DNA of 64,000 nucleotides from Lachnospiraceae bacterium (lineage in GTDB: Bacteria; Bacillota; Clostridia; Lachnospirales; Lachnospiraceae). Shown piece after piece: positions 1 to 64,000 of the stretch (within the stretch, counting starts at the first letter, position 1; each line of letters opens with the position of its first letter). The translations under genes and the position numbers were made by a program. The stretch covers positions 1 through 64,000 of the forward strand of contig BLMC01000003.1 of assembly GCA_011959805.1 (NCBI GenBank), read 5' to 3'. The notes under the pieces are model-generated. The model saw only the letters and a list, made by a program, of their open reading frames with translations. It ran no database searches and had not been told where the DNA came from.

Positions 1-19
1 ACTCAAGTGAAATTTGTCA

Positions 20-140
20 GCAGAAGCTGACGGCTGTCCGGCATGGGAGTAGGAGAAGATAAAACTTCTCTATTCGATTGCACAGACCCATGTAGAGAAA
101 ATAAGCCGCGAAAGCAGCGCGCAGGTAGCATGGGAGGATA
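20..140. repeat. Dispersed intergenic repeat, copy 1
   Basis: This stretch shares blocks with two other intergenic regions. With the copy near 43.9 kb it shares CTATTCGATTG followed after a few bases by an AG.CCCA..TAGA.AAAATAA block. With the copy near 54.1 kb it shares an AGC..AAGCT hairpin followed by TGTCCGGC, and CGATTGCACA. All copies lie between genes. No open frame spans it. What the element does is unknown; a short mobile or structured intergenic repeat is the simplest reading. Confidence 0.5.
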
Positions 141-199
141 AATACACAACAATCTATTTATAAAACAGTATCAACTGTTATTTTTATATAGCTTATCCC

Positions 200-227
200 T
201 TGAAAATGTGAAGGACTTTGGTATAAT
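200..227 (+). promoter_or_regulatory. Sigma-A-type promoter of miaB
   Basis: A TTGAAA -35 box (200-205) and a perfect TATAAT -10 box (222-227) are separated by 16 bp, with the start codon 28 bp downstream. The leader holds a GAAAGGCGG ribosome binding site. Confidence 0.65.
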
Positions 228-255
228 AAAATAGCGAAAGAAAGGCGGAAATACT

Positions 256-1758
256 ATGATTAAAAATGAAGAATTGGAAGCGGTATTAAAAACCATTGAT
301 TTAAGAGAGAATGCACCTACAGACGAGCCATTACGCCAGTATTATTTTATAAAGAAAGCGCGTGAGATTATCAATGTAGAGAGTGAAAGATTAGGCAGAC
401 GTCTGACTGCCGATGGAGAGACATTTGGCTGTCAAATGAATGCAAAGGACAGTGAAAAGTTAATTGGTATTCTTGAGAATATTGGTTTTGTAATTATTGA
501 GGATGAGTCAGCGGACCTTGTTTTTTATAATACTTGTACTGTTCGCGACAATGCAAATCAGCGTGTGTATGGTAGATTAGGATATGTGAACAACATGAAA
601 AAGAAAAATCCACAAAAAAAGGTTGCGCTCTGTGGTTGTATGATGCAGGAATCCTCTGTAATTGAGAAGATACAGAAAAGTTATTCGTTTGTTGATTTGA
701 TTTTCGGCACACATAATATCTATAAGTTTGCAGAGTTAATTGTCGCAATGTATAGTTCAGATTCTATGATTATTGATATTTGGAAAGATACAAATCAAAT
801 TGTGGAGGATTTGCCAGCGGAGAGAAAATACTCTTTTAAATCAGGAGTTAATATTATGTACGGATGCAATAATTTTTGCAGTTACTGTATTGTGCCTTAT
901 GTGCGTGGACGTGAACGCAGTCGCAATCCAAAGGATATTATTCGCGAGATTGAGAAACTTGTATCAGAAGGTGTAGTGGAAGTTATGCTATTGGGACAAA
1001 ATGTGAATTCTTATGGTAAGACACTTGAGGAACCAATGTGTTTTGCACAGCTTCTACAGGAAGTCGAAAAAATTGAGGGACTAGAACGAATTCGATTTAT
1101 GACTTCACATCCAAAAGACTTGTCAGATGAATTAATTCAGGTAATGAAAAATTCTAAAAAAATCTGTCGTCATTTACATTTGCCATTACAGTCAGGATCG
1201 ACTAGGATTTTGGAGGCGATGAATCGTCGATATACAAAAGAGCAATATCTTGCACTTGCACAAAAAATTAGACGAGAGATACCAGACATCTCACTCACAA
1301 CAGATATTATAGTGGGATTTCCGGGCGAGACGGCAAAAGATGTGGATGAGACAATAGATGTTGTTCAGAAAGTGCAGTATGACAATGCTTTTACATTTAT
1401 TTATTCAAAACGTACAGGAACTCCTGCCGCGGTAATGCCAAATCCTATCAGTGACGAAGAGATAAAGGCAAACTTTGATAGGCTTTTAAACGTAGTGCAT
1501 AAAACCGCAGAAAAACGAGGGGGGCAGATGGTTGGGGAGACACACAGTGTTCTTGTGGAAGAGAGTGACGGTTCTAAACTAACTGGAAGACTTTCCCAAA
1601 ATATATTGGTTCACTTTGAAGGAGATGCTTGTTTGGTTGGTAGAATTGTGGATGTGAAACTTACTGAAACACATGGGTTCTACTATGTTGGAAAAATAAA
1701 TATGCAAGAACACCGTTTGCAAAAATTATTGGGCAAAGATACAGAAAACATAGGATAA
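256..1758 (+). CDS. miaB: tRNA-2-methylthio-N6-dimethylallyladenosine synthase MiaB
   Basis: Radical-SAM methylthiotransferase that adds the 2-methylthio group to i6A37 of tRNAs reading UNN codons. The 500-residue protein has the N-terminal cluster-binding domain (TFGCQMNAKDSEK near residue 55, then NTCTVRDNA and ALCGCMM carrying the other two Cys). The radical-SAM motif is MYGCNNFCSYCIVPYVRGRE near residue 200, with CxxxCxxC. A TRAM domain forms the C-terminus. The roughly 50-residue N-terminal extension before the first cluster motif is long but common in clostridial MiaB. The ATG has an AAAGGCGG site upstream and its own promoter. Ends 50 bp before the transporter gene. Confidence 0.95.
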   Translation: MIKNEELEAVLKTIDLRENAPTDEPLRQYYFIKKAREIINVESERLGRRLTADGETFGCQMNAKDSEKLIGILENIGFVIIEDESADLVFYNTCTVRDNANQRVYGRLGYVNNMKKKNPQKKVALCGCMMQESSVIEKIQKSYSFVDLIFGTHNIYKFAELIVAMYSSDSMIIDIWKDTNQIVEDLPAERKYSFKSGVNIMYGCNNFCSYCIVPYVRGRERSRNPKDIIREIEKLVSEGVVEVMLLGQNVNSYGKTLEEPMCFAQLLQEVEKIEGLERIRFMTSHPKDLSDELIQVMKNSKKICRHLHLPLQSGSTRILEAMNRRYTKEQYLALAQKIRREIPDISLTTDIIVGFPGETAKDVDETIDVVQKVQYDNAFTFIYSKRTGTPAAVMPNPISDEEIKANFDRLLNVVHKTAEKRGGQMVGETHSVLVEESDGSKLTGRLSQNILVHFEGDACLVGRIVDVKLTETHGFYYVGKINMQEHRLQKLLGKDTENIG

Positions 1759-1808
1759 AATTTTGTGTTGTGAGTCTTTTGTTTGGAGTGACAACAAGGA
1801 GGATTGGT

Positions 1809-3452
1809 ATGGAAAAGTTAAAACCAAAGTTATTTTCAGTGATGAAGATATATACAAAACAACAATTTGTAAAAGATGTGATAGCAGGAATTATTGTTGC
1901 AATCATTGCATTACCATTGTCGATTGCACTTGCGCTTGCATCAGGTGTTGGGCCTGAGCAGGGTATTTATACAGCAATTGTTGCGGGATTCTTGATTTCA
2001 TTTTTTGGCGGAAGTCGTGTGCAGATTGCAGGTCCTACAGCGGCATTTGCAACGATTGTGGCAGGAATTGTCGCCCACAAAGGGATGAATGGACTTATCA
2101 TTGCGACAATTCTTGCAGGAATAATATTAATTGTAATGGGATTTTTAAGACTAGGCAATCTCATCAAATATATTCCATTTACAATTACAACAGGGTTTAC
2201 TGCGGGTATTGCAGTGACAATCGTTATTGGACAGATTAAGGATTTTTTAGGACTTACTTATCCAGAGGGAACGATTACAATTGAGACAATGGAGAAAGCG
2301 CAAGCGATTGTAAATAATATTGCTTCCATCAATTGGCAGGCGTTGTTAGTAGGAGTGATTTGCCTTGCAATTTTGATTGTATGGCCTTACATAAATAAGA
2401 CGATTCCAGGTTCGTTGCTTGCAGTTATTGTTGGAATTCTTATCGTAAAGTTATGGAATCTAAATGTTAATACGATTGGCGATTTATATGAAATTAGCAA
2501 CAAACTTCCTAGCTTGCAAGTTCCAGAGATTTCTTTTGGCGTTGTTCGGGAGATGCTTCCAGATGCCTTTACAATAGCCATTCTTGCGGCGATTGAATCG
2601 TTGTTGTCATGTGTGGTCGCGGACAGTATGATTAACTCAAAACATCGTTCCAACATGGAATTAATTGCGCAAGGAATTGGAAATATTGGCTCGGCATTAT
2701 TTGGTGGAATTCCAGCGACAGGTGCGATTGCGAGAACAGCTGCCAACATAAAGAACGGTGGACGTACCCCCATTGCAGGTATGGTTCACGCAGTGACTTT
2801 AGTAATGATTTTGGTAGTGCTGATGCCTTATGCAGCTTTAATTCCAATGCCTTGTATTGCGGCGATTTTATTTATGGTTGCCTATAATATGTGTGGGTGG
2901 AGGACTTTTGTGAATCTGTGTAAATCTTCGCCCAAAAGCGATATTATTGTGCTTGTCACAACATTTGTGTTGACAGTTGTATTTGATTTGGTTGCAGCGA
3001 TTGAAGTTGGGATTTTGTTGGCGGCAATACTTTTTATGAAACGCATGAGCGATGTTATGGAAGTAGAAGGTTGGAAATATGTGGATGATGATGAGGACCC
3101 GGACAGCATTACGCTTCGGGAAGTTCCGCCACATACACTTGTATATGAGATTTCAGGACCAATGTTTTTTGCTGCTGCTGATAAGATTTTAAATATTTCT
3201 GTGAAAGATGATACACAATGTTTGATACTCCGAATGAGGAGTGTGAGTGCGATTGATGCGACTGCAATGCATTCGTTAGAGCAACTTTATGAAAAATATT
3301 CCAATAAAAATATTCAAATGATTTTGTCCCATGTAAATGAACAGCCAAAGGCTGTTATGGATAAATCTGGTTTTACAAAGGCAGTTGGAGAAGAGAGTTT
3401 TTGTGCACATATTGATGAAGCATTGGAGAGGGCACAAAAGATTTGTAAGTAA
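1809..3452 (+). CDS. SulP-family anion transporter with STAS domain
   Basis: Inner-membrane SLC26/SulP transporter of 547 residues. Many hydrophobic segments fill the first 400 residues, including the family-typical GGSRVQIAGPTAAF stretch near residue 70 and the GGIPATGAIARTAANIKNGG stretch near residue 300. A soluble STAS domain follows at about 440-540 (LRMRSVSAIDATAMHSLEQL). The substrate (sulfate, bicarbonate or a carboxylate) cannot be read from sequence. I chose the ATG at 1809 because AAGGAGG lies six bases upstream; an in-frame GTG at 1770 has no such site. It may be read through from miaB, since no terminator is visible between them. Confidence 0.9.
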   Translation: MEKLKPKLFSVMKIYTKQQFVKDVIAGIIVAIIALPLSIALALASGVGPEQGIYTAIVAGFLISFFGGSRVQIAGPTAAFATIVAGIVAHKGMNGLIIATILAGIILIVMGFLRLGNLIKYIPFTITTGFTAGIAVTIVIGQIKDFLGLTYPEGTITIETMEKAQAIVNNIASINWQALLVGVICLAILIVWPYINKTIPGSLLAVIVGILIVKLWNLNVNTIGDLYEISNKLPSLQVPEISFGVVREMLPDAFTIAILAAIESLLSCVVADSMINSKHRSNMELIAQGIGNIGSALFGGIPATGAIARTAANIKNGGRTPIAGMVHAVTLVMILVVLMPYAALIPMPCIAAILFMVAYNMCGWRTFVNLCKSSPKSDIIVLVTTFVLTVVFDLVAAIEVGILLAAILFMKRMSDVMEVEGWKYVDDDEDPDSITLREVPPHTLVYEISGPMFFAAADKILNISVKDDTQCLILRMRSVSAIDATAMHSLEQLYEKYSNKNIQMILSHVNEQPKAVMDKSGFTKAVGEESFCAHIDEALERAQKICK

Positions 3453-3490
3453 ATAGAAAGCACTAGTCTAAATAAGCCAAAGATTCTTAA

Positions 3491-3519
3491 TTGATTGTAT
3501 GTTAAAAAACTGCTATAAT
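3491..3519 (+). promoter_or_regulatory. Sigma-A-type promoter of the REC-GGDEF-EAL gene
   Basis: TTGATT (3491-3496), 17 bp, TATAAT (3514-3519). The transcript would start near 3526, exactly at a small hairpin, and carry a leader of about 120 nt. Confidence 0.65.
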
Positions 3520-3525
3520 GAATTC

Positions 3526-3546
3526 AAGAATGCCATCGGCATTCTT
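3526..3546 (+). other. 5'-terminal leader hairpin
   Basis: Perfect 9-bp stem AAGAATGCC / GGCATTCTT with loop ATC, at the predicted transcript 5' end. There is no T-run after it, so it is more likely a 5'-stabilising hairpin than a terminator. The remaining leader to 3643 holds a weak GTCGT/ACGAC pairing and nothing matching a known riboswitch. Confidence 0.45.
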
Positions 3547-3643
3547 AATGCGTCGTGCGAGTCAGTTCTGTTGATATAGAATTAATTTGTACGACTGTAA
3601 TAAAAGGAAATAATGCACAGCACTTAAAGGAACGGATAAATAC

Positions 3644-5737
3644 ATGTATATCAAAAATACAATATTGATTGTAGATGATGAAGAAATCATTAAAAGAATG
3701 CTCAAAGATGTGCTTAAAGATACGTTTGCGGTGTTGGAAGCATCAAATGGGCAGGAAGCATTGGACATGCTGGCAGCAAATGCTGATAAGATTGCAGTGA
3801 TTGTTTTAGATTTGATGATGCCAGTTATGGATGGCTTTCAGTTTATGGATGCGTTTCGGAAGAACCGGTCATACGATAATATTCCTGTGATTATTGCCAC
3901 TTCCGATGAGGATTGGCACGCGGAGCAGAAATGCCTGGAGGCAGGGGTGTGGGATTTTGTTATGAAGCCGTATGATCCTGTACTTTTGCGATTTCGCATC
4001 AAGAATGCGATTGAAAAAAGTCGTATGATAATGGCAGAAATGGATGCGGTGACAGGACTTTATACGAAATTTAAGTTCTATCGAACTGTACGCAGCCTTC
4101 TTTCTAAGAGAAAAGAAGAAACATTTGCATTTGTACGATTTGATATTGATCGTTTTAAGATGATTAATAATTTTTATGGTGTCAAAGAAGGCGATAAAGT
4201 TTTACAAAGTATTGCTTCTGAATTGCGAAAGGTTTCAACGGTTTTTGACAAGTTTGTTTATGGACGGTTTGAAAATGACATCTTTGCTGTCTGTATGCCT
4301 TATAAAGAAGAAAATGTTGATTTGTTGCTCAATGCGCTTCAAATTAACTTAAAAAGAGTAAATAAGGATTATAATATTAAAATTTCTTGCGGAGTATATA
4401 TCATAGGAGACGATTCGCTAGATGTGCCGGAAATGTACGATAGAGCTTTGCTTGCTGCCAAAAGTTGTAAAGGTAAATTTACGCAGAGTTTGGCTTATTA
4501 TGACGACAGCATGATTGAGAATATGCGTCAGGAACAGTTTATTATCAATGAAGTTAACAGAGCGATTGATGAGGAACAGTTTGAAGTATATTTACAACCG
4601 AAGATTAACTTGGCAACAGATCGTTCCTACGGTGCAGAAGCACTAGTTCGCTGGAATCATCCAGAGAGGGGAATGATTTCTCCGGGAGAGTTTATACCAG
4701 TTTATGAGCGAAATGGTATTATTGGCAGACTGGATCAGTATATGTGGCGTCGTGTCTGTATCCTTTTGCGAAAGTGGATTGATGAAGGGAAGAATCCAAA
4801 TCCCATTTCTGTTAATGTGTCACGGGTAAATATTTACAATCCGCAGTTGGTCAAGATTTTTAAGAAGCTGATTACAGAGTATCAAATTCCAGCAGAACTG
4901 CTAAATCTCGAGCTGACAGAAAGTGCATTTATGGAAGACCAAGATTTGATTATGCAGACTATGAGTAGTTTGCATAATCTTGGATTTAAGATTATGATGG
5001 ATGATTTCGGAAGCGGGTATTCTTCACTTAACGTCCTAAAAGATATGGAAGTGGATTATCTAAAAGTGGATATGAAATTTTTGCAGAATAAGGAGTTTAA
5101 TGGAAAGGGAGAGAAGGTACTCACTTCTATTATACGGATGGCAAAATGGCTCCATCTTCCATCGATTGTAGAGGGCGTTGAGACGGTTGAACAGGTTGAT
5201 TTCTTGAAATGTATTGGCTGTGAATATGCACAGGGATATTATTATGCAAAACCTTTGCGGATAGACGAGTATGAGGAGTTTCTAATCAGAGAAGAAGAGA
5301 CGGACGCAAGAGGTAACGCGGATGAAAATACAATCATTATCAATGAATTATGGAATACTCGTTCAAGCATTAGTAAGTTTTTTGATTTGCTGGAAACACC
5401 AATTGCGATTTATGAATATCGAAAAGGGAAATTGGAGTTGCTTAGAACAAATATTCGATACGAGACAGATATTGTATTTGACGAAAAAGTGGATGAGCAG
5501 GAATATTATAGAAGGTCTGAGACAGAAAAAGCACTTTTGAGTGAAGCATTTACCAGAATTGTTCGCGGTGATTTTTCTGAGGCGCTTGAATATGAACTTA
5601 CAGAGAATGTATGGTATCGTGTGACTGTAAAAATGATTGGAAAACGCGCAGATACTATGATTATGATGGTAACTTTCTATGAGGTTAGTTCCTATAAACA
5701 AAAGGATTGGCATAGGAGTAGGGCAGAATGGAAATAA
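3644..5737 (+). CDS. Response regulator with degenerate GGDEF and intact EAL domain (c-di-GMP phosphodiesterase)
   Basis: 697 residues in three recognisable modules plus a tail. Receiver domain (about 1-120): acidic pair D11/D12, phospho-acceptor D56 in VLDLMMPVMDG, and Lys in FVMKPYDP. GGDEF domain (about 135-290): the fold motif FDIDRFKMINNFYG is kept, but the signature is YGRFENDIF, so cyclase activity is probably lost. EAL domain (about 300-560): GAEALVRWNHP, LELTES, MMDDFGSGYSS, DYLKVDMKF, VEGVET and AQGYYYAKP all retain the metal and catalytic residues. About 130 C-terminal residues look PAS-like. Predicted role is phosphorylation-controlled c-di-GMP hydrolysis. The 3' end overlaps larB by 10 bp. 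No sensor kinase is adjacent. Confidence 0.92.
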   Translation: MYIKNTILIVDDEEIIKRMLKDVLKDTFAVLEASNGQEALDMLAANADKIAVIVLDLMMPVMDGFQFMDAFRKNRSYDNIPVIIATSDEDWHAEQKCLEAGVWDFVMKPYDPVLLRFRIKNAIEKSRMIMAEMDAVTGLYTKFKFYRTVRSLLSKRKEETFAFVRFDIDRFKMINNFYGVKEGDKVLQSIASELRKVSTVFDKFVYGRFENDIFAVCMPYKEENVDLLLNALQINLKRVNKDYNIKISCGVYIIGDDSLDVPEMYDRALLAAKSCKGKFTQSLAYYDDSMIENMRQEQFIINEVNRAIDEEQFEVYLQPKINLATDRSYGAEALVRWNHPERGMISPGEFIPVYERNGIIGRLDQYMWRRVCILLRKWIDEGKNPNPISVNVSRVNIYNPQLVKIFKKLITEYQIPAELLNLELTESAFMEDQDLIMQTMSSLHNLGFKIMMDDFGSGYSSLNVLKDMEVDYLKVDMKFLQNKEFNGKGEKVLTSIIRMAKWLHLPSIVEGVETVEQVDFLKCIGCEYAQGYYYAKPLRIDEYEEFLIREEETDARGNADENTIIINELWNTRSSISKFFDLLETPIAIYEYRKGKLELLRTNIRYETDIVFDEKVDEQEYYRRSETEKALLSEAFTRIVRGDFSEALEYELTENVWYRVTVKMIGKRADTMIMMVTFYEVSSYKQKDWHRSRAEWK

Positions 5738-6486
5738 GGGAAGTATTAGAAAAAGTACAGCGCGGAGAAATTTCGGCAGATGAGGCAGAAGAATATTTGA
5801 GAAGACAACGATTTGAAGAGTTAGGATTTGCCAAGCTTGATTGGAATCGGGAGGACCGAACGGGATTTCAGGAAGTGGTATATTGTGCGGGAAAACAAGA
5901 CGCATATCTTGTGTCAATCTATCAAAAATTGTATGAAAAAAATGGGGAAGTGTTGGGAACAAGAGCAAATGCACAACAGTATGCATTAGTACAGAAAAAT
6001 CTTCCACAAGTACAATATGATCCTATTTCAAAAATTTTAAAGATTGAGAAAGAACCAGAAGAAAAAGCACGCAAAAGAATTGGAAAAATTGCGGTCTGTA
6101 CAGCAGGAACCGCGGATATTCCTGTGGCGGAGGAGGCAGCGCAGACTGCGGAGTATTTTGGTGCGTCTGTAAATCGAATCTATGATGTAGGAGTGAGTGG
6201 CTTGCATAGATTATTGGCAAATACACAGGTAATACAACAGGCAAACTGTGTGGTGGCAGTAGCGGGTATGGAAGGAGCTTTGGCAAGTGTGATTGGAGGC
6301 CTTGTCAGCAATCCAGTGATTGCAGTTCCAACTTCTATTGGCTATGGGGCTAATTTGCAGGGATTATCAGCGCTGCTTACCATGATTAACTCCTGTGCAA
6401 ATGGGATTGCAGTTGTCAATATTGATAATGGATATGGAGCAGGTTATATTGCAACACAGATTAATCGACTTGCGAGTATAAAATAG
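5728..6486 (+). CDS. larB: Nickel-pincer cofactor biosynthesis protein LarB
   Basis: PurE-related enzyme that carboxylates and hydrolyses nicotinic acid adenine dinucleotide, the first step towards the nickel-pincer nucleotide of lactate racemase-type enzymes. The N-terminus (ISADEAEEYLRRQRFEELGFAKLD) is typical for LarB. The C-terminal half is the AIR-carboxylase-like domain with AVAGMEGALASVIGGL and PVIAVPTSIGYGA. 252 residues, the normal length. It starts inside the end of the EAL gene, which suggests translational coupling, and is followed 47 bp later by larC. Confidence 0.92.
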   Translation: MEIREVLEKVQRGEISADEAEEYLRRQRFEELGFAKLDWNREDRTGFQEVVYCAGKQDAYLVSIYQKLYEKNGEVLGTRANAQQYALVQKNLPQVQYDPISKILKIEKEPEEKARKRIGKIAVCTAGTADIPVAEEAAQTAEYFGASVNRIYDVGVSGLHRLLANTQVIQQANCVVAVAGMEGALASVIGGLVSNPVIAVPTSIGYGANLQGLSALLTMINSCANGIAVVNIDNGYGAGYIATQINRLASIK

Positions 6487-6533
6487 AGAGATTATACTAT
6501 ACTTGGTATTATTGCAGAAATGGAGGATATGCT

Positions 6534-7811
6534 ATGGAACGAACATTGTATATAGAGTGTTATTCTGGAATCAGTGGAGATATGACAGTCGCAGCGCTGC
6601 TTGATCTTGGCGCTGACCAGAAGGCGCTTGAGGAGGCAATTAATAGTATTCGAACGTTGGTGTCTGGATTTGAGATTGTAATAAAGAAAGTCCAAAAAGC
6701 AGGAGTATGTGCCTGTGACTTTGCAGTAATACTGGACAAAGAGCATGAAAATTATGACCATGATATGCAATATTTACATGGACATGCGCAAAAAGAACAT
6801 CACAAAGAGCATCACCATGAGCATGGTGAACATCATCATGTTGGACTCTCAGAAATAACAGATGTTTTGAATCAGGCAAAGCTGACGGAGGGTGCAAGAA
6901 CGTTGGCGTTGCACATTTTTAGAATTTTGGCGGATGCGGAGTCAAAAGCACACAATAAACCTGTGAATGAGGTACATTTTCATGAAGTGGGTGCAGTGGA
7001 TTCCATTGTGGATATTTTGTCTGTCGCGGTATGTATTGATTTACTGAAAAAGCAGTATCACATAACAGATGTTGTTGTATCGGAACTATACGAAGGGCAT
7101 GGAAGTGTCCGCTGCCAGCATGGAATTTTACCAGTACCGGTTCCAGCAACAGCAAATATTATTGAAACATATCAACTTCCAGTTCATTTTATGGAATTTC
7201 AAGGTGAGTTTGTGACCCCAACAGGAGCAGCAATTGCCGCAGCAGTTAGAACAAAAAAACATTTGCCAAATAAATTTCGGCTGGTTGCAAGTGGTGTTGG
7301 TGCAGGTAAGAGAACTTATGAAAAGGCAAGTCTGCTGCGGGCGATGATTATCGAGGAAGATTCTGAAAAACAGGAAAAAATTTACAAACTAGAATCAAAC
7401 ATTGATGATTGTCCGGGTGAAGCATTTGGTTATGTGATAGACAGGTTATTTGCAGCGGGAGCAAGAGATGTATATTTTGTGCCTGTTTTTATGAAAAAGA
7501 ATAGACCAGCGTATCAGCTTAGTGTGATTTGTAAAGAGGAAGATATTTCCAAGCTGGAAAAGATTATTTTTCAGGAGACTACAACTATTGGAATTAGAAG
7601 GGTGGAAATGGAGCGCACTATTCTAAAACGAGAAAATCAGATGGTTGATACCAGCTTGGGAAAACTTATGGTCAAAATATGTGAAGAAAAAATATATCCA
7701 GAATACGAATCTTTGACATCAATCTGTCAGGAAAAAGGGATTTCTTATTTAGAAGCCTATCATAAAGTTTATACAGAATTAAATCACAAAAAATCATCTA
7801 AACAGGAGTAA
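6534..7811 (+). CDS. larC: Nickel-insertion protein LarC
   Basis: CTP-dependent cyclometallase that inserts nickel into the pincer ligand. The start is diagnostic (LYIECYSGISGDMTVAALLD), as are EVHFHEVGAVDSIVDI near residue 145 and ESNIDDCPGEAFGYVIDRLF near residue 285. It is one continuous 425-residue frame; in some lactobacilli the two halves are joined by programmed frameshifting. A His-rich loop of about 25 residues (77-103, about 12 His) probably binds or stores nickel. AAATGGAGG lies upstream of the ATG. The other pathway genes larE and larA are not in the window. Confidence 0.94.
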   Translation: MERTLYIECYSGISGDMTVAALLDLGADQKALEEAINSIRTLVSGFEIVIKKVQKAGVCACDFAVILDKEHENYDHDMQYLHGHAQKEHHKEHHHEHGEHHHVGLSEITDVLNQAKLTEGARTLALHIFRILADAESKAHNKPVNEVHFHEVGAVDSIVDILSVAVCIDLLKKQYHITDVVVSELYEGHGSVRCQHGILPVPVPATANIIETYQLPVHFMEFQGEFVTPTGAAIAAAVRTKKHLPNKFRLVASGVGAGKRTYEKASLLRAMIIEEDSEKQEKIYKLESNIDDCPGEAFGYVIDRLFAAGARDVYFVPVFMKKNRPAYQLSVICKEEDISKLEKIIFQETTTIGIRRVEMERTILKRENQMVDTSLGKLMVKICEEKIYPEYESLTSICQEKGISYLEAYHKVYTELNHKKSSKQE

Positions 7812-7815
7812 AGAC

Positions 7816-8475
7816 ATGTGTGATAGAAAAATAACGACTGTAATTTTTGATTTGGATGGAACTCTTTTGGATACATTAGAGGATTTGAAAGAGGCGACAA
7901 ATTATGCGCTAAGAGTGTGTAATATGCCAGAGCGTACTTTAGAGGAAGTGCGATGTTTTGTTGGCAATGGTGTTAGAAATTTAATGATTCGTGCAGTACC
8001 CAATGGAGAGAGAAATCCAGAATTTGAACGTGCTTTTAGGATATTTAAAGAATATTATGGGCTGCACTGTAACGATACGACAAAAGCATATGATGGAATT
8101 CCAGAACTCTTGCAGGAATTGAAATCACGAGGATATACACTTGCGATTGTCTCTAATAAAATTGATTCGGCAGTGCAAGATTTGAATTGCAGATATTTTC
8201 CGCAGGTGGATGTCGCAATTGGAGATTGTGAAAATCTGCGAAGAAAGCCAGAGCCAGACAGTGTGAATCTTGCGCTAGAAAAGCTTCACAAAACTAAACA
8301 AGAAGCTATCTATATAGGGGACTCTGATGTTGATTTAGCGACTGCACGAAATGCAGGACTTCCATGTATTAGTGTGCTCTGGGGATTTCGAGATAAGAAG
8401 TTTCTTTTGGAACAGGGAGCATCAATTTTTGTGGAAAGTCCTATGGAGATAGTAGATATTTTGTCAAATATGTGA
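7816..8475 (+). CDS. HAD-superfamily phosphatase, phosphoglycolate-phosphatase-like
   Basis: 219-residue HAD hydrolase. Motif I is VIFDLDGTLLDTLEDL (nucleophile D and general-acid D), motif II is the S of AIVSNK, and motif III/IV are the K of RRKPEPD and YIGDSDVDLATA. The cap is alpha-helical (subclass IA). The substrate is unknown; phosphoglycolate and pyrophosphate are the usual ones for this subfamily. It begins 4 bp after larC and so is probably in the larB-larC transcript, which would fit removal of a phosphorylated by-product, though this is only a guess. Confidence 0.85.
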   Translation: MCDRKITTVIFDLDGTLLDTLEDLKEATNYALRVCNMPERTLEEVRCFVGNGVRNLMIRAVPNGERNPEFERAFRIFKEYYGLHCNDTTKAYDGIPELLQELKSRGYTLAIVSNKIDSAVQDLNCRYFPQVDVAIGDCENLRRKPEPDSVNLALEKLHKTKQEAIYIGDSDVDLATARNAGLPCISVLWGFRDKKFLLEQGASIFVESPMEIVDILSNM

Positions 8476-8497
8476 TTCGTGTTTCTCAATCTCCAGA

Positions 8498-8716
8498 TTA
8501 AGATTCCGAAATCTTTTCATCAGGGACGTATTCCATAATATCTTCGACTTTACAATCAAGGATACGACATAAACTATTGATAATAAGAGTTTTTACAATC
8601 TCATTATTGCGTAGGCGCTGCAGTTGAGCTTTGTCGACTCCATAATATTCGATTAGCTGGTATTGACTGATATGTTTCTTTTTGAGAGTTATCCATAATT
8701 TGTCATATTTTATCAT
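8498..8716 (-). CDS. Small Cro/C1-type helix-turn-helix regulator
   Basis: 72 residues. The DNA-binding helix-turn-helix is in the first 60 residues (ISQYQLIEYYGVDKAQLQRL, then SLCRILDCKVEDIMEYVP), the compact Cro-like form common in Firmicutes. I chose the internal ATG because AGAAGGAGGG lies just upstream on the minus strand; the longer reading frame has no such site. It is divergent from the unknown gene at 8874, and the gap between them contains a perfect palindrome that is a good candidate operator for this protein. Confidence 0.85.
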   Translation of the reverse strand: MIKYDKLWITLKKKHISQYQLIEYYGVDKAQLQRLRNNEIVKTLIINSLCRILDCKVEDIMEYVPDEKISES

Positions 8717-8761
8717 TTTATACAACCCTCCTTCTTGTATTTTATATGTTGGTGAATTATA

Positions 8762-8791
8762 ATGGTATGGTGCGTGTACGCACCATACCAT
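8762..8791. promoter_or_regulatory. Perfect 13-bp inverted repeat between divergent genes, candidate operator
   Basis: Two 13-base arms, ATGGTATGGTGCG and its exact complement, are separated by TGTA. The repeat lies 46 bp upstream of the regulator gene and 82 bp upstream of the divergent gene. There is no T-run on either side, so it does not look like a terminator. An autoregulatory site for the adjacent Cro-type protein is the likely reading. Confidence 0.55.
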
Positions 8792-8873
8792 GTGAGAGAC
8801 TAGAATATTACATACAAAATTACTTGATGGTTAGAATAGAGAGTATAGGAAATCAGAATAACAGGAGGTACAC

Positions 8874-9263
8874 ATGGAAAAAAAAGTGTATATTACAGAA
8901 GAGGAACGTGAAAGATGTAGAAAGGTGGCAGATGCTTATGCAGAAATCTATGAAGATGAGGAACAAAATATTGTAGTGTTGGATGCTGGGAGATATGGGT
9001 ATATCAAATTGCAATATTATAATCCGCCGTATGGATTTAGTGATATGCTAGTGTTCACAGATAGCAGAGAACTGTTTGAAGATTTGTGGGAAGATTGGTT
9101 AAATGCGCAGCTTTTTGAACTGGCAAAGGGAACAAGGTTGATTGAACTAGATTATGAGGATATTTTTGCTTGCCTTCCAGAACAGAAGCAAAAGGAATTA
9201 ATCTCAAAGAAAGATTACTTTGTAAAGAAAACAGGACTAACAGATATTTTTTTGGAAAGTTAA
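8874..9263 (+). CDS. Hypothetical acidic protein
   Basis: 129 residues, no signal peptide and no membrane segment, rich in Glu and aromatic residues. I do not recognise the family. The N-terminus is charged and helical (ITEEERERCRKVADAYAEIY). The middle holds a YIKLQYYNPPYGFSDMLVFT strand-like segment. The ATG has ACAGGAGG upstream. Located between the palindrome and a strong terminator, so it forms a one-gene unit probably controlled by the divergent regulator. Confidence 0.75.
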   Translation: MEKKVYITEEERERCRKVADAYAEIYEDEEQNIVVLDAGRYGYIKLQYYNPPYGFSDMLVFTDSRELFEDLWEDWLNAQLFELAKGTRLIELDYEDIFACLPEQKQKELISKKDYFVKKTGLTDIFLES

Positions 9264-9345
9264 GGAAATCTGGGATATTACATTTATTGGAAAAGAAAAA
9301 TATTTAAAGGAAAGTAAGAATTTTTGATAGAATTTTTGTTGTATG

Positions 9346-9383
9346 TAGTAGTTCCGCCGCTTTTCTAAGCGGCGGAACTACTA
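9346..9383. terminator. Bidirectional terminator
   Basis: A 17-bp perfect stem (TAGTAGTTCCGCCGCTT and its complement) with a TTCT loop lies between two convergent genes. A T-rich tract follows on the plus strand, and several A-tracts upstream become T-rich sequence on the minus strand. Confidence 0.8.
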
Positions 9384-9400
9384 TTTTATGAATTGTAATA

Positions 9401-10402
9401 TTAAATTTGCTGATCAATGATAGACACTCCAATTTTTTCAGGCTGAAGAAGGTCATGAATAATTTTTTTGCAATCTTGTGCAGCAGTAGTGCCAAATACT
9501 GCATTTTCGCCAAATAATGTGTTAAAATTGCTAGTAAAATCATTGGTGGTGAGATCAATTGTATCGTCGAAACGCATCTTTTTATTTTCACTGTCAAAAG
9601 TTAGACCAATCTTGGATAGTTCTTCTTTGTGGTCAAGGCACAATTGATTTAATTTGCCGATTGTCTCTACATGGTCAGTATTGTTTGTATTGTAGATAAA
9701 GTCTGCAAAAGAAGTAAGGGACTTTTTAATATCTTCTTGAAAGGTTGGATTGGAAATAACACTGGATTGTACAAGACTATTGTTTTTTTGCAAAGCAGAT
9801 AGGATTGACCCAGCTAATGTTACTTTGGTTGCAAGTAAAACATCGTTTTCTTTGTACTCGGTAGTTTGTGTTATTTTATGTTCGACAATACTGTATTCTG
9901 CATTGTCGGTGGTTTCTTCTAATTTGCGCATGATTTTATCTGCTTTTCCAATAAAGGAATCATGTCCTACAAGCAGTTGATCAATTGATTTGTCTTTAGC
10001 ATTTTTGAAAATCTTATAGTTGAGTGAATATTTCCCTTTTTCTTTTGTGATTCCAACTTTTCTTAGGTCTTTTTCATGTTCCGAAAATAATTTTTTTAAT
10101 TTGGAAACCTGTTTTTTTACATTTGGGTCTGTTATGGATGCAGAGTCTTTTTCTAAATCATTATAAGATTTGATAAAGTCCTCCAATCGTTTTTCAACCA
10201 TGTCTTTTGAAGTTCCACCGGGGGAGTAACTTTTTAACATTTTTAATTTTTTGCGAAAAGAGTCCTCGCTGTCTTGAAGTTTTTGGATATCGGTATCTGT
10301 TTCTGTTATTTTTTTAACATAAGAGCTTGTATAGGAAAAGTCATTATCTCTAATTTTGTTTATAAGGTCGACGGGCGTATATGGTTTTAATTGAATTGCC
10401 AT
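9401..10402 (-). CDS. Unknown protein with two FliD-like repeats
   Basis: 333 residues, mostly Lys/Glu/Asp-rich helices, with no signal peptide. Two segments resemble each other: about 125-190 (FSEHEKDLRKVGITKEKGKY, then IDQLLVG...IMRKLEE) and about 255-325 (CLDHKEELSKIGLTFDSENK, then FNTLFGE...CKKIIHDLL). Both follow the pattern helix - GI/GL - short strand turn - 'LF G' - helix seen near the C-terminus of the flagellar cap protein FliD. No flagellar genes are nearby. The start at 10402 has AAGGAGGAATATTT before the ATG. The family is not recognised and the FliD likeness is inference. Confidence 0.7.
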   Translation of the reverse strand: MAIQLKPYTPVDLINKIRDNDFSYTSSYVKKITETDTDIQKLQDSEDSFRKKLKMLKSYSPGGTSKDMVEKRLEDFIKSYNDLEKDSASITDPNVKKQVSKLKKLFSEHEKDLRKVGITKEKGKYSLNYKIFKNAKDKSIDQLLVGHDSFIGKADKIMRKLEETTDNAEYSIVEHKITQTTEYKENDVLLATKVTLAGSILSALQKNNSLVQSSVISNPTFQEDIKKSLTSFADFIYNTNNTDHVETIGKLNQLCLDHKEELSKIGLTFDSENKKMRFDDTIDLTTNDFTSNFNTLFGENAVFGTTAAQDCKKIIHDLLQPEKIGVSIIDQQI

Positions 10403-10450
10403 AAATATTCCTCCTTGAATTATAATAAAAATCGTTTCTTCAAATTTTCT

Positions 10451-10479
10451 TTGCACTTGTATTGTATAATTTAGTGCAA
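10451..10479. promoter_or_regulatory. Short inverted repeat in divergent promoter region
   Basis: TTGCACT and AGTGCAA arms, 15 bp apart, enclose an AT-rich TATAAT-like core between the divergent FliD-like-repeat gene and the ABC operon. This could be an operator around a -10 box. No good -35 partner was found, so confidence is low. Confidence 0.3.
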
Positions 10480-10656
10480 AAAGGTAGAAAAAACCTACTT
10501 ATATAGATAATATCGGCAGACAGGGATTAATGTTATAGGTGTTTTTAGAAAAAAGTATAGACAGTTGTTTTGATGTAGTGTTTAGAGATTTCTTAGAGAT
10601 AATTATGTTATTATACCAATATGCAAAGAATCAAAATGTATGTATGGAGGGAAATT

Positions 10657-13005
10657 ATGAGAAAAAAGTTGATTGCACTGTTTACAGCGATAGCGGTCAG
10701 TATTACAACTGTTGGATGCGGCACAAAGGAGCAGGTTGTCAGCAATGAGAAAAGTTCCAATACCAATATTTCGACTGAGACAAACATGACAGAAGAGCGT
10801 TCCAACGAATCTAGTCAGAAGAATGAAACAGTCAGTGGAGGAATGGGGCGTTATGTAGAGACAATCGTTTATGAAGAGACGAATTTCTATAATAAGGTAG
10901 AAAAACAGACTTTAAATGATGGTCAGATGGTCTTTCTAAACAGTCTCTCAAACCAGCAAATTGTTTCTAAAGATAATGGTTCTACATGGAGTCCAAAAGC
11001 ACAAGAGGCGTTTTCTAATTTTATTGATGTACATTATCCAGCGGAATCAGCCATTGCAAAAGATGGAACCATTGCCATTATTGGGATGGATAAGATAGCA
11101 GGAACAGAGAGTGATTACGAGTACAATCTTTACATTTACAATACAGATGATACTACAAAGCAGATTTCTGTTCCACTACCAGATACGAATTCCCATCTAA
11201 GTGAATTGGCATTTGATGAGCAGGGAACCTTGTACGTGTTTGCATCAGGGTGCAAAACAATCTATCAGGTGGATATTAGCACAAAAACAGCAGAAAAGCT
11301 TGTGACGCTCGAGGACTCTGTACATTTGCTTGAGTGTAGAGATGGTATTTTGATGTGCTTGACATTTGAGAAGATATTTCTTTATGATTTGGAAAAGAAA
11401 AGTTTTATTGAGGATGAAGTATTAGATAGTTTTGTTGAACAAAATTATGAGGAAATATCATGGACAGGAGGAGGGTACACGGCATATGCTTTTTTGGGGA
11501 CAGACAAAACAATCTATATAGCTGGGGAGAAAGGTTTGCACCGTCATGTTATTGATGGGGGTATTGTGGAACAAGTAATTGATGGAAGTCTTTCCTCGCT
11601 AGGAGATCCTACATATAGTATTTTGGCGATGACAATGAATGACAAGAATGAGTTTTTTGCAGCGTACAATGATGGGAAGATTGTGAAATTCACTTATGAT
11701 GCGACAGTGCCTTCTGTTCCAAGCGATAAAATTACGGTCTATAGTTTGAGTGAAGATGATTTAGTGAAACAGACAATTTCAGCTTACCAGGCACAGAACC
11801 CAGATATGTTTGTAGAGTATCAAATAGGAATAGATGAGGGCGGCGTTACACGAGAAGATGCACTTAAAAAATTAAATACACAATTGCTTAGTGGCAATGG
11901 TCCTGATGTGATTATGCTGGATGGGATGAATATTGACACTTATGCAGAAAAAGGTGTGTTGATGGATTTGTCTGATATAGTCAATGATGTTAACCAGAGC
12001 GATGGGCTTTATATGAATCTGATGGAACAGTTTCAGACAAATGCCAACCTGTACGCTGTTCCAGCAAAGTTTTATATTCCAGTTATTTTGGGTGATTCGG
12101 ATTATGTGGATCATGTAGAGGACTATCAATCAATTGCGGATATGGCAGAAAAAGCTCGAGATGCATATCCTGATACAAGCATATTGAGTGTGTGTTCGGC
12201 AACTGGTATTATGAGAAGATTTATGCCAGTGTGTGCGCCGACATGGAAAGATGAGAATGGGCAGTTAAATCAGAGTAAAATACGAGAGTTTTTGGAGCAG
12301 TCAAAGAGACTTTATGATGTGGAGATGAACGGTACACCAGAGGAGTATATTGAGCAGTATAAACAAAAATTAATTGACGCAGATGGAAGAAACTTTGAGG
12401 AAGAAAAATATTTTATGATGTTGCTAGACACTTCTTATTTGATGCAACAGTCACCGTTTGCGTATGGAGAAATAATCGATGCAGGTACTTATAGAACGAT
12501 GCTGTCCGTACCAAGAATTAGTGGTTTGGAGAATACATTGATAAAGCTAATGAGTGGACAGTGCAACAATGTTTATCACCCTGAATCAATTGTCGGGATT
12601 AATGCAGCGACCAAAAATGTGGATGCAGCCGGACAGTTTGTGCGTATGATGCTTGGCACGACTGTTCAAGAGACATTGCAATTTGGAATTCCTGTAAACA
12701 AGAAGGCACTGCCAAAGCAGTTTGCCTATGATGAGAGTGAGCTTGGAGAGGACGGTGGGCAATATTATATGAGTTTTTCAATGAAGGATGGAATAAGATT
12801 TTCCTATACCATTTATCCAGTAGATCAGGAAGGAATCAATAAGCTCGAATCTTGGATTGCACAGTTTGACACACCTTATTTAAGAGATATTGTACTAGAA
12901 ACTGCAGTTTATACGGAGGGTGCAAAGTACATTGAAGGGATACAAGATATTGACTCAGCAGTGAAGGCAATTGCGGATAGTGTCGAGATTTATCTTTCTG
13001 AATAG
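10657..13005 (+). CDS. Lipoprotein: beta-propeller-like domain fused to ABC solute-binding domain
   Basis: 782 residues. A lipoprotein signal ends in TTVGCG, so Cys 21 or so is probably lipidated and the protein is anchored outside the membrane. Residues about 60-365 contain repeated strand-rich units of the kind 'FDEQGTLYVFASG' and 'MNDKNEFFAAYNDGKIVKF', typical of a beta-propeller. Residues about 370-780 are a family 1 extracellular solute-binding domain (LSGNGPDVIMLDGMNIDTYA, EKGVLMDLSDIV). Two sugar-type permeases follow directly. The fusion is much longer than the usual 400-450 residues for such binding proteins. The internal ATG was chosen because GGAGGG lies before it. The ligand is unknown. 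Confidence 0.85.
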   Translation: MRKKLIALFTAIAVSITTVGCGTKEQVVSNEKSSNTNISTETNMTEERSNESSQKNETVSGGMGRYVETIVYEETNFYNKVEKQTLNDGQMVFLNSLSNQQIVSKDNGSTWSPKAQEAFSNFIDVHYPAESAIAKDGTIAIIGMDKIAGTESDYEYNLYIYNTDDTTKQISVPLPDTNSHLSELAFDEQGTLYVFASGCKTIYQVDISTKTAEKLVTLEDSVHLLECRDGILMCLTFEKIFLYDLEKKSFIEDEVLDSFVEQNYEEISWTGGGYTAYAFLGTDKTIYIAGEKGLHRHVIDGGIVEQVIDGSLSSLGDPTYSILAMTMNDKNEFFAAYNDGKIVKFTYDATVPSVPSDKITVYSLSEDDLVKQTISAYQAQNPDMFVEYQIGIDEGGVTREDALKKLNTQLLSGNGPDVIMLDGMNIDTYAEKGVLMDLSDIVNDVNQSDGLYMNLMEQFQTNANLYAVPAKFYIPVILGDSDYVDHVEDYQSIADMAEKARDAYPDTSILSVCSATGIMRRFMPVCAPTWKDENGQLNQSKIREFLEQSKRLYDVEMNGTPEEYIEQYKQKLIDADGRNFEEEKYFMMLLDTSYLMQQSPFAYGEIIDAGTYRTMLSVPRISGLENTLIKLMSGQCNNVYHPESIVGINAATKNVDAAGQFVRMMLGTTVQETLQFGIPVNKKALPKQFAYDESELGEDGGQYYMSFSMKDGIRFSYTIYPVDQEGINKLESWIAQFDTPYLRDIVLETAVYTEGAKYIEGIQDIDSAVKAIADSVEIYLSE

Positions 13006-13018
13006 CAAGGGTAAAAAG

Positions 13019-13789
13019 ATGAAACGATTTAAAGAAGTTGCCTATTTTATAGGGTTTATTGGAATAAGTCTTGCTGGGGTGTTGATTTTTGTATTAATTC
13101 CATTTGCAGATGTGATAAGACGTTCTTTTATGACTGTTATGTCAGGGGAGTTTGCAAGATTTAATAACTATCAAATCGTAATCAATAATCAGGCATTTCG
13201 TCTCGCGGTAAAAAACACGCTCCATTTTGTGAGCGTGGCAATACCGCTGGTAGCTGTAATTGGTTTGACAGCGGCATTAGTGCTTAACAAGATACAAGAA
13301 ATTCGTATCATAAAAAGTTTGTATTTGTTTCCAATGGCAATGCCAACAGCAACGGTGGTTATAGTTTGGAGAATGTTTTTCTATCAGCAGAATTTTGACA
13401 GTTTGGTCATCAGTTATCTGTGGAAAAATACAGGTTATACCATTGTGCTGTGGCTTGCGGGGATTGCAGGAATCCCGAATGAACTGATTGAAGCATCAAA
13501 AGTGGATGGCGCAAACAGATTGCAATGTTTAATCTTTGTAAAACTGCCATGTCTAAAAGGGAGTATTTACACAATTGTGATTTTATCTTTTTTAAATTCT
13601 ATGAAAATCTATAGGGAAGCGTACCTTGTCGGAGGCTCTTATCCTAAAAAGGATATTTATCTTTTGCAACATACATTTAATAATTGGTATGTGAATCTTG
13701 AGTTTGACAAGATGGCGGCGGCAAGTGTTTTGGTGGCGATTGTGCTGTTTGCGTTTATTTTAATGTTTCAGTATTATAGTCAGAAATAA
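13019..13789 (+). CDS. Sugar-type ABC transporter permease (MalF-like)
   Basis: 256-residue inner-membrane permease with about six hydrophobic segments. The cytoplasmic EAA loop that contacts the ATPase is visible as EASKVDGANRLQCLIFVKLP near residue 160. Belongs to the CUT1 carbohydrate permease type. AAGGG precedes the ATG, 13 bp after the binding-protein gene; it is therefore co-transcribed. The protein is shorter than E. coli MalF because it lacks the large periplasmic loop, which is normal in Firmicutes. Confidence 0.9.
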   Translation: MKRFKEVAYFIGFIGISLAGVLIFVLIPFADVIRRSFMTVMSGEFARFNNYQIVINNQAFRLAVKNTLHFVSVAIPLVAVIGLTAALVLNKIQEIRIIKSLYLFPMAMPTATVVIVWRMFFYQQNFDSLVISYLWKNTGYTIVLWLAGIAGIPNELIEASKVDGANRLQCLIFVKLPCLKGSIYTIVILSFLNSMKIYREAYLVGGSYPKKDIYLLQHTFNNWYVNLEFDKMAAASVLVAIVLFAFILMFQYYSQK

Positions 13790-13823
13790 TCAAAGAATTT
13801 CTGCGTAAAGTGGGAGACTAGAA

Positions 13824-14690
13824 GTGAAGAGAAAGAAATTTTTTCGGATGATATTAGAGGCAGTGACAAAATTGATTTTTATAGTAGTAGGGATTGTAAT
13901 CTGTGCGCCAGTATTTCTTGTTGTAACAGGTTCTGTTATGGGAAAAGAGGATTTGTATGCGTGTTTAGCGCCCGTGTTTGAACATGGAACGGGATTTGTA
14001 TCATGGAAACTTATTCCACAATATCCTACGATAGAAAATTATATCCGGTTGCTTTTTTATTCGCCGGAATTTTTTGTATTGTTTTGGAATTCAATGAAGA
14101 TGGTTATCTTGATTTTGCTGGGGCAAATGGTGGTGGGAGTACCTGCGGCATGGGCGTTTGCAACGTATGTAGTAAAAGGAAAAAATGTGCTTTTTACCAT
14201 CTATGTTGTATTAATGTTGTTGCCTTTTCAGGTGACAATGCTCTCAAGTTATCTAACACTTGACAGGTTGTCTTTGCTAAATACACATTGGGCGGTTATC
14301 CTTCCAGCAGTGTTTAATACGTTTCCAATTTTTATAATTTATGGTGGATTTCGCACCATACCAAAATCGTTAATTGAGGCAACCAGAATCGACGGTGCAG
14401 GGGAGATTTATATTTTTTTTATGGTGGGAATAGGGCTTGGAAAAGGTGGGATTTTCTCTGCGCTAGTGCTTGGATTTTTGGAATATTGGAATATGATTGA
14501 GCAACCGTTTGCATTTTTGGAGGACAAGACGTTATGGCCGTTGTCATTATATTTGCCTGAAATTAGCTGGACACAGGCGGGATTTGCATTCGCTGCGTCG
14601 GTGGTTATGCTAATTCCGGCAATTTTTGTATTTATGATGGGGCAAGATTATTTGGAACAAGGAATTATTTATTCTGGACTAAAGGGTTAG
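13824..14690 (+). CDS. Sugar-type ABC transporter permease (MalG-like)
   Basis: 288 residues with six hydrophobic segments and the EAA loop EATRIDGAGEIYIFFMVGIG near residue 190. The second half of the heterodimeric CUT1 permease. Translation appears to start at GTG, preceded by GGGAG. No ATP-binding subunit is encoded in this operon. CUT1 systems often borrow a shared MsmX-type ATPase from elsewhere in the genome, so this alone is not evidence of a defect. Confidence 0.9.
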   Translation: MKRKKFFRMILEAVTKLIFIVVGIVICAPVFLVVTGSVMGKEDLYACLAPVFEHGTGFVSWKLIPQYPTIENYIRLLFYSPEFFVLFWNSMKMVILILLGQMVVGVPAAWAFATYVVKGKNVLFTIYVVLMLLPFQVTMLSSYLTLDRLSLLNTHWAVILPAVFNTFPIFIIYGGFRTIPKSLIEATRIDGAGEIYIFFMVGIGLGKGGIFSALVLGFLEYWNMIEQPFAFLEDKTLWPLSLYLPEISWTQAGFAFAASVVMLIPAIFVFMMGQDYLEQGIIYSGLKG

Positions 14691-14736
14691 GAATTGTTTT
14701 AAAATTAATCACAAGGCTATTGTGTGGAGGAGTTGT

Positions 14737-16839
14737 ATGTTAGAGAAAGATGAGGAGAAGTTGTTAATCCGCAGACGAATAGAAAAATCGATGAAGATAT
14801 TTTTAATATTTTTGGCGTTTGTGTGGCTGTGCACAATTATTTCAAAAAGTATTTATGTGTCAGGCCTGCCGATTGTCAATACAGATACAGCCTCTAAAAA
14901 GTATGTGGAACATATTGTGGAGACAGATGGAATTGTGATAGCAGGTGGTGAAATTGCTGTGAATACGCAAGCCGGATTGCGTGTGGATAAAGTATTTGTC
15001 CATCAGGGGGATGCAGTCAAAGCTGGAGATGTTCTTTTTACAATCGATTTGGCAGACGTTGTGGAGCTTATCGATGCAAAAGAGATGGAGCTTTCTAAAC
15101 TTCAGTGTAATCTTTCGGATTTCCAGATAAATTCATTGATTGATGCACAGAAGAAGGAAGTGGCAATTCTCTGGGCAAAAGAAGACTATGAGACCGCGGA
15201 TAAGGAGACAGCACTGGCGAAGGAGCGCGCAAAAATAACCTTGGAAAAGGCGGAGGAAGCACTACAAAAGCATCTAGCAAACACAGTGCCATACACGGCA
15301 GACAATGCGCGGCGTGATGCGTGGGAGGCGTACCATGACTGGGTAAGCAAAGGATATAGTATCACAGATAAGATTACAGCACAGGAACGTGAAATTCAAA
15401 GATTGGAGGAACAACTTGCTGCGCTAGAGAATCTTGCTGGAAAAGAGGGCAATATAGAAAATGATGAACAAGGAAAAGTGTTGTCAGGGGCAGCAGGAAA
15501 CTTAGTACATAATAATACAGAGAAAGTAGATATAAACGATAATTCTAAAGTGGAAAACAATACAGATAAGACAACTAACATAGGAATTGAATTTGAAGAT
15601 GCAGAAGTGGAAAATAGCACAGATACCAATACGATAGAGACAGACAATGAAGATACGATTGTAGACAATAGGGAAGAAAATACTGCCGATACAGATATGG
15701 GCGACAAAGATATAGATACAGAAAATAACACAGACAACACAGATACAAAGAATACAGAGATAGACGACGAAAATACAGATGCAAAGACAGATATTGACAA
15801 AACAAATAATACAGACTTTGAAAATCAAGAGATGGATAGTAATAATACAGAAAACAACACTTCTACACAAAAACCAAAAGAAAATCAAGAATTTGTGGAT
15901 GAGGAAAAACGAACAGAACTGCTAAACAAAATTAAAAAAGCAAATAAACAGTTGGTTGCGTTGCGCGATCAGTTGACAAAACATGACAGAGATGTAGTTA
16001 CACAGCCAGATTATTCTGCGGAAGAAGCTGAGTATGATGCATGGCAGAACACAAAGCTTACGCTGGAAGAAAATGTGCAACATGCAAAAGAATCTTATTA
16101 TGATACAAGCTATGCACGCGAAGTTACACTGCGGCAAAAAATGCGAGAGATTGCCGCTGCGGAAGTTCCATCAAGGGTAGATTCTACGGCTGAAGTTTAT
16201 CAACTTGAAATTAAACAGACACAAAAGCAGATTGAAAGACTAAATATGATCAAAAAACAAAAAGGAGAAATTAAGGCGGAAAAAGATGGTATTATTTCTA
16301 AGATTCAAATAGAAGTTGGGAGCAGAACATCAGATGTGGCTGCGCTATTAGTGACAGATACACAAAGACCTTGTCAGTTTAAATTCAGCATTACAAAAGA
16401 AGATAGCAAATATGTTCATTTAAAAGACATGATTGCGGTCAAACTCAATGGACAGTCCTCCGCAATAGAAGTTACAGTGGATTATTTTACAGAAAATACA
16501 CAGGGGGGTTATGATATTGCATGCCAACTCCCTGAAAATGTGGGACAGCCTGGTTGGAGCGGAAAAGCCCAGAAAACAGTGCAAGGAGAATATCATGAAT
16601 TGACTTTTCCAGTGGAGGCTGTCTTTGAGGAAAATAATGCTTATTATATTTATACATTGAATGAAAAAGAAGGAATTCTTGGAAGTGAATATTATGTCGA
16701 GAAAATTAAGGTACAAATGAAAGACCAAAATGATCGTTATATTGCAGTTGAACCTGGAACAATCAGTGCGGACACGAAAGTGGTTATCTACTCTACGAAA
16801 GAATTAAAACAAGGACAAAGCGTGCGTCCACGGGAATAA
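14737..16839 (+). CDS. HlyD-like membrane-fusion/adaptor protein with acidic low-complexity insert
   Basis: 700 residues. A single N-terminal membrane segment (about 19-38) is followed by a biotinyl-lipoyl-like half (AGLRVDKVFVHQGDAVKAGDVLFTIDLADV), a coiled coil, a roughly 120-residue Asp/Asn/Thr/Glu-rich insert (about 260-380), a second coiled coil (EIKQTQKQIERLNMIKKQKG), and the second lipoyl half with beta-barrel (GEIKAEKDGIISKIQIEVGS). This is the layout of HlyD/MacA-type adaptors. It follows the ABC permeases by 46 bp with GGAGG before the ATG, so it is the fourth gene of that operon. An export adaptor next to an import-type permease pair is unusual. Confidence 0.8.
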   Translation: MLEKDEEKLLIRRRIEKSMKIFLIFLAFVWLCTIISKSIYVSGLPIVNTDTASKKYVEHIVETDGIVIAGGEIAVNTQAGLRVDKVFVHQGDAVKAGDVLFTIDLADVVELIDAKEMELSKLQCNLSDFQINSLIDAQKKEVAILWAKEDYETADKETALAKERAKITLEKAEEALQKHLANTVPYTADNARRDAWEAYHDWVSKGYSITDKITAQEREIQRLEEQLAALENLAGKEGNIENDEQGKVLSGAAGNLVHNNTEKVDINDNSKVENNTDKTTNIGIEFEDAEVENSTDTNTIETDNEDTIVDNREENTADTDMGDKDIDTENNTDNTDTKNTEIDDENTDAKTDIDKTNNTDFENQEMDSNNTENNTSTQKPKENQEFVDEEKRTELLNKIKKANKQLVALRDQLTKHDRDVVTQPDYSAEEAEYDAWQNTKLTLEENVQHAKESYYDTSYAREVTLRQKMREIAAAEVPSRVDSTAEVYQLEIKQTQKQIERLNMIKKQKGEIKAEKDGIISKIQIEVGSRTSDVAALLVTDTQRPCQFKFSITKEDSKYVHLKDMIAVKLNGQSSAIEVTVDYFTENTQGGYDIACQLPENVGQPGWSGKAQKTVQGEYHELTFPVEAVFEENNAYYIYTLNEKEGILGSEYYVEKIKVQMKDQNDRYIAVEPGTISADTKVVIYSTKELKQGQSVRPRE
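15520..15870 (+). repeat. Low-complexity Asn/Asp/Thr-coding repeat inside adaptor gene
   Basis: Degenerate short repeats built on AATACAGAT/AACACAGACAAC encode runs such as NTDNTDTK and NNTENNTS between the two coiled-coil arms of the adaptor. Long apparent open frames on the opposite strand here are composition artefacts. The tract could vary in length by slippage. Confidence 0.7.
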
Positions 16840-16850
16840 TAGGCGGAAAC

Positions 16851-16987
16851 GTAACAGTTCAGTCTTCGGCTTCCTGTTACAAGCATCAAACCATGCAAAA
16901 CCACTTCGTGGTAGCTTGATGCATCTTTTCCACTACGCTGTTTCACGGACTTTGCAGCAAGTGCAAAGTCCTAGGCTGAACTGTTAC
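16851..16987. mobile_element. MITE-like palindromic element, copy A
   Basis: Terminal inverted repeats GTAACAGTTCAG and CTGAACTGTTAC bound 137 bp that fold into several hairpins. The direct repeat GGAAAC sits immediately left (16845-16850) and 2 bp beyond the right end (16990-16995), suggesting a target-site duplication. Compared with copy B at 30.2 kb (opposite orientation), the first 30 bases are identical, and copy A carries about 34 extra bases containing the hairpin GGACTTTGCA/TGCAAAGTCC (16947-16971). It encodes no protein and may also terminate the ABC operon. Confidence 0.7.
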
Positions 16988-17016
16988 GTGGAAACAATAA
17001 CTCTGCATTTTCTTAA

Positions 17017-17045
17017 TTGACAATAGATTTGAATTGCACTATACT
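17017..17045 (+). promoter_or_regulatory. Sigma-A-type promoter of nrdDG
   Basis: TTGACA (17017-17022), 17 bp, TATACT (17040-17045), placing the transcription start near 17052, just before the first NrdR box. Confidence 0.75.
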
Positions 17046-17054
17046 AAGATACAG

Positions 17055-17102
17055 ACACTATATATAGTGCTATAATTAAATAACAGACACAATATAAAAG
17101 AA
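17055..17102 (+). promoter_or_regulatory. Pair of NrdR boxes
   Basis: ACACTATATATAGTGC (17055-17070) closely matches the NrdR box consensus ACACWATATWTWGTGT. A half-conserved second box, ACACAATATAAAAGAA, starts exactly 32 bp (three helical turns) downstream at 17087. NrdR is the (d)ATP-sensing repressor of ribonucleotide reductase genes; the spacing and location next to the promoter start support repression of nrdDG. Confidence 0.75.
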
Positions 17103-17128
17103 AATGCTTAAAAGGGAGTAGGATGTAA

Positions 17129-19294
17129 ATGAGCGAAGAAATTGATTACAGTGTGCTTTATCAGCCAAAAAGGATTGTCTACGTAATCAAAAAAGATGGC
17201 AGCAAAGAGGCGTTTAATGTGCAGAAGGTCATCACTGCTGTTGGAAAATCGGCCTATCGTGCGTTGACAAAATTTACGGATGCGGAGAAGAACCAGATTT
17301 GTCAGGATGTTATAGACAAAGTGGATGAGATGGAGAGCGAGCGGATTCCCATTCCAGTAATGCACAATATTGTTGAAAGTGCTTTGGAGGATGTGAAGCC
17401 CATTGTGGCAAAGAGTTATCGTGATTACAGAAATTATAAGCAGGATTTTGTCCGTATGATGGATGATGTATACAAAAAGAGTCAATCCATTATGTATGTT
17501 GGCGATAAGGAAAATGCCAATACAGATTCCGCGCTTGTCTCTACAAAGAGAAGTCTTATTTTTAATCAGTTTAACAAGGAGCTTTATCAGAAGTTTTTTC
17601 TTACGACAGAGGAAATTCAGGCGTGTAGAGATGGATATATCTATATTCATGATATGTCAGCGCGGCGCGACACAATGAACTGTTGTTTGTTTGATGTAGA
17701 AAATGTGCTTTCCGGTGGTTTTGAAATGGGAAACATTTGGTATAATGAACCAAAGTCATTGGATGTGGCATTTGATGTAATCGGTGATATTGTGCTTAGC
17801 GCAGCGAGCCAGCAATATGGCGGATTTACAGTTCCAGAGGTAGATAAAATTCTAGCGCCTTACGCCGAAAAAACATACCAATCAGCGGTTGAGAAGTATA
17901 TCCGTCTTGGCATCGAGCAAAAAAGGGCAGAAGAAGTGGCTATCGCTGATGTAGAGCGTGAGTTTGAACAAGGATTTCAAGGATGGGAGTACAAGTTTAA
18001 TACTGTGGCAAGTAGCCGTGGTGATTATCCATTTATTACGGTCACAGCCGGAATAGGAACAGAACGCTTTGCAAAGATGGCGACAGTACAAATGTTAAAT
18101 GTCAGGCGAAAGGGGCAGGGGAAAAAGGATTGCAAGAAACCTGTTCTGTTTCCTAAGATTGTGTTTTTGTATGATGAGAATCTTCACGGACCGGGAAAAC
18201 CGCTTGAGGATGTGTTTGAGGCAGGGGTTCAATGTTCGGCAAAAACAATGTATCCTGATTGGCTTAGTTTGACAGGAAAGGGATATATTGCCAGCATGTA
18301 CAAGCAGTATGGCAAAGTGATTTCTCCGATGGGGTGCCGCGCATTTCTTTCTCCGTGGTATGAGCGGGGTGGAATGCATCCTGCAGATGACAAAGATATG
18401 CCAGTATTTGTTGGACGTTTTAATATCGGGGCTGTTTCGCTACATCTTCCAATGATTCTTGCAAAAGCAAGACAGGAAAGCAGAGACTTTTATGAGGTGC
18501 TTGACTATTACTTGAATCTTATTCGACAACTGCATATTAGAACTTATGCATATCTTGGAAATATGCGTGCTTCGACCAACCCATTGGCTTATTGTGAGGG
18601 TGGATTTTTGGGTGGTCATCTCAAGTTATCGGACAAAATTAAACCGTTGTTAAAGTATGCGACAGCTTCTTTTGGCATCACAGCATTCAATGAGCTTCAG
18701 ATGTTATATAATGGTAAATCTCTTGTGGAGGATGGTACATTTGCGCTGGAAGTTCTTGAATATATCAACAAGGAAGTCAGCCGTTTTAAAGAGGAGGATG
18801 GAAATCTGTATGCAATCTATGGAACCCCCGCTGAAAATTTGTGTGGCTTACAGGTAAAACAGTTCCGCGCACAGTATGGAATTGTGGAGGGAGTTTCTGA
18901 CAGAGAGTATGTCAGCAATAGCTTTCACTGTCATGTGACAGAGGACATAACGCCAATTGAAAAACAGAATTTAGAATACCGGTTTTGGGAGCTATCCAAC
19001 GGAGGCAAAATTCAATATGTAAAATATCCAATTGATTATAATATCTCTGCGATTAAGACGCTTGTGAGGCGTGCAATGGAGATGGGTTTTTATGAGGGGG
19101 TCAATCTATCTCTTGCATATTGTGATGACTGTGGGCATCAGGAGTTAGAGATGGATATTTGCCCGAAATGCGGCAGTAAAAACCTAACCAAAATTGACCG
19201 TATGAACGGGTATCTGTCATACTCTCGTGTTCATGGGGATACTAGATTGAACGATGCAAAGATGGCAGAAATAGCAGAACGCAAAAGCATGTAG
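17129..19294 (+). CDS. nrdD: Anaerobic ribonucleoside-triphosphate reductase NrdD
   Basis: Class III glycyl-radical enzyme reducing NTPs to dNTPs without oxygen. 721 residues. An ATP-cone regulatory domain lies at about 10-100 (YVIKKDGSKEAFNVQKVITA). The catalytic barrel includes CLFDVENVLSGGFEMG. The C-terminal zinc site has CDDCGHQ and CPKCGS (about 665-685). The glycyl-radical motif is RMNGYLSYSR with Gly near 695. AAAGGGAG precedes the ATG. It is followed 19 bp later by its activase gene and sits behind an NrdR-controlled promoter. Confidence 0.97.
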   Translation: MSEEIDYSVLYQPKRIVYVIKKDGSKEAFNVQKVITAVGKSAYRALTKFTDAEKNQICQDVIDKVDEMESERIPIPVMHNIVESALEDVKPIVAKSYRDYRNYKQDFVRMMDDVYKKSQSIMYVGDKENANTDSALVSTKRSLIFNQFNKELYQKFFLTTEEIQACRDGYIYIHDMSARRDTMNCCLFDVENVLSGGFEMGNIWYNEPKSLDVAFDVIGDIVLSAASQQYGGFTVPEVDKILAPYAEKTYQSAVEKYIRLGIEQKRAEEVAIADVEREFEQGFQGWEYKFNTVASSRGDYPFITVTAGIGTERFAKMATVQMLNVRRKGQGKKDCKKPVLFPKIVFLYDENLHGPGKPLEDVFEAGVQCSAKTMYPDWLSLTGKGYIASMYKQYGKVISPMGCRAFLSPWYERGGMHPADDKDMPVFVGRFNIGAVSLHLPMILAKARQESRDFYEVLDYYLNLIRQLHIRTYAYLGNMRASTNPLAYCEGGFLGGHLKLSDKIKPLLKYATASFGITAFNELQMLYNGKSLVEDGTFALEVLEYINKEVSRFKEEDGNLYAIYGTPAENLCGLQVKQFRAQYGIVEGVSDREYVSNSFHCHVTEDITPIEKQNLEYRFWELSNGGKIQYVKYPIDYNISAIKTLVRRAMEMGFYEGVNLSLAYCDDCGHQELEMDICPKCGSKNLTKIDRMNGYLSYSRVHGDTRLNDAKMAEIAERKSM

Positions 19295-19313
19295 GGTGGA
19301 GGTTTGATGGATT

Positions 19314-19925
19314 ATGAGATATCACAATATCACAAAAGATGATATGCTAAACGGCGATGGATTGAGAGTCGTCTTGTGGGTTGCAGGGTGTGAGCATTGC
19401 TGTAAGGGATGTCAAAATCCTATGACATGGGATTCTGATGGAGGATTGCCGTTTGATGATGCCGCCAAAGCGGAGATTTTTGACCAGCTGGACAAACCCT
19501 ATATTGAAGGAATTACATTTTCAGGTGGTGATCCACTACATTGTGCAAATCGAGAAGGAGTAAAAGCACTGGCAAAAGAGATTAAGGAAAAGTATCCGAA
19601 TAAAAATATTTGGTTGTATACAGGTGATGTGTGGGAAAATATTATAAAGTCCTCATTGGTGAAGTATATTGACGTGCTTGTCGACGGAGAGTTTGTGCAG
19701 GAGAAGAAGGATGTAACACTTTTGTGGAAAGGAAGCAGCAATCAGAGAGTCATTGATGTAAAAGCTACTTTAGCACAAGAAAATCCAAGGATACCAATCC
19801 TTCATTGCGGGGATTATGATGATATCCCTATGGGACGAGAGACAATGGGGGTATCAGACCAAAATATTGTGCCATTTAGTGCCGATGGAAGCTGTGCAAT
19901 CAAGAAAAATGCATGTGAGGCGTAA
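19314..19925 (+). CDS. nrdG: Anaerobic ribonucleotide reductase activase NrdG
   Basis: Radical-SAM activase that forms the glycyl radical on NrdD. 203 residues; the CxxxCxxC cluster motif is [12 protein letters not shown] (residues about 24-35), followed by the GGDPL motif (TFSGGDPLH) and [12 protein letters not shown]-like strand. The C-terminus is about 30 residues longer than in E. coli. GGTGGAGG lies upstream. Its 3' end is followed after 34 bp by the dUTPase gene, and the three genes form a nucleotide-metabolism operon. Confidence 0.95.
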
Positions 19926-19959
19926 TTGGAAATTTGGAAATTGCTTTAGGGAGGCAAAT

Positions 19960-20412
19960 GTGAATATAAAGATAAAATATTTTACAGATAAAGTACAAAA
20001 GTTAGAAAAAATATCAAAGGGAAATTGGATTGATTTGAGAGCTTCAGAAGATGTGGAGATGAAGCAAGGTGAGTTTAAACTGATTCCTCTTGGAATTGCG
20101 ATAGAATTGCCAAGGGGATATGAAGCACATGTTGTTCCAAGAAGCTCTACCTTTAAAAATTTTGGACTGATTCAAGTAAATCATCAAGGAGTGATTGATG
20201 GGCCTGACCGTGAGACAGGGGAAGGCGGATACTGCGGCAATGAAGATCAGTGGTTTGTTCCAATGTATGCGATGCGAGATACAACAATCCATTTGAATGA
20301 CCGTATTTGCCAGTTTCGGATTATGGAACAACAGCCAGAACTTGTTTTTGAGGAGGTTGCAGAACTTACGGGAACAAATCGTGGAGGATTTGGTTCGACT
20401 GGCAAAAATTAA
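19960..20412 (+). CDS. dut: dUTP diphosphatase
   Basis: Trimeric dUTPase, 150 residues, hydrolysing dUTP to dUMP. Motifs: D of WIDLRA (motif 1), [10 protein letters not shown] (motif 2), [12 protein letters not shown] (motif 3, with an extended loop before [10 protein letters not shown]), [10 protein letters not shown] (motif 4) and RGGFGSTGK (motif 5). The start is GTG with AGGGAGG seven bases upstream; the frame continues further up inside nrdG but without a ribosome site. It sits downstream of nrdDG, which fits joint control of dNTP pools. Confidence 0.9.
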
Positions 20413-20485
20413 AGAAATAAAGGATGTTTGAATTTATTTTACCCTTTTGGAGATACTGTTCTTGATATTGAAATTATGTAACTGA

Positions 20486-21913
<1,428 letters not shown>

Positions 21914-21924
21914 TTGTTTTTAAG

Positions 21925-21955
21925 ACAGGACTTTGTATTTTGTGCAAAGTCCTGT
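21925..21955 (+). terminator. Terminator of eno
   Basis: ACAGGACTTTG / CAAAGTCCTGT 11-bp stem with a 9-base loop, followed by TTTT. The arm sequence GGACTTTG...CAAAGTCC is the same as in the hairpin nested in the palindromic element at 16947-16971. Confidence 0.75.
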
Positions 21956-21959
21956 TTTA

Positions 21960-22484
21960 GGAGAAGTATGCCAATAAGGTGTAGCAAGAAGGAGAGATAA
22001 AGTTGCATTACGCAATTATAGATGGGTATTTAAAAGGAAAGTGTCAACAAGGATAATACAAAGAATTTCCAAATATAGTAAAAATAGTTAAAATTTTGCG
22101 ACAATTATATGAAAAATATAGATAATATGCAAAATTTACATAATTTTTTTAAATAATATAAAAAATTTCCAAAATTCACCGATATATATAATGCGCAGCA
22201 AAATATTAATTAAAACAGTTATAAAAATGTCAAATAATACCCTAATATGCCAACAGACATGTTTTATAGCTGCTTAATAAAATATTTTCAGGATAGGGTG
22301 TCTAATGTTCTGGATTACGATTCAGAGTATTAGATACCCTATTTTGATGATAACTTTTCATTTGGGGGTTTTTCGTATAGAAATTTTGTGATACAATGAC
22401 AAATAAGAGCTGTTGATAAGTATGGTGTTTGACAGCAGTTTCTTAAGCAAAAAAGGTAAAATAAAAAAGAAGGAGATTGAAATT
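21960..22484. other. AT-rich intergenic region with a leader hairpin upstream of the flavodiiron gene
   Basis: About 520 bp without a convincing gene. The first half is very AT-rich. At 22293-22342 an inverted repeat (ATAGGGTGTCTAAT / ATTAGATACCCTAT, 13 of 14 paired, 22-base loop) is followed by TTTT and could be an attenuator or terminator. A TACAAT -10-like box lies at 22392-22397 without a clear -35. A 16-codon open frame from TTG at 22003 has a ribosome site but no recognisable product. Confidence 0.4.
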
Positions 22485-23645
22485 GTGGAAAAGGTTACGG
22501 AAGATATAATAAATATAGGAGTGAATGACAGAACAATCACTCTTTTTGAAGGTCAATATGAAGTAAAAAATGGAATGGCATACAATTCGTATGTAATACT
22601 AGACGAGCAAGTGGTTGTGATGGATACGGTTGATCCACGTGCGACTCAGGAGTGGTTAAAAAATCTGGATGAAGCAGTGGGGACAAGACGTGTGGATTAT
22701 CTGGTAATTCAACATATGGAACCAGATCACGGCGGTAGCATTGTACAGTTGATGGAACGTTATCCAGAGATGAAACTTGTAGGAAATGCAAAGACATTTC
22801 AGATGTTTGAGCAGTTTTTTGATGTTTCATCCAGTGACAAAATGGTTACTGTAAAAGAAGGTGATATTCTTTCTGTTGGAAAACATACATTACAATTTTT
22901 TATGGCGCCAATGGTTCACTGGCCAGAGGTAATGGTTACTTATGAGCAGACAGAAAAGGTATTGTTTAGTGCCGATGGTTTTGGCAAATTTGGAACACGT
23001 GACGCAAAAGAGGACTGGGTACAGGAAGCCAGAAGATATTATATTAATATCTGTGGAAAGTATGGTATGCAAGTACAGGCACTATTAAAGAAAGCATCCA
23101 CATTAGAAATTAATATAATTTGTCCACTACATGGACCTGTGTTAACAGAAAATCTTGGATATTATATTGAGAAATACAATATATGGAGCAGTTATGAACC
23201 GGAAGATGAGGGTGTGCTGATTGCCTGTGCATCTATTCATGGCCATACGTTGCATACGGCTGAAAAAATGAAAGAAATTCTGGAACAGAAAGGTGCAAAA
23301 AAAGTAGTTCTTATGGATTTAACCAGAGAGGATCTTCATGAGGCTGTCGCAGATGCATTTCGTTATCGCTATTTAGTTCTTGCAGCGGCATCATATGATG
23401 CAGGGGTATTTCCACCTATGGAGGATTTCTTAAATAAAATTAAGGCAAAGAATTATCAGAAACGTATGATTGGTATAATAGAAAATGGTTCATGGGCGCC
23501 AACTGCTGCAAAAAGTATGAAATCCTTGCTTGAAGGAGCAAAAGCACTGACAATTGTAGAACCTGTTGTGACAATTAAATCGGCGATGAAAACAGAAAAT
23601 ATTTCGCAGCTAGAAGCGCTTGCCGATGCACTTTTAAAACTATAA
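22485..23645 (+). CDS. fprA: Flavodiiron protein (A-type flavoprotein, O2/NO reductase)
   Basis: 386 residues. N-terminal metallo-beta-lactamase-like di-iron domain with HMEPDH (HxExDH), the His of MVHWPE, the Asp of SADGFGKFG and the His of CPLHGPV. C-terminal flavodoxin domain binds FMN (ACASIHGHTLHTAEKM). These enzymes reduce O2 to water or NO to N2O and protect strict anaerobes. Translation likely begins at GTG with AAGGAGA seven bases upstream; the frame extends 24 codons further but without a site. It converges with the antiporter gene. Confidence 0.93.
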   Translation: MEKVTEDIINIGVNDRTITLFEGQYEVKNGMAYNSYVILDEQVVVMDTVDPRATQEWLKNLDEAVGTRRVDYLVIQHMEPDHGGSIVQLMERYPEMKLVGNAKTFQMFEQFFDVSSSDKMVTVKEGDILSVGKHTLQFFMAPMVHWPEVMVTYEQTEKVLFSADGFGKFGTRDAKEDWVQEARRYYINICGKYGMQVQALLKKASTLEINIICPLHGPVLTENLGYYIEKYNIWSSYEPEDEGVLIACASIHGHTLHTAEKMKEILEQKGAKKVVLMDLTREDLHEAVADAFRYRYLVLAAASYDAGVFPPMEDFLNKIKAKNYQKRMIGIIENGSWAPTAAKSMKSLLEGAKALTIVEPVVTIKSAMKTENISQLEALADALLKL

Positions 23646-23671
23646 TGGATAGACAAAAGAAGAGTGATGGT

Positions 23672-25264
23672 CTACTCACGGTAGGTCACCACTCTATCAC
23701 CTTCTAATATTCGCGTTTTTCCGTCAGGAATTAAAGATTCCTCTTCTCGCATAATCATTGCAATTAATTCATCAGGAGCTAAGTTTAAATCTGCAATGGT
23801 GCGATTGCACCACGGATGATATCTATCAATAAAAATTTCATCCAGCAATTCATTACCGCTTGGATTGTACGAGGGCGCACTCAGAATCACACTGTCACCC
23901 GCAAGAATGAGTGTATCCCCCTTTGTTATGATGGTTTCATGATTGCGCTTAATCATCAGCGCAAGAGAACCTGTGGGAAAGGATACTTCCTTGACAAGTT
24001 TGTTTTCCCAATTATGTCCTTTTGGAATATACATACGAATCAATGTAATGGAAGAGTCTTCCTGATAGTCATTGAAGGTTTTTCGGACATCTTCATTTTC
24101 ATCAATCATATCAAGTTTTTCCGCCACTCTTGGAAGCAAAGTTCCTTGTATTGCAACAGAAAATAGAGATACCATAAAGACAATATGAAACAGATTGTGG
24201 GGCATAATAACACCACCTGCCACTGCCATAATCGCAAATACGGAAGAGGAAGCACCGCGAAGTCCTGCCCAAGAAACCAAAAGACATTGTCTTGCAGAGC
24301 ACTGAAAGGGTTTTAGGAGCAGAAATACAGCAACAGGTCTTGCGATTAATGTAAGGATTACTGTGATGACAATTGCTGTAAATATCACGTTTGACATCTC
24401 ATGCGGAATCGTTAGAAGTCCTAGCAAGAAAAAGATTAATATCTGTGCAAGGGAAGTGACTCCATCAAAAAACGGAATCAATGTGGCTTTGTTTTTGATA
24501 TGGCTATTTCCAATAATAACACCCATAATGTATACACTCAAGTATGCATTTCCTCCCATAATTTGGGATAAAGTATAGCAGATTAATACCATTGCGATCA
24601 TAAAAATTGTGTCAAGACCATCGGATACAAGTGTTGTTTTTGTCATTAGACGTATTGTGATTAACGCGAAAATTAGACCGACCAAGGAACCTACTACCAA
24701 TTGTAAAAAGATGTGCATAATAATATGTTGCGATTCTCCAGAATAGATGATTCCTAGGGCAATAAAGGTCAACATATAAGCCATAGGGTCATTGCTTCCG
24801 CTTTCCATTTCCAAAAGAGATGCAGTGCTGTTCTTTAGATTTAGTTTTTTCTGACGGAGTATGGCAAATACACTTGCAGCGTCTGTGGAACCGAGCACTG
24901 CACCGACAAGAAAGCTTTCTGGCCATGTGTAACCCAAGATAAGTTTCACAAACAATGCTGTGGCGGCTGTCGTAATTGCTACGCCAATTGTTGATAAAAG
25001 AACCGACTTTACAGCGACGTCTTTTGCAAGATCCCACTTTAGATTAAATCCACCATAGAACATGATAAACAACAATGCAATGGAGCATATATTTTCTGCA
25101 AGTTTATAGTCACTGAAAGGAATTTTTAAAATTCCATCACTTCCAAAGAGCATACCAATAAACATAAACAAAATTAACGCTGGCATACCAAACTTTCCAG
25201 AAAATTTTTCGGCTATCACACACAATAATATCACAATTGCTACGAGTAGTAGGATAAAAGTCAT
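23672..25264 (-). CDS. Potassium/proton antiporter (NhaP2/CvrA type)
   Basis: 530-residue CPA1 antiporter. About 12 hydrophobic segments fill residues 1-390, with GAVLGSTDAASVFAILR and EMESGSNDPMAYMLT characteristic of the NhaP2 group. The soluble tail holds two tandem TrkA-C/RCK_C-like units (about 410-465, NKLVKEVSFPTGSLALMIKR, and about 480-530, IADLNLAPDELIAMIMREEE), which sense nucleotides or second messengers such as c-di-AMP in relatives. Role: K+ efflux and pH homeostasis. AAAGGA precedes the ATG. Two tiny membrane-protein genes lie upstream on the same strand. Confidence 0.88.
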   Translation of the reverse strand: MTFILLLVAIVILLCVIAEKFSGKFGMPALILFMFIGMLFGSDGILKIPFSDYKLAENICSIALLFIMFYGGFNLKWDLAKDVAVKSVLLSTIGVAITTAATALFVKLILGYTWPESFLVGAVLGSTDAASVFAILRQKKLNLKNSTASLLEMESGSNDPMAYMLTFIALGIIYSGESQHIIMHIFLQLVVGSLVGLIFALITIRLMTKTTLVSDGLDTIFMIAMVLICYTLSQIMGGNAYLSVYIMGVIIGNSHIKNKATLIPFFDGVTSLAQILIFFLLGLLTIPHEMSNVIFTAIVITVILTLIARPVAVFLLLKPFQCSARQCLLVSWAGLRGASSSVFAIMAVAGGVIMPHNLFHIVFMVSLFSVAIQGTLLPRVAEKLDMIDENEDVRKTFNDYQEDSSITLIRMYIPKGHNWENKLVKEVSFPTGSLALMIKRNHETIITKGDTLILAGDSVILSAPSYNPSGNELLDEIFIDRYHPWCNRTIADLNLAPDELIAMIMREEESLIPDGKTRILEGDRVVTYRE

Positions 25265-25461
25265 AATCCCGTCCTTTCTATCAATCGCCTAAAAGGTTGC
25301 AGTTGAGTCAAGAACTTTGCAAGAGACTGTAACCAAAAAGACTCTTTAGTCTAATAAAGTGTTCCTATAATAATACTAACTTTTTCTGGTAAAATATGCA
25401 AGTAACGTTATAAAATTTTAATACTTGTTTATTTCCATAAGTAATGCGCTAAGTGATTGTG

Positions 25462-25566
25462 AAGCAGATATTTGACGAATAAAGCCCCTCGTAGCTTGCT
25501 GCGTTGCAAGTTTGATGCTTTGTCAGCTCTTGCTCTGGGGGCTGACTTTATTCGAGCAATTTGCTT
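25462..25566. repeat. Imperfect long inverted repeat
   Basis: Outer arms AAGCAGATATTTG-CGAATAAAG and CTTTATTCGAGCAATTTGCTT enclose CCCC/GGGG and two inner hairpins (CTTGC/GCAAG, GTCAG/CTGAC). It lies between the small membrane genes and the antiporter gene on the minus strand. The architecture resembles the other multi-hairpin intergenic elements here, but the sequence differs, and no second copy is present in the window. Confidence 0.5.
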
Positions 25567-25573
25567 GTCTCTA

Positions 25574-25717
25574 TTAATTGTAAATAGATATATGGTATTT
25601 TACTTTGCGATAAATCTTATAGAAAATTACTGCAAAGAGTGACACAATAATATAGAGTGTAGAAAGCGCACCAGTTGTACCACCAATAAATACTAAAATC
25701 CATAAAAATATATTCAT
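25574..25717 (-). CDS. Small single-span membrane protein (47 residues)
   Basis: ATG with GGAGGTTTGATT upstream opens 47 codons: MNIFLWILVFIGGTTGALST, a hydrophobic continuation (LYIIVSLFAVIFYKIY) and a basic end (RKVKYHISIYN). One or two membrane spans then a positively charged tail, so probably N-out or hairpin topology. I do not recognise the family. It lies 30 bp after another tiny membrane gene and upstream of the antiporter, so an accessory role in ion transport is possible but unproven. Confidence 0.65.
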   Translation of the reverse strand: MNIFLWILVFIGGTTGALSTLYIIVSLFAVIFYKIYRKVKYHISIYN

Positions 25718-25747
25718 AATCAAACCTCCGAATTTATACATTAAATA

Positions 25748-25894
25748 CTATTTGTTCTGTGTGTTGTTTGGTTTTGTCTGAGACGTTTTTTCAACAGAAG
25801 AGTGTGACGATCCTCCCGCTTCATAAATGCAGGTAAAAATCCCAGCACCAACAGCGATAACAACCATCAATCCAAATATGATATTTTGAAACAT
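25748..25894 (-). CDS. Small single-span membrane protein (48 residues)
   Basis: ATG with TATGGAGG upstream opens 48 codons: an N-terminal hydrophobic helix (MFQNIIFGLMVVIAVGAGIF), then TCIYEAGGSSHSS and a polar Lys/Thr/Gln/Asn tail. One membrane span. No family recognised. It is the first gene of a minus-strand pair, behind a plausible promoter at 25952-25980. Confidence 0.65.
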   Translation of the reverse strand: MFQNIIFGLMVVIAVGAGIFTCIYEAGGSSHSSVEKTSQTKPNNTQNK

Positions 25895-25951
25895 AATAAA
25901 AAACCTCCATAGTTTATTTTGTAAAGTGTCTCTTGCAAAAGAACATTACTG

Positions 25952-25980
25952 CATATAAAAGGTAGGAAAAATCATTACAA
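25952..25980 (-). promoter_or_regulatory. Candidate promoter for the small membrane genes
   Basis: On the minus strand TTGTAA (25975-25980), 17 bp, TATATG (25952-25957), about 58 bp before the first small gene. Confidence 0.4.
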
Positions 25981-26125
25981 AATAGTTAAAATTGTGTACA
26001 CAAAAAAGACAAAACGATAAATTTTGCTTATCAGACAATCTTTAAAATTTTTGCATTGATTTTAGAGTGTTCTTTTTAATGAACAGTGCTTTACAAAAGT
26101 GATGAAACAGTAAAGTGAAAATAAG

Positions 26126-26539
26126 TTAAGAAATATGGGATTTTTTACCATCATTATTGTGAATATAATTCAGAGTCCTGCAATTGTACTGATTTTGATG
26201 TGCGTCAGTACACAAGTAGGAGTTTTTGAAAAATAGATATAATAGAAAAACACTAAGTAGAAGCAGGGCATAAATTATACACTGACTAATACGTAGAACT
26301 GTAGAAGGGCGTGCAGACTGACGCATTAGAACAAATTCTTCAATAAAACGTATAGAACCTTTATCGTAGAAGATATGAGTGTCTGCAACATGGCTGCTTT
26401 CTTGTAATGTTGAGCCAGATAAGTCAGAAACATGCGAAAAAGAGGAATCCTTGCAAATCTCTTCACAAGAAATTCCCAGTACAAGCAAAGACAGTATTAA
26501 TATTATACATAAAAATTTGCTATGTACAACCTTTCTCAT
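26126..26539 (-). CDS. Hypothetical membrane-anchored exported protein
   Basis: 137 residues: a signal-like hydrophobic stretch (KFLCIILILSLLVLGISC, possibly lipobox-like but not canonical), a Ser/His-rich extracellular segment (about 20-80), a second membrane span near 90-107 (IIYALLLLSVFLLYLFF) and a polar Asn/His-rich tail. No family recognised. The start was placed at the Met directly before the hydrophobic stretch; the ribosome site there is weak (GAGG, 14 bases away), and an upstream Met at 26665 would add 42 unlikely residues. Confidence 0.5.
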   Translation of the reverse strand: MRKVVHSKFLCIILILSLLVLGISCEEICKDSSFSHVSDLSGSTLQESSHVADTHIFYDKGSIRFIEEFVLMRQSARPSTVLRISQCIIYALLLLSVFLLYLFFKNSYLCTDAHQNQYNCRTLNYIHNNDGKKSHIS

Positions 26540-26812
26540 ACCAGTTGTTGCCTCGATTCTGACAGTTTTAATATACCCGATTACAACAAAATTTGTTGTA
26601 TTTAAAGTATTTTGTTGCAAAATAGGGGTGTCTGTAACTATACCACAAATAAAAATGTTATTCAAGTAAAATATTGAAAAAAGAATTTAGGATAAGAAGC
26701 CAAACTTGAAAATAAACTGTAACCTTGAGATACATAGTATAATGTGATATGCTATTGATATCGTTGATGTTAAACAATTTTTACCAAAAAGATAGAAAGG
26801 AGCTGCTTAAAA

Positions 26813-27382
26813 ATGGAAAACCAAAAGGAGCAGATTTTAGCAGAGGCGTTAAAGGAAGCGACAAAGAAAGCTTTTGTAGATTTGTTTGCCCAAAATCCAA
26901 AAGAACATTTTTATTATTGCACGCTTGTGTTGATAGAGGCACAGGGATGTCCTGTGGTATCTGCAATGTCTGAAGAAGCATTGGATAGAGTCGTAAAAAA
27001 ATATATAGAAGAGTATAAAGTTGAAGATTCGCCAGAAAATTTAAGACAGGACCTTAAATGGTCATATGCAGATTCTCCGTATAATTTATATGGAGAGCAG
27101 TATTTTACAAAGGTTCAACAAATCGTTGAGGAAAGAGATGCAAAGTTACAGTCGGATGAAGATTTTGAGCAGGAATATGAAATACGAATGAATATTATGG
27201 AAAAAGTTATGGCGGATTTGGACCAGGAGGGAATCTTTGGGAGTGGGGAACAAAGAAATCGTATTGTCGTTGCGGCGGAAGTAATGCCGCCTGACGATAC
27301 AAACACATCAAGGGTACTTCGACTAAACGCAAAAGAAAATTTAAAAGAATGGCTTGAGGAAGCAGCGGAGGAATTAGAATGA
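26813..27382 (+). CDS. DUF4303 family protein
   Basis: 189 residues, soluble. Matches the DUF4303 pattern: HFYYCTLVLIEAQGCPVVSA near the N-terminus, then SEEALDRV and LKWSYADSPYNLYGEQYF near residue 80. The biochemical function of the family is unknown to me. AAAGGAG precedes the ATG. Its stop overlaps the next gene's start (ATGA), so it is translationally coupled to the glycogen debranching enzyme. Confidence 0.75.
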   Translation: MENQKEQILAEALKEATKKAFVDLFAQNPKEHFYYCTLVLIEAQGCPVVSAMSEEALDRVVKKYIEEYKVEDSPENLRQDLKWSYADSPYNLYGEQYFTKVQQIVEERDAKLQSDEDFEQEYEIRMNIMEKVMADLDQEGIFGSGEQRNRIVVAAEVMPPDDTNTSRVLRLNAKENLKEWLEEAAEELE

Positions 27383-29391
27383 GATTTGAATTTGACAAAA
27401 AGAATTGGACATCAATACAAGAGGGAGAAAAGGATTGTTATTTGCTCACAAATGGATTGGGCGGATACAGTAGTTTATCTATAATAGGTGCAGCAGCAAG
27501 AGGCGACCATGCATTGCTGATGTCCGCTAAAAGAGCGCCAAATGTTAGAATGCATTTGGTTTCCAATATTTTTGAAAAGCTAGTCATTGATGGACAAGCG
27601 TATATTTTGACTTCGCAGCGCATGAAATCGGGAGTGGATTATGAGGGATTTCATTATCTGGAAAAGTTTGTGTATGATGATTTTGATGAAAATGCACCTA
27701 TGTGGACATTTCAGATTGCGGATGTGACTGTCACAAAACATTTACAGATGGCGCATGGCGAAAATAAGGTGGCATTGTGGTATCAAATTGATAATCCTTT
27801 AGAGAAAGATGTGACATTAGAACTTTTGCCGTTGTTACGGTTTACATCAAAAAAAGAGGATTTTGATGTAACACAGGATTTGGACACATATAAGATAGCA
27901 TCTTATGATGCAAGTGTAAAAGCAGAAGTACAAGACGGACAATATTATATTACGGATGGGGATATTAAACTATTTCTTACTACGAATGCAGATTTTGCTT
28001 TGCAGCAAGCACATTTATTTGGAGAATTATATTTTTCACAGGATGAACGTGATGGGCGTATGGCGTATGGTAATGCCTTCGTGAATTGTATTTTGAAAAA
28101 ACAGACAGGAAGAAAAAGTGACATCTATGTCATTTTTAGCACAGAGGAGAATGCCAATTCTAGTGCGAAACAATGTTATGAAGATTGCGTACAGAAAAAC
28201 AGTGCACACAAAAAGCAGTTGCTTACGCAGGCCACACTATCCTCTGACCTTGGAAAGCAGCTTGTGTTAAGTGCAGATGCGTATATTGTGCGACGAGATT
28301 CTACCAATGGTAAGAGCATTATAGCGGGCTACCCATTTTTTGAAGACTGGGGACGTGATACAATGATATCACTTGCAGGCGCGACCATAGTAACAAAACG
28401 TTTTGCAGAGTGCAAGAGCATTCTCCAGACTTTTGCAAAATATGTGAAAAATGGATTATTGCCAAATCTGTTTCCAGAGGGTGGAGAAAATCCTATGTAT
28501 AACTCTGCTGACGCGCCATTGTTGTTTGTGAATGCAGTGTATGAGTATATGAAATATTCTGGTGATAAGGCATTTGAGAGTGAGATATTGCCTGTGTTAG
28601 AACAGATTATTGACCAATATCAAAATGGTACGGATTTTCATATTGGTATGGATAGCGATGGTTTAATTATGGCGGGCGCTGAGTTGGAACAGCTTACATG
28701 GATGGATGTGCGTGTGGGTGATTTTCTACCGACGCCAAGACATGGAAAGCCTGTGGAAATTAATGCATATTGGTATAGTGCATTGATGGTGATGTATGAG
28801 CTGACACAGGAGGCAAAATATCAGGAACTTGCTGCAAAGGCAAAAGCTTCTTTTATAGAGAAGTTTTGGAATGAAAGCGAACAATGCTTAAAAGATGTGT
28901 TGTCTGGTGGAAAGGATGAGAATCAGATTCGGTGTAATCAGATTTGGGTACTGACAATGCCGTTTACAATGCTTTCTGCCGAAAAAGAAGCATTGGTTCT
29001 TAAGAAAATAAAAGATGAATTGTACACAACAGTTGGTTTGCGTACATTGGCAAAGAATGATTGTGATTTTCATCCTGTCTATATTGGACCGATGGAGGAG
29101 CGCGACAGAGCATATCATCAAGGAACTGTATGGGCATTTCCGTTAGGAGCGTATTATAGAGCATGTGTTCGATATGCAGAGAAATGTGAGGACATAGCAG
29201 AAAAGGAGCGCATTAAAACAGAACTGAAGGAAGGTTTTGTGGCGCTTAAAACATGGTTGCGAGAAGGCTGTGTTTCGCAGATTGCTGAGATTTATGATGG
29301 CGATACGCCAACTGTGTCAAGAGGGTGTTTTGCACAGGCATGGAGCGTAACAGAACTATTGCGGGCTGTCTATGATTTTGAAAGGATGTAA
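27379..29391 (+). CDS. Glycogen debranching enzyme (amylo-alpha-1,6-glucosidase, GH133)
   Basis: 670 residues. N-terminal beta-rich domain begins with YLLTNGLGGYSSLSIIGAAA; the C-terminal (alpha/alpha)6 barrel carries GYPFFEDWGRDTMISL, NLFPEGGENPMYNSADAPL and LEQLTWMDVRVGDFLPTPRH. All are hallmarks of the GDE C-terminal family, which removes alpha-1,6 glucosyl branch residues in glycogen breakdown. The motifs around the catalytic acids are intact, unlike the GlgX-like protein at 37.5 kb. Likely cytoplasmic (no signal peptide). Confidence 0.92.
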   Translation: MRFEFDKKNWTSIQEGEKDCYLLTNGLGGYSSLSIIGAAARGDHALLMSAKRAPNVRMHLVSNIFEKLVIDGQAYILTSQRMKSGVDYEGFHYLEKFVYDDFDENAPMWTFQIADVTVTKHLQMAHGENKVALWYQIDNPLEKDVTLELLPLLRFTSKKEDFDVTQDLDTYKIASYDASVKAEVQDGQYYITDGDIKLFLTTNADFALQQAHLFGELYFSQDERDGRMAYGNAFVNCILKKQTGRKSDIYVIFSTEENANSSAKQCYEDCVQKNSAHKKQLLTQATLSSDLGKQLVLSADAYIVRRDSTNGKSIIAGYPFFEDWGRDTMISLAGATIVTKRFAECKSILQTFAKYVKNGLLPNLFPEGGENPMYNSADAPLLFVNAVYEYMKYSGDKAFESEILPVLEQIIDQYQNGTDFHIGMDSDGLIMAGAELEQLTWMDVRVGDFLPTPRHGKPVEINAYWYSALMVMYELTQEAKYQELAAKAKASFIEKFWNESEQCLKDVLSGGKDENQIRCNQIWVLTMPFTMLSAEKEALVLKKIKDELYTTVGLRTLAKNDCDFHPVYIGPMEERDRAYHQGTVWAFPLGAYYRACVRYAEKCEDIAEKERIKTELKEGFVALKTWLREGCVSQIAEIYDGDTPTVSRGCFAQAWSVTELLRAVYDFERM

Positions 29392-29442
29392 AAAACAGGA
29401 ATATGGAATTGGATATTATATGTTCACAGGAGGTTTCTATAG

Positions 29443-30177
29443 ATGCAAAAGATATATGAGATTGATTTTGCAGCGTTAAGCGGGAAAGAAAAGTCAAAGT
29501 TTATTTTATATTTGAGGGACCTTGCGGAAGAATGTTTTGCAGAGTATCCATTTGAGGTTGCAATTAAGGCGCAACTTTTGATTTTTACGAGATGGTGGAA
29601 TTCTTATCGCCTAATGGTTCCTGAAAATCCAACACCAAAGATTCTGGAGATTATTATAGAAAAGTTGTGGGATTTTCAGGAAGGAAAGTTAGCGCAGTCA
29701 AAATTTGAGGAGTTTGCAAAATGTCTGGAAGCAGTTGTACTTGAGATTGCGACAGGCGATACTGAAAAAATGGATGAGGACGAAAAATATTATGATTTTG
29801 AGGCAGAGTATTTTGGAGATTGGGATGATTGCTATACTTCATTCCTTATCGATGTTTCCTATATCTGTTATGAGATTTGCGAACGTGAGATAGCTTGGAC
29901 TGGTGTTGAGGATATACTAGATGGTGATATTGCAGATCTTAAAATTCCTTTGCTGGAAGAAATGGAAGAAGAATCAAATTGTACAGCAATTGCCTTAGAA
30001 AAACGTACTCAGCAAATTTATAGTACCCCTACATTTTGCAAAGTAATTGCCTTGTTACAGGAAGATATCCGAACTGCATTAGAGGGAGAATCAATAACAG
30101 AGCTTAGGAAACGATATCAAAAGGAATATTTGTTTCCACCAGAAGATTGCGCCAAAGTAACTGCTGAATGGTGTTAG
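29443..30177 (+). CDS. Hypothetical acidic protein
   Basis: 244 residues, soluble and acidic, largely helical; no recognised domain. The N-terminal part (ALSGKEKSKFILYLRDLAEE) resembles helical-repeat proteins; a middle stretch is very rich in Asp/Glu/Tyr/Trp (DEKYYDFEAEYFGDWDDCYT). CACAGGAGG precedes the ATG. It lies 51 bp after the debranching enzyme gene and may share its transcript. A palindromic element follows immediately. Confidence 0.75.
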   Translation: MQKIYEIDFAALSGKEKSKFILYLRDLAEECFAEYPFEVAIKAQLLIFTRWWNSYRLMVPENPTPKILEIIIEKLWDFQEGKLAQSKFEEFAKCLEAVVLEIATGDTEKMDEDEKYYDFEAEYFGDWDDCYTSFLIDVSYICYEICEREIAWTGVEDILDGDIADLKIPLLEEMEEESNCTAIALEKRTQQIYSTPTFCKVIALLQEDIRTALEGESITELRKRYQKEYLFPPEDCAKVTAEWC

Positions 30178-30187
30178 TAGGAAAAAG

Positions 30188-30283
30188 GTAACAGTTCAGC
30201 CTGAATACGTAGTGGTTGAGATGCATCAAGCCACGTACCGTGGCTTGATGCCCGTAACAGGAAGCCGAAGACTGAACTGTTAC
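30188..30283. mobile_element. MITE-like palindromic element, copy B
   Basis: 96 bp bounded by GTAACAGTTCAG and CTGAACTGTTAC, in the reverse orientation to copy A at 16.85 kb. The outer 30 bases of one end are identical to copy A. The centre is a strong hairpin (GCATCAAGCCACG / CGTGGCTTGATGC). A 7-bp direct repeat, GAAAAAG, flanks it at 30181-30187 and 30285-30291, consistent with a target-site duplication. No coding capacity. Confidence 0.75.
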
Positions 30284-30464
30284 AGAAAAAGTTGTGTAAT
30301 CGTATTGAATTATTGTTAAAAATATGTCAAAATAATACTGTTTAGGTTCATGGGAAATGATAAGCATCAGATTCAAAGCTATCTTTGCAACAATAGCGTT
30401 CTGGGAATATCCGTGGACTGTATGATAAGCAAGAACAGATTGATACACAGGAGGCAAAGAAATT

Positions 30465-31961
30465 ATGAGAGGGATAGATACACAAGTTCGTAAAACACGG
30501 CGTGCAATTTTTAGGGAAGTAGCAAACATGGCATATCATTCTACAAATCTTGTGGATGATATGGAAGCGCTTCCTTATAAGTTGGTGGATGCAGAGAACT
30601 CACCTTATTGGGATAATATTTATCGGGAACGCGAGATTATTCGTGAGCGTACAAGGCTTGCTATGGGAATGTCGTTGCGTCCAGAAGATGAGCCAGTACA
30701 AGTTAGTCAAGGTGTAGAAGAAAGCAATATTGATGAGAAATATTATGAGCCGCCTTTGATGCAAGTGATTGCATCTGCTTGCAACGCTTGTCCAGAGAAT
30801 CGATATGAGGTCACAGATAAATGTATGGGCTGTCTTGCGCACCCCTGCAATGAAGTTTGTCCAAGAGGAGCCATTACTATGAAAAATGGGCGCTCGATTA
30901 TTGATCAGGAAAAATGTATTAAATGTGGTAAATGTAAGACAGTCTGTCCATATGATGCAATCTCTCATCAACAGCGTCCTTGTCTTGCGCATTGTGGTGT
31001 AAATGCAATTCATTCTGACAGTCATGGCAGAGCAGTGATTGATGATGAGAAATGTGTTTCTTGTGGACAATGTATGGTGAGCTGTCCTTTTGGTGCGATT
31101 GCAGATAAATCGCAGATTTTTCAGTTGATTCGTGCTATGCAGTCCGGCAGAAAAATTATTGCGCAGGTGGCACCTGCATTTGTGGGACAGTTTGGACCAA
31201 AAGTGACACCGGATATGCTCAAGACAGCACTTAAAGAACTAGGATTTTTTGATGTGTATGAGACTGCAATCGGCGCTGATATGGGGGCGATGACAGAGGC
31301 AGAGCACTATGTCAAAGAAGTTGCAACTGGAGAAGTTCCATTTTTGCTTACGTCGTGTTGTCCATCTTGGTCAATGCTGGCAAAGAAATTTTTCCCAGAA
31401 ACGATTGATAAAATCAGTAATGCGTTGACACCAATGGTAGCGACTGCCAGAGTAATTAAGGAGAAACACCCAGATGCCAGTGTTGTGTTTATTGGACCAT
31501 GTGCCAGCAAGAAGCTCGAGGCGAGCCGCAGGACAATTCGGTCTGATGTGGATTTTGTTATTACGTTTGAAGAACTTGTGGGCATGTTTGAGGCGAAAGG
31601 AATTTTGCTGGAAGAAATCAAAGCGATGGATTCAATGAATGATGCGACTGCTGCTGGGCGCGGATATGGTGTAGCTGGAGGAGTTGCTAGTGCCATTGAA
31701 AGTTGTATTAAAGAGTATTATCCTGACACGGAGATTCATATTGAACATGCGGAGAGTCTCTCTGAGTGCAAGAAAATCTTGATGCTTGCAAAAGCTGGCA
31801 AGAAAAATGGATGTTTAATTGAGGGTATGGCATGTCCGGGTGGCTGTGTTGCTGGCGCGGGCACCAATATTGCAATTCCGACAGCGACAAAAGATTTAAT
31901 TGGCTTCAAAAATTCTTCTGCACAGAAACTACCAGAGCAAAATGTACGCCAACCAGAGTGA
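30465..31961 (+). CDS. Monomeric [FeFe] hydrogenase
   Basis: 498 residues. Four-cysteine ferredoxin-type cluster motifs occupy residues about 110-210 (DKCMGC, EKCIKCGKCKTVCP, EKCVSCGQCMVSCP). The H-cluster motifs follow: LTSCCPSW (about 296-302), GPCASKKLEA (about 344-353) and MACPGGCVAG (about 457-466), which supply the four Cys of the active site. The second motif has GPC rather than the MPC of the best studied enzymes, pointing to a group B-like enzyme. It would couple ferredoxin oxidation to H2. CAGGAGG precedes the ATG. Maturases HydE/F/G are not in the window. Confidence 0.93.
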   Translation: MRGIDTQVRKTRRAIFREVANMAYHSTNLVDDMEALPYKLVDAENSPYWDNIYREREIIRERTRLAMGMSLRPEDEPVQVSQGVEESNIDEKYYEPPLMQVIASACNACPENRYEVTDKCMGCLAHPCNEVCPRGAITMKNGRSIIDQEKCIKCGKCKTVCPYDAISHQQRPCLAHCGVNAIHSDSHGRAVIDDEKCVSCGQCMVSCPFGAIADKSQIFQLIRAMQSGRKIIAQVAPAFVGQFGPKVTPDMLKTALKELGFFDVYETAIGADMGAMTEAEHYVKEVATGEVPFLLTSCCPSWSMLAKKFFPETIDKISNALTPMVATARVIKEKHPDASVVFIGPCASKKLEASRRTIRSDVDFVITFEELVGMFEAKGILLEEIKAMDSMNDATAAGRGYGVAGGVASAIESCIKEYYPDTEIHIEHAESLSECKKILMLAKAGKKNGCLIEGMACPGGCVAGAGTNIAIPTATKDLIGFKNSSAQKLPEQNVRQPE

Positions 31962-32040
31962 TGAAATTATAAGCAGATGTGTAAATCGGAATTTGAAAAA
32001 AATAAATTAATCAATGATAAATAAGATGGAGGAATACAAA

Positions 32041-33504
32041 ATGTCTAAAAAAGTAAGATGCAGATTTGCGCCAAGTCCAACAGGAAGAATGCATGTTGGA
32101 AATCTGCGCTCTGCATTATATGAGTTTTTGATTGCAAAGCACGCGGAGGGAGATTTTATCTTTCGCTTAGAGGATACTGACCGTGAGCGTTATGTAGAGG
32201 GTGCAGTTGACATTATTTATAGCACTCTGAAACAAACAGGTTTGACATATGACGAAGGGCCTGACAAAGATAAGGGATATGGACCTTATGTGCAGAGCGA
32301 GCGTGTGCAGGCAGGTATCTATATGAAGTATGCCAAAGAGCTGATTGACAAGGGAGAGGCATATTATTGTTTTTGTGATAAAGAACGGCTTGCTACGCTA
32401 AAATCAGAGGTTGTAGAGGGAAAAGAAATCACTGTTTATGATAAGCATTGTCTTGGACTTTCCAAGGAGGAAGTAGAACAGAAACTTGCAAGTGGGATTT
32501 CTTATGTAATTCGACAGAACAATCCGGCCGAAGGCACAACAAGTTTTCATGATGAACTTTATGGAGATATTACCATTGACAATTCTGAACTAGATGATAT
32601 GATTCTGATTAAGTCCGATGGATATCCTACTTATAATTTTGCGAATGTGGTGGATGATCATTTGATGGAGATTACACATGTTGTCCGTGGGAATGAGTAT
32701 CTATCTTCCACGCCAAAATACAATCGTTTATATGAGGCATTTGGTTGGGAGATACCGACCTATGTGCATTTGCCACTCATTACAGACGAAGAACACAAAA
32801 AGCTTAGTAAGCGCAGCGGACATTCTTCATTTGAGGATATTGTAGAGCAAGGGATTCTACCAGAAGCGATTATTAACTTTGTCGCGCTGCTAGGCTGGAG
32901 TCCAGAAGACAATCGAGAAATCTTTACGCTTGATGAGCTAATTCGTGATTTTGACTATACTAGAATCAATAAGTCTCCATCTGTATTTGATATGAATAAA
33001 CTTAAGTGGATGAATGGCGAGTACATTAAAGCGATGGAATTTGAGCGATTTTATGAAATGGCGCTTCCTTATATGAAGGAGGTTCTGCACAAAGAATTTG
33101 ATCTAAAGAAAATAGCAGCGATGGTAAAGACTAGAATTGAAGTATTTCCAGATATAAAAGATTTAATTGGATTCTTTGAGACTTTACCTGAATATGACAC
33201 TGCAATGTATACACACAAAAAGATGAAGACAACAGAGGAAACTGCACTTACTGTACTGAAAGATATCCTTCCCTTGCTGGAAGTACAGGAAGATTATTCC
33301 AATGATGCGCTCTATCAACTGTTACTATCATATGTGACAGAAAAAGGCGTGAAAAATGGCTATGTTATGTGGCCAGTGAGAACTGCGGTTTCTGGGCTTC
33401 AGATGACTCCGGCTGGGGCGACAGAAATTATGGAAATTCTTGGAAAAGAAGAAACCCTAATCAGGATTAGAAAGGGTATTGAATTACTTGAAAATACTAG
33501 ATAA
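32041..33504 (+). CDS. gltX: Glutamyl-tRNA synthetase
   Basis: 487-residue class I synthetase. HIGH motif: APSPTGRMHVGNLRSALY near residue 10 (HVGN). KMSKS motif: KKLSKRSGHSSF near residue 250. The discriminating-type anticodon domain is at the C-terminus. The chosen ATG has ATGGAGG upstream; an earlier in-frame ATG at 32014 has none. The 3' end overlaps the helicase start by 26 bases. Confidence 0.95.
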   Translation: MSKKVRCRFAPSPTGRMHVGNLRSALYEFLIAKHAEGDFIFRLEDTDRERYVEGAVDIIYSTLKQTGLTYDEGPDKDKGYGPYVQSERVQAGIYMKYAKELIDKGEAYYCFCDKERLATLKSEVVEGKEITVYDKHCLGLSKEEVEQKLASGISYVIRQNNPAEGTTSFHDELYGDITIDNSELDDMILIKSDGYPTYNFANVVDDHLMEITHVVRGNEYLSSTPKYNRLYEAFGWEIPTYVHLPLITDEEHKKLSKRSGHSSFEDIVEQGILPEAIINFVALLGWSPEDNREIFTLDELIRDFDYTRINKSPSVFDMNKLKWMNGEYIKAMEFERFYEMALPYMKEVLHKEFDLKKIAAMVKTRIEVFPDIKDLIGFFETLPEYDTAMYTHKKMKTTEETALTVLKDILPLLEVQEDYSNDALYQLLLSYVTEKGVKNGYVMWPVRTAVSGLQMTPAGATEIMEILGKEETLIRIRKGIELLENTR

Positions 33505-35356
33505 AAATAGTGTAAATGAAGCCCAATACAGGGCAATTACACACGGAACTGGGGCAATGCTGGTATTGGCAGGACCTGGTTCCGGCAAAACCTTTGTAGT
33601 TACACAGAGAATTAAATATCTGATTGAACAACATCATGTCAAACCAGATGATATTCTTGTGATTACATTTACCAAAGCAGCCGCTGCGGAGATGCAGGAT
33701 CGTTTTGCGAAGCTGAATGAAGGGAAGCTTTATCCAGTTCATTTCGGAACATTTCACTCAGTCTTTTTTCAGATTTTAAGGCATACATATCGTTTTACAG
33801 CACAGAATATTATAAGAGAGCGAGATAAATATCGTTTCTTGACACAAATTATTAGTGAGATGCCAGAGGAAATGCGCGGACAGGCACAGGCAGACGATAA
33901 TATGGAGTTGTTGCAAAACTTATTGTCGGAGATTAGCACTGTAAAAAACAATGGAATTACGCCACAAGAACTCCAGAGTACAACTGTATCACAGACAGAA
34001 TTTGAATATATTTTTCAAATGTACAAGCAAGAAATGAATCGTTGCAGATTGATTGATTTTGATGATATGGTTCTTTTGTGTCGCAATCTTCTTGTGGAGC
34101 GACCAGACACTCTAAAACTGTGGCAGGAGCAATTTCAGTATATTCTTGTAGACGAGTTTCAGGATATCTGTCCACTGCAATATGAAGTTGTGCAGTTGCT
34201 TGCCAAACCGCAGGACAATCTGTTTATTGTGGGAGATGATGATCAGTCTATCTATGGTTTTCGGGGTTCAAAACCGGAGATTATGATGAATTTTGTAAAA
34301 GATTATCCCAAAGCACAACAGGTGCTTCTCAACATTAATTATAGGAGCAAGCAGGGGATTGTAGATACTGCTGGAAGATTGATTGCGCACAATAAGATAC
34401 GTTTTTCAAAAAATGTAACAGCACAGAATGAACAGACGGATGGGGTAAATATATATTCGTTTCACTCAAAATTAAAACAGGCAGAAAATATAGCATTGCT
34501 TATTAGACAGTATATGGAACAGCCAGAGGCAAAATACAGTGACATTGCAATTCTTTATCGCACGAACAATCATACAGTGTATACAGCCGATAAACTGATG
34601 AAGGAAGGGATTCCGTTCCATATGAAAGAAAAGCCAAAAAATATTTATGACACTCCAATTGCAAAAGATATTATCGCATATTTGAACTATGCATTATATG
34701 AGAATAATCTGGAAGACTTTTTAAGAATTATGAATCGTCCTGCGCGATATATTAAAAAAAGTACGGTTCCGCGCCAGATATTTTTAATGGAGGAGTTAAT
34801 ACAAAATAACAAGTCGACAGATTATGTCGTGCAAAATATTCTTGAATTGTATGATATGTTGCGGTTTATCAAAGGTCTCAATCCCTTTTCGGCGGTAAAC
34901 TTTATTAGAAAAGGAGTTGGATATGAAGCATTTCTAAAAAAACAGGCCTTGGAAAATGGTAAAGATATATCAAAAGAAATGGAGATGCTTGAAGAATTGA
35001 TGTCGCTTGCAAAGGACTTTGAGACAATTCCAGAATGGTTGGAACATATCCAGAATTACGATACGATAATACGAGAGATTGCGCAACAAGAGAATATCCA
35101 AAAATCAACAGATGCAGTGAGCATGGTGACAATGCACGCTTCCAAAGGTTTAGAGTGGAAGATTGTGATTTTGCCAGATGTCAATGAGGGTGTTGTTCCA
35201 CACAAAAAGGCAGTTACAGACAATGAAATTGAGGAGGAACGCAGGATGTTCTATGTGGCAATGACGCGCGCAAAAGAGAGCCTTTTTCTTTTTTATATCA
35301 AAGAAAAAGAGGCAGGAAACCTCCTGCCTTCGCGATTTTTAGATGAAATATTATGA
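33479..35356 (+). CDS. UvrD/PcrA-like superfamily 1 DNA helicase
   Basis: 625 residues. Motifs: NEAQYRAI (Q motif), AGPGSGKTFVVTQRI (I), VITFTKAAAAEM (Ia), LVDEFQDICPLQ (II), GDDDQSIYGFRGSKP (III), LNINYRSK (IV), VSMVTMHASKGLEWKIV (V) and RMFYVAMTRAKESLFL (VI). Shorter than PcrA (about 720-740), with no long C-terminal tail. No ATG lies near the start; TTG at 33479 or TTG at 33488 (better spaced from AAAGGG at 33472) must be used. It overlaps gltX by 26 bp and the convergent DUF2225 gene by 6 bp. Confidence 0.9.
   Translation: MNYLKILDKNSVNEAQYRAITHGTGAMLVLAGPGSGKTFVVTQRIKYLIEQHHVKPDDILVITFTKAAAAEMQDRFAKLNEGKLYPVHFGTFHSVFFQILRHTYRFTAQNIIRERDKYRFLTQIISEMPEEMRGQAQADDNMELLQNLLSEISTVKNNGITPQELQSTTVSQTEFEYIFQMYKQEMNRCRLIDFDDMVLLCRNLLVERPDTLKLWQEQFQYILVDEFQDICPLQYEVVQLLAKPQDNLFIVGDDDQSIYGFRGSKPEIMMNFVKDYPKAQQVLLNINYRSKQGIVDTAGRLIAHNKIRFSKNVTAQNEQTDGVNIYSFHSKLKQAENIALLIRQYMEQPEAKYSDIAILYRTNNHTVYTADKLMKEGIPFHMKEKPKNIYDTPIAKDIIAYLNYALYENNLEDFLRIMNRPARYIKKSTVPRQIFLMEELIQNNKSTDYVVQNILELYDMLRFIKGLNPFSAVNFIRKGVGYEAFLKKQALENGKDISKEMEMLEELMSLAKDFETIPEWLEHIQNYDTIIREIAQQENIQKSTDAVSMVTMHASKGLEWKIVILPDVNEGVVPHKKAVTDNEIEEERRMFYVAMTRAKESLFLFYIKEKEAGNLLPSRFLDEIL
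35310..35329 (-). terminator. Minus-strand terminator inside the helicase 3' coding end
   Basis: AGGCAGGA / TCCTGCCT 8-bp stem with loop AACC. Read on the minus strand it is followed by CTTTTTCTTT, as expected for termination of the DUF2225 transcript; on the plus strand the tract is weaker. Confidence 0.6.
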
Positions 35357-36103
35357 TTCCTGAGATTCTTGCTCTCGGAGTTTTGTGATTTGTTCTTTTA
35401 GTTCCAAACTCTTGTCTTTTAGGCGTGGACTGACACTTCTACTAGTAACAACCCCAGATAAAAGCTGCATGGCAGTCTGGTATTCTCCTTTGCGATAGGC
35501 ATAGTATGCCAAGAGATAGTCTAAAGTTGTCTCATTCATTCCAGCAATGGGGAAACCTTCATGCATTCGTGCATTTGTCAATCGGTCGTTGGCATTCATT
35601 GCTGCATTTTCTGCCTCTTTGAGATAGATTTCTCTCTTGGTGGCTGTATCAGGATTATCCTCTGGCAATTCGTCTGCAAGGTCCTGATATAGCCAACTTA
35701 TTTTTAGACATACATTTCCAATCTCGCTATCTTTTCCACCTTTTGTAATTGTACAGAATAATACCATTTTCATACGACTAATTGCCATTTCTGTTGTATA
35801 GAAATCACATACTGTTTCCTCGTGTGACTTGTAATTGGAACTAATTTTTTCCCGAATTAGTTTTCTTTGGGTGGTTGTAGTGTTGCTAAAATTTTTGGTC
35901 AGTGCAGCAAAACCACAGTTTGGGCAGCAGACAGCATCATATTTTGTGATATTTACATTGCTGTGAATTGGTCTTAAATCAGCCATTGTGTCAACAAACT
36001 TTGCAGAATTGGCTTTAACTATCTTAGAGTGAAACTCTTTATCACAGACCGGACAGGTGTATTTTTTGTCTATGAGGAGAGCCTTTTCGTTGTTTTCATC
36101 CAT
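35351..36103 (-). CDS. DUF2225 family protein
   Basis: 250 residues. Two zinc-finger-like Cys pairs near the N-terminus (KKYTCPVCDKEFHS and AVCCPNCGFAALTKNF), then a helical, TPR-like region (about 110-250: LLAYYAYRKGEYQTAMQLLS). This is the DUF2225 arrangement common in Clostridia; function unknown. The ribosome site is AGGAGGGAAC. DUF1292 gene lies directly upstream on the same strand (24 bp), so the two are probably co-transcribed. Confidence 0.85.
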   Translation of the reverse strand: MDENNEKALLIDKKYTCPVCDKEFHSKIVKANSAKFVDTMADLRPIHSNVNITKYDAVCCPNCGFAALTKNFSNTTTTQRKLIREKISSNYKSHEETVCDFYTTEMAISRMKMVLFCTITKGGKDSEIGNVCLKISWLYQDLADELPEDNPDTATKREIYLKEAENAAMNANDRLTNARMHEGFPIAGMNETTLDYLLAYYAYRKGEYQTAMQLLSGVVTSRSVSPRLKDKSLELKEQITKLREQESQES

Positions 36104-36127
36104 ATTGTTGTGTTCCCTCCTGCATCT

Positions 36128-36460
36128 TTATTTGTTTTTATTCTCGATGAGCTCATCAAATTCAACATTGTCAAGGTATTCGTCAAAAGCATCTGCAACG
36201 TTGTCATACTCCTCGTCATCTTCAATGTAAGTTAGTTTTGGTTCTTCCTCTGGATTTGTTTCATTTTCCTCATATTGATAGAACCATACCTCACCGTCAT
36301 CATTATTTCCGTTTTCATCGAGAGGTAATAGAGCGATGTAATCTTTTTTATCTACAGTTAGGATTGTGATGATGGCACAGTTTACAATCTGACCGTCATC
36401 AAGCTCAAGCTCAACTGTCATCTCTTCATTGTCATAATTATTTGTGTTTTTGTCTGTCAT
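36128..36460 (-). CDS. DUF1292 family protein
   Basis: 110 residues, strongly acidic (Asp/Glu/Asn). VELELDDGQIVNCAIITILT and DKKDYIALLPLDENGN are the DUF1292 signature, followed by EVWFYQYEE and a long acidic tail. Function unknown. The start was placed at the Met before TDKNTNN, with GAAAGG upstream; an earlier Met would add 19 basic residues not usual for the family. Confidence 0.85.
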   Translation of the reverse strand: MTDKNTNNYDNEEMTVELELDDGQIVNCAIITILTVDKKDYIALLPLDENGNNDDGEVWFYQYEENETNPEEEPKLTYIEDDEEYDNVADAFDEYLDNVEFDELIENKNK

Positions 36461-36667
36461 GAATTCGTACACCAAACCTTTCTTAAGCTTCAGGGATTGT
36501 CTATAAAAGTATTGCACAAATATACCCTGGGTAAATTGGAATTATTGCCAATATTTTTATCTTACCGAAATTATATAGACAAATCAAGAAATTTTTCAAA
36601 TTTATTACGAGTTATTTTTAGTTCTGAAAAAATTTTTCAAAAATTAGGTTGATAAAGCGCGAATTAC

Positions 36668-36697
36668 TTGACATAGAGTATAGAAAGCGAGTATCAT
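36668..36697 (+). promoter_or_regulatory. Promoter of the sirtuin-like gene
   Basis: TTGACA (36668-36673), 18 bp, TATCAT (36692-36697), about 80 bp before the start codon. The rest of the gap (36461-36775) is AT-rich with no further feature I can support. Confidence 0.55.
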
Positions 36698-36775
36698 AAA
36701 ATATAGAAATGAATAAATGAACACAGATGGAACGGATTTTGTCATTTGGCCGTGGCATGCACTTGAGGTACTGAG

Positions 36776-37522
36776 ATGGAAGTTAAAACAGATGGAAAGA
36801 TAATTAATTTCATTAGAAGAAAAATAAAAAATTCCAAAAACGTTGTTGCAGTGCTTGGTATAGAGATGCTTGTGGAGAGCGGTGGATATGATCTTGACAC
36901 GAATGATGAGAACTATCGTGTGGAGGAAGAGTACGGATTTAGTCCAGAGGACATGCTTTCTACGAGTTTCTTTAATGCAAAGGTTGAAAAATTTTATCGT
37001 TTTTATAAGAAGGAGATTTTGGGAATGCAAATGCATTCCACACCTGCGTATGATGCACTGATGCGGTTACAAGCACAAGGAAAACTCTCTGCGGTGATTA
37101 ACCAGAATTTTCATGGACTGCCACAGGACATAAAATTCAAAAAAGTAATCAACTTAAATGGAAGTATCCATATCAATCAATGTCCGCATTGTGATAAGGA
37201 TTTTGACATGCAATATATTATAAATGCGAATGGAATTCCACAATGCAACCATTGTAAAATGGCCATTAGACCAGGAATTCGTCTGTTGGGAGAGCGTGTT
37301 GATTCAGATTTAATGACGCAGACAGCAATAATCTGTGACGCAGCGGATGTTTTGTTGATTCTTGGGAAGAATATATATCACAACCGACTTGAATACAGTG
37401 CAGCTCCAGAACATGAGCAGCTTAAGGTGCTCTTCTCAAAGAGCGAATTTGAACAAAACAGCAAAGTGAACTTTATTATCAGAGATGATATCTGTAAATT
37501 CCTACCTCTTATAATCGATTAA
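36776..37522 (+). CDS. Sirtuin-like protein lacking catalytic residues
   Basis: 248 residues aligned to Sir2 deacetylases over the whole length. VVAVLGIEMLVESGGYDL (about 23-40) matches the NAD motif, but GAGIS has become GIEML. INQNFHGL (108-115) corresponds to TQNIDGLH with the Asp changed. VINLNGSIHINQCPHC (124-139) corresponds to the catalytic ELHGS loop with the active-site His replaced by Asn 128. The zinc ligands CPHC and CNHC are kept, as is IRPGIRLLGE. Predicted to keep the fold but not normal deacylase activity. It sits 25 bp before the GlgX-like gene. Confidence 0.8.
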   Translation: MEVKTDGKIINFIRRKIKNSKNVVAVLGIEMLVESGGYDLDTNDENYRVEEEYGFSPEDMLSTSFFNAKVEKFYRFYKKEILGMQMHSTPAYDALMRLQAQGKLSAVINQNFHGLPQDIKFKKVINLNGSIHINQCPHCDKDFDMQYIINANGIPQCNHCKMAIRPGIRLLGERVDSDLMTQTAIICDAADVLLILGKNIYHNRLEYSAAPEHEQLKVLFSKSEFEQNSKVNFIIRDDICKFLPLIID

Positions 37523-37547
37523 ATTACGGCAAGAATTGTGAGGTTTT

Positions 37548-39572
37548 ATGAAGAGAACAAAAATTAAAAATGGACAGCCCTACCCTTTAGGAGCCTCCGT
37601 CAGGGAGGACGGCATTAATTTTTCTATGGTAAATAGTTCCAATAAGGAGTGTGGAATTGTTTTTTACCGGAAGGGAATTGAGCAGAAAGAGCGTATTCTT
37701 TTTGATCAGAAGCATAGAATTGGAAATATTTGCTGTGCTTTTGTGGAAGGAATAACGGCTAGTAATTGTGAGTATAATTTTTTTATTGGAGATCATATCT
37801 TTATAGACCCCTATGCAAAGCGAATTGTTGGCAATGAGAAATGGCGTTCTGGCGAATTTGAGCATCTTCTTTTGCGAGGAGGATTTGACAATTGTGTGTT
37901 TGACTGGCAGGATACGGCACCATTACATCTCCCATATCAGCAAAGTATTATGTATTGTCTTAATGTCAGGAGCTTTACAAGGCATTCCTCTTCCAAAGTG
38001 ACTAAGAAAGGTACATTTGAGGGACTTACAGAAAAAATCCCATATTTGAAAGAACTTGGAGTCAATTCAATAGAATTGATGCCAGCGTATGAATTTGAGG
38101 AGTGTGAGTGGGATGAGACGGATATTGCAACTAGACAACAGATTGCGTATCAGGTAGCGCATATCGATGAGAAATTACAGTTGGATCAAGAACCAAAGCG
38201 CGCAAAAAGACTAAATTGTTGGGGATATAAGGAAGCATTTTACTTTGCGCCTAAGGCATCTTATTCTGCAAGTGGAAACCCATGTGAAGAGTTTAGAAGC
38301 ATGGTACGAAAACTTCATAAAAATGGCATAGAAGTGATTATGCAATTTTATTTTCCAGAGCATATAAAACAGGGTTATATTCTTGAGATTATCAAGCATT
38401 GGGTTTTGGAATATCAAATTGATGGCGTACATTTAAAGGGCAGTCGACTGCCTCTGACGCTGATTGCTACAGAACCGCTTTTTGCAGATATAAAGATTAT
38501 ATGTGAGAATTTTTATCTGCATGAAATCTATCCAAATGGGGTAAACCCATCTGTCAGAACTTTGGGATATTATAGAGATGAGTTTATGTGTGATATGCGC
38601 AGATATCTCAAAGGAGACCAAGATATGCTCAAAAGTTTCCAATATCATATGAGAAACACAAATCCTAAGTGCGGCGTAATTAATTACATTGCAAATTATT
38701 ATGGTTTTACACTGAACGATCTTGTGTCCTACGAAAGAAAGCATAATGAATTGAATGGCGAAGGGAATACAGATGGAACGGATTATAACCTTAGTTGGAA
38801 TTGTGGGGCAGAGGGACCATCACGCAAGAAGGCAGTGAGACAGCTACGTCATAAACAGATGAAAAATGCGCTTGGATTTTTATTTACTGCGCAGGGAACG
38901 CCACTTTTGTATGCAGGTGATGAATTTGGAAATAGTCAATATGGCAATAACAATTGTTATTGCCAGGATAATGAGACTGGATGGGTAAACTGGAATGGAC
39001 TTTCTACAAATGCAGATGTGTTTGCTTTTGCAAAAGAATTGATTTCTTTTCGGAAAAATCACAATATTCTCCATCTTGGAGAACCGCTTACAATGCTTGA
39101 CCGATTTGGTCAGGGATATCCTGATCTTTCCTATCATGGTGAGGAAGCCTGGAAGGCACAATTAGAAAGTTATAACAGACATATTGGTATTATGTACTGT
39201 GGAAAAAATGAGAGCGCCGATGAGGGAGATTATGTTTATATTGCCTATAACATGCATTGGAATGCGCATCGTTTTGCACTGCCATCTATCGCAAATCACA
39301 AATGGGTTTCTGTGATTTGCACAGAAGAGAATCTTGTTATTTCTGACGTTGAGAGGAATACAGAGTATATTGATGTCGCGCCGAGGAGTATTTCGATTTT
39401 AATAGGTAGAATGTTGTCCGAGGAGGAAAGAAAGCAAAAAAATTCTCTTATGATAAAGGATAATACATTACAAAAAACAGGTGTGATTCAAAATAAACGT
39501 TGTGCGGTAACTTCAGCACCGGAAAATACTACAAAAAATAATCAAAAAAATAAAAGCAAAAAAGGTAAGTAA
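37548..39572 (+). CDS. GlgX/isoamylase-like GH13 protein lacking catalytic residues
   Basis: 674 residues with a CBM48-like N-terminus (YPLGASVREDGINFSMVNSS) and a GH13_11-type barrel. The four catalytic regions are degenerate: region I is VIMQFYFPEH instead of VILDVVYNH (about 262); region II is IDGVHLKG instead of VDGFRFDL (about 292), so the nucleophile Asp and its Arg are Lys and His; region IV is NYYGFTLNDLVSY instead of CHDGFTLNDLVSY (about 382). The Glu of region III (IICENF) remains. Surrounding sequence is well conserved (NGEGNTDGTDYNLSWNCGAE, FTAQGTPLLYAGDE). It is very likely inactive, perhaps a glycogen-binding or regulatory protein. Confidence 0.85.
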   Translation: MKRTKIKNGQPYPLGASVREDGINFSMVNSSNKECGIVFYRKGIEQKERILFDQKHRIGNICCAFVEGITASNCEYNFFIGDHIFIDPYAKRIVGNEKWRSGEFEHLLLRGGFDNCVFDWQDTAPLHLPYQQSIMYCLNVRSFTRHSSSKVTKKGTFEGLTEKIPYLKELGVNSIELMPAYEFEECEWDETDIATRQQIAYQVAHIDEKLQLDQEPKRAKRLNCWGYKEAFYFAPKASYSASGNPCEEFRSMVRKLHKNGIEVIMQFYFPEHIKQGYILEIIKHWVLEYQIDGVHLKGSRLPLTLIATEPLFADIKIICENFYLHEIYPNGVNPSVRTLGYYRDEFMCDMRRYLKGDQDMLKSFQYHMRNTNPKCGVINYIANYYGFTLNDLVSYERKHNELNGEGNTDGTDYNLSWNCGAEGPSRKKAVRQLRHKQMKNALGFLFTAQGTPLLYAGDEFGNSQYGNNNCYCQDNETGWVNWNGLSTNADVFAFAKELISFRKNHNILHLGEPLTMLDRFGQGYPDLSYHGEEAWKAQLESYNRHIGIMYCGKNESADEGDYVYIAYNMHWNAHRFALPSIANHKWVSVICTEENLVISDVERNTEYIDVAPRSISILIGRMLSEEERKQKNSLMIKDNTLQKTGVIQNKRCAVTSAPENTTKNNQKNKSKKGK

Positions 39573-39574
39573 AG

Positions 39575-40144
39575 ATGCATATTTGGAAACACTTTAAAAC
39601 AATTACACATCATAAGTTTATGGTAATGAAAGGGTGCTTTTCCGTTGGATTGTACAGACAGGGACTGATGCATGACCTTTCTAAGTATATGCCAAGTGAA
39701 TTTCTTGTCGGTGCAAAATATTATCAGGGAACACAGAGTCCGAATAATGCAGAGCGAAAAGAAAAAGGATATTCTGCTGCATGGCTGCATCATAAAGGCA
39801 GAAATAAGCATCATTATGAGTATTGGATGGATTACAGTGCACATGCAGGCAGGGGAATTATTCCTGCAAAGATGCCGGACAATTATATTGTAGAGATGTT
39901 TATTGATCGGGTTGCTGCCTCCAAAAATTACAATAAAGAAAATTATACAGATGATATGGTTTTAAAGTATTATCTCAGCGGGAATCCGAACACTTTTATG
40001 CATAGGGAAACGAGAAGAAAACTTGAGAAATTATTGTATATGTTGGCAGAACGGGGAGAAAACTATACAATGCGTTATATTCGCAAGAGAATTATTCCTA
40101 AGATCAAAAAACAAAATTTTTTAAAATCAAAGAGATATAAGTAA
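39575..40144 (+). CDS. DUF5662 family protein
   Basis: 189 residues, basic. Typical DUF5662 features: KHFKTITHHKFMVMKGCF at the N-terminus, GLMHDLSKYMPSEF near residue 30, and AWLHHKGRNKHHYEYWMDY near residue 68, a set of His/Asp that could bind metal. Some databases label members 'catalase', which I see no basis for. It starts 3 bp after the GlgX-like gene, so it is co-transcribed and probably coupled with it. Confidence 0.8.
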   Translation: MHIWKHFKTITHHKFMVMKGCFSVGLYRQGLMHDLSKYMPSEFLVGAKYYQGTQSPNNAERKEKGYSAAWLHHKGRNKHHYEYWMDYSAHAGRGIIPAKMPDNYIVEMFIDRVAASKNYNKENYTDDMVLKYYLSGNPNTFMHRETRRKLEKLLYMLAERGENYTMRYIRKRIIPKIKKQNFLKSKRYK

Positions 40145-40154
40145 CCGATAGAAG

Positions 40155-40204
40155 AACTCCTCATATATTAAGTATTAGAAAAAGCGCTTGATGCATGAGG
40201 AGTT
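40155..40204 (+). promoter_or_regulatory. Hairpin overlapping the ribosome site of the Cys-rich gene
   Basis: AACTCCTCAT pairs with ATGAGGAGTT across a 30-base loop, followed by GTTTTT. The right arm contains the GAGGAG ribosome site of the next gene, 6 bases before its ATG. It can act as a terminator for the upstream operon or hide the ribosome site. Confidence 0.5.
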
Positions 40205-40210
40205 GTTTTT

Positions 40211-40462
40211 ATGAATTGTTGGTTTTGGATTATCTTATTGTGGTGTTTTTGTGGGAAGGGCGGTTGCCAGAACAATTGTATAGGTACATGTGATCGTAAT
40301 AACGATTGTGATTGCAATTGTAATCCTACATTTCCAACACCAGTTGTTCCACCTTGCCCTCCGAACAATGGTTGTGGCTGCGGAAATGATATGATACAGC
40401 CGCGCGGCTTTGCTGGATTTGGAGACAACAATACCTGCGGGTGTGAAGAGAAAGAAAACTAA
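40211..40462 (+). CDS. Small cysteine-rich protein
   Basis: 83 residues with 14 Cys. A short hydrophobic start (MNCWFWIILLWCFCGKGG) is followed by CDRNNDCDCNCN, a Pro-rich stretch and NGCGCGND, NTCGCEE. Similar short proteins in clostridia are labelled chorion class high-cysteine protein and several are linked to spore coats. Function here is inferred only from composition. The gene sits between two hairpins as a single-gene unit. Confidence 0.7.
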   Translation: MNCWFWIILLWCFCGKGGCQNNCIGTCDRNNDCDCNCNPTFPTPVVPPCPPNNGCGCGNDMIQPRGFAGFGDNNTCGCEEKEN

Positions 40463-40472
40463 AATAAAAAAC

Positions 40473-40513
40473 CACTATAGAAGCGTGCACAAATGCTGCA
40501 CGCTTCTATAGTG
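40473..40513 (+). terminator. Terminator after the Cys-rich gene
   Basis: A 17-bp perfect stem (CACTATAGAAGCGTGCA and its complement) with a 7-base loop. The following T-run is short, but the upstream A-rich stretch would also let it work on the minus strand. Confidence 0.7.
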
Positions 40514-40541
40514 TGTATTTACTAATATTGGAGTATGAACG

Positions 40542-41228
40542 ATGGAAAACATCAATCAAGAAATTAGAAATAGAGTTAATCTTAGAGAGATATATCGGTA
40601 TTTGGGATATGGTACAAACACTCCAGAAGCTAGTGTTGAGAATTTAATTTTGGAAGTGCTTGATAGGTTGCTTTGTACAATTAAACCAAAGAATCTTTAC
40701 AAGGTATATCACAACAAGATTTCAGGAAATCAAGTGGTACTGCAAGAAAATAATAGAACATTTGTTTTTGAAAGTCAAAATCTTGCGGATAACCTCGCAC
40801 AGTGCAGTATCGTAGTTTTACTCACTGCTACGTTGGGAATTGAGGCGGACAAGTTATTACAGCGATATGAGATATTGCATATGACAAAAGCAGCAGTCGC
40901 ACAGGCTTGTGGTGCAGCGTGTATTGAAGCTTATTGCAACATCTTACAGGAGCAAATTTGTGAGGAATTGTCTAAGAAGGGAACAAAATTGTATCTACGA
41001 CCACGCTTTAGCCCCGGTTATGGAGATTTATCTTTACAATATCAGCGTGTGATTTTCCAGGAGTTGGAGTGCACAAAACGAATTGGGCTTACACTCACAG
41101 ATAGTTTGTTGATGTATCCTACAAAAAGTGTATCAGCATTGATTGGATTGACTGCCAATCCACAAAGCTGTCATATTGGCAAATGCAGTTATTGTGATAA
41201 TATAACATGCGTGTTTCGTGCAATATAA
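40542..41228 (+). CDS. Methionine synthase activation-domain protein
   Basis: 228 residues, a free-standing version of the C-terminal reactivation domain of MetH. Diagnostic part: RPRFSPGYGDLSLQYQ (about 150-165) and GLTLTDSLLMYPTKSVSALI (about 185-205), which bind S-adenosylmethionine. The C-terminus has CHIGKCSYCDNITCVF with several Cys, possibly binding an iron-sulfur cluster. The metH gene downstream lacks this domain, so the two proteins form a split enzyme. TGGAGTA precedes the ATG. Confidence 0.9.
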   Translation: MENINQEIRNRVNLREIYRYLGYGTNTPEASVENLILEVLDRLLCTIKPKNLYKVYHNKISGNQVVLQENNRTFVFESQNLADNLAQCSIVVLLTATLGIEADKLLQRYEILHMTKAAVAQACGAACIEAYCNILQEQICEELSKKGTKLYLRPRFSPGYGDLSLQYQRVIFQELECTKRIGLTLTDSLLMYPTKSVSALIGLTANPQSCHIGKCSYCDNITCVFRAI

Positions 41229-41238
41229 AGATAGACTT

Positions 41239-41348
41239 TCGGAATCTTTTTTACCTGATGCTGTGAGAAAATTTTTTATAAAGTATGTATAGATTGATAC
41301 GCATATAACAGAAAATCTGTTGTAAAGCAAATACAAAAGAGATTCCGA
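41239..41348 (+). ncRNA. Candidate structured leader of metH
   Basis: Arms TCGGAATCTTTT (41239-41250) and AAAAGAGATTCCGA (41335-41348) can pair to enclose about 85 bases, with an inner AACAGA/TCTGTT hairpin near 41308-41322. The structure ends five bases before the AAAGGGAGG ribosome site. It does not match the SAM-I, SAM-II or cobalamin riboswitch consensus that I can recall. Confidence 0.35.
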
Positions 41349-41368
41349 GATACAAAGGGAGGATTTTT

Positions 41369-43783
41369 ATGAATTTTAGAGAACAATTAGGAACGCAGAT
41401 ACTTTTTTTTGACGGTGGAATGGGAACATTATTGCAGGAACGTGGACTTTTGGCTGGTGAAGTGCCTGAGACGTGGAATATCCTTCATCCAGAAGTTATT
41501 AGACAAATTCATACAGAGTATTTGTTGGCAGGAAGCAATATTATTTCTGCCAATACCTTTGGAGTAAATGCGTTCAAATGCAAAAATTTGGAATATTCAG
41601 TGAAGGAACTTGTAACAGCGGGTATTAGGCTTGTTCGAGAAGCGATGCAAGAGGCACGCAGCAATAATTCTAAGCAGCCTATGTATACAGCACTTGATAT
41701 TGGTTCTATTGGAAAATTGTTGAAACCATTGGGAGAAATTTCTTTTGATGAGGCATATAAAACATTTCAAGAGATTATTATAGCTGGAGATCAGGCAGGA
41801 GCAGATTTGATTTTGATAGAGACAGTCAGCGACTCCTATGAGATTAAGGCGGCAGTTCTTGCGGCAAAGGAGAATAGCAATTTGCCAATTATTGTCACTA
41901 TGATTTTTGACGAGAATGGAAAATTGTTGACGGGTGGTGATGTGGCAAGCGTGACAGCAATGCTTGAAGGGTTAGGTGTTGATGCTATAGGGTTTAATTG
42001 TGGTTTAGGTCCAGAACAGATGCAAAAGTTGTTGCCGCAGCTAACAGCATGTTGTTCACTTCCAATTGTGATTAATCCAAATGCTGGACTTCCAGTTGTC
42101 GTAAATGGACAGACGGTTTTTCAGGTAGCCCCAGAGGAGTTTGCGCAGAGTATAAAAACTCTGGTGCAGATGGGAGCGAGTGCGGTTGGTGGTTGTTGCG
42201 GTACTACACCGGCACATATTAAGCGAGTTGTAGAACAATGTAAAAATATGGAAATTATGCCTGTTACGGACAAAAAACTGACAGTTGTGTCATCTTATAA
42301 TCATGCAGTTTACTTTACCAAAAAACCATTGATTGTAGGTGAGCGCATTAATCCAACTGGCAAGTCAAAATTTAAACAAGCACTTCGCGATCATGATATG
42401 GAGTATATCTATAAAGAAGGACTTGCACAGGAAGAAAAGGGTGCCCATATTTTGGATGTCAATGTAGGGTTGCCTGAGATTGACGAACCGCAGCTGATGG
42501 AGGAGGCGGTTATTGGAATACAAGCAATTATTGACTTGCCATTGCAGATTGATACGTCTAACACAGAAGCGATGGAGCGAGGGTTACGCTATTATAATGG
42601 AAAACCCATGCTAAATTCCGTAAATGGCAAAAAAGAGTCGATGGAGAGTGTTTTTCCAATTGCAAAAAAATATGGTGCTGTAGTAGTGTGTCTTTGTCTT
42701 GACGAAGACGGGATTCCTGAGACGGTTGAAGGAAGGCTGCAGGTGGCAGAAAAGATAGTTAAAACTGCTGCAAAATATGGCATTCCTAAGAAAAATTTGG
42801 TGATGGATGCGCTTGTTCTCACTATTAGTACCGGTCAAAACAATGCAAATGTTACTTTGGAAGCGCTGCGTAGAATCCGCTATGAGATGGGAATACACAC
42901 AATTCTTGGCGTGTCAAATATCTCGTTTGGATTGCCGGAGAGAAGTCGCATTAATACAACATTTTTTACAATGGCGATGAACAATGGGTTGAGTGCTGGA
43001 ATTGTGAATCCTTCCAGTGAACCAATGATGTCTGCCTACTACAGTTTTAATGCGTTGATTGGTGAGGATGATCAGTGCAGCACATATATTGCAAATGCGT
43101 CACAAGCAACAGAAAAGAGCACTATGTCATCTGATATGAAAAAAGATACACTTTCGCTGGAGGAGGCAATTGTAAAGGGATTGGTGGAGAGTGCCAATGA
43201 GGAGACCATCAAACTATTAGAACAGAAAATGGATGCGCTTTTCATTATTAATGAAAAATTGATTCCAGCATTAGATATAGTAGGAAAAGGTTTTGAGGAA
43301 AAGAAAATGTTTCTACCACAGCTTTTGATGAGCGCAGAAGCGGCAAAAGCATCTTTTGAAGCGATTAAGACCACTTTATCAAAACAGGGAAAAAATAGTG
43401 AGAGCAAGGGAAAGATTGTGATTGCAACTGTCAAGGGAGACATTCATGATATTGGGAAGAATATTGTGAAAACTTTGTTGGAAAATTATGGATTTGATAT
43501 GATTGACCTAGGGAAAGACGTAAATCCAGAACAAATATTAAAAACAGTGCAAGAACAGCAGGTAAAATTGATTGGACTGAGTGCGCTTATGACGACTACT
43601 GTAGTTAATATGGAAACAACAATTAAGCTTTTGCGTGAAAATAACTTGGATTGTAAAGTTATGGTGGGTGGTGCTGTACTGACACAAGAGTATGCAGATA
43701 TGATTGGCGCAGATTTTTACTCAAAAGATGCTATGGGTTCTGTGCGATACGCAAATGAACTTTACGAAAGAGGAGAACTATAA
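41369..43783 (+). CDS. metH: Cobalamin-dependent methionine synthase, without activation domain
   Basis: 804 residues in order: homocysteine-binding barrel (1-300; zinc Cys in GFNCGLGP and GGCCGTTP), methyltetrahydrofolate-binding domain (about 315-580; GERINPTGKSKFKQAL, DVNVGLPEID), cobalamin cap helices (about 600-680) and B12-binding domain (about 680-804) with the axial His in GDIHDIGKNIV near residue 690. Transfers a methyl group from methyltetrahydrofolate to homocysteine. The activation domain is supplied by the preceding gene. AAAGGGAGG precedes the ATG. No metF was seen nearby. Confidence 0.95.
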   Translation: MNFREQLGTQILFFDGGMGTLLQERGLLAGEVPETWNILHPEVIRQIHTEYLLAGSNIISANTFGVNAFKCKNLEYSVKELVTAGIRLVREAMQEARSNNSKQPMYTALDIGSIGKLLKPLGEISFDEAYKTFQEIIIAGDQAGADLILIETVSDSYEIKAAVLAAKENSNLPIIVTMIFDENGKLLTGGDVASVTAMLEGLGVDAIGFNCGLGPEQMQKLLPQLTACCSLPIVINPNAGLPVVVNGQTVFQVAPEEFAQSIKTLVQMGASAVGGCCGTTPAHIKRVVEQCKNMEIMPVTDKKLTVVSSYNHAVYFTKKPLIVGERINPTGKSKFKQALRDHDMEYIYKEGLAQEEKGAHILDVNVGLPEIDEPQLMEEAVIGIQAIIDLPLQIDTSNTEAMERGLRYYNGKPMLNSVNGKKESMESVFPIAKKYGAVVVCLCLDEDGIPETVEGRLQVAEKIVKTAAKYGIPKKNLVMDALVLTISTGQNNANVTLEALRRIRYEMGIHTILGVSNISFGLPERSRINTTFFTMAMNNGLSAGIVNPSSEPMMSAYYSFNALIGEDDQCSTYIANASQATEKSTMSSDMKKDTLSLEEAIVKGLVESANEETIKLLEQKMDALFIINEKLIPALDIVGKGFEEKKMFLPQLLMSAEAAKASFEAIKTTLSKQGKNSESKGKIVIATVKGDIHDIGKNIVKTLLENYGFDMIDLGKDVNPEQILKTVQEQQVKLIGLSALMTTTVVNMETTIKLLRENNLDCKVMVGGAVLTQEYADMIGADFYSKDAMGSVRYANELYERGEL

Positions 43784-43863
43784 AATATTTCAAGAAAGAC
43801 TTTACAAATATAAAAAAATTTTTTATAATGTGTAGAGTATAAAGAAATAGAATATTGGATTTT

Positions 43864-43909
43864 AAAGCAACCAAAGACGGTTTATAGCTGTTTTTTGGTT
43901 GCTTTTTTT
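43864..43909 (+). terminator. Terminator of metH
   Basis: AAAGCAACCAAA / TTTGGTTGCTTT 12-bp stem with an 18-base loop, running into seven T. Confidence 0.85.
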
Positions 43910-43910
43910 A

Positions 43911-44035
43911 TGCACACGGATGCGGAAAAGAAATATGCAACGAGTAGAAAAAGTCTTCCCTATTCGATTGTGTAGCCCAATATAGAAAAATAAATCAACA
44001 AAGCTGATGGGTGTCCTATACAGTTAAAAAGTAAA
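43911..44035. repeat. Dispersed intergenic repeat, copy 2
   Basis: Contains CACGGATGCGGAAAAG, then CTATTCGATTG, AGCCCAATATAGAAAAATAA, and CAACAAAGCTGATGGGTGTCC. The middle block matches copy 1 (20-140), the CACGGA..TG.GGAAA.G and AAGCTG..GG.TGTCC blocks match copy 3 (54103-54190). It lies between the metH terminator and gltB. Confidence 0.5.
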
Positions 44036-44056
44036 CAAAGAGAAGGAGAGAATATA

Positions 44057-47000
44057 ATGTTTGATGCAAAGATGAATGTTCCAAAAGCACCGCTTTATAG
44101 GCCAGAATTTGAACATGACAACTGTGGAATAGGTGCGGTTGTCAACATCAAAGGTATAAAGACACATGAGACTGTGGAAAATGCCTTAAAAATTGTAGAG
44201 AATCTGGAGCACAGAGCTGGAAAGGATGCAGAAGGAAAAACTGGTGATGGCGTAGGCATTTTAGTACAAATCTGTCATAACTTTTTTGTCAGGGTCGCGA
44301 GTCCTCTTGGAATTGTACTTGGCGGTGAGCGTGAATATGGCGTTGGCATGTTTTTCTTTCCGCAAGAGGAACTGAAAAGAAATCAGGCAAAAAAGATGTT
44401 CGAGATTATCGTTGAGAAAGAAGGGCTAGAATTTTTAGGATGGCGTGAAGTACCCTGCACCCCCGAGGTCCTTGGCCATAAGGCAGTAGAGTGTATGCCT
44501 TGTATTATGCAAGCATTTGTTAAAAAACCCGCAGCGGTAGAGAAGGGTCTTGCTTTTGATAGGAAACTTTATATTGTGAGGCGTGTTTTTGAACAGAGTT
44601 CTGACAATACTTACGTGGTATCACTAAATAGTAGAACTATTGTGTATAAGGGAATGTTTTTGGTTAGTCAGCTTAGAATGTTTTTTAAGGACTTGCAAAG
44701 TGAAGATTATATCTCTGCAATTGCAATTGTACATTCTCGTTTTTCTACAAATACTAATCCAAGTTGGGAACGAGCGCATCCAAATCGTTTTATTGTACAT
44801 AATGGTGAGATTAATACTATTCGCGGCAATGTAGATAAGATGCTTGCACGAGAGGAAAATATGGAGTCTGTATTTTTGAGTCGTGAATTTCATAAAGTAT
44901 TGCCTGTGATCAATGCGCAGGGTTCTGATTCTGCCATGCTTGATAATACACTGGAATTTTTGGTGATGAGCGGTATGGAGCTTCCACTTGCAGTAATGAT
45001 TACGATACCAGAGCCATGGGCAAACAACAAGACAATGTCTCAGTCGAAGAAGGATTTTTATCAATATTATGCAACGATGATGGAGCCGTGGGATGGTCCA
45101 GCATCCATACTTTTTTCAGACGGAGATATTATGGGCGCTGTACTTGACAGGAACGGACTTAGACCATCTCGCTATTATATTACTTCAGATGATCAGCTGA
45201 TATTGTCTTCGGAAGTTGGTGTGCTTCCAATAGATATGTCCAAGATTATGAAAAAGGATAGGTTGCGTCCTGGTAAAATGCTTTTGGTAGACACGATTAA
45301 GGGTGAGGTGGTTGATGATGACACGCTCAAGGAAAAATATGCAAAGAGTCATCCTTATGGAGAATGGTTAGATTCCAATCTGGTCACTTTAAAGGAATTA
45401 AAGATTCCAAATGTGAGAGTGCCTGCATTCTCCAACGAAGAGAGACAGCGTATGCAGAAGGCGTTTGGCTACACTTATGACGAGCTCAAAACAAGTATTC
45501 TGCCAATGGCGAAAAACGGTGGGGAGAGTATCGGTGCAATGGGTGTTGACACACCGATTCCAGTATTGTCGAAAACACATCATCAATTGTCGCATTATTT
45601 TAAACAACAGTTTGCACAGGTGACAAATCCGCCAATCGATGCAATTCGTGAGGAGATAGTCACATCAACAACTGTTTATATAGGAAAAGATGGAAACCTT
45701 CTACATGATACAGAAAAGAATTGTAATGTATTGAAGGTCAACAATCCGATTCTGACTATTACAGACCTTTTAAAAATTAAGAATATGAAACGAGAAGGAT
45801 TCAAGGTTGAGGTTATTCCAATTATTTATTATAAAAATACAAGTTTGGAACGTGCAATTGATCATTTGTATGTGGAGGCTGACCGCGCGTACCGTGAAGG
45901 GGTTAATATTATTATCCTTTCGGACCGCGGAGTGGATGAGAATCATGTAGCAATTCCTTCTTTGCTTGCAGTATCTGCAATGCAAAAACATTTGGTTCGC
46001 ACGAAGAAGCGGACGAGTGTCGCACTGATTATCGAGTCTGCGGAACCAAGGGAAGTACATGATTTTGCGGCACTTATCGGTTATGGTGCCTGTGCAGTAA
46101 ATCCTTATTTAGCACAAGAGTTGATTAAGGAATTGATTGATAATAGGATGTTGGATAAGGATTATCATGCGGCAGTTGATGACTACAATGATGCAATTTT
46201 GCATGGCATTGTTAAGATTGCGTCCAAAATGGGTATTTCTACAATTCAATCCTATCAGGGTTCACAGATTTTTGAGGCGATTGGTATTGATGTGGATGTG
46301 ATAAACAAGTATTTTACAAACACAGTTTGTAGGGTAGGTGGTATTACCTTACAGGATATTGCAAAAGAAGTAGATGACTTACATTCGCTGGCTTTTGACC
46401 CACTTGGACTTGCGACAGACCTAACACTTGACAGTCCTGGACAGCATAAATCGCGCGGTGGTGGAGAGGAGCATCTGTACAATCCAGCTACCATTCATAT
46501 GTTACAGCAATCTACCCAGAAGGGTGACTATGCACTGTTTAAACAATACTCAAATCTAATTGACCATGAGAATAGTATACACAATATTCGAGGTCTGATG
46601 GACTTTAATTATCCGAAAAAGAGGATTCCAATCGATGAGGTTGAGAGTGTGGAGTGTATTGTTACTCGTTTTAAGACAGGAGCAATGTCCTACGGCTCAA
46701 TATCAAAAGAAGCGCATGAAACGCTTGCAATTGCAATGAATCTGCTTCACGGCAAATCTAATTCCGGTGAGGGCGGTGAAGATTTGGATCGCATGGTAAT
46801 CGGAGCAGATGGACGAAACCGCTGTTCAGCAATTAAACAGGTTGCGAGTGGACGGTTTGGTGTCACCAGTAAATATTTAGTGAGTGCGCAGGAAATTCAG
46901 ATTAAGATGGCACAGGGAGCAAAACCCGGCGAGGGTGGACATTTGCCAGCGGGCAAGGTATATCCGTGGGTGGCTAAAACAAGGCATTCTACGCCCGGCG

Positions 47001-48598
47001 TCGGTTTAATCTCACCACCACCGCATCATGATATCTATTCAATAGAAGATTTGGCACAATTGATTTATGACCTAAAAAATTCTAATAAAGATGCAAGAAT
47101 CAGCGTCAAACTGGTATCGGAGGCGGGTGTCGGTACTGTTGCGGCCGGTGTTGCAAAGGCCGGCGCGCAGGTGATATTGATATCGGGTTATGACGGTGGT
47201 ACAGGCGCCGCGCCTAAGAGTTCAATCCATAATGCTGGACTTCCATGGGAACTTGGGCTTGCGGAGACACATCAGACATTGATTCAAAATGGACTGAGAA
47301 ATAAAGTTCGTATTGAGACGGATGGAAAACTTATGACAGGACGTGATGTTGCTATTGCCGCGATGCTTGGAGCAGAAGAGTTTGGCTTTGCGACTGCGCC
47401 GTTGGTGACAATGGGATGTGTAATGATGCGCGTGTGCAATCTTGACACCTGTCCAGTAGGGATTGCGACGCAAAATCCAGAACTGCGGAAACGTTTTAAA
47501 GGAAAGCCAGAATATGTTATAAATTTTATGAAATTTATCGCACAAGAACTTCGTGAGTATATGGCAAAGCTTGGCGTCAGAACAGTTGATGATTTAGTCG
47601 GACGTACAGATTTACTAAAGAGAAAAGAGACTCTGCCAAAAGGAACAGTGAAGCTAGATTTAAGTTTAATTTTAAGCAATCCCTATCAGGCAGAAAAAGT
47701 AGTGTTTGATCCTAAGCAAGTTTATGATTTTGCGTTGGAAAAGACTTTAGATGAAAAAGTTTTACTAAAGCAGCTTAGCGGTGCTCTTACAGCTCGTAAA
47801 AAGAAGAATATTGAAGTGGAAGTTACAAATATAGATCGCTCTTTTGGAACGATATTTGGTTCTGAAATTACAAAAAGGTATCACAATACATTGGAGGAAG
47901 ATACCTTCCATGTGCACTGTAATGGTGCAGGAGGACAAAGTTTTGGCGCGTTTATACCAAATGGACTTACGCTGGAGTTAGTTGGAGATTCCAATGACTA
48001 TTTTGGCAAGGGTTTATCTGGTGGTAAACTGATTGTCTATCCACCCAAAGGTAGCAATTTTAAACAGGATGAGAATATTATTGTCGGCAATGTGGCACTG
48101 TACGGTGCGACAAGTGGAAAGGCATTTATCAATGGTGTAGCCGGAGAGCGTTTTTGTGTTAGAAATTCGGGAGCACTTGCAGTAGTTGAGGGCGTAGGCG
48201 ATCACGGATGTGAGTATATGACAGGCGGGCGCGTCGTGGTGCTTGGCGATACTGGTAAAAATTTTGCCGCGGGTATGAGTGGTGGTATCGCATATGTACT
48301 CGACGAGAAAAATGATTTGTATATGCGCATTAATAAAGAGATGATATCTATGAGTGAGATTACAAATAAATATGATGTAATCGAGCTAAAAGAAATGATT
48401 GAGGATCACGTAAAGTATACTGATTCTGCGAAGGGTAAAAAGATTTTGGAAAATTTTGGCGCTTATTTATCAAAATTTAAGAAGATTATTCCTTACGATT
48501 ATGAGCGAATGCTCAAGGCTATCGCACAGATGGAGGAGAAGGGACTCAGTGCGGAACAAGCCCAAATTGAGGCATTTTATGCTAATATGCACAAATAA
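44057..48598 (+). CDS. gltB: Glutamate synthase, large subunit
   Basis: 1513 residues. The nucleophile Cys of the class II glutaminase domain is Cys 22 in EHDNCGIGAVVNIKG, so a 21-residue propeptide must be removed. The synthase barrel carries GAMSYGSISKEAHETLA, SNSGEGGEDLDRM, GYDGGTGAAPKSSI and the CxxxxxC 3Fe-4S motif in VCNLDTCPVGIATQNPELR. A C-terminal GXGXG domain follows (GDHGCEYMTGGRVVVLGDTG). With GltD it converts glutamine plus 2-oxoglutarate into two glutamates. AGAAGGAGAG precedes the ATG. Confidence 0.97.
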   Translation: MFDAKMNVPKAPLYRPEFEHDNCGIGAVVNIKGIKTHETVENALKIVENLEHRAGKDAEGKTGDGVGILVQICHNFFVRVASPLGIVLGGEREYGVGMFFFPQEELKRNQAKKMFEIIVEKEGLEFLGWREVPCTPEVLGHKAVECMPCIMQAFVKKPAAVEKGLAFDRKLYIVRRVFEQSSDNTYVVSLNSRTIVYKGMFLVSQLRMFFKDLQSEDYISAIAIVHSRFSTNTNPSWERAHPNRFIVHNGEINTIRGNVDKMLAREENMESVFLSREFHKVLPVINAQGSDSAMLDNTLEFLVMSGMELPLAVMITIPEPWANNKTMSQSKKDFYQYYATMMEPWDGPASILFSDGDIMGAVLDRNGLRPSRYYITSDDQLILSSEVGVLPIDMSKIMKKDRLRPGKMLLVDTIKGEVVDDDTLKEKYAKSHPYGEWLDSNLVTLKELKIPNVRVPAFSNEERQRMQKAFGYTYDELKTSILPMAKNGGESIGAMGVDTPIPVLSKTHHQLSHYFKQQFAQVTNPPIDAIREEIVTSTTVYIGKDGNLLHDTEKNCNVLKVNNPILTITDLLKIKNMKREGFKVEVIPIIYYKNTSLERAIDHLYVEADRAYREGVNIIILSDRGVDENHVAIPSLLAVSAMQKHLVRTKKRTSVALIIESAEPREVHDFAALIGYGACAVNPYLAQELIKELIDNRMLDKDYHAAVDDYNDAILHGIVKIASKMGISTIQSYQGSQIFEAIGIDVDVINKYFTNTVCRVGGITLQDIAKEVDDLHSLAFDPLGLATDLTLDSPGQHKSRGGGEEHLYNPATIHMLQQSTQKGDYALFKQYSNLIDHENSIHNIRGLMDFNYPKKRIPIDEVESVECIVTRFKTGAMSYGSISKEAHETLAIAMNLLHGKSNSGEGGEDLDRMVIGADGRNRCSAIKQVASGRFGVTSKYLVSAQEIQIKMAQGAKPGEGGHLPAGKVYPWVAKTRHSTPGVGLISPPPHHDIYSIEDLAQLIYDLKNSNKDARISVKLVSEAGVGTVAAGVAKAGAQVILISGYDGGTGAAPKSSIHNAGLPWELGLAETHQTLIQNGLRNKVRIETDGKLMTGRDVAIAAMLGAEEFGFATAPLVTMGCVMMRVCNLDTCPVGIATQNPELRKRFKGKPEYVINFMKFIAQELREYMAKLGVRTVDDLVGRTDLLKRKETLPKGTVKLDLSLILSNPYQAEKVVFDPKQVYDFALEKTLDEKVLLKQLSGALTARKKKNIEVEVTNIDRSFGTIFGSEITKRYHNTLEEDTFHVHCNGAGGQSFGAFIPNGLTLELVGDSNDYFGKGLSGGKLIVYPPKGSNFKQDENIIVGNVALYGATSGKAFINGVAGERFCVRNSGALAVVEGVGDHGCEYMTGGRVVVLGDTGKNFAAGMSGGIAYVLDEKNDLYMRINKEMISMSEITNKYDVIELKEMIEDHVKYTDSAKGKKILENFGAYLSKFKKIIPYDYERMLKAIAQMEEKGLSAEQAQIEAFYANMHK

Positions 48599-48617
48599 TA
48601 TGGGAGGATATTGTGAA

Positions 48618-50111
48618 ATGGGAAAACCAACGGGATTTTTGGATTATGAGAGAAAAACTTCTATGGCGGAAGCGCCAGAAGAAAGAATCAAACACTTTAA
48701 TGAATTTCGTGAGCATCTTCCTATGGAGGAACAGCAAAAGCAAGGCGCAAGATGTATGGAGTGCGGTGTGCCATTTTGTCAGGCTGGTATGACAATTGCA
48801 GGTATGACTTCCGGTTGTCCGTTGCATAATCTAGTGCCTGAATGGAATGATTTGGTCTATACAGGAAATTGGGAGCACGCCTATAATCGACTAAAAAAGA
48901 CCAATAATTTTCCAGAGTTTACAGCAAGAGTATGTCCAGCGCTCTGCGAACATGCATGTACTTGTGGACTAAATGGCGATGCGGTTGCCACAAAGGAAAA
49001 TGAGTACGCTATTATTGAGAATGCATATAAGACGGGGTTGGCAGCTGCAAAACCGCCCAAAGTGCGCACCGACAAGACGGTAGCAGTGATTGGAAGTGGT
49101 CCATCTGGTCTTGCTGTGGCGGACCAGCTAAATAAGCGGGGGCACAATGTCACTGTATTTGAGCGCAGTGACCGCCTCGGTGGACTTTTGATGTATGGAA
49201 TTCCGAATATGAAACTTGAAAAACACATTATTGACCGTAAGATTCAAGTGATGAAGGAAGAAGGTGTTAAGTTTTTCACCAATACAGATATTGGGCGTGA
49301 TGTTAAGTCGAAAAAGCTTGTGGAAGGATTTGACAGGATTGTATTTGCGTGCGGCGCCTCCAATCCAAGAGATATTAATGTACCTGGAAGAGACGCCAAA
49401 GGTATTTATTTTGCGGTGGATTTTCTGACAGGAGTAACGAAGAGTTTTTTGGATTCTCAATTGGCAGATAACAATTATGTTTCCGCAAAAGGGAAGGATG
49501 TTGTAATTGTTGGAGGTGGAGACACTGGTAATGATTGTGTGGGTACGACAATCAGACTTGGAGCGAAATCTGTGATGCAGATTGAAATGATGCCCAAAGC
49601 TCCAGATACTAGAGATGTAAATAATCCATGGCCAGAGTGGCCCAACGTTTGTAAAACAGATTATGGACAGGAGGAGGCGATTGCATTATTTGGGAAGGAC
49701 CCACGCCTCTATGAGTCTACAGTCAAAGAGTTTCTAAAGGATAAAGATGGTAATCTTAGTGGTGTAAAGATTGTGAAACTTTTATGGGAAAAAGACCCAG
49801 AAACTAATAAAATGAACAGTAAAGAGATCGAGGGAAGTGAACAGGTTATTGAAGCGCAGCTTGTATTGATTGCAGCAGGATTCCTTGGCAGTCAAAAGTA
49901 CGTCGCAGATGCATTTAATCTTGTGCTAGATGCTCGATCGAATGTGAAAACAGAGCCAGGCAGATATAAGACCAACGTAGAAAACATCTTTGTCGCAGGT
50001 GATATGCACACAGGACAATCGCTTGTGGTTAAGGCGATTCGGCAGGGACGCGAATGTGCGCAACAGGTTGATGAGAGTCTAATGGGATACTCGAATATGT
50101 ATGTACAATGA
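48618..50111 (+). CDS. gltD: Glutamate synthase, small subunit
   Basis: 497-residue NADPH-dependent flavoprotein. N-terminal Cys motifs for two 4Fe-4S clusters (GARCMECGVPFCQ, SGCPLHN, VCPALCEHACTCG), FAD-binding VIGSGPSGLAVADQL near residue 150, NADP-binding VIVGGGDTGNDCVGT near residue 295 and the C-terminal FVAGDMHTGQSLVV. Passes electrons from NAD(P)H to GltB. The ATG is preceded by ATGGGAGGATATTGTGAA and starts 19 bp after gltB. Confidence 0.96.
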   Translation: MGKPTGFLDYERKTSMAEAPEERIKHFNEFREHLPMEEQQKQGARCMECGVPFCQAGMTIAGMTSGCPLHNLVPEWNDLVYTGNWEHAYNRLKKTNNFPEFTARVCPALCEHACTCGLNGDAVATKENEYAIIENAYKTGLAAAKPPKVRTDKTVAVIGSGPSGLAVADQLNKRGHNVTVFERSDRLGGLLMYGIPNMKLEKHIIDRKIQVMKEEGVKFFTNTDIGRDVKSKKLVEGFDRIVFACGASNPRDINVPGRDAKGIYFAVDFLTGVTKSFLDSQLADNNYVSAKGKDVVIVGGGDTGNDCVGTTIRLGAKSVMQIEMMPKAPDTRDVNNPWPEWPNVCKTDYGQEEAIALFGKDPRLYESTVKEFLKDKDGNLSGVKIVKLLWEKDPETNKMNSKEIEGSEQVIEAQLVLIAAGFLGSQKYVADAFNLVLDARSNVKTEPGRYKTNVENIFVAGDMHTGQSLVVKAIRQGRECAQQVDESLMGYSNMYVQ

Positions 50112-50328
50112 GCAATTTATTGTAAGTGTGCGAAATAGTCTTATATCGGCAGAAGTGATTTGTATGCTATTTTTCTTTTCCTAACTGTTTAAAATATACG
50201 ATGCAATATTGTGACATTAAACTTGTAAAAATTATGAGAAAAAATTTTCTAAAAGATGAAAGGATTTGTTTAGGATAGACGTATTGATAGTATAAAAACA
50301 AAAAACAGGAATGTTAGGAGGAAAGAAA

Positions 50329-50649
50329 ATGAAAAAAATTATAACGAGTATGGCAGTTATGGCAGCAATATTTACTATAAGCGGTGCGACAGCATTTGCG
50401 ACAGAGGCGACAATAGTGCCTGATAATCTGGAGACAACTTTAGATACTATCTGTAGTTATTGTGGAGCTACCTGTTCATTTGTGGATGCAGACGGCGACG
50501 GAATCTGTGACAATTATGGAACATATGGTGGTGGATTAGGAGTAGGTTTCGTGGATGCAGACGGCGACGGAATCTGTGATAATTATGGAACATATGGCTG
50601 TGGTCGTGGCGGACGTGGCCGCGGTTGTGGCCGTGGTAGATGGAGATAA
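50329..50649 (+). CDS. Small secreted protein with two calcium-loop-like repeats and GRG tail
   Basis: 106 residues. A signal peptide (MKKIITSMAVMAAIFTISGA, cleavage after TAFA) is followed by CSYCGATC, then the unit FVDADGDGICDNYGTYG occurring twice word for word, and a Gly/Arg/Cys tail (GRGGRGRGCGRGRWR). DADGDGICD resembles the calcium-binding loop of EF-hand/thrombospondin type 3 or dockerin repeats. The two repeat units are nearly identical at DNA level, so duplication is recent. TTAGGAGG precedes the ATG. Function unknown; secreted and probably metal-binding. Confidence 0.85.
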   Translation: MKKIITSMAVMAAIFTISGATAFATEATIVPDNLETTLDTICSYCGATCSFVDADGDGICDNYGTYGGGLGVGFVDADGDGICDNYGTYGCGRGGRGRGCGRGRWR

Positions 50650-50691
50650 GAAAAGGTGACTCTATAAGTAATATGTTCGTCGAAGCTGATA

Positions 50692-50743
50692 AATACCGAG
50701 TATAAGTAGGAAAGATAACTTCTTTCTATTTATACTCGGTATT
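50692..50743. terminator. Bidirectional terminator between small secreted protein and spoVAF
   Basis: AATACCGAGTATAA / TTATACTCGGTATT 14-bp stem extended by GGAAAGA/TCTTTC inside. It lies between two convergent genes. Confidence 0.75.
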
Positions 50744-50755
50744 GTATAGACAGTT

Positions 50756-52168
50756 TTATTCCGCAGATTTTGGCAACCGATGACGGAAGAGTGCATGGCT
50801 AAGTTTCTGCCAGCTAAATGGTATCAGCGGATAGAGATAACTCTGTCCAGACACCATCTTGTTAGTGACAATAGCAGTAAAGAATAAAATAACACCTACG
50901 AGGTATCCCCAGAATTGGAATATAGAGGTTAGTATTAGGTTAATTAGTCTGAAAAACTTAATAGCATAACCTAGTTCGTAACTTGGATGGGTATAATTGG
51001 CAATGGCAACAAACGCCATATACAACATGACTTCGGCATTAAACCATCCGCTTTTGACAGAAAATTCACCAAGAATCAACGCTGCCATTACACTCAGAGG
51101 AGTCGATAGCATATTTGGGGTGTTGACTGCTGCAAGTCTCAGACCATCGATGGCAAGTTCTAGGATTAAAAATTGCCATATGAGTGGTACATTAATATCT
51201 TCTTTTACCACAATAAATTCAAATCCGGCTGGAATCCAGTCTGGGTTCTGCATTAATAGCAGAAAGGTTGGAGTAATAAAATACGTTAGTATCAGAATTA
51301 GAAAGCGCGAAAGGCGCAGATACGAACCTGTAACTGGCGGAAAATAATAGTCATCTGCTTCTTGTATCATATCGAGAATGCTAATAGGCAATATCATTGC
51401 AGAGGGAGAGTTGTCTACTAAAATGATAATATTTCCTTCCAGTATTTGTGCCGCCGCGGTGTCTGGACGTTCTGTATACTTAAATTTTGGAAAAGGATTG
51501 TACCATTTTGAAGTGTAAAGACATTCCGCAAGACTTTCTTGGTTTAGTGTCAATGCATCCACTTTAATATTGTTGATGCGATCGCGTATCTTTTTTAAAA
51601 ATTCTTTGTCAACTCTACTGTCCATATAACAAAGTACAATATCTGTGTTGGACGCTTTTCCAGCGTTGAGCATTTCCATGCGTAAATCGGTGCTTCTAAT
51701 ACGACGGCGTATCAGCGCTGTATTGAATACGACTGTTTCCACAAAACCATCTTTGGAACCACGCAGAACCTTATCTTTTTCTGGTTCAGATACCCCACGG
51801 GCAGGATAGGTGCGAGAATCTATCAGAATACATTGGTCAAAACCATCGATAATGATAGCAAATACGCCACATAGAATATTTTTGGCAATTTCATCAAAAT
51901 CCTTCGTGAGGTCGACCTCTACATAAGGCATGAGCTGATTTAGTTTTTCTGCATTGTTTGGGAGGTCCTCGGCTTTTAAGCCCATTAGAAATTGCAAAAG
52001 TTTTTGCATTAATACATCTTTGCAAAAACCGTCAACAAAGTAAAACATAGCATTTTTATCGCCAATTAAGATATCACGGCTTACAATGTCAAATGATGTT
52101 TCTGCGTGAAGTAATTCTGTCAAATGTTTTTTATTTTCCTCAAAATTTTGATACATTTGTATAACCAT
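50756..52168 (-). CDS. spoVAF: Stage V sporulation protein AF (GerA-family)
   Basis: 470 residues. The N-terminal soluble GerA-like domain (1-270) includes DSRTYPARGVSEPEKDKVLR, and the characteristic WYNPFPKFKYTERPDTAAAQ plus LVDNSPSAMILP match SpoVAF more than GerAA/GerKA. About five membrane spans follow (290-460). It localises to the spore inner membrane and helps germination and DPA release. The start is ambiguous: the ATG at 52168 has AAAGG one base away, the ATG at 52156 has it 13 bases away. No other spoVA gene is adjacent. Confidence 0.85.
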   Translation of the reverse strand: MVIQMYQNFEENKKHLTELLHAETSFDIVSRDILIGDKNAMFYFVDGFCKDVLMQKLLQFLMGLKAEDLPNNAEKLNQLMPYVEVDLTKDFDEIAKNILCGVFAIIIDGFDQCILIDSRTYPARGVSEPEKDKVLRGSKDGFVETVVFNTALIRRRIRSTDLRMEMLNAGKASNTDIVLCYMDSRVDKEFLKKIRDRINNIKVDALTLNQESLAECLYTSKWYNPFPKFKYTERPDTAAAQILEGNIIILVDNSPSAMILPISILDMIQEADDYYFPPVTGSYLRLSRFLILILTYFITPTFLLLMQNPDWIPAGFEFIVVKEDINVPLIWQFLILELAIDGLRLAAVNTPNMLSTPLSVMAALILGEFSVKSGWFNAEVMLYMAFVAIANYTHPSYELGYAIKFFRLINLILTSIFQFWGYLVGVILFFTAIVTNKMVSGQSYLYPLIPFSWQKLSHALFRHRLPKSAE

Positions 52169-52406
52169 GCCTTTCTAAGTTATTTTGGTACGAATGGTCA
52201 GCACACGAGTGTACCGAAGATGTATTCTTTTGTTCATATATGGATTCAGTATGTGTCAAAATATATATTTCATACATTTTTTTTATCTTTTATCCACCTA
52301 AAATTTACTTTTTCATATATTTTCAGAATACTTGTTATATGTTTTATTTAGCAAAAAGCATCTCTATTTAATAAAAATAATAGAAAGAACAAAAGCAATA
52401 TAGAAA

Positions 52407-52637
52407 ATATATCAGATTGCAGTATGTGATGATGATTCAACGACTTGTGATATGATGACAGAGGGAATTAAAAAGTGGAATCAAGATATTAGAATTTTTT
52501 GCTTTGCATCTGGGAAGGCATTGTTAGAAGCCTATGTTTTTTACGATGCGTTTTTTAGATATTGATATGACTGGAATAAATGGTATTGAGACAGGTAAAC
52601 AGATTCGTCAAGGTGTGTTATTGCTCAGTGTTGTATA
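52407..52637 (+). pseudogene. Decayed LytTR/AgrA-type response regulator
   Basis: Translation YQIAVCDDDSTTCDMMTEGI then KKWNQDIRIFCFASGKALLE is the start of a LytTR-family receiver domain. The first codon before YQIAV is ATA where ATG is expected. A one-base shift in the T-run at 52551-52556 moves LDIDMTGINGIETGKQIR (the phospho-acceptor region) to another frame, and the DNA-binding domain is absent. Three separate lesions make this a clear pseudogene. Confidence 0.75.
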
Positions 52638-52669
52638 AGGAATTTGGCATCTTCCAGTCGATTTGTTTT

Positions 52670-52834
52670 ATGAATAATAATTTGGTTCCAATTGTTTGAG
52701 GTAATTTTTCAACAAGTGTACTTGAAAATCAGACAGTAACATGGGGAGAACTGCTGGCATCATTGGTGGTCAGCGGCGTGATTTTTGGGATGTTTTTGTT
52801 TGCAAAACCATTTTGCAAGAAGAGAGAAATCTGA
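52670..52834 (+). pseudogene. Fragment of a membrane protein C-terminus
   Basis: An in-frame reading with one internal TGA (52697-52699) gives VLENQTVTWGELLASLVVSG, then VIFGMFLFAKPFCKKREI and a stop. One membrane span with a basic end, the usual finish of an ABC-2-type permease. Beside the decayed regulator it may be the rest of a former regulator/exporter locus. Identity is inference. Confidence 0.4.
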
Positions 52835-52881
52835 ATTTGGCAGAATGTATATTTTAGAAGATATCTGCTGTTTTTCCTAGT

Positions 52882-52908
52882 AGCATTCTTGTAAATTTGA
52901 CATATTAT
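52882..52908 (+). promoter_or_regulatory. Candidate sigma-E-type promoter of cotJABC
   Basis: AGCATT (52882-52887), 13 bp, CATATTAT (52901-52908) resembles the sporulation sigma-E consensus (-35 with ATA/ATT, -10 CATACANT). cotJ genes are sigma-E dependent in Bacillus subtilis. The fit is partial. Confidence 0.4.
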
Positions 52909-52941
52909 GATAGTAACTATGCAAAAACAACAAGGAGCGGT

Positions 52942-53121
52942 ATGGATATGCAGGAATGGAAACCGCCAATGCCATATATGGAACAATTTCCTATTGCGAT
53001 GGCATATGTACCATGGCAGAAAAATTGTATCATGTACGAAAATCTTGATGAAGCCTTTAAGACAGGCACCGTATTCCCAGAACTTAACAAACCATTTTTA
53101 GGAAGGAGAGTAAAGGGATGA
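52942..53121 (+). CDS. cotJA: Spore coat-associated protein CotJA
   Basis: 59 residues: WKPPMPYMEQFPIAMAYVPW, YENLDEAFKTGTVFPELNKP and a short tail (FLGRRVKG). This is the CotJA pattern. ATG at 52942 has AAGGAG four bases upstream; the ATG two codons later is spaced better (10) and equally possible. Its stop overlaps cotJB (ATGA). Part of the cotJABC operon of the spore coat. Confidence 0.9.
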   Translation: MDMQEWKPPMPYMEQFPIAMAYVPWQKNCIMYENLDEAFKTGTVFPELNKPFLGRRVKG

Positions 53122-53408
53122 ATACAGGATGCAAACAATGTATGGAGGCATATACAGAGAGACAAAAACTTTTGTACGAAATTGGAAAGATTGATTTCGT
53201 GTTGAAAGAGCTAAACCTTTATCTTGATACTCATCCATATGATCAGCAGGCGATGGCTAGTTTTCGTCAATACAACACGCTGAAAAATAAACTGGTAAAA
53301 GACTATACAGAACAGTATGGACCACTTGTGTTAAGTTGTGTTGATATGGATAGTAGAGAATGGAAGTGGGCTATTCAGGATTGGCCGTGGGAAGGAGGAT
53401 ATAACTAA
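53118..53408 (+). CDS. cotJB: Spore coat protein CotJB
   Basis: 96 residues, helical: LLYEIGKIDFVLKELNLYLD near residue 20, THPYDQQAMASFRQYN near residue 40 and the aromatic end WKWAIQDWPWEGGYN. This is the usual CotJB sequence. The start overlaps cotJA's stop, and the stop overlaps cotJC's ATG by one base, so the three proteins are translated as a coupled set. Confidence 0.92.
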   Translation: MNTGCKQCMEAYTERQKLLYEIGKIDFVLKELNLYLDTHPYDQQAMASFRQYNTLKNKLVKDYTEQYGPLVLSCVDMDSREWKWAIQDWPWEGGYN

Positions 53409-54004
53409 TGTGGAATTATGAGAAGCGTTTACAGTATCCGGTAAAGATTACCCAGACCAATCCGCAGATTGCACAAGTTATTATAAGTCAGTATGGCGGT
53501 CCAGATGGAGAGCTTGCGGCTTCAATGCGATATCTTGCGCAGAGATACACTATGCCATACAATACTGTGACAGGACTGCTCACGGATATTGGCACAGAGG
53601 AGTTGGCACACTTTGAAATGATTTGTGCAATTGTTTATCAGTTGACAAAGAATCTCACGCCAGAGCAAATCAAAGAGTCGGGATTTGATAAGTATTATGT
53701 GGATCACACATTGGCACTCTGGCCACAAGCAGCAGGAGGCATTCCGTTTAACGCTTGTGAATTTCAGTCTAAAGGTGATGTGATTACCGATTTGACAGAG
53801 GATATGGCAGCAGAACAAAAAGCCAGGACAACATATGACAATATCCTTCGGCTGGTTAAAGACCCTGATGTCTGTGATCCGATTAGATTTCTACGTGCAA
53901 GAGAGATTGTACATTTCCAGCGTTTCGGTGAAGCGCTGCGAATCGCTCAGGAAAATCTCGATTCTCGTAATTTTTACGCATTTAATCCGGAATTTGATAC
54001 ATAA
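53408..54004 (+). CDS. cotJC: Spore coat protein CotJC (manganese-catalase family)
   Basis: 198 residues, four-helix ferritin-like fold of the Mn-catalase family. Metal-binding Glu/His are visible in DIGTEELAHFEMICAIVYQL near residue 60 and in EDMAAEQKARTTYDNILRL and REIVHFQRFGEALR. GGDGELAASMRYLAQRYTM-type sequence near residue 35 is typical. Structural coat component; catalase activity is possible since the di-manganese ligands look complete. Confidence 0.93.
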   Translation: MWNYEKRLQYPVKITQTNPQIAQVIISQYGGPDGELAASMRYLAQRYTMPYNTVTGLLTDIGTEELAHFEMICAIVYQLTKNLTPEQIKESGFDKYYVDHTLALWPQAAGGIPFNACEFQSKGDVITDLTEDMAAEQKARTTYDNILRLVKDPDVCDPIRFLRAREIVHFQRFGEALRIAQENLDSRNFYAFNPEFDT

Positions 54005-54052
54005 GAAAATCTTGTTTTATTTTATTGAAATCGTTCTCTATGAATATATGAT

Positions 54053-54100
54053 ACAAAATAGCAGATTTGTAGAAAAATTATCGCAAATCTGCTATTTTGT
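54053..54100 (+). terminator. Terminator of cotJABC
   Basis: Perfect 17-bp stem ACAAAATAGCAGATTTG and its complement with a 14-base loop; ATTTTGT forms the end of the descending arm. Confidence 0.8.
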
Positions 54101-54102
54101 AT

Positions 54103-54190
54103 GTACACGGACATGGAAAGGAACTAAGCAGCCAAAGCTGCCGGTGTCCGGCGCACAAGTAACTCGATTGCACATGAACGCGGAAAGGTA
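54103..54190. repeat. Dispersed intergenic repeat, copy 3
   Basis: Contains CACGGACATGGAAAGG, CAGCCAAAGCTGCCGGTGTCC and CTCGATTGCACA, which match blocks in copy 1 (20-140) and copy 2 (43911-44035). Block order differs between copies, as if the element were made of repeated subunits. Confidence 0.5.
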
Positions 54191-54195
54191 ATATG

Positions 54196-55284
54196 TTAAG
54201 AAAAAATAATTTCGTAATCTTTTGTAATAAAAATTGCTTCTACATTTTCTAATGTATGGATATATTCTAGTCCTTTTTCCAGTCCGAGAATATAACAGTA
54301 GGTACTGATAGCATCCCCCATCATAGAGGAATTGGAGAGAATTGTAACTCCTAAAAGGTCACTTTGAACTGGATAACCAGTTGTTACATCAAAGATATGA
54401 TGGTAAATGGATTTGCTTTTTTCATTGTCATCTGTGATAAAATAGCGCTCATAACAACCAGAAGAAACAATGGAAATATCTTCTTTTTGTAGAGTGGTAA
54501 TAACTTCATTGACAGCACCAAATGGTTTTTGTATTCCCACATGAAAGGAAGAACCATCTGGCTTGGAACCAATAAGCAAAACGTTTCCACCAAGGCTGAT
54601 AATGCCATTTTTTATATCTTGTGACAACAGATAAGATTTGAGCTGGTCTGCGATATAGCCTTTGGCAATAAAGCCAAGATCGATAGCACTTTGACTATCT
54701 TTAAGTACAGCAAAGTAATCTGCATATTCTGAGAGCACTGTATCATAACTAATTTTGGTTCCATTAGCATCTGTTATCTGTAGATTTTGATAGTTTACAT
54801 GTTCAAGAAGTTGAGAGAGGGTTTGTTTGGAAGGAACATAATAGTTGTAGTCTGCAACAATAGATGCCTGTTTCATTTGACCTGCAATATTCCATTCCTC
54901 AGAGATAGGGCGAAGTGTGAGATCTAATAGGCCTTGACTTTGTTCGCAATAATACAATGCAGACTGAATCAGTGATGCAGTTTCATAAGAGATAGGTACT
55001 GCTTGCCCATTGGCATGATTGAGATTCCATATTTCTGAACCTTCTTGTGTGGCACTAAAAAGAGACTCGTATTTTTCACAGAGCATTAGACAATGGTCAA
55101 GCACTTTTGTTTTTTGGGAATCATAAATAGTAATGGATATGGCAGTATCAAATGCAAAACCAGTTCGGGAGATTGGAGCGGCAAAACGATGATTAGAACA
55201 GCCATTGACTACAATTAAAATAAATAATAAAAATCCAAAGAATAGGTATTTTTTATAGTTTGTAGATATTGATAAAGTTTTCAT
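54196..55284 (-). CDS. apbE: FAD:protein FMN transferase (ApbE), lipoprotein
   Basis: 362 residues with a lipoprotein signal (FLLFILIVVNGCSN), so exposed at the outer face of the membrane. ApbE motifs: FDTAISITIYD, DLGFIAKGYIADQLK near residue 220, SLGGNVLLIGSKPDG near residue 240 and the metal-binding DATS-like SMMGDAISTYCYILG near residue 325. Attaches FMN covalently to Thr in extracytoplasmic flavoproteins such as RnfG or NqrC. Neither of these targets is in the window. CGGAGAG precedes the ATG. Confidence 0.9.
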   Translation of the reverse strand: MKTLSISTNYKKYLFFGFLLFILIVVNGCSNHRFAAPISRTGFAFDTAISITIYDSQKTKVLDHCLMLCEKYESLFSATQEGSEIWNLNHANGQAVPISYETASLIQSALYYCEQSQGLLDLTLRPISEEWNIAGQMKQASIVADYNYYVPSKQTLSQLLEHVNYQNLQITDANGTKISYDTVLSEYADYFAVLKDSQSAIDLGFIAKGYIADQLKSYLLSQDIKNGIISLGGNVLLIGSKPDGSSFHVGIQKPFGAVNEVITTLQKEDISIVSSGCYERYFITDDNEKSKSIYHHIFDVTTGYPVQSDLLGVTILSNSSMMGDAISTYCYILGLEKGLEYIHTLENVEAIFITKDYEIIFS

Positions 55285-55784
55285 AAGATATATCTCTCCG
55301 TAATGTTTGATTTCACTTTATATATGCAATAGATGCCTATCAATAATTATTTTACTATGCAATGATATCAATGAATAATAGTATAGTCAATCTTTTCGAT
55401 AACAACTTTATTTAATAGTAACTGTTGATATTATAAAATATTGTTTGTATCTCACTTGATTTAGCACAATTTTATTTATGAAAGGCATCGGCTATAATGA
55501 TTTTTGTACACAGATTTTACGGTTTTATCAATGAAAGCCAATGATGTTACAACTTTAGTAAGAATTTATTTTTCGGACCTCTATTATTGAAATTCCTATA
55601 AATATTCAGAAAATAATTGAAATTGCATTTAAAATGCTATATAATAAACTCTGTAAATCTATTATGTAAATTCATAACCCTTCTACGGTATGATTACAGT
55701 ATGGAATAAGTATGGTGATGAAAATAGCCTTTTGGAGTCTATGGATAAGAGGATATAAATGATAGAAACGGAGGATTATCGAAT
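55285..55784. other. AT-rich intergenic region
   Basis: 500 bp between divergent genes. No open frame with a ribosome site was found, and no hairpin or clear promoter stands out. The last 15 bases hold ACGGAGG, the ribosome site of the GH25 gene. Confidence 0.5.
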
Positions 55785-57092
55785 ATGAAACTGCATGATG
55801 ATTATTATGAGGAGGAGCACAGTTCAGGTTCCAAAATGACTTATGTGTATATGGCGTTGATTATGTCAGCGATTATTTTGGGGGTGACAGCGCTTGTCTT
55901 TTGGGCAAATCAATCAAAAACGAAATCAGATGGAAGTGGATATGCCGCAGCGCTTGCGCAGAAGGAAGCAAAGGCGGCAGCAGAAAATAAAAAGATAGAG
56001 ACAAATGCTTCAGAAAATACAAGTACAAAGAGTAAACTTACATCAAATGATCTTGATATCTGGACACTTCCAGATACAGGAAGAGAAAAGAATACTGCAC
56101 AATCCAATCGAAACAATGGTACAGTCACAAATCAAACGACAGGGGAAACGGTTATTGACGGTTCTGCAAATACTTCAGATAGCAAAGAACCATCTAAGAC
56201 TGCGGATGAACTGTCCAATGGCAAGACCTCTGTCTACGATATGACGACCAAGGAAGATGTAAGTGAAGAGAAGAAAAGTGAGGAGAGTGAAACTGCAAGT
56301 TCGCAGGAGGACGAGGAAGAAGACGAGGAAGAAGAACTTGTAAAACGTATTCAAGTCAAACATGCAGATGGGACAAGAGAGTGGGTAGATGTCAATGAGG
56401 ATATTCCAAGAAATAAATACGACTTGTCTAATTTGAAATATAAGAAGCCAATTATGAATTATTATGAGGATAGCAAGATCGTATCTAAGTGTGGCGTTGA
56501 TATTTCAGCCAATCAGGGCGAGGTTGACTTTAGCAAGTTAAAAAGTGCAGGCTGTGATTTTGTGATGATTAAGGTTGGAGCAAGGGGATACAGCAGCGGT
56601 AAACTGGTTTTAGACACAGAATATCAGGACAATTTAAAAGCTGCAAAGAAAGCAGGGCTTGACATTGGAGTATATTTTTGTTCGCAGGCGATTAATAGAT
56701 CAGAGGCAAGAGAGGAAGCAGATGAACTTTTGGATGCTATATCGGGCTATAGTGTAACATATCCAGTTGCATTTGTTATGGAAACAGTAGAGGATGATAT
56801 GGCACGAATTGAAGCGTTGGATATGACTGAGAGAACACAGATTGCGAAAGCATTTATGAATCGAATTGAAGATGCTGGTTATCAATCTATGATTTATGGG
56901 GATAAAGAATGGTTACTAACAATGGTAGATATGGAAGAATTGCAGGAATATGATGTATGGTTTGCGCAGGATAGTGATGAACCAGAGTATCCGTATGAAT
57001 TTGGTATGTGGCAGTATGATTCTGATGCCAGTATCAAGGGAATAAAAGGTGATGCAGCGATGATAATGAGTTTTAAAGACTATGCAAAATAG
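55785..57092 (+). CDS. Membrane-anchored GH25 (lysozyme-like) protein
   Basis: 435 residues: short cytoplasmic start, one membrane span at about 22-45 (MTYVYMALIMSAIILGVTAL), a Ser/Thr/Asn/Glu-rich linker (about 50-190, ending in EEDEEEDEEEELV) and a GH25 domain at about 230-435. In the domain CGVDISANQGEVDF supplies the first active-site Asp. The second motif reads PVAFVMETVED where active enzymes have DxE, so one of the two acids (Asp) is Val and only the Glu is left. The Trp/Gln end motif GMWQYDSDASI is present. It may bind peptidoglycan or be weakly active. ACGGAGG precedes the ATG. Confidence 0.85.
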   Translation: MKLHDDYYEEEHSSGSKMTYVYMALIMSAIILGVTALVFWANQSKTKSDGSGYAAALAQKEAKAAAENKKIETNASENTSTKSKLTSNDLDIWTLPDTGREKNTAQSNRNNGTVTNQTTGETVIDGSANTSDSKEPSKTADELSNGKTSVYDMTTKEDVSEEKKSEESETASSQEDEEEDEEEELVKRIQVKHADGTREWVDVNEDIPRNKYDLSNLKYKKPIMNYYEDSKIVSKCGVDISANQGEVDFSKLKSAGCDFVMIKVGARGYSSGKLVLDTEYQDNLKAAKKAGLDIGVYFCSQAINRSEAREEADELLDAISGYSVTYPVAFVMETVEDDMARIEALDMTERTQIAKAFMNRIEDAGYQSMIYGDKEWLLTMVDMEELQEYDVWFAQDSDEPEYPYEFGMWQYDSDASIKGIKGDAAMIMSFKDYAK

Positions 57093-57112
57093 CCATTAAA
57101 ATTTCTAAATAA

Positions 57113-57152
57113 CAAACAAAAAGGGCATGGAATCAAAGCTCTTTTTTGTTTG
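57113..57152. terminator. Bidirectional terminator between the GH25 and AP2-like genes
   Basis: CAAACAAAAAGGGC pairs imperfectly with GCTCTTTTTTGTTTG over an 11-base loop. The T-run within the right arm serves the plus strand and the A-run of the left arm serves the minus-strand gene, whose stop codon lies in the loop. Confidence 0.65.
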
Positions 57153-57930
57153 ACTTATAATTTAGAATTTTGTCTGATATTTTCAGCCGAGAGTAGATAT
57201 CGGCGTATGCTGACGGAGAAAGTCCTTCAATATAGTTTGGCGTATAATTTTTTTTAATTCCATTTTTTTTGAGAATATCAATCGCCTTGTTGTAAGCAAT
57301 CGCTGCATCAATCTCACTATGATAATAGCCAACAATATAATATCCAGGTACGTTGATGCGTGCCCGGTATTTTTTTTTGCCTTTATACAAAACTTCAGAG
57401 ACACCTTGATACTGATTAATGATGGCTAGATTCTCATGTCGAAAATCGGTGTCGTCATCATTCAAAAAAAGATAATCTTTTCCGGCTACAGCAAAGCTTC
57501 GGATGCCATAGCGATTTAGGATGTTTACTTGCATTCCATAATCAGCTACAAAAAGATGACCATCACGTTTCATAATTTTTCGCGAAGAATAATAAAACAA
57601 GTCATCAATATCAAATTTCAATACATCAGTCGGGGACAAATAATAGTAGAAAAATTTTGTTCTTGCATAGATGGGGGTGCTAAAATAAATACCATTGTCA
57701 CGAAAATTAATCAAAATAACCCACTTTTCAAAAGAAAGAGGAGAACTATCTTTGTATTGATGAATGCTGAGTCGATTGCGATTTAAGATACTATCTGCTT
57801 CGAGATAGGCAGCGTTTGCTTTCGATATGGTATCAAATCCGCCAAGACTGATATGTTTTCGTCGATATGTTATAGAGGCGCGATAGTAGACTGTACCATC
57901 TTTTCTTTTTGCTGCATATGTACCTTTCAT
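57133..57930 (-). CDS. AP2-like DNA-binding protein with HNH-like remnant
   Basis: 265 residues, Lys/Tyr-rich. Two stretches resemble the AP2/integrase-type DNA-binding fold: GTVYYRASITYRRKHISLGG with FDTISKANAAYLEA (about 12-48), and KKKYRARINVPGYYIVGYYH with SEIDAAIAYNKAID (about 185-220). Between them lies a strand-rich region with NDDDTDFRHENLAIINQYQG, reminiscent of an HNH nuclease (D.R..NL) but without the first His pair. The arrangement recalls homing-endonuclease relatives with AP2 domains. No intron or intein was seen nearby. The ribosome site before the ATG is AAAGGAC. Confidence 0.6.
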   Translation of the reverse strand: MKGTYAAKRKDGTVYYRASITYRRKHISLGGFDTISKANAAYLEADSILNRNRLSIHQYKDSSPLSFEKWVILINFRDNGIYFSTPIYARTKFFYYYLSPTDVLKFDIDDLFYYSSRKIMKRDGHLFVADYGMQVNILNRYGIRSFAVAGKDYLFLNDDDTDFRHENLAIINQYQGVSEVLYKGKKKYRARINVPGYYIVGYYHSEIDAAIAYNKAIDILKKNGIKKNYTPNYIEGLSPSAYADIYSRLKISDKILNYKSNKKEL

Positions 57931-58160
57931 TGCAATAGTCCTTTCATCTGTTTTTATGTTTGATTCCTTATTGAAAATTATAGCACAGTTTTGGAACTTG
58001 CTACAATAAGTGACCTATATACTATTTTAGAAAGTTTTTAGTATTTTTTATGGGACAAGCGAATAGACTAATAAAAGGTAAAATCTGAAGTGGGTTGGGA
58101 AGAAAGGCCGTAACGGTCTGGATGCTATGTTGGCAATAAGAAAGGAAAGATTCGCAGATT

Positions 58161-58763
58161 ATGTATTCAAAAAGCAATATCCTTCTATTCATTGCATACA
58201 CTGTATGCGCGGGACTGTTAATAGTTTCACGGCAGTACGAAGTACAAGCAGAAAATGTTGACGAACAAGTAACAGCGACAGTGAAAGCAGTGACAGAGCG
58301 TGTGGAACTGGAACGATTGGAATCCCTAGAACGTATTATAACATATAAGACATTAAAACCACGTTTTTGTATTGAAGTGTCAGAGAAAGATTTAGAAACA
58401 CTTATGAGGATTGTGGAGGCAGAGGCAGGGGGTGAAGATAGGAAAGGAAAGTTACTGGTAGCAAATGTGGTGATCAATCGTGTGAAAAATAAACGTTTTC
58501 CAGATAATATAACAGATGTGGTATATCAACAGGCGCATAATGTAACACAGTTTTCGCCTGTATCAAATGGAAAAATCAATCAAGTAACAGTGTCGGAAGA
58601 GACAAAGGATGTTGTGTACAGTGCACTTCGAGGGGAGGATATATCAAACGGTGCTTTATTTTTTATGGCAAGAAAATATGCTGCACCTGAAAATGCAGCA
58701 TGGTTTGATGATCATCTAACGTTTTTGTTTTCGTATGGTGGGCATGATTTTTATGCAAGATAA
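58161..58763 (+). CDS. SleB-type cell-wall hydrolase
   Basis: 200 residues. An N-terminal signal or anchor (NILLFIAYTVCAGLLIVS) precedes a short helical linker and the Hydrolase_2/SleB catalytic domain (about 80-200): LMRIVEAEAGGEDRKGKLLV with the catalytic Glu, NVVINRVKNKRFPDNITDVV, VTQFSPVSNGKINQV and ALFFMARKYA. The SleB/CwlJ group degrades spore cortex or septal peptidoglycan. It has no N-terminal peptidoglycan-binding domain, so it is closer to CwlJ/YkvT than to full SleB. AGAAAGGAAAG precedes the ATG. Confidence 0.85.
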   Translation: MYSKSNILLFIAYTVCAGLLIVSRQYEVQAENVDEQVTATVKAVTERVELERLESLERIITYKTLKPRFCIEVSEKDLETLMRIVEAEAGGEDRKGKLLVANVVINRVKNKRFPDNITDVVYQQAHNVTQFSPVSNGKINQVTVSEETKDVVYSALRGEDISNGALFFMARKYAAPENAAWFDDHLTFLFSYGGHDFYAR

Positions 58764-58767
58764 AATA

Positions 58768-58813
58768 TTGAGTGCTGCCTATTTTTATGGTATAATGTCT
58801 TCAGACATTATAC
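58768..58813 (+). promoter_or_regulatory. Promoter of the HipA-like gene overlapped by a perfect palindrome
   Basis: TTGAGT (58768-58773), 17 bp, TATAAT (58791-58796). The -10 lies within a palindrome GTATAATGTCT-TC-AGACATTATAC (58790-58813, 11-bp arms), which would place a dimeric regulator directly over the start of transcription. Confidence 0.65.
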
Positions 58814-58904
58814 TAGCTCAAATGAGCATAGATTTATTGAGGTGGCAGAGCAATTATAGTATACTGTATCAGAAATACAATTTTTAGATGAGCGGTGAGT
58901 TATT

Positions 58905-60020
58905 ATGTATTTAATGCTGGAAAATACCAAAATATTATATTTTAATTTTCAGGATTTTACGGTGGAGGTAATTCGAGAGGAGTTGCTTCCATTCTATCTG
59001 CGGTCGAATATTAAGAAGTCGGCAGCAATGAAGGATATTTTGTCAAATGTGCAAGCAGTAAAAAGTTATTTAAGTAGTAGAATGTTGTCTCTGTCGAGAG
59101 ATAATGCAAAAAAAATTTATGCTGCTTTTCAAATCCCGCAGATTGATACTATTGACAATAGAGTTAATATCTGCATTAAGTGCAAAGGAGTATCCATTCA
59201 GGATAGTTATTGGGTGAAGGAGGAGAATGGTTCTGAAAATTGGGAGGACATTAATATCCGAAAAAATAAACTGAAGGATATTGTTGACTTATCGCTGGGG
59301 GGATATAGTCCAACAATTACGACAAGTGTGATTTGCCCAGAATTAACAACAAAAGGGTTGTTCCGAAAGGGTTGGGTGCGCATGGGAGATACTTTGTATC
59401 TGCTAAAGTCAGATAAAACAAAGGACAGTGTAAACACTAGGATGGAGATATTGACTTCGGAAATTTTAGAGTGTTTTGACCATACAATCGAGAGTGTAAA
59501 GTATGTTGGTGACGATAAAAATATGATGGATGGTATGGGGCATGTATCTATCTGTAAAAATTTTGTTGGAGAAAAATATTCTTTTGTGGAAGCATGTGAA
59601 GTAATGGATTACTGTAGACGTCTTAACATTAATTTTAGGGAGTATTGTCTGAAGCGCTGGGGAGCAGAATTTGCCAGCATTCCAGTGCTTGATTATATTG
59701 TTGTAAATACTGATAGACACACACAAAATTACGGGTTTATGATGAACAATGAGAGTGGAAAAATCGAATATCTGGCACCGTTGTTTGACTTTAATTGCGC
59801 ACTTGTAGCGGATTATTTTGCACATGATGCACGGGATACGCTAAGTCAGATGTTTAACACGAAGGATACACTTCGTGAACTGGCACAGCAATACATAGTT
59901 TACACGAATATTGAATTTCATGAAGATCGGTTTGTTGAGGTAGCTGAGAGGAACAAAAGTTATGCATATATTTTTGAGAAAGTATATGAGAGAATACAAG
60001 AATTGGGGATGGTTGAGTAA
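58905..60020 (+). CDS. HipA-like kinase-fold protein
   Basis: 371 residues. The C-terminal half has the HipA/PI-kinase-like catalytic elements: VLDYIVVNTDRHTQNYGFMM (about 264-284; catalytic D and N of N-x-DRHxxNxG) and YLAPLFDFNCAL (about 290-301; metal-binding D). A probable ATP-binding Lys is in TLYLLKSDKTKD near residue 167. The N-terminal 140 residues are not recognised. In HipA the target is glutamyl-tRNA synthetase; the target here is unknown. No HipB-like antitoxin is adjacent. The ribosome site GAGCGGTGAG is modest. Confidence 0.75.
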   Translation: MYLMLENTKILYFNFQDFTVEVIREELLPFYLRSNIKKSAAMKDILSNVQAVKSYLSSRMLSLSRDNAKKIYAAFQIPQIDTIDNRVNICIKCKGVSIQDSYWVKEENGSENWEDINIRKNKLKDIVDLSLGGYSPTITTSVICPELTTKGLFRKGWVRMGDTLYLLKSDKTKDSVNTRMEILTSEILECFDHTIESVKYVGDDKNMMDGMGHVSICKNFVGEKYSFVEACEVMDYCRRLNINFREYCLKRWGAEFASIPVLDYIVVNTDRHTQNYGFMMNNESGKIEYLAPLFDFNCALVADYFAHDARDTLSQMFNTKDTLRELAQQYIVYTNIEFHEDRFVEVAERNKSYAYIFEKVYERIQELGMVE

Positions 60021-60027
60021 GAGTAGT

Positions 60028-60084
60028 GTGAAATTAAAATTTCACCCATCTTGATTTGTACGCCTGCTGAAGCAGCCAGATGGG
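60028..60084 (+). terminator. Tandem hairpins after the HipA-like gene
   Basis: GTGAAATT/AATTTCAC, then CCCATCT/AGATGGG enclosing CTGCT/AGCAG. No long T-run, so termination is uncertain. The rest up to 60173 shows nothing else. Confidence 0.4.
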
Positions 60085-60173
60085 AGTTAGTGTATAAAAT
60101 TGATTGCTGTTTACGCCCCAATGCATGAGTTGAGATTAAACATAGCTGGTAAAATTGTGTTTTTGGGCGATGC

Positions 60174-60202
60174 TTGCAGATGACATAACCCTATGATATA
60201 CT
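60174..60202 (+). promoter_or_regulatory. Promoter of thrC
   Basis: TTGCAG (60174-60179), 17 bp, TATACT (60197-60202). Leader of about 50 bases with no attenuator-like structure. Confidence 0.65.
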
Positions 60203-60261
60203 ATAAAAAGTTATTCCAATTTGTGCGAATTGCTAAAAAATAGATAAGAGGAGAAAGTGAA

Positions 60262-61749
60262 ATGGATTTATTTTACAGAAGCACGAGAAGTAATCATGAT
60301 GCAGTAAAGGCATCACAGGCAATATTAAAGGGACTTGCAGATGATGGCGGATTATATGTGCCAGAGTCAGTTCCACGACTTGACAAAAGTTTTGAAGCGC
60401 TGTCTGAGATGACATATCAGGAGACGGCCTATGAAGTGATGAAACTGTTTCTGACAGACTTTACGGAGTCAGAATTAAAGGACTGTATTAATAAAGCTTA
60501 TGATAGTAAATTTGATACGGAGCAGATTGCACCGATTGTCGAAGCAGAGGGCACCTATTATCTGGAACTTTTTCATGGTGCCACAATTGCGTTTAAAGAT
60601 ATGGCACTTTCTATTTTACCACATCTATTAATTACATCAGCAAAGAAAAATAATGTGAAGAATGAGATTGTAATCCTTACGGCAACCAGTGGCGATACTG
60701 GCAAAGCAGCGCTTGCAGGTTTTGCTGATGTAAAGGGAACCAAAATTATAGTGTTTTATCCCAAAAATGGAGTTAGCCCAATTCAGGAAAAACAGATGAT
60801 TACACAAAAAGGAGAAAACACGCTTGTTGTTGGTATTACCGGCAATTTTGATGATGCGCAAACGGGCGTTAAGCAGTTGTTTGGCGATAAGGAATTGGCA
60901 GAGAGAATGAATCAGGCAGGGTTTCAGTTTTCTTCTGCAAATTCTATTAATATTGGTAGACTTGTGCCACAGATTGTTTATTATGTTTATTCTTATTCAC
61001 AGCTTTTAAAGATGGGTAAAGTTGAGAAAGGAGAAAAAATTAACGTCGTTGTGCCAACAGGGAACTTTGGCAATATTCTTGCTGCGTATTTTGCCAAACA
61101 TATGGGGATTCCTATCGCAAAATTAATTTGTGCCTCCAATGAAAACAAGGTACTTTATGATTTCTTTGAGACAGGTATTTATGACAGGAATAGAGCGTTT
61201 GTACTCACAAGTTCTCCTTCTATGGATATTTTGATTTCCAGTAATTTAGAAAGACTAATTTATTTAACAGCAGGCGCAGATGCAGATAAAAATGTAGCGT
61301 TTATGAACTCGCTGGCGACATCTGGTAGATACGAGATAACAGCGGATATGAGAGAACATATGAAGGATTTCTATGGAAATTACGCATCAGAACAAGAGAC
61401 TACAAACACCATCAAAACACTTTTTGAAAAGACAGGATATGTGATTGATACACATACTGCGGTAGCTGCCTGTGTATTAGAAAAATATAAGAAAGAAACT
61501 GGTGATGAGACAAAAACTATTGTGGCATCGACTGCAAGTCCATTTAAGTTTACTAGAAGTGTGATGAATGCGATTGATATTAAATATGATACTATGGGAG
61601 ATTTTGCACTTGTCGATGAACTTTCTAAAATTGCAAAGATTAAAGTGCCAAATGCGATAGAAGAAATTCGTACAGCATCTATATTGCATGATACTGTATG
61701 TGAAAAGGAAGATATGAAGGCAGTAGTGATGAGATTTCTCGGTATATGA
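60262..61749 (+). CDS. thrC: Threonine synthase
   Basis: 495 residues, PLP enzyme converting O-phosphohomoserine to threonine. Start STRSNHDAVKASQAILKGLA and DDGGLYVPESVP are typical. PLP Lys lies in FHGATIAFKDMALS near residue 112, phosphate-binding loop in ILTATSGDTGKAALAGF near residue 145, and VVPTGNFGNILAAYFAKHMG near residue 260. The length fits the class II (fungal/enteric-like) form. AGAGGAGAAAGTG precedes the ATG; the promoter is 60 bases upstream. No other threonine genes are nearby. Confidence 0.94.
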   Translation: MDLFYRSTRSNHDAVKASQAILKGLADDGGLYVPESVPRLDKSFEALSEMTYQETAYEVMKLFLTDFTESELKDCINKAYDSKFDTEQIAPIVEAEGTYYLELFHGATIAFKDMALSILPHLLITSAKKNNVKNEIVILTATSGDTGKAALAGFADVKGTKIIVFYPKNGVSPIQEKQMITQKGENTLVVGITGNFDDAQTGVKQLFGDKELAERMNQAGFQFSSANSINIGRLVPQIVYYVYSYSQLLKMGKVEKGEKINVVVPTGNFGNILAAYFAKHMGIPIAKLICASNENKVLYDFFETGIYDRNRAFVLTSSPSMDILISSNLERLIYLTAGADADKNVAFMNSLATSGRYEITADMREHMKDFYGNYASEQETTNTIKTLFEKTGYVIDTHTAVAACVLEKYKKETGDETKTIVASTASPFKFTRSVMNAIDIKYDTMGDFALVDELSKIAKIKVPNAIEEIRTASILHDTVCEKEDMKAVVMRFLGI

Positions 61750-61785
61750 TAAGGCAAACATACAAGAAGACAAAGAGGGTTACAT

Positions 61786-62130
61786 ATGAATTTTGGAATA
61801 ATACTGGATTTGCTTATTATGTTATGCGGTGTTTATACAGTATATTGGGCAGTGCAGATGAAGTCGACCAATAAAATTCCACCGATGCTTGTCGGAAAAA
61901 ATTTTCCAATTAATCGGGCAAAAGATCCCGCAGGTTTTATTCAGTTTACGTTTCCTTTTACATTAGCAGTGGGAATGATAATCGTTGCAGTAGGATTGAT
62001 TAGTACATTGGGATTTTTTACAACCTATCCGATAGCAGAGACCATGATGTGGATGCTACTGATTATAGTTCTTGTTGTTTACAGTGTGTTGCTGATGAGG
62101 GCACAGAAAAAGTATTTGGTAGGAATGTAG
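61786..62130 (+). CDS. Small membrane protein, three predicted spans
   Basis: 114 residues: spans at about 3-22 (FGIILDLLIMLCGVYTVYWA), 52-75 (TFPFTLAVGMIIVAVGLIST) and 84-103 (AETMMWMLLIIVLVVYSVLL), with a polar loop (KSTNKIPPMLVGKNFPINRA) between the first two. The family is not recognised. It lies 36 bp after thrC and 43 bp before deoC, so it could be in their transcript. The ribosome site AGAGGGTTAC is moderate. Confidence 0.75.
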   Translation: MNFGIILDLLIMLCGVYTVYWAVQMKSTNKIPPMLVGKNFPINRAKDPAGFIQFTFPFTLAVGMIIVAVGLISTLGFFTTYPIAETMMWMLLIIVLVVYSVLLMRAQKKYLVGM

Positions 62131-62173
62131 ATACAAAAGTTTATACGAAGGAAAAGAGAGGGAAGCAAAAGAT

Positions 62174-62833
62174 ATGACAGACAAAGCACTTTTTAGGCAT
62201 ATTGACCACACCTTATTAAAACCTTTTGCTACATGGAGTGAAATTGAGCTGCTGTGCGACCAAGCAGTGCGATATCAAACCGCGTCAGTGTGTATTCCGC
62301 CATCTTATGTAAAAAGGGTTTATGATGGATATGGTGATAAAGTCAATATCTGTACTGTGGTAGGATTTCCGCTTGGTTATAGCATGACATCTGCAAAGGT
62401 AACAGAGATAGAACAGGCAATTGCAGATGGCTGTAATGAGATTGATATGGTGGTTAATATTGGCGATGTAATCAATGGCGATTATGCAAAAGTGGAGGAG
62501 GAAATCCGAATTTTAAAGAGAGCATGTGGTGATCATATACTGAAAGTTATTATAGAAACTTGTTTTTTGTCGGAAGAAGAAAAGATTGCTATGTGCAAGG
62601 CAGTAACAAATGCAGGGGCCGATTACATAAAGACTTCAACTGGTTTTGGAACAGGTGGAGCAACTATCGAGGACATTCGGTTATTTCGCAAATATGTTGG
62701 CCAAAATGTAAAGATTAAAGCAGCAGGTGGAATAAAAACAAGAGAAGAATTAATATTGTTTCTCGAAGAAGGATGCGATAGAATTGGCACGTCATCAGCG
62801 GTAGCGATACTGTTGGGAGAACAAGGATATTAA
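62174..62833 (+). CDS. deoC: Deoxyribose-phosphate aldolase
   Basis: 219 residues, class I aldolase cleaving 2-deoxyribose 5-phosphate to acetaldehyde and glyceraldehyde 3-phosphate. Motifs: IDHTLLKPFA at the N-terminus, VVGFPLGYSMTSAKVTEIEQ, EIDMVVNIGDVINGDY, and the Schiff-base Lys in GADYIKTSTGFGTGGAT near residue 155; the second active-site Lys is in VKIKAAGGIKTREE near residue 180. GAGAGGGAAG precedes the ATG. Confidence 0.95.
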   Translation: MTDKALFRHIDHTLLKPFATWSEIELLCDQAVRYQTASVCIPPSYVKRVYDGYGDKVNICTVVGFPLGYSMTSAKVTEIEQAIADGCNEIDMVVNIGDVINGDYAKVEEEIRILKRACGDHILKVIIETCFLSEEEKIAMCKAVTNAGADYIKTSTGFGTGGATIEDIRLFRKYVGQNVKIKAAGGIKTREELILFLEEGCDRIGTSSAVAILLGEQGY

Positions 62834-62849
62834 GTGCGTGGAGGAAAAC

Positions 62850-64000
62850 ATGGGAGAAATAGAAAAACAACGGATTGCAGCATTGCAAAAGCTGCTCAAA
62901 GAGGCAGGGATTGACTATTATATTGTGCCAACGGCAGATTATCACAACTCAGAGTATGTCAATGCACATTTTAAGATGCGAGAGTTTTTGTCTGGATTTA
63001 CTGGATCGGCTGGAACGCTTGTGGTGAGTGCCAAAGAGGCAGGTCTTTGGACAGACGGTAGATATTTTGTGCAGGCGGAGAATGAGTTGCAAGGCTCTGG
63101 AATTGTCTTATATAAAATGCTGGAAGAGGGCGTTCCAAAAATCGAGGAATATTTGGAAAGAAATGTTACAGATGGTCAGACAATTGGTTTTGATGGCAGG
63201 GTTGTGGACGCTTTTTTTGGAAAAGAACTGGAAAAGACATTTGCCGGGAAAGATATAACTTTTGTATATGATAAGGATATTGCGGCGCAGCTTTGGCAGG
63301 ATAGGCCGGCAAGACCTGTAAGCAAACTTTGGATTGTGTCTGAGGAAAATTGCGGTATGAGTGTCGCAGATAAACTGACCAAGGTTCGTGAAAAAATGGC
63401 AGAAGAAGGGGCAAAGTATCTTCTGATCTCAAAGTTGGATGATATTATGTGGCTTTATAATATTCGGGCAAATGATGTTGATTGTAATCCAGTAGCGCTT
63501 TCTTATACGTATGTTTCAAAGGACAAAGCAGTATTATTTATTCAGACAGAAGCGTTGACAGAGGAAGCGAAGCTGCATTTTGAGAAGAGCGATGTACTTT
63601 GTGAAGACTATGACAATATTGCAGAGTATCTTAAAACGTGTGACATGCGTGGAAAAGTGTGGTGTTCGGGAGCAGATATCAGCTATATGCTCTATAAGGT
63701 GGTTCAAAACCGTACAGAACTTGTGGACAAAAAAAATCCGACAGAGCTGTTGAAAGCAATCAAGAATCCTGTTGAACTGGAACATATCAGAGAGTGTTAC
63801 TTGAAAGATAGTGCTGTTTTGACAAAGTTTCTTTTTTGGATGAAAGAAAATGTGGGGAAAGTTTCGATGGATGAACGAAGTGTAGCTGCGAAGTTGGATA
63901 GTATGAGAGCGAAAATTCCAGGTTTTCTTGACTTGTCTTTTCCAACAATCAGTGCCTACAAGGCCAATGCAGCGATGGCACATTACAGTGCGACTCCAGA
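62850..64000 (+). CDS. Aminopeptidase P family protein (M24B), 3' end beyond the window
   Basis: At least 383 codons without a stop to the window end. Start MGEIEKQRIAALQKLLKEAG with TGGAGG upstream, 16 bp after deoC. The N-terminal creatinase-like domain is clear: YYIVPTADYHNSEYVNAHFK, REFLSGFTGSAGTLVVS and GLWTDGRYFVQAE. A second N-terminal domain follows (about 160-310) and the pita-bread catalytic domain has begun (KAIKNPVELEHIRECYLKDS). The five metal ligands would lie past the end. It releases N-terminal residues next to proline. Confidence 0.88.
   Translation, partial: MGEIEKQRIAALQKLLKEAGIDYYIVPTADYHNSEYVNAHFKMREFLSGFTGSAGTLVVSAKEAGLWTDGRYFVQAENELQGSGIVLYKMLEEGVPKIEEYLERNVTDGQTIGFDGRVVDAFFGKELEKTFAGKDITFVYDKDIAAQLWQDRPARPVSKLWIVSEENCGMSVADKLTKVREKMAEEGAKYLLISKLDDIMWLYNIRANDVDCNPVALSYTYVSKDKAVLFIQTEALTEEAKLHFEKSDVLCEDYDNIAEYLKTCDMRGKVWCSGADISYMLYKVVQNRTELVDKKNPTELLKAIKNPVELEHIRECYLKDSAVLTKFLFWMKENVGKVSMDERSVAAKLDSMRAKIPGFLDLSFPTISAYKANAAMAHYSATP

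Follow-up and report, generated by a model that had tools for sequence, protein, structure and literature searches.

An HlyD/MacA-Type Adaptor Associated with the Permeases of a Putative CUT1-Type Importer in Lachnospiraceae and Other Clostridia

Gene Organization of the Locus

The window analyzed here comprises the first 64,000 nucleotides of contig BLMC01000003.1 from a Lachnospiraceae bacterium (assembly GCA_011959805.1). It contains four open genes on the + strand in the order lipoprotein, permease 1, permease 2 and adaptor, separated by intergenic gaps of 13, 34 and 46 nt, respectively; the start codon of permease 2 is GTG. The genes and their relevant parts are given below.

10657..13005, + strand: lipoprotein with signal/lipobox (Cys21), disordered linker, beta-propeller and CUT1-type solute-binding domain (Pfam SBP_bac_8, profile matches, AlphaFold2, Foldseek)
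10843..11712, + strand: beta-propeller domain (strand pattern of the model; WD40 profile matches)
13019..13789, + strand: permease 1, MalF/UgpA-like, short form, EAA loop IEASKVDGA (PF00528, 7.4e-13; alignment)
13824..14690, + strand: permease 2, MalG/UgpE-like, EAA loop IEATRIDGA (PF00528, 1.7e-10; UgpE/MalG models, 1.8e-15; alignment)
13908..14090, + strand: extracellular TM1-TM2 loop of permease 2 (P29-N89), candidate adaptor docking site (loop lengths)
14737..16839, + strand: HlyD/MacA-type adaptor, 700 aa (RND_mfp, 4.7e-18; profile against solved adaptors; AlphaFold2; Foldseek)
14749..14862, + strand: N-terminal transmembrane (TM) anchor of the adaptor (helix 5-42 in the AlphaFold2 model)
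15436..15900, + strand: acidic disordered insert of 155 residues at the hairpin tip of the adaptor (pLDDT under 50 at 234-388; composition)
16534..16836, + strand: C-terminal membrane-proximal domain of the adaptor, the part retained by mini-adaptors (mini-adaptor comparison)

An earlier note, made from the sequence alone, had described this set as a propeller/solute-binding lipoprotein, two CUT1 permeases and an HlyD-like adaptor, and the open reading frames, protein families and structure models bore this out. A consensus scan of the gap between permease 2 and the adaptor gene revealed neither a promoter-like site nor a terminator-like site on the + strand, and no RNA families were found in the window. 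An ORF of up to 351 aa on the - strand (9401-10456), divergent from the operon, matched no Pfam family above the cut-off. Downstream of the adaptor gene, before the gene for anaerobic ribonucleotide reductase, lies a palindromic repeat of about 137 bp (16851-16987), a REP/MITE-like element with 31 full or partial copies in the genome.

Binding Protein, Permeases and ATPase

The lipoprotein carries the lipobox ..TTVGC21, and its C-terminal half matched SBP_bac_8 (2.9e-11) and SBP_bac_1. In the AlphaFold2 model (mean pLDDT 83, pTM 0.84), about 25 consecutive strands at residues 63-352 are followed by a solute-binding protein (SBP) fold (about 357-781). The profile of 31 relatives matched both CUT1 binding proteins (CbpC/YesO) and WD40 propellers, and Foldseek returned CbpC, YesO and Lmo0181. 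Thus, Pfam, AlphaFold2 and Foldseek agree on a sugar-type solute-binding lipoprotein as in CUT1 importers, and the additional propeller proposed earlier was recovered by the WD40 profile matches and the model. Relatives from other families (L234, L236, L238 and L240) have a plain SBP and still possess the adaptor. The propeller was therefore rejected as a defining trait; among the sequences compared, its fusion is a feature of part of the family. In some modules, as the related operons are called here, one permease pair is accompanied by up to three or four SBP genes (L086, L103, L104, L105 and L238), which suggests exchangeable ligand receptors.

BPD_transp_1 matched both permeases, and both contain EAA loops, as expected for a CUT1 importer. 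In the alignments of their relatives, the E/D/G/A columns of these loops are nearly invariant for both permeases. Permease 1, with 256 aa, lacks about 30 residues found in most relatives. Since the closest relatives L071, L073 and L075 share the short form, it is a clade-wide character, and damage was rejected as its cause.

No ATPase gene is present in the operon. The earlier note had pointed this out correctly, but it is no anomaly: the ordinary CUT1 pairs fetched from the same genome have no ATPase gene beside them either, and an unlinked UgpC/MalK-type ATPase of 392 aa is encoded at G000:C22:1299-2474. In the relatives L054, L055, L225, L230 and L231, MalK is encoded within the operon. In Firmicutes, type I sugar importers are known to share ATPases (PMC7658222). 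From the unlinked MalK, the operon-encoded MalK of some relatives, this precedent and the retained EAA loops, we infer that an ATPase shared from elsewhere in the genome would serve these permeases. The arrangement resembles that of MsmX/MsmK systems, i.e., importers without their own ATPase gene and one unlinked UgpC/MalK-type ATPase, and differs from it in that some module relatives have the ATPase in the operon.

Architecture and Origin of the Adaptor

HlyD/MacA-type adaptors are known as parts of exporters. In its AlphaFold2 model, the adaptor of the window has the full architecture of this (MFP) type, with one TM helix, a membrane-proximal domain, a beta-barrel, two lipoyl halves and a long hairpin with arms at residues 105-234 and 389-507. 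Its profile matched solved adaptors down to 1.5e-28, and Foldseek returned AcrA, MacA and EmrA. Thus, the lipoyl halves, long hairpin and acidic insert described earlier were all recovered, while the insert was found to comprise 155 residues instead of 120. This insert at the hairpin tip (residues 234-388) is disordered, with about 29% D+E. Since its length varies strongly among close relatives, as does its sequence, it looks like a flexible spacer.

The module adaptors were compared with five adaptors that genomes of the window's family encode in MacAB-type operons (ATPase, adaptor, MacB-like permease). In a quick tree with long branches, the two groups fell on two sides of one branch (SH-aLRT 81). 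Together with the shared architecture, this tree suggests a single recruitment of the adaptor from a MacAB-type exporter.

Conservation of the Adaptor beside the Permeases

The same four-gene order was sought in other genomes. Adaptor homologues in 150 genomes of the window's family yielded 40 loci, most of which have the order SBP, permease 1, permease 2 and adaptor. When genome contigs were scanned with an alignment of permease 2, 80 named loci emerged, almost all of them from Lachnospiraceae, with Neglectibacter timonensis in addition. The hosts of the module include Kineothrix alysoides, Eisenbergiella tayi, Parablautia muri, Diplocloster agilis and Coprococcus catus. Over both locus sets, the adaptor gene lies directly downstream in 111 of 114 strong permease 2 loci (median gap 17 nt), which were picked by similarity and hence are not independent samples. 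As to the three exceptions, the adaptor gene lies upstream within the operon in two, and L124 has a long overlapping adaptor frame. Permease 2 was detected at E <= 1e-70 in 54 of 200 family genomes and at E <= 1e-75 in 36 of 341 genomes of the class, with more than ten other families represented. At 19 of 20 fetched distant loci the adaptor is part of the operon; the remaining locus stops at the contig edge. The remaining CUT1 pairs fetched from the window's genome served as a control; they are without a full-length adaptor, and one (L178) has a mini-adaptor. A split of the adaptor from the permeases in relatives, or a promoter and terminator between them, named in the earlier note as counter-evidence, was looked for and did not appear. 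Judged by this distribution, the adaptor-permease association is ancient and conserved across Clostridia.

Over 94 complete modules, the evolutionary distances between adaptors parallel those between their partner proteins, with correlations of 0.91 for permease 1, 0.89 for permease 2 and 0.89 for the SBP; this is as strong as the correlation between SBP and permeases (0.87-0.88). Paralogous module copies within one genome stay coherent. The distance correlation fits co-inheritance of the module as a unit and is confounded with common descent.

Mini-Adaptors and the Permease 2 Loop

Via weaker permease 2 relatives, mini-adaptors were found at L225, L242, L245, L246, L247, L249, L256 and L257. 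These proteins of 122-253 aa (122 aa at L225) consist of a TM helix and the membrane-proximal domain, without the lipoyl or hairpin part. Weaker cases are L178 from the window's own genome, with a profile E of 0.001 that is poorer than for L225 or L256, and the second module of L240, where the halves lie in separate frames. L178 is a second adaptor-bearing CUT1 system of this genome, in which a plain SBP and two permeases are accompanied by a 147-aa protein with a TM helix and a membrane-proximal-like part (L178:6271-6714, about G000:C58:9270-9713). An earlier tree had put L178 within the module clade (AU p of 0.094 for modules alone). This position is explained by its mini-adaptor, and L178 was thus rejected as an adaptor-free exception inside the clade. 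At L250, a 370-aa ORF after permease 2 may unite a mini-adaptor and the C-terminal, TM-containing portion of the MacB-like fifth protein described below; the scores are weak, and such a fusion is only suggestive.

In the permease 2 tree, obtained by a quick method without bootstrap, 43 adaptor-bearing rows lie on one side of a branch (SH-aLRT 97) and 11 ordinary CUT1 permeases on the other. On this tree, full and mini-adaptors are separated by six changes, at least four of which are forced by well-supported branches. Because exporter adaptors have the full architecture, the mini-adaptors were read as losses. Within the sample, the hairpin appears to have been lost at least four times and the membrane-proximal part never. 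The constant part of the accessory subunit is thus the TM anchor plus the membrane-proximal domain. Therefore, the adaptor probably docks on the permease, and wall-spanning would be optional. The earlier idea that the adaptor links the permease to the cell wall holds in that the adaptor appears to belong to the permease, but the repeated loss of the hairpin weakens a wall link as its core role.

A possible counterpart on the permease is the TM1-TM2 loop of permease 2. Its median length is 61 residues beside full adaptors, 60 beside mini-adaptors and 47 where an adaptor is missing; hence it is about 14 residues longer than in ordinary CUT1 permeases. The medians of the other landmark spacings are equal to within three residues across these classes. 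The longer loop is absent in L178, L249 and L250. It is considered a candidate docking site only, as common descent could give the same pattern.

Taken together, conservation, congruence and the mini-adaptors led us to reject the adaptor as a bystander. The view that it belongs to the permease is supported by these comparisons, and its role as an obligate permease subunit is well supported by them.

Fifth Gene and Gene Neighborhood

In most clades, the adaptor gene is followed by a fifth gene encoding a protein of 200-480 aa with a MacB-type extracellular domain. Its profile matched PDB entries for YknZ and MacB in their extracellular domains (2e-8 to 8e-6), and Pfam MacB_PCD lies just above the cut-off in some members. 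A simple hydropathy count predicted one to six TM helices, often one or two; an ATPase domain was not found. Annotation of the module genes is apparently unspecific: Pfam and NCBIfam gave only generic matches, and NCBIfam none at all for the fifth gene. The fifth gene is absent from the window's clade, which has probably lost it, and the only matches in this genome sit in MacAB-type operons. Thus, the statement that no exporter permease is present applies to the window's clade, but not to most other modules, in which a gene for a MacB-type extracellular domain stands beside the adaptor gene. A MacB-type ATPase was found neither in the window's operon nor beside the tabulated module loci.

Genes for a response regulator and a histidine kinase of the OmpR/HisKA type, usually divergent, were found near 48 of 114 modules, and none is linked to the system of the window. 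Related unlinked pairs occur in this genome at G000:C33 (L169:5095-7211) and G000:C234 (L171); the C33 kinase is 50% identical to the module-linked kinase of the relative L080. Around 40 modules, 126 flanking proteins were tallied; response regulators and histidine kinases occur 24 times each, and a glycoside hydrolase once among the listed families. In comparison, 58 proteins flanking 16 ordinary CUT1 loci of this genome included nine AraC regulators and many glycoside hydrolases; the comparison sets the ordinary loci of one genome against modules of many genomes, and the Pfam tally covers the 25 commonest families. The contrast between these neighborhoods speaks against a part in sugar catabolism and in favor of one in the envelope or in signalling.

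Proposed Function and Alternatives

With moderate confidence, we favor a CUT1-type ABC importer in which an accessory subunit, derived from the adaptor of a MacA/YknX-type exporter, belongs to the permease pair. The propeller lipoprotein would hand over the ligand, and import would be powered by a MalK-type ATPase from elsewhere in the genome that engages the conserved EAA loops. The membrane-proximal domain would bind the permease from outside, probably close to the longer TM1-TM2 loop of permease 2, and the hairpin, with its disordered tip, may reach into the cell wall as an optional extension. The ligand would derive from the cell envelope or act on it, and would not be a dietary sugar. Against this explanation, a closed hexameric adaptor ring might clash with docking of the binding protein, a few members do not have the longer loop, and the window has no linked two-component genes.

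The module may further represent a new class, an import permease permanently built with an export-type adaptor and, in most clades, an ATPase-less MacB-type domain. The membrane-proximal domain would serve gating or docking, the rest would be optional and wall-spanning, and an envelope-related ligand would be moved under two-component control. We put this broader proposal forward tentatively, at somewhat less than an even chance.

An unlikely alternative is an efflux or protection machine directed at a toxic, envelope-active compound. The adaptor, together with any MacB-type protein, would move this compound or shield the cell from it, the SBP and permeases would capture or sense it and the two-component system would act as a switch. 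The resemblance of the fifth protein to MacB/YknZ extracellular domains and the OmpR/HisKA genes as main neighbors speak for it, and Gram-positive pumps of this kind are known in YknWXYZ and Spr0693-0695 (PMC4887032, PMC5768738). However, the module has no LolD/MacB-type ATPase, and its MacB-type protein often has just one or two predicted TM helices left, is absent from the window's clade and occurs elsewhere in this genome only in ordinary MacAB-like operons. Moreover, every characterized system that pairs an SBP with CUT1 permeases of conserved EAA loops is, to our knowledge, an importer.

It is also rather improbable that SBP-propeller, permease and adaptor form a receptor complex that mainly senses the ligand and signals to the divergently encoded kinase. 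The kinase genes near the 48 modules, the related though unlinked kinases of this genome and the SBP paralogues sharing one permease pair would suit such a complex, but the majority of loci show no linked kinase in the stretch fetched, the conserved EAA loops point to ATP-driven transport and MalK lies in the operon in some families. An ordinary nutritional oligosaccharide importer with the adaptor as a co-transcribed passenger seems quite improbable: the SBP domain resembles oligosaccharide-binding proteins and the shared ATPase recalls MsmX/MsmK systems, but the adaptor is co-inherited across many families, has repeatedly been trimmed to the membrane-proximal part while staying beside the permease, and glycoside hydrolases are lacking around the modules.

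Relation to Known Systems and Significance

The favored importer shares with the CUT1 importers MalFGK2, YesOPQ and UgpAEC the SBP lipoprotein, two EAA-loop permeases and probably a MalK-type ATPase, often encoded elsewhere. It differs from them by the full or mini-adaptor, the SBP propeller, the longer TM1-TM2 loop of permease 2 and the few sugar-catabolic neighbors. With MacAB, YknWXYZ and Spr0693-0695 it shares the adaptor with TM, membrane-proximal, barrel, lipoyl and hairpin parts and, in relatives, the MacB-type extracellular domain. Unlike these exporters, it has no LolD/MacB-type ATPase, and its core is a CUT1 permease pair with an SBP. Its MacB-like membrane protein is optional (absent from the window's clade, present without ATPase in most others) and variable in TM count, and its adaptor can shrink to the membrane-proximal part.

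A published description of such a module was not found in the literature searched, which covered few subscription journals. As far as this literature goes, the module is apparently an undescribed, widely conserved importer family of gut bacteria. Throughout a large clade of gut Clostridia, an HlyD/MacA-type adaptor appears tied to a type I importer, and the natural deletion series of full, hairpin-less and absent adaptors suggests that the working contact is made by the membrane-proximal domain. This raises the question of whether an adaptor subunit can regulate or extend an ABC importer in the Gram-positive envelope.
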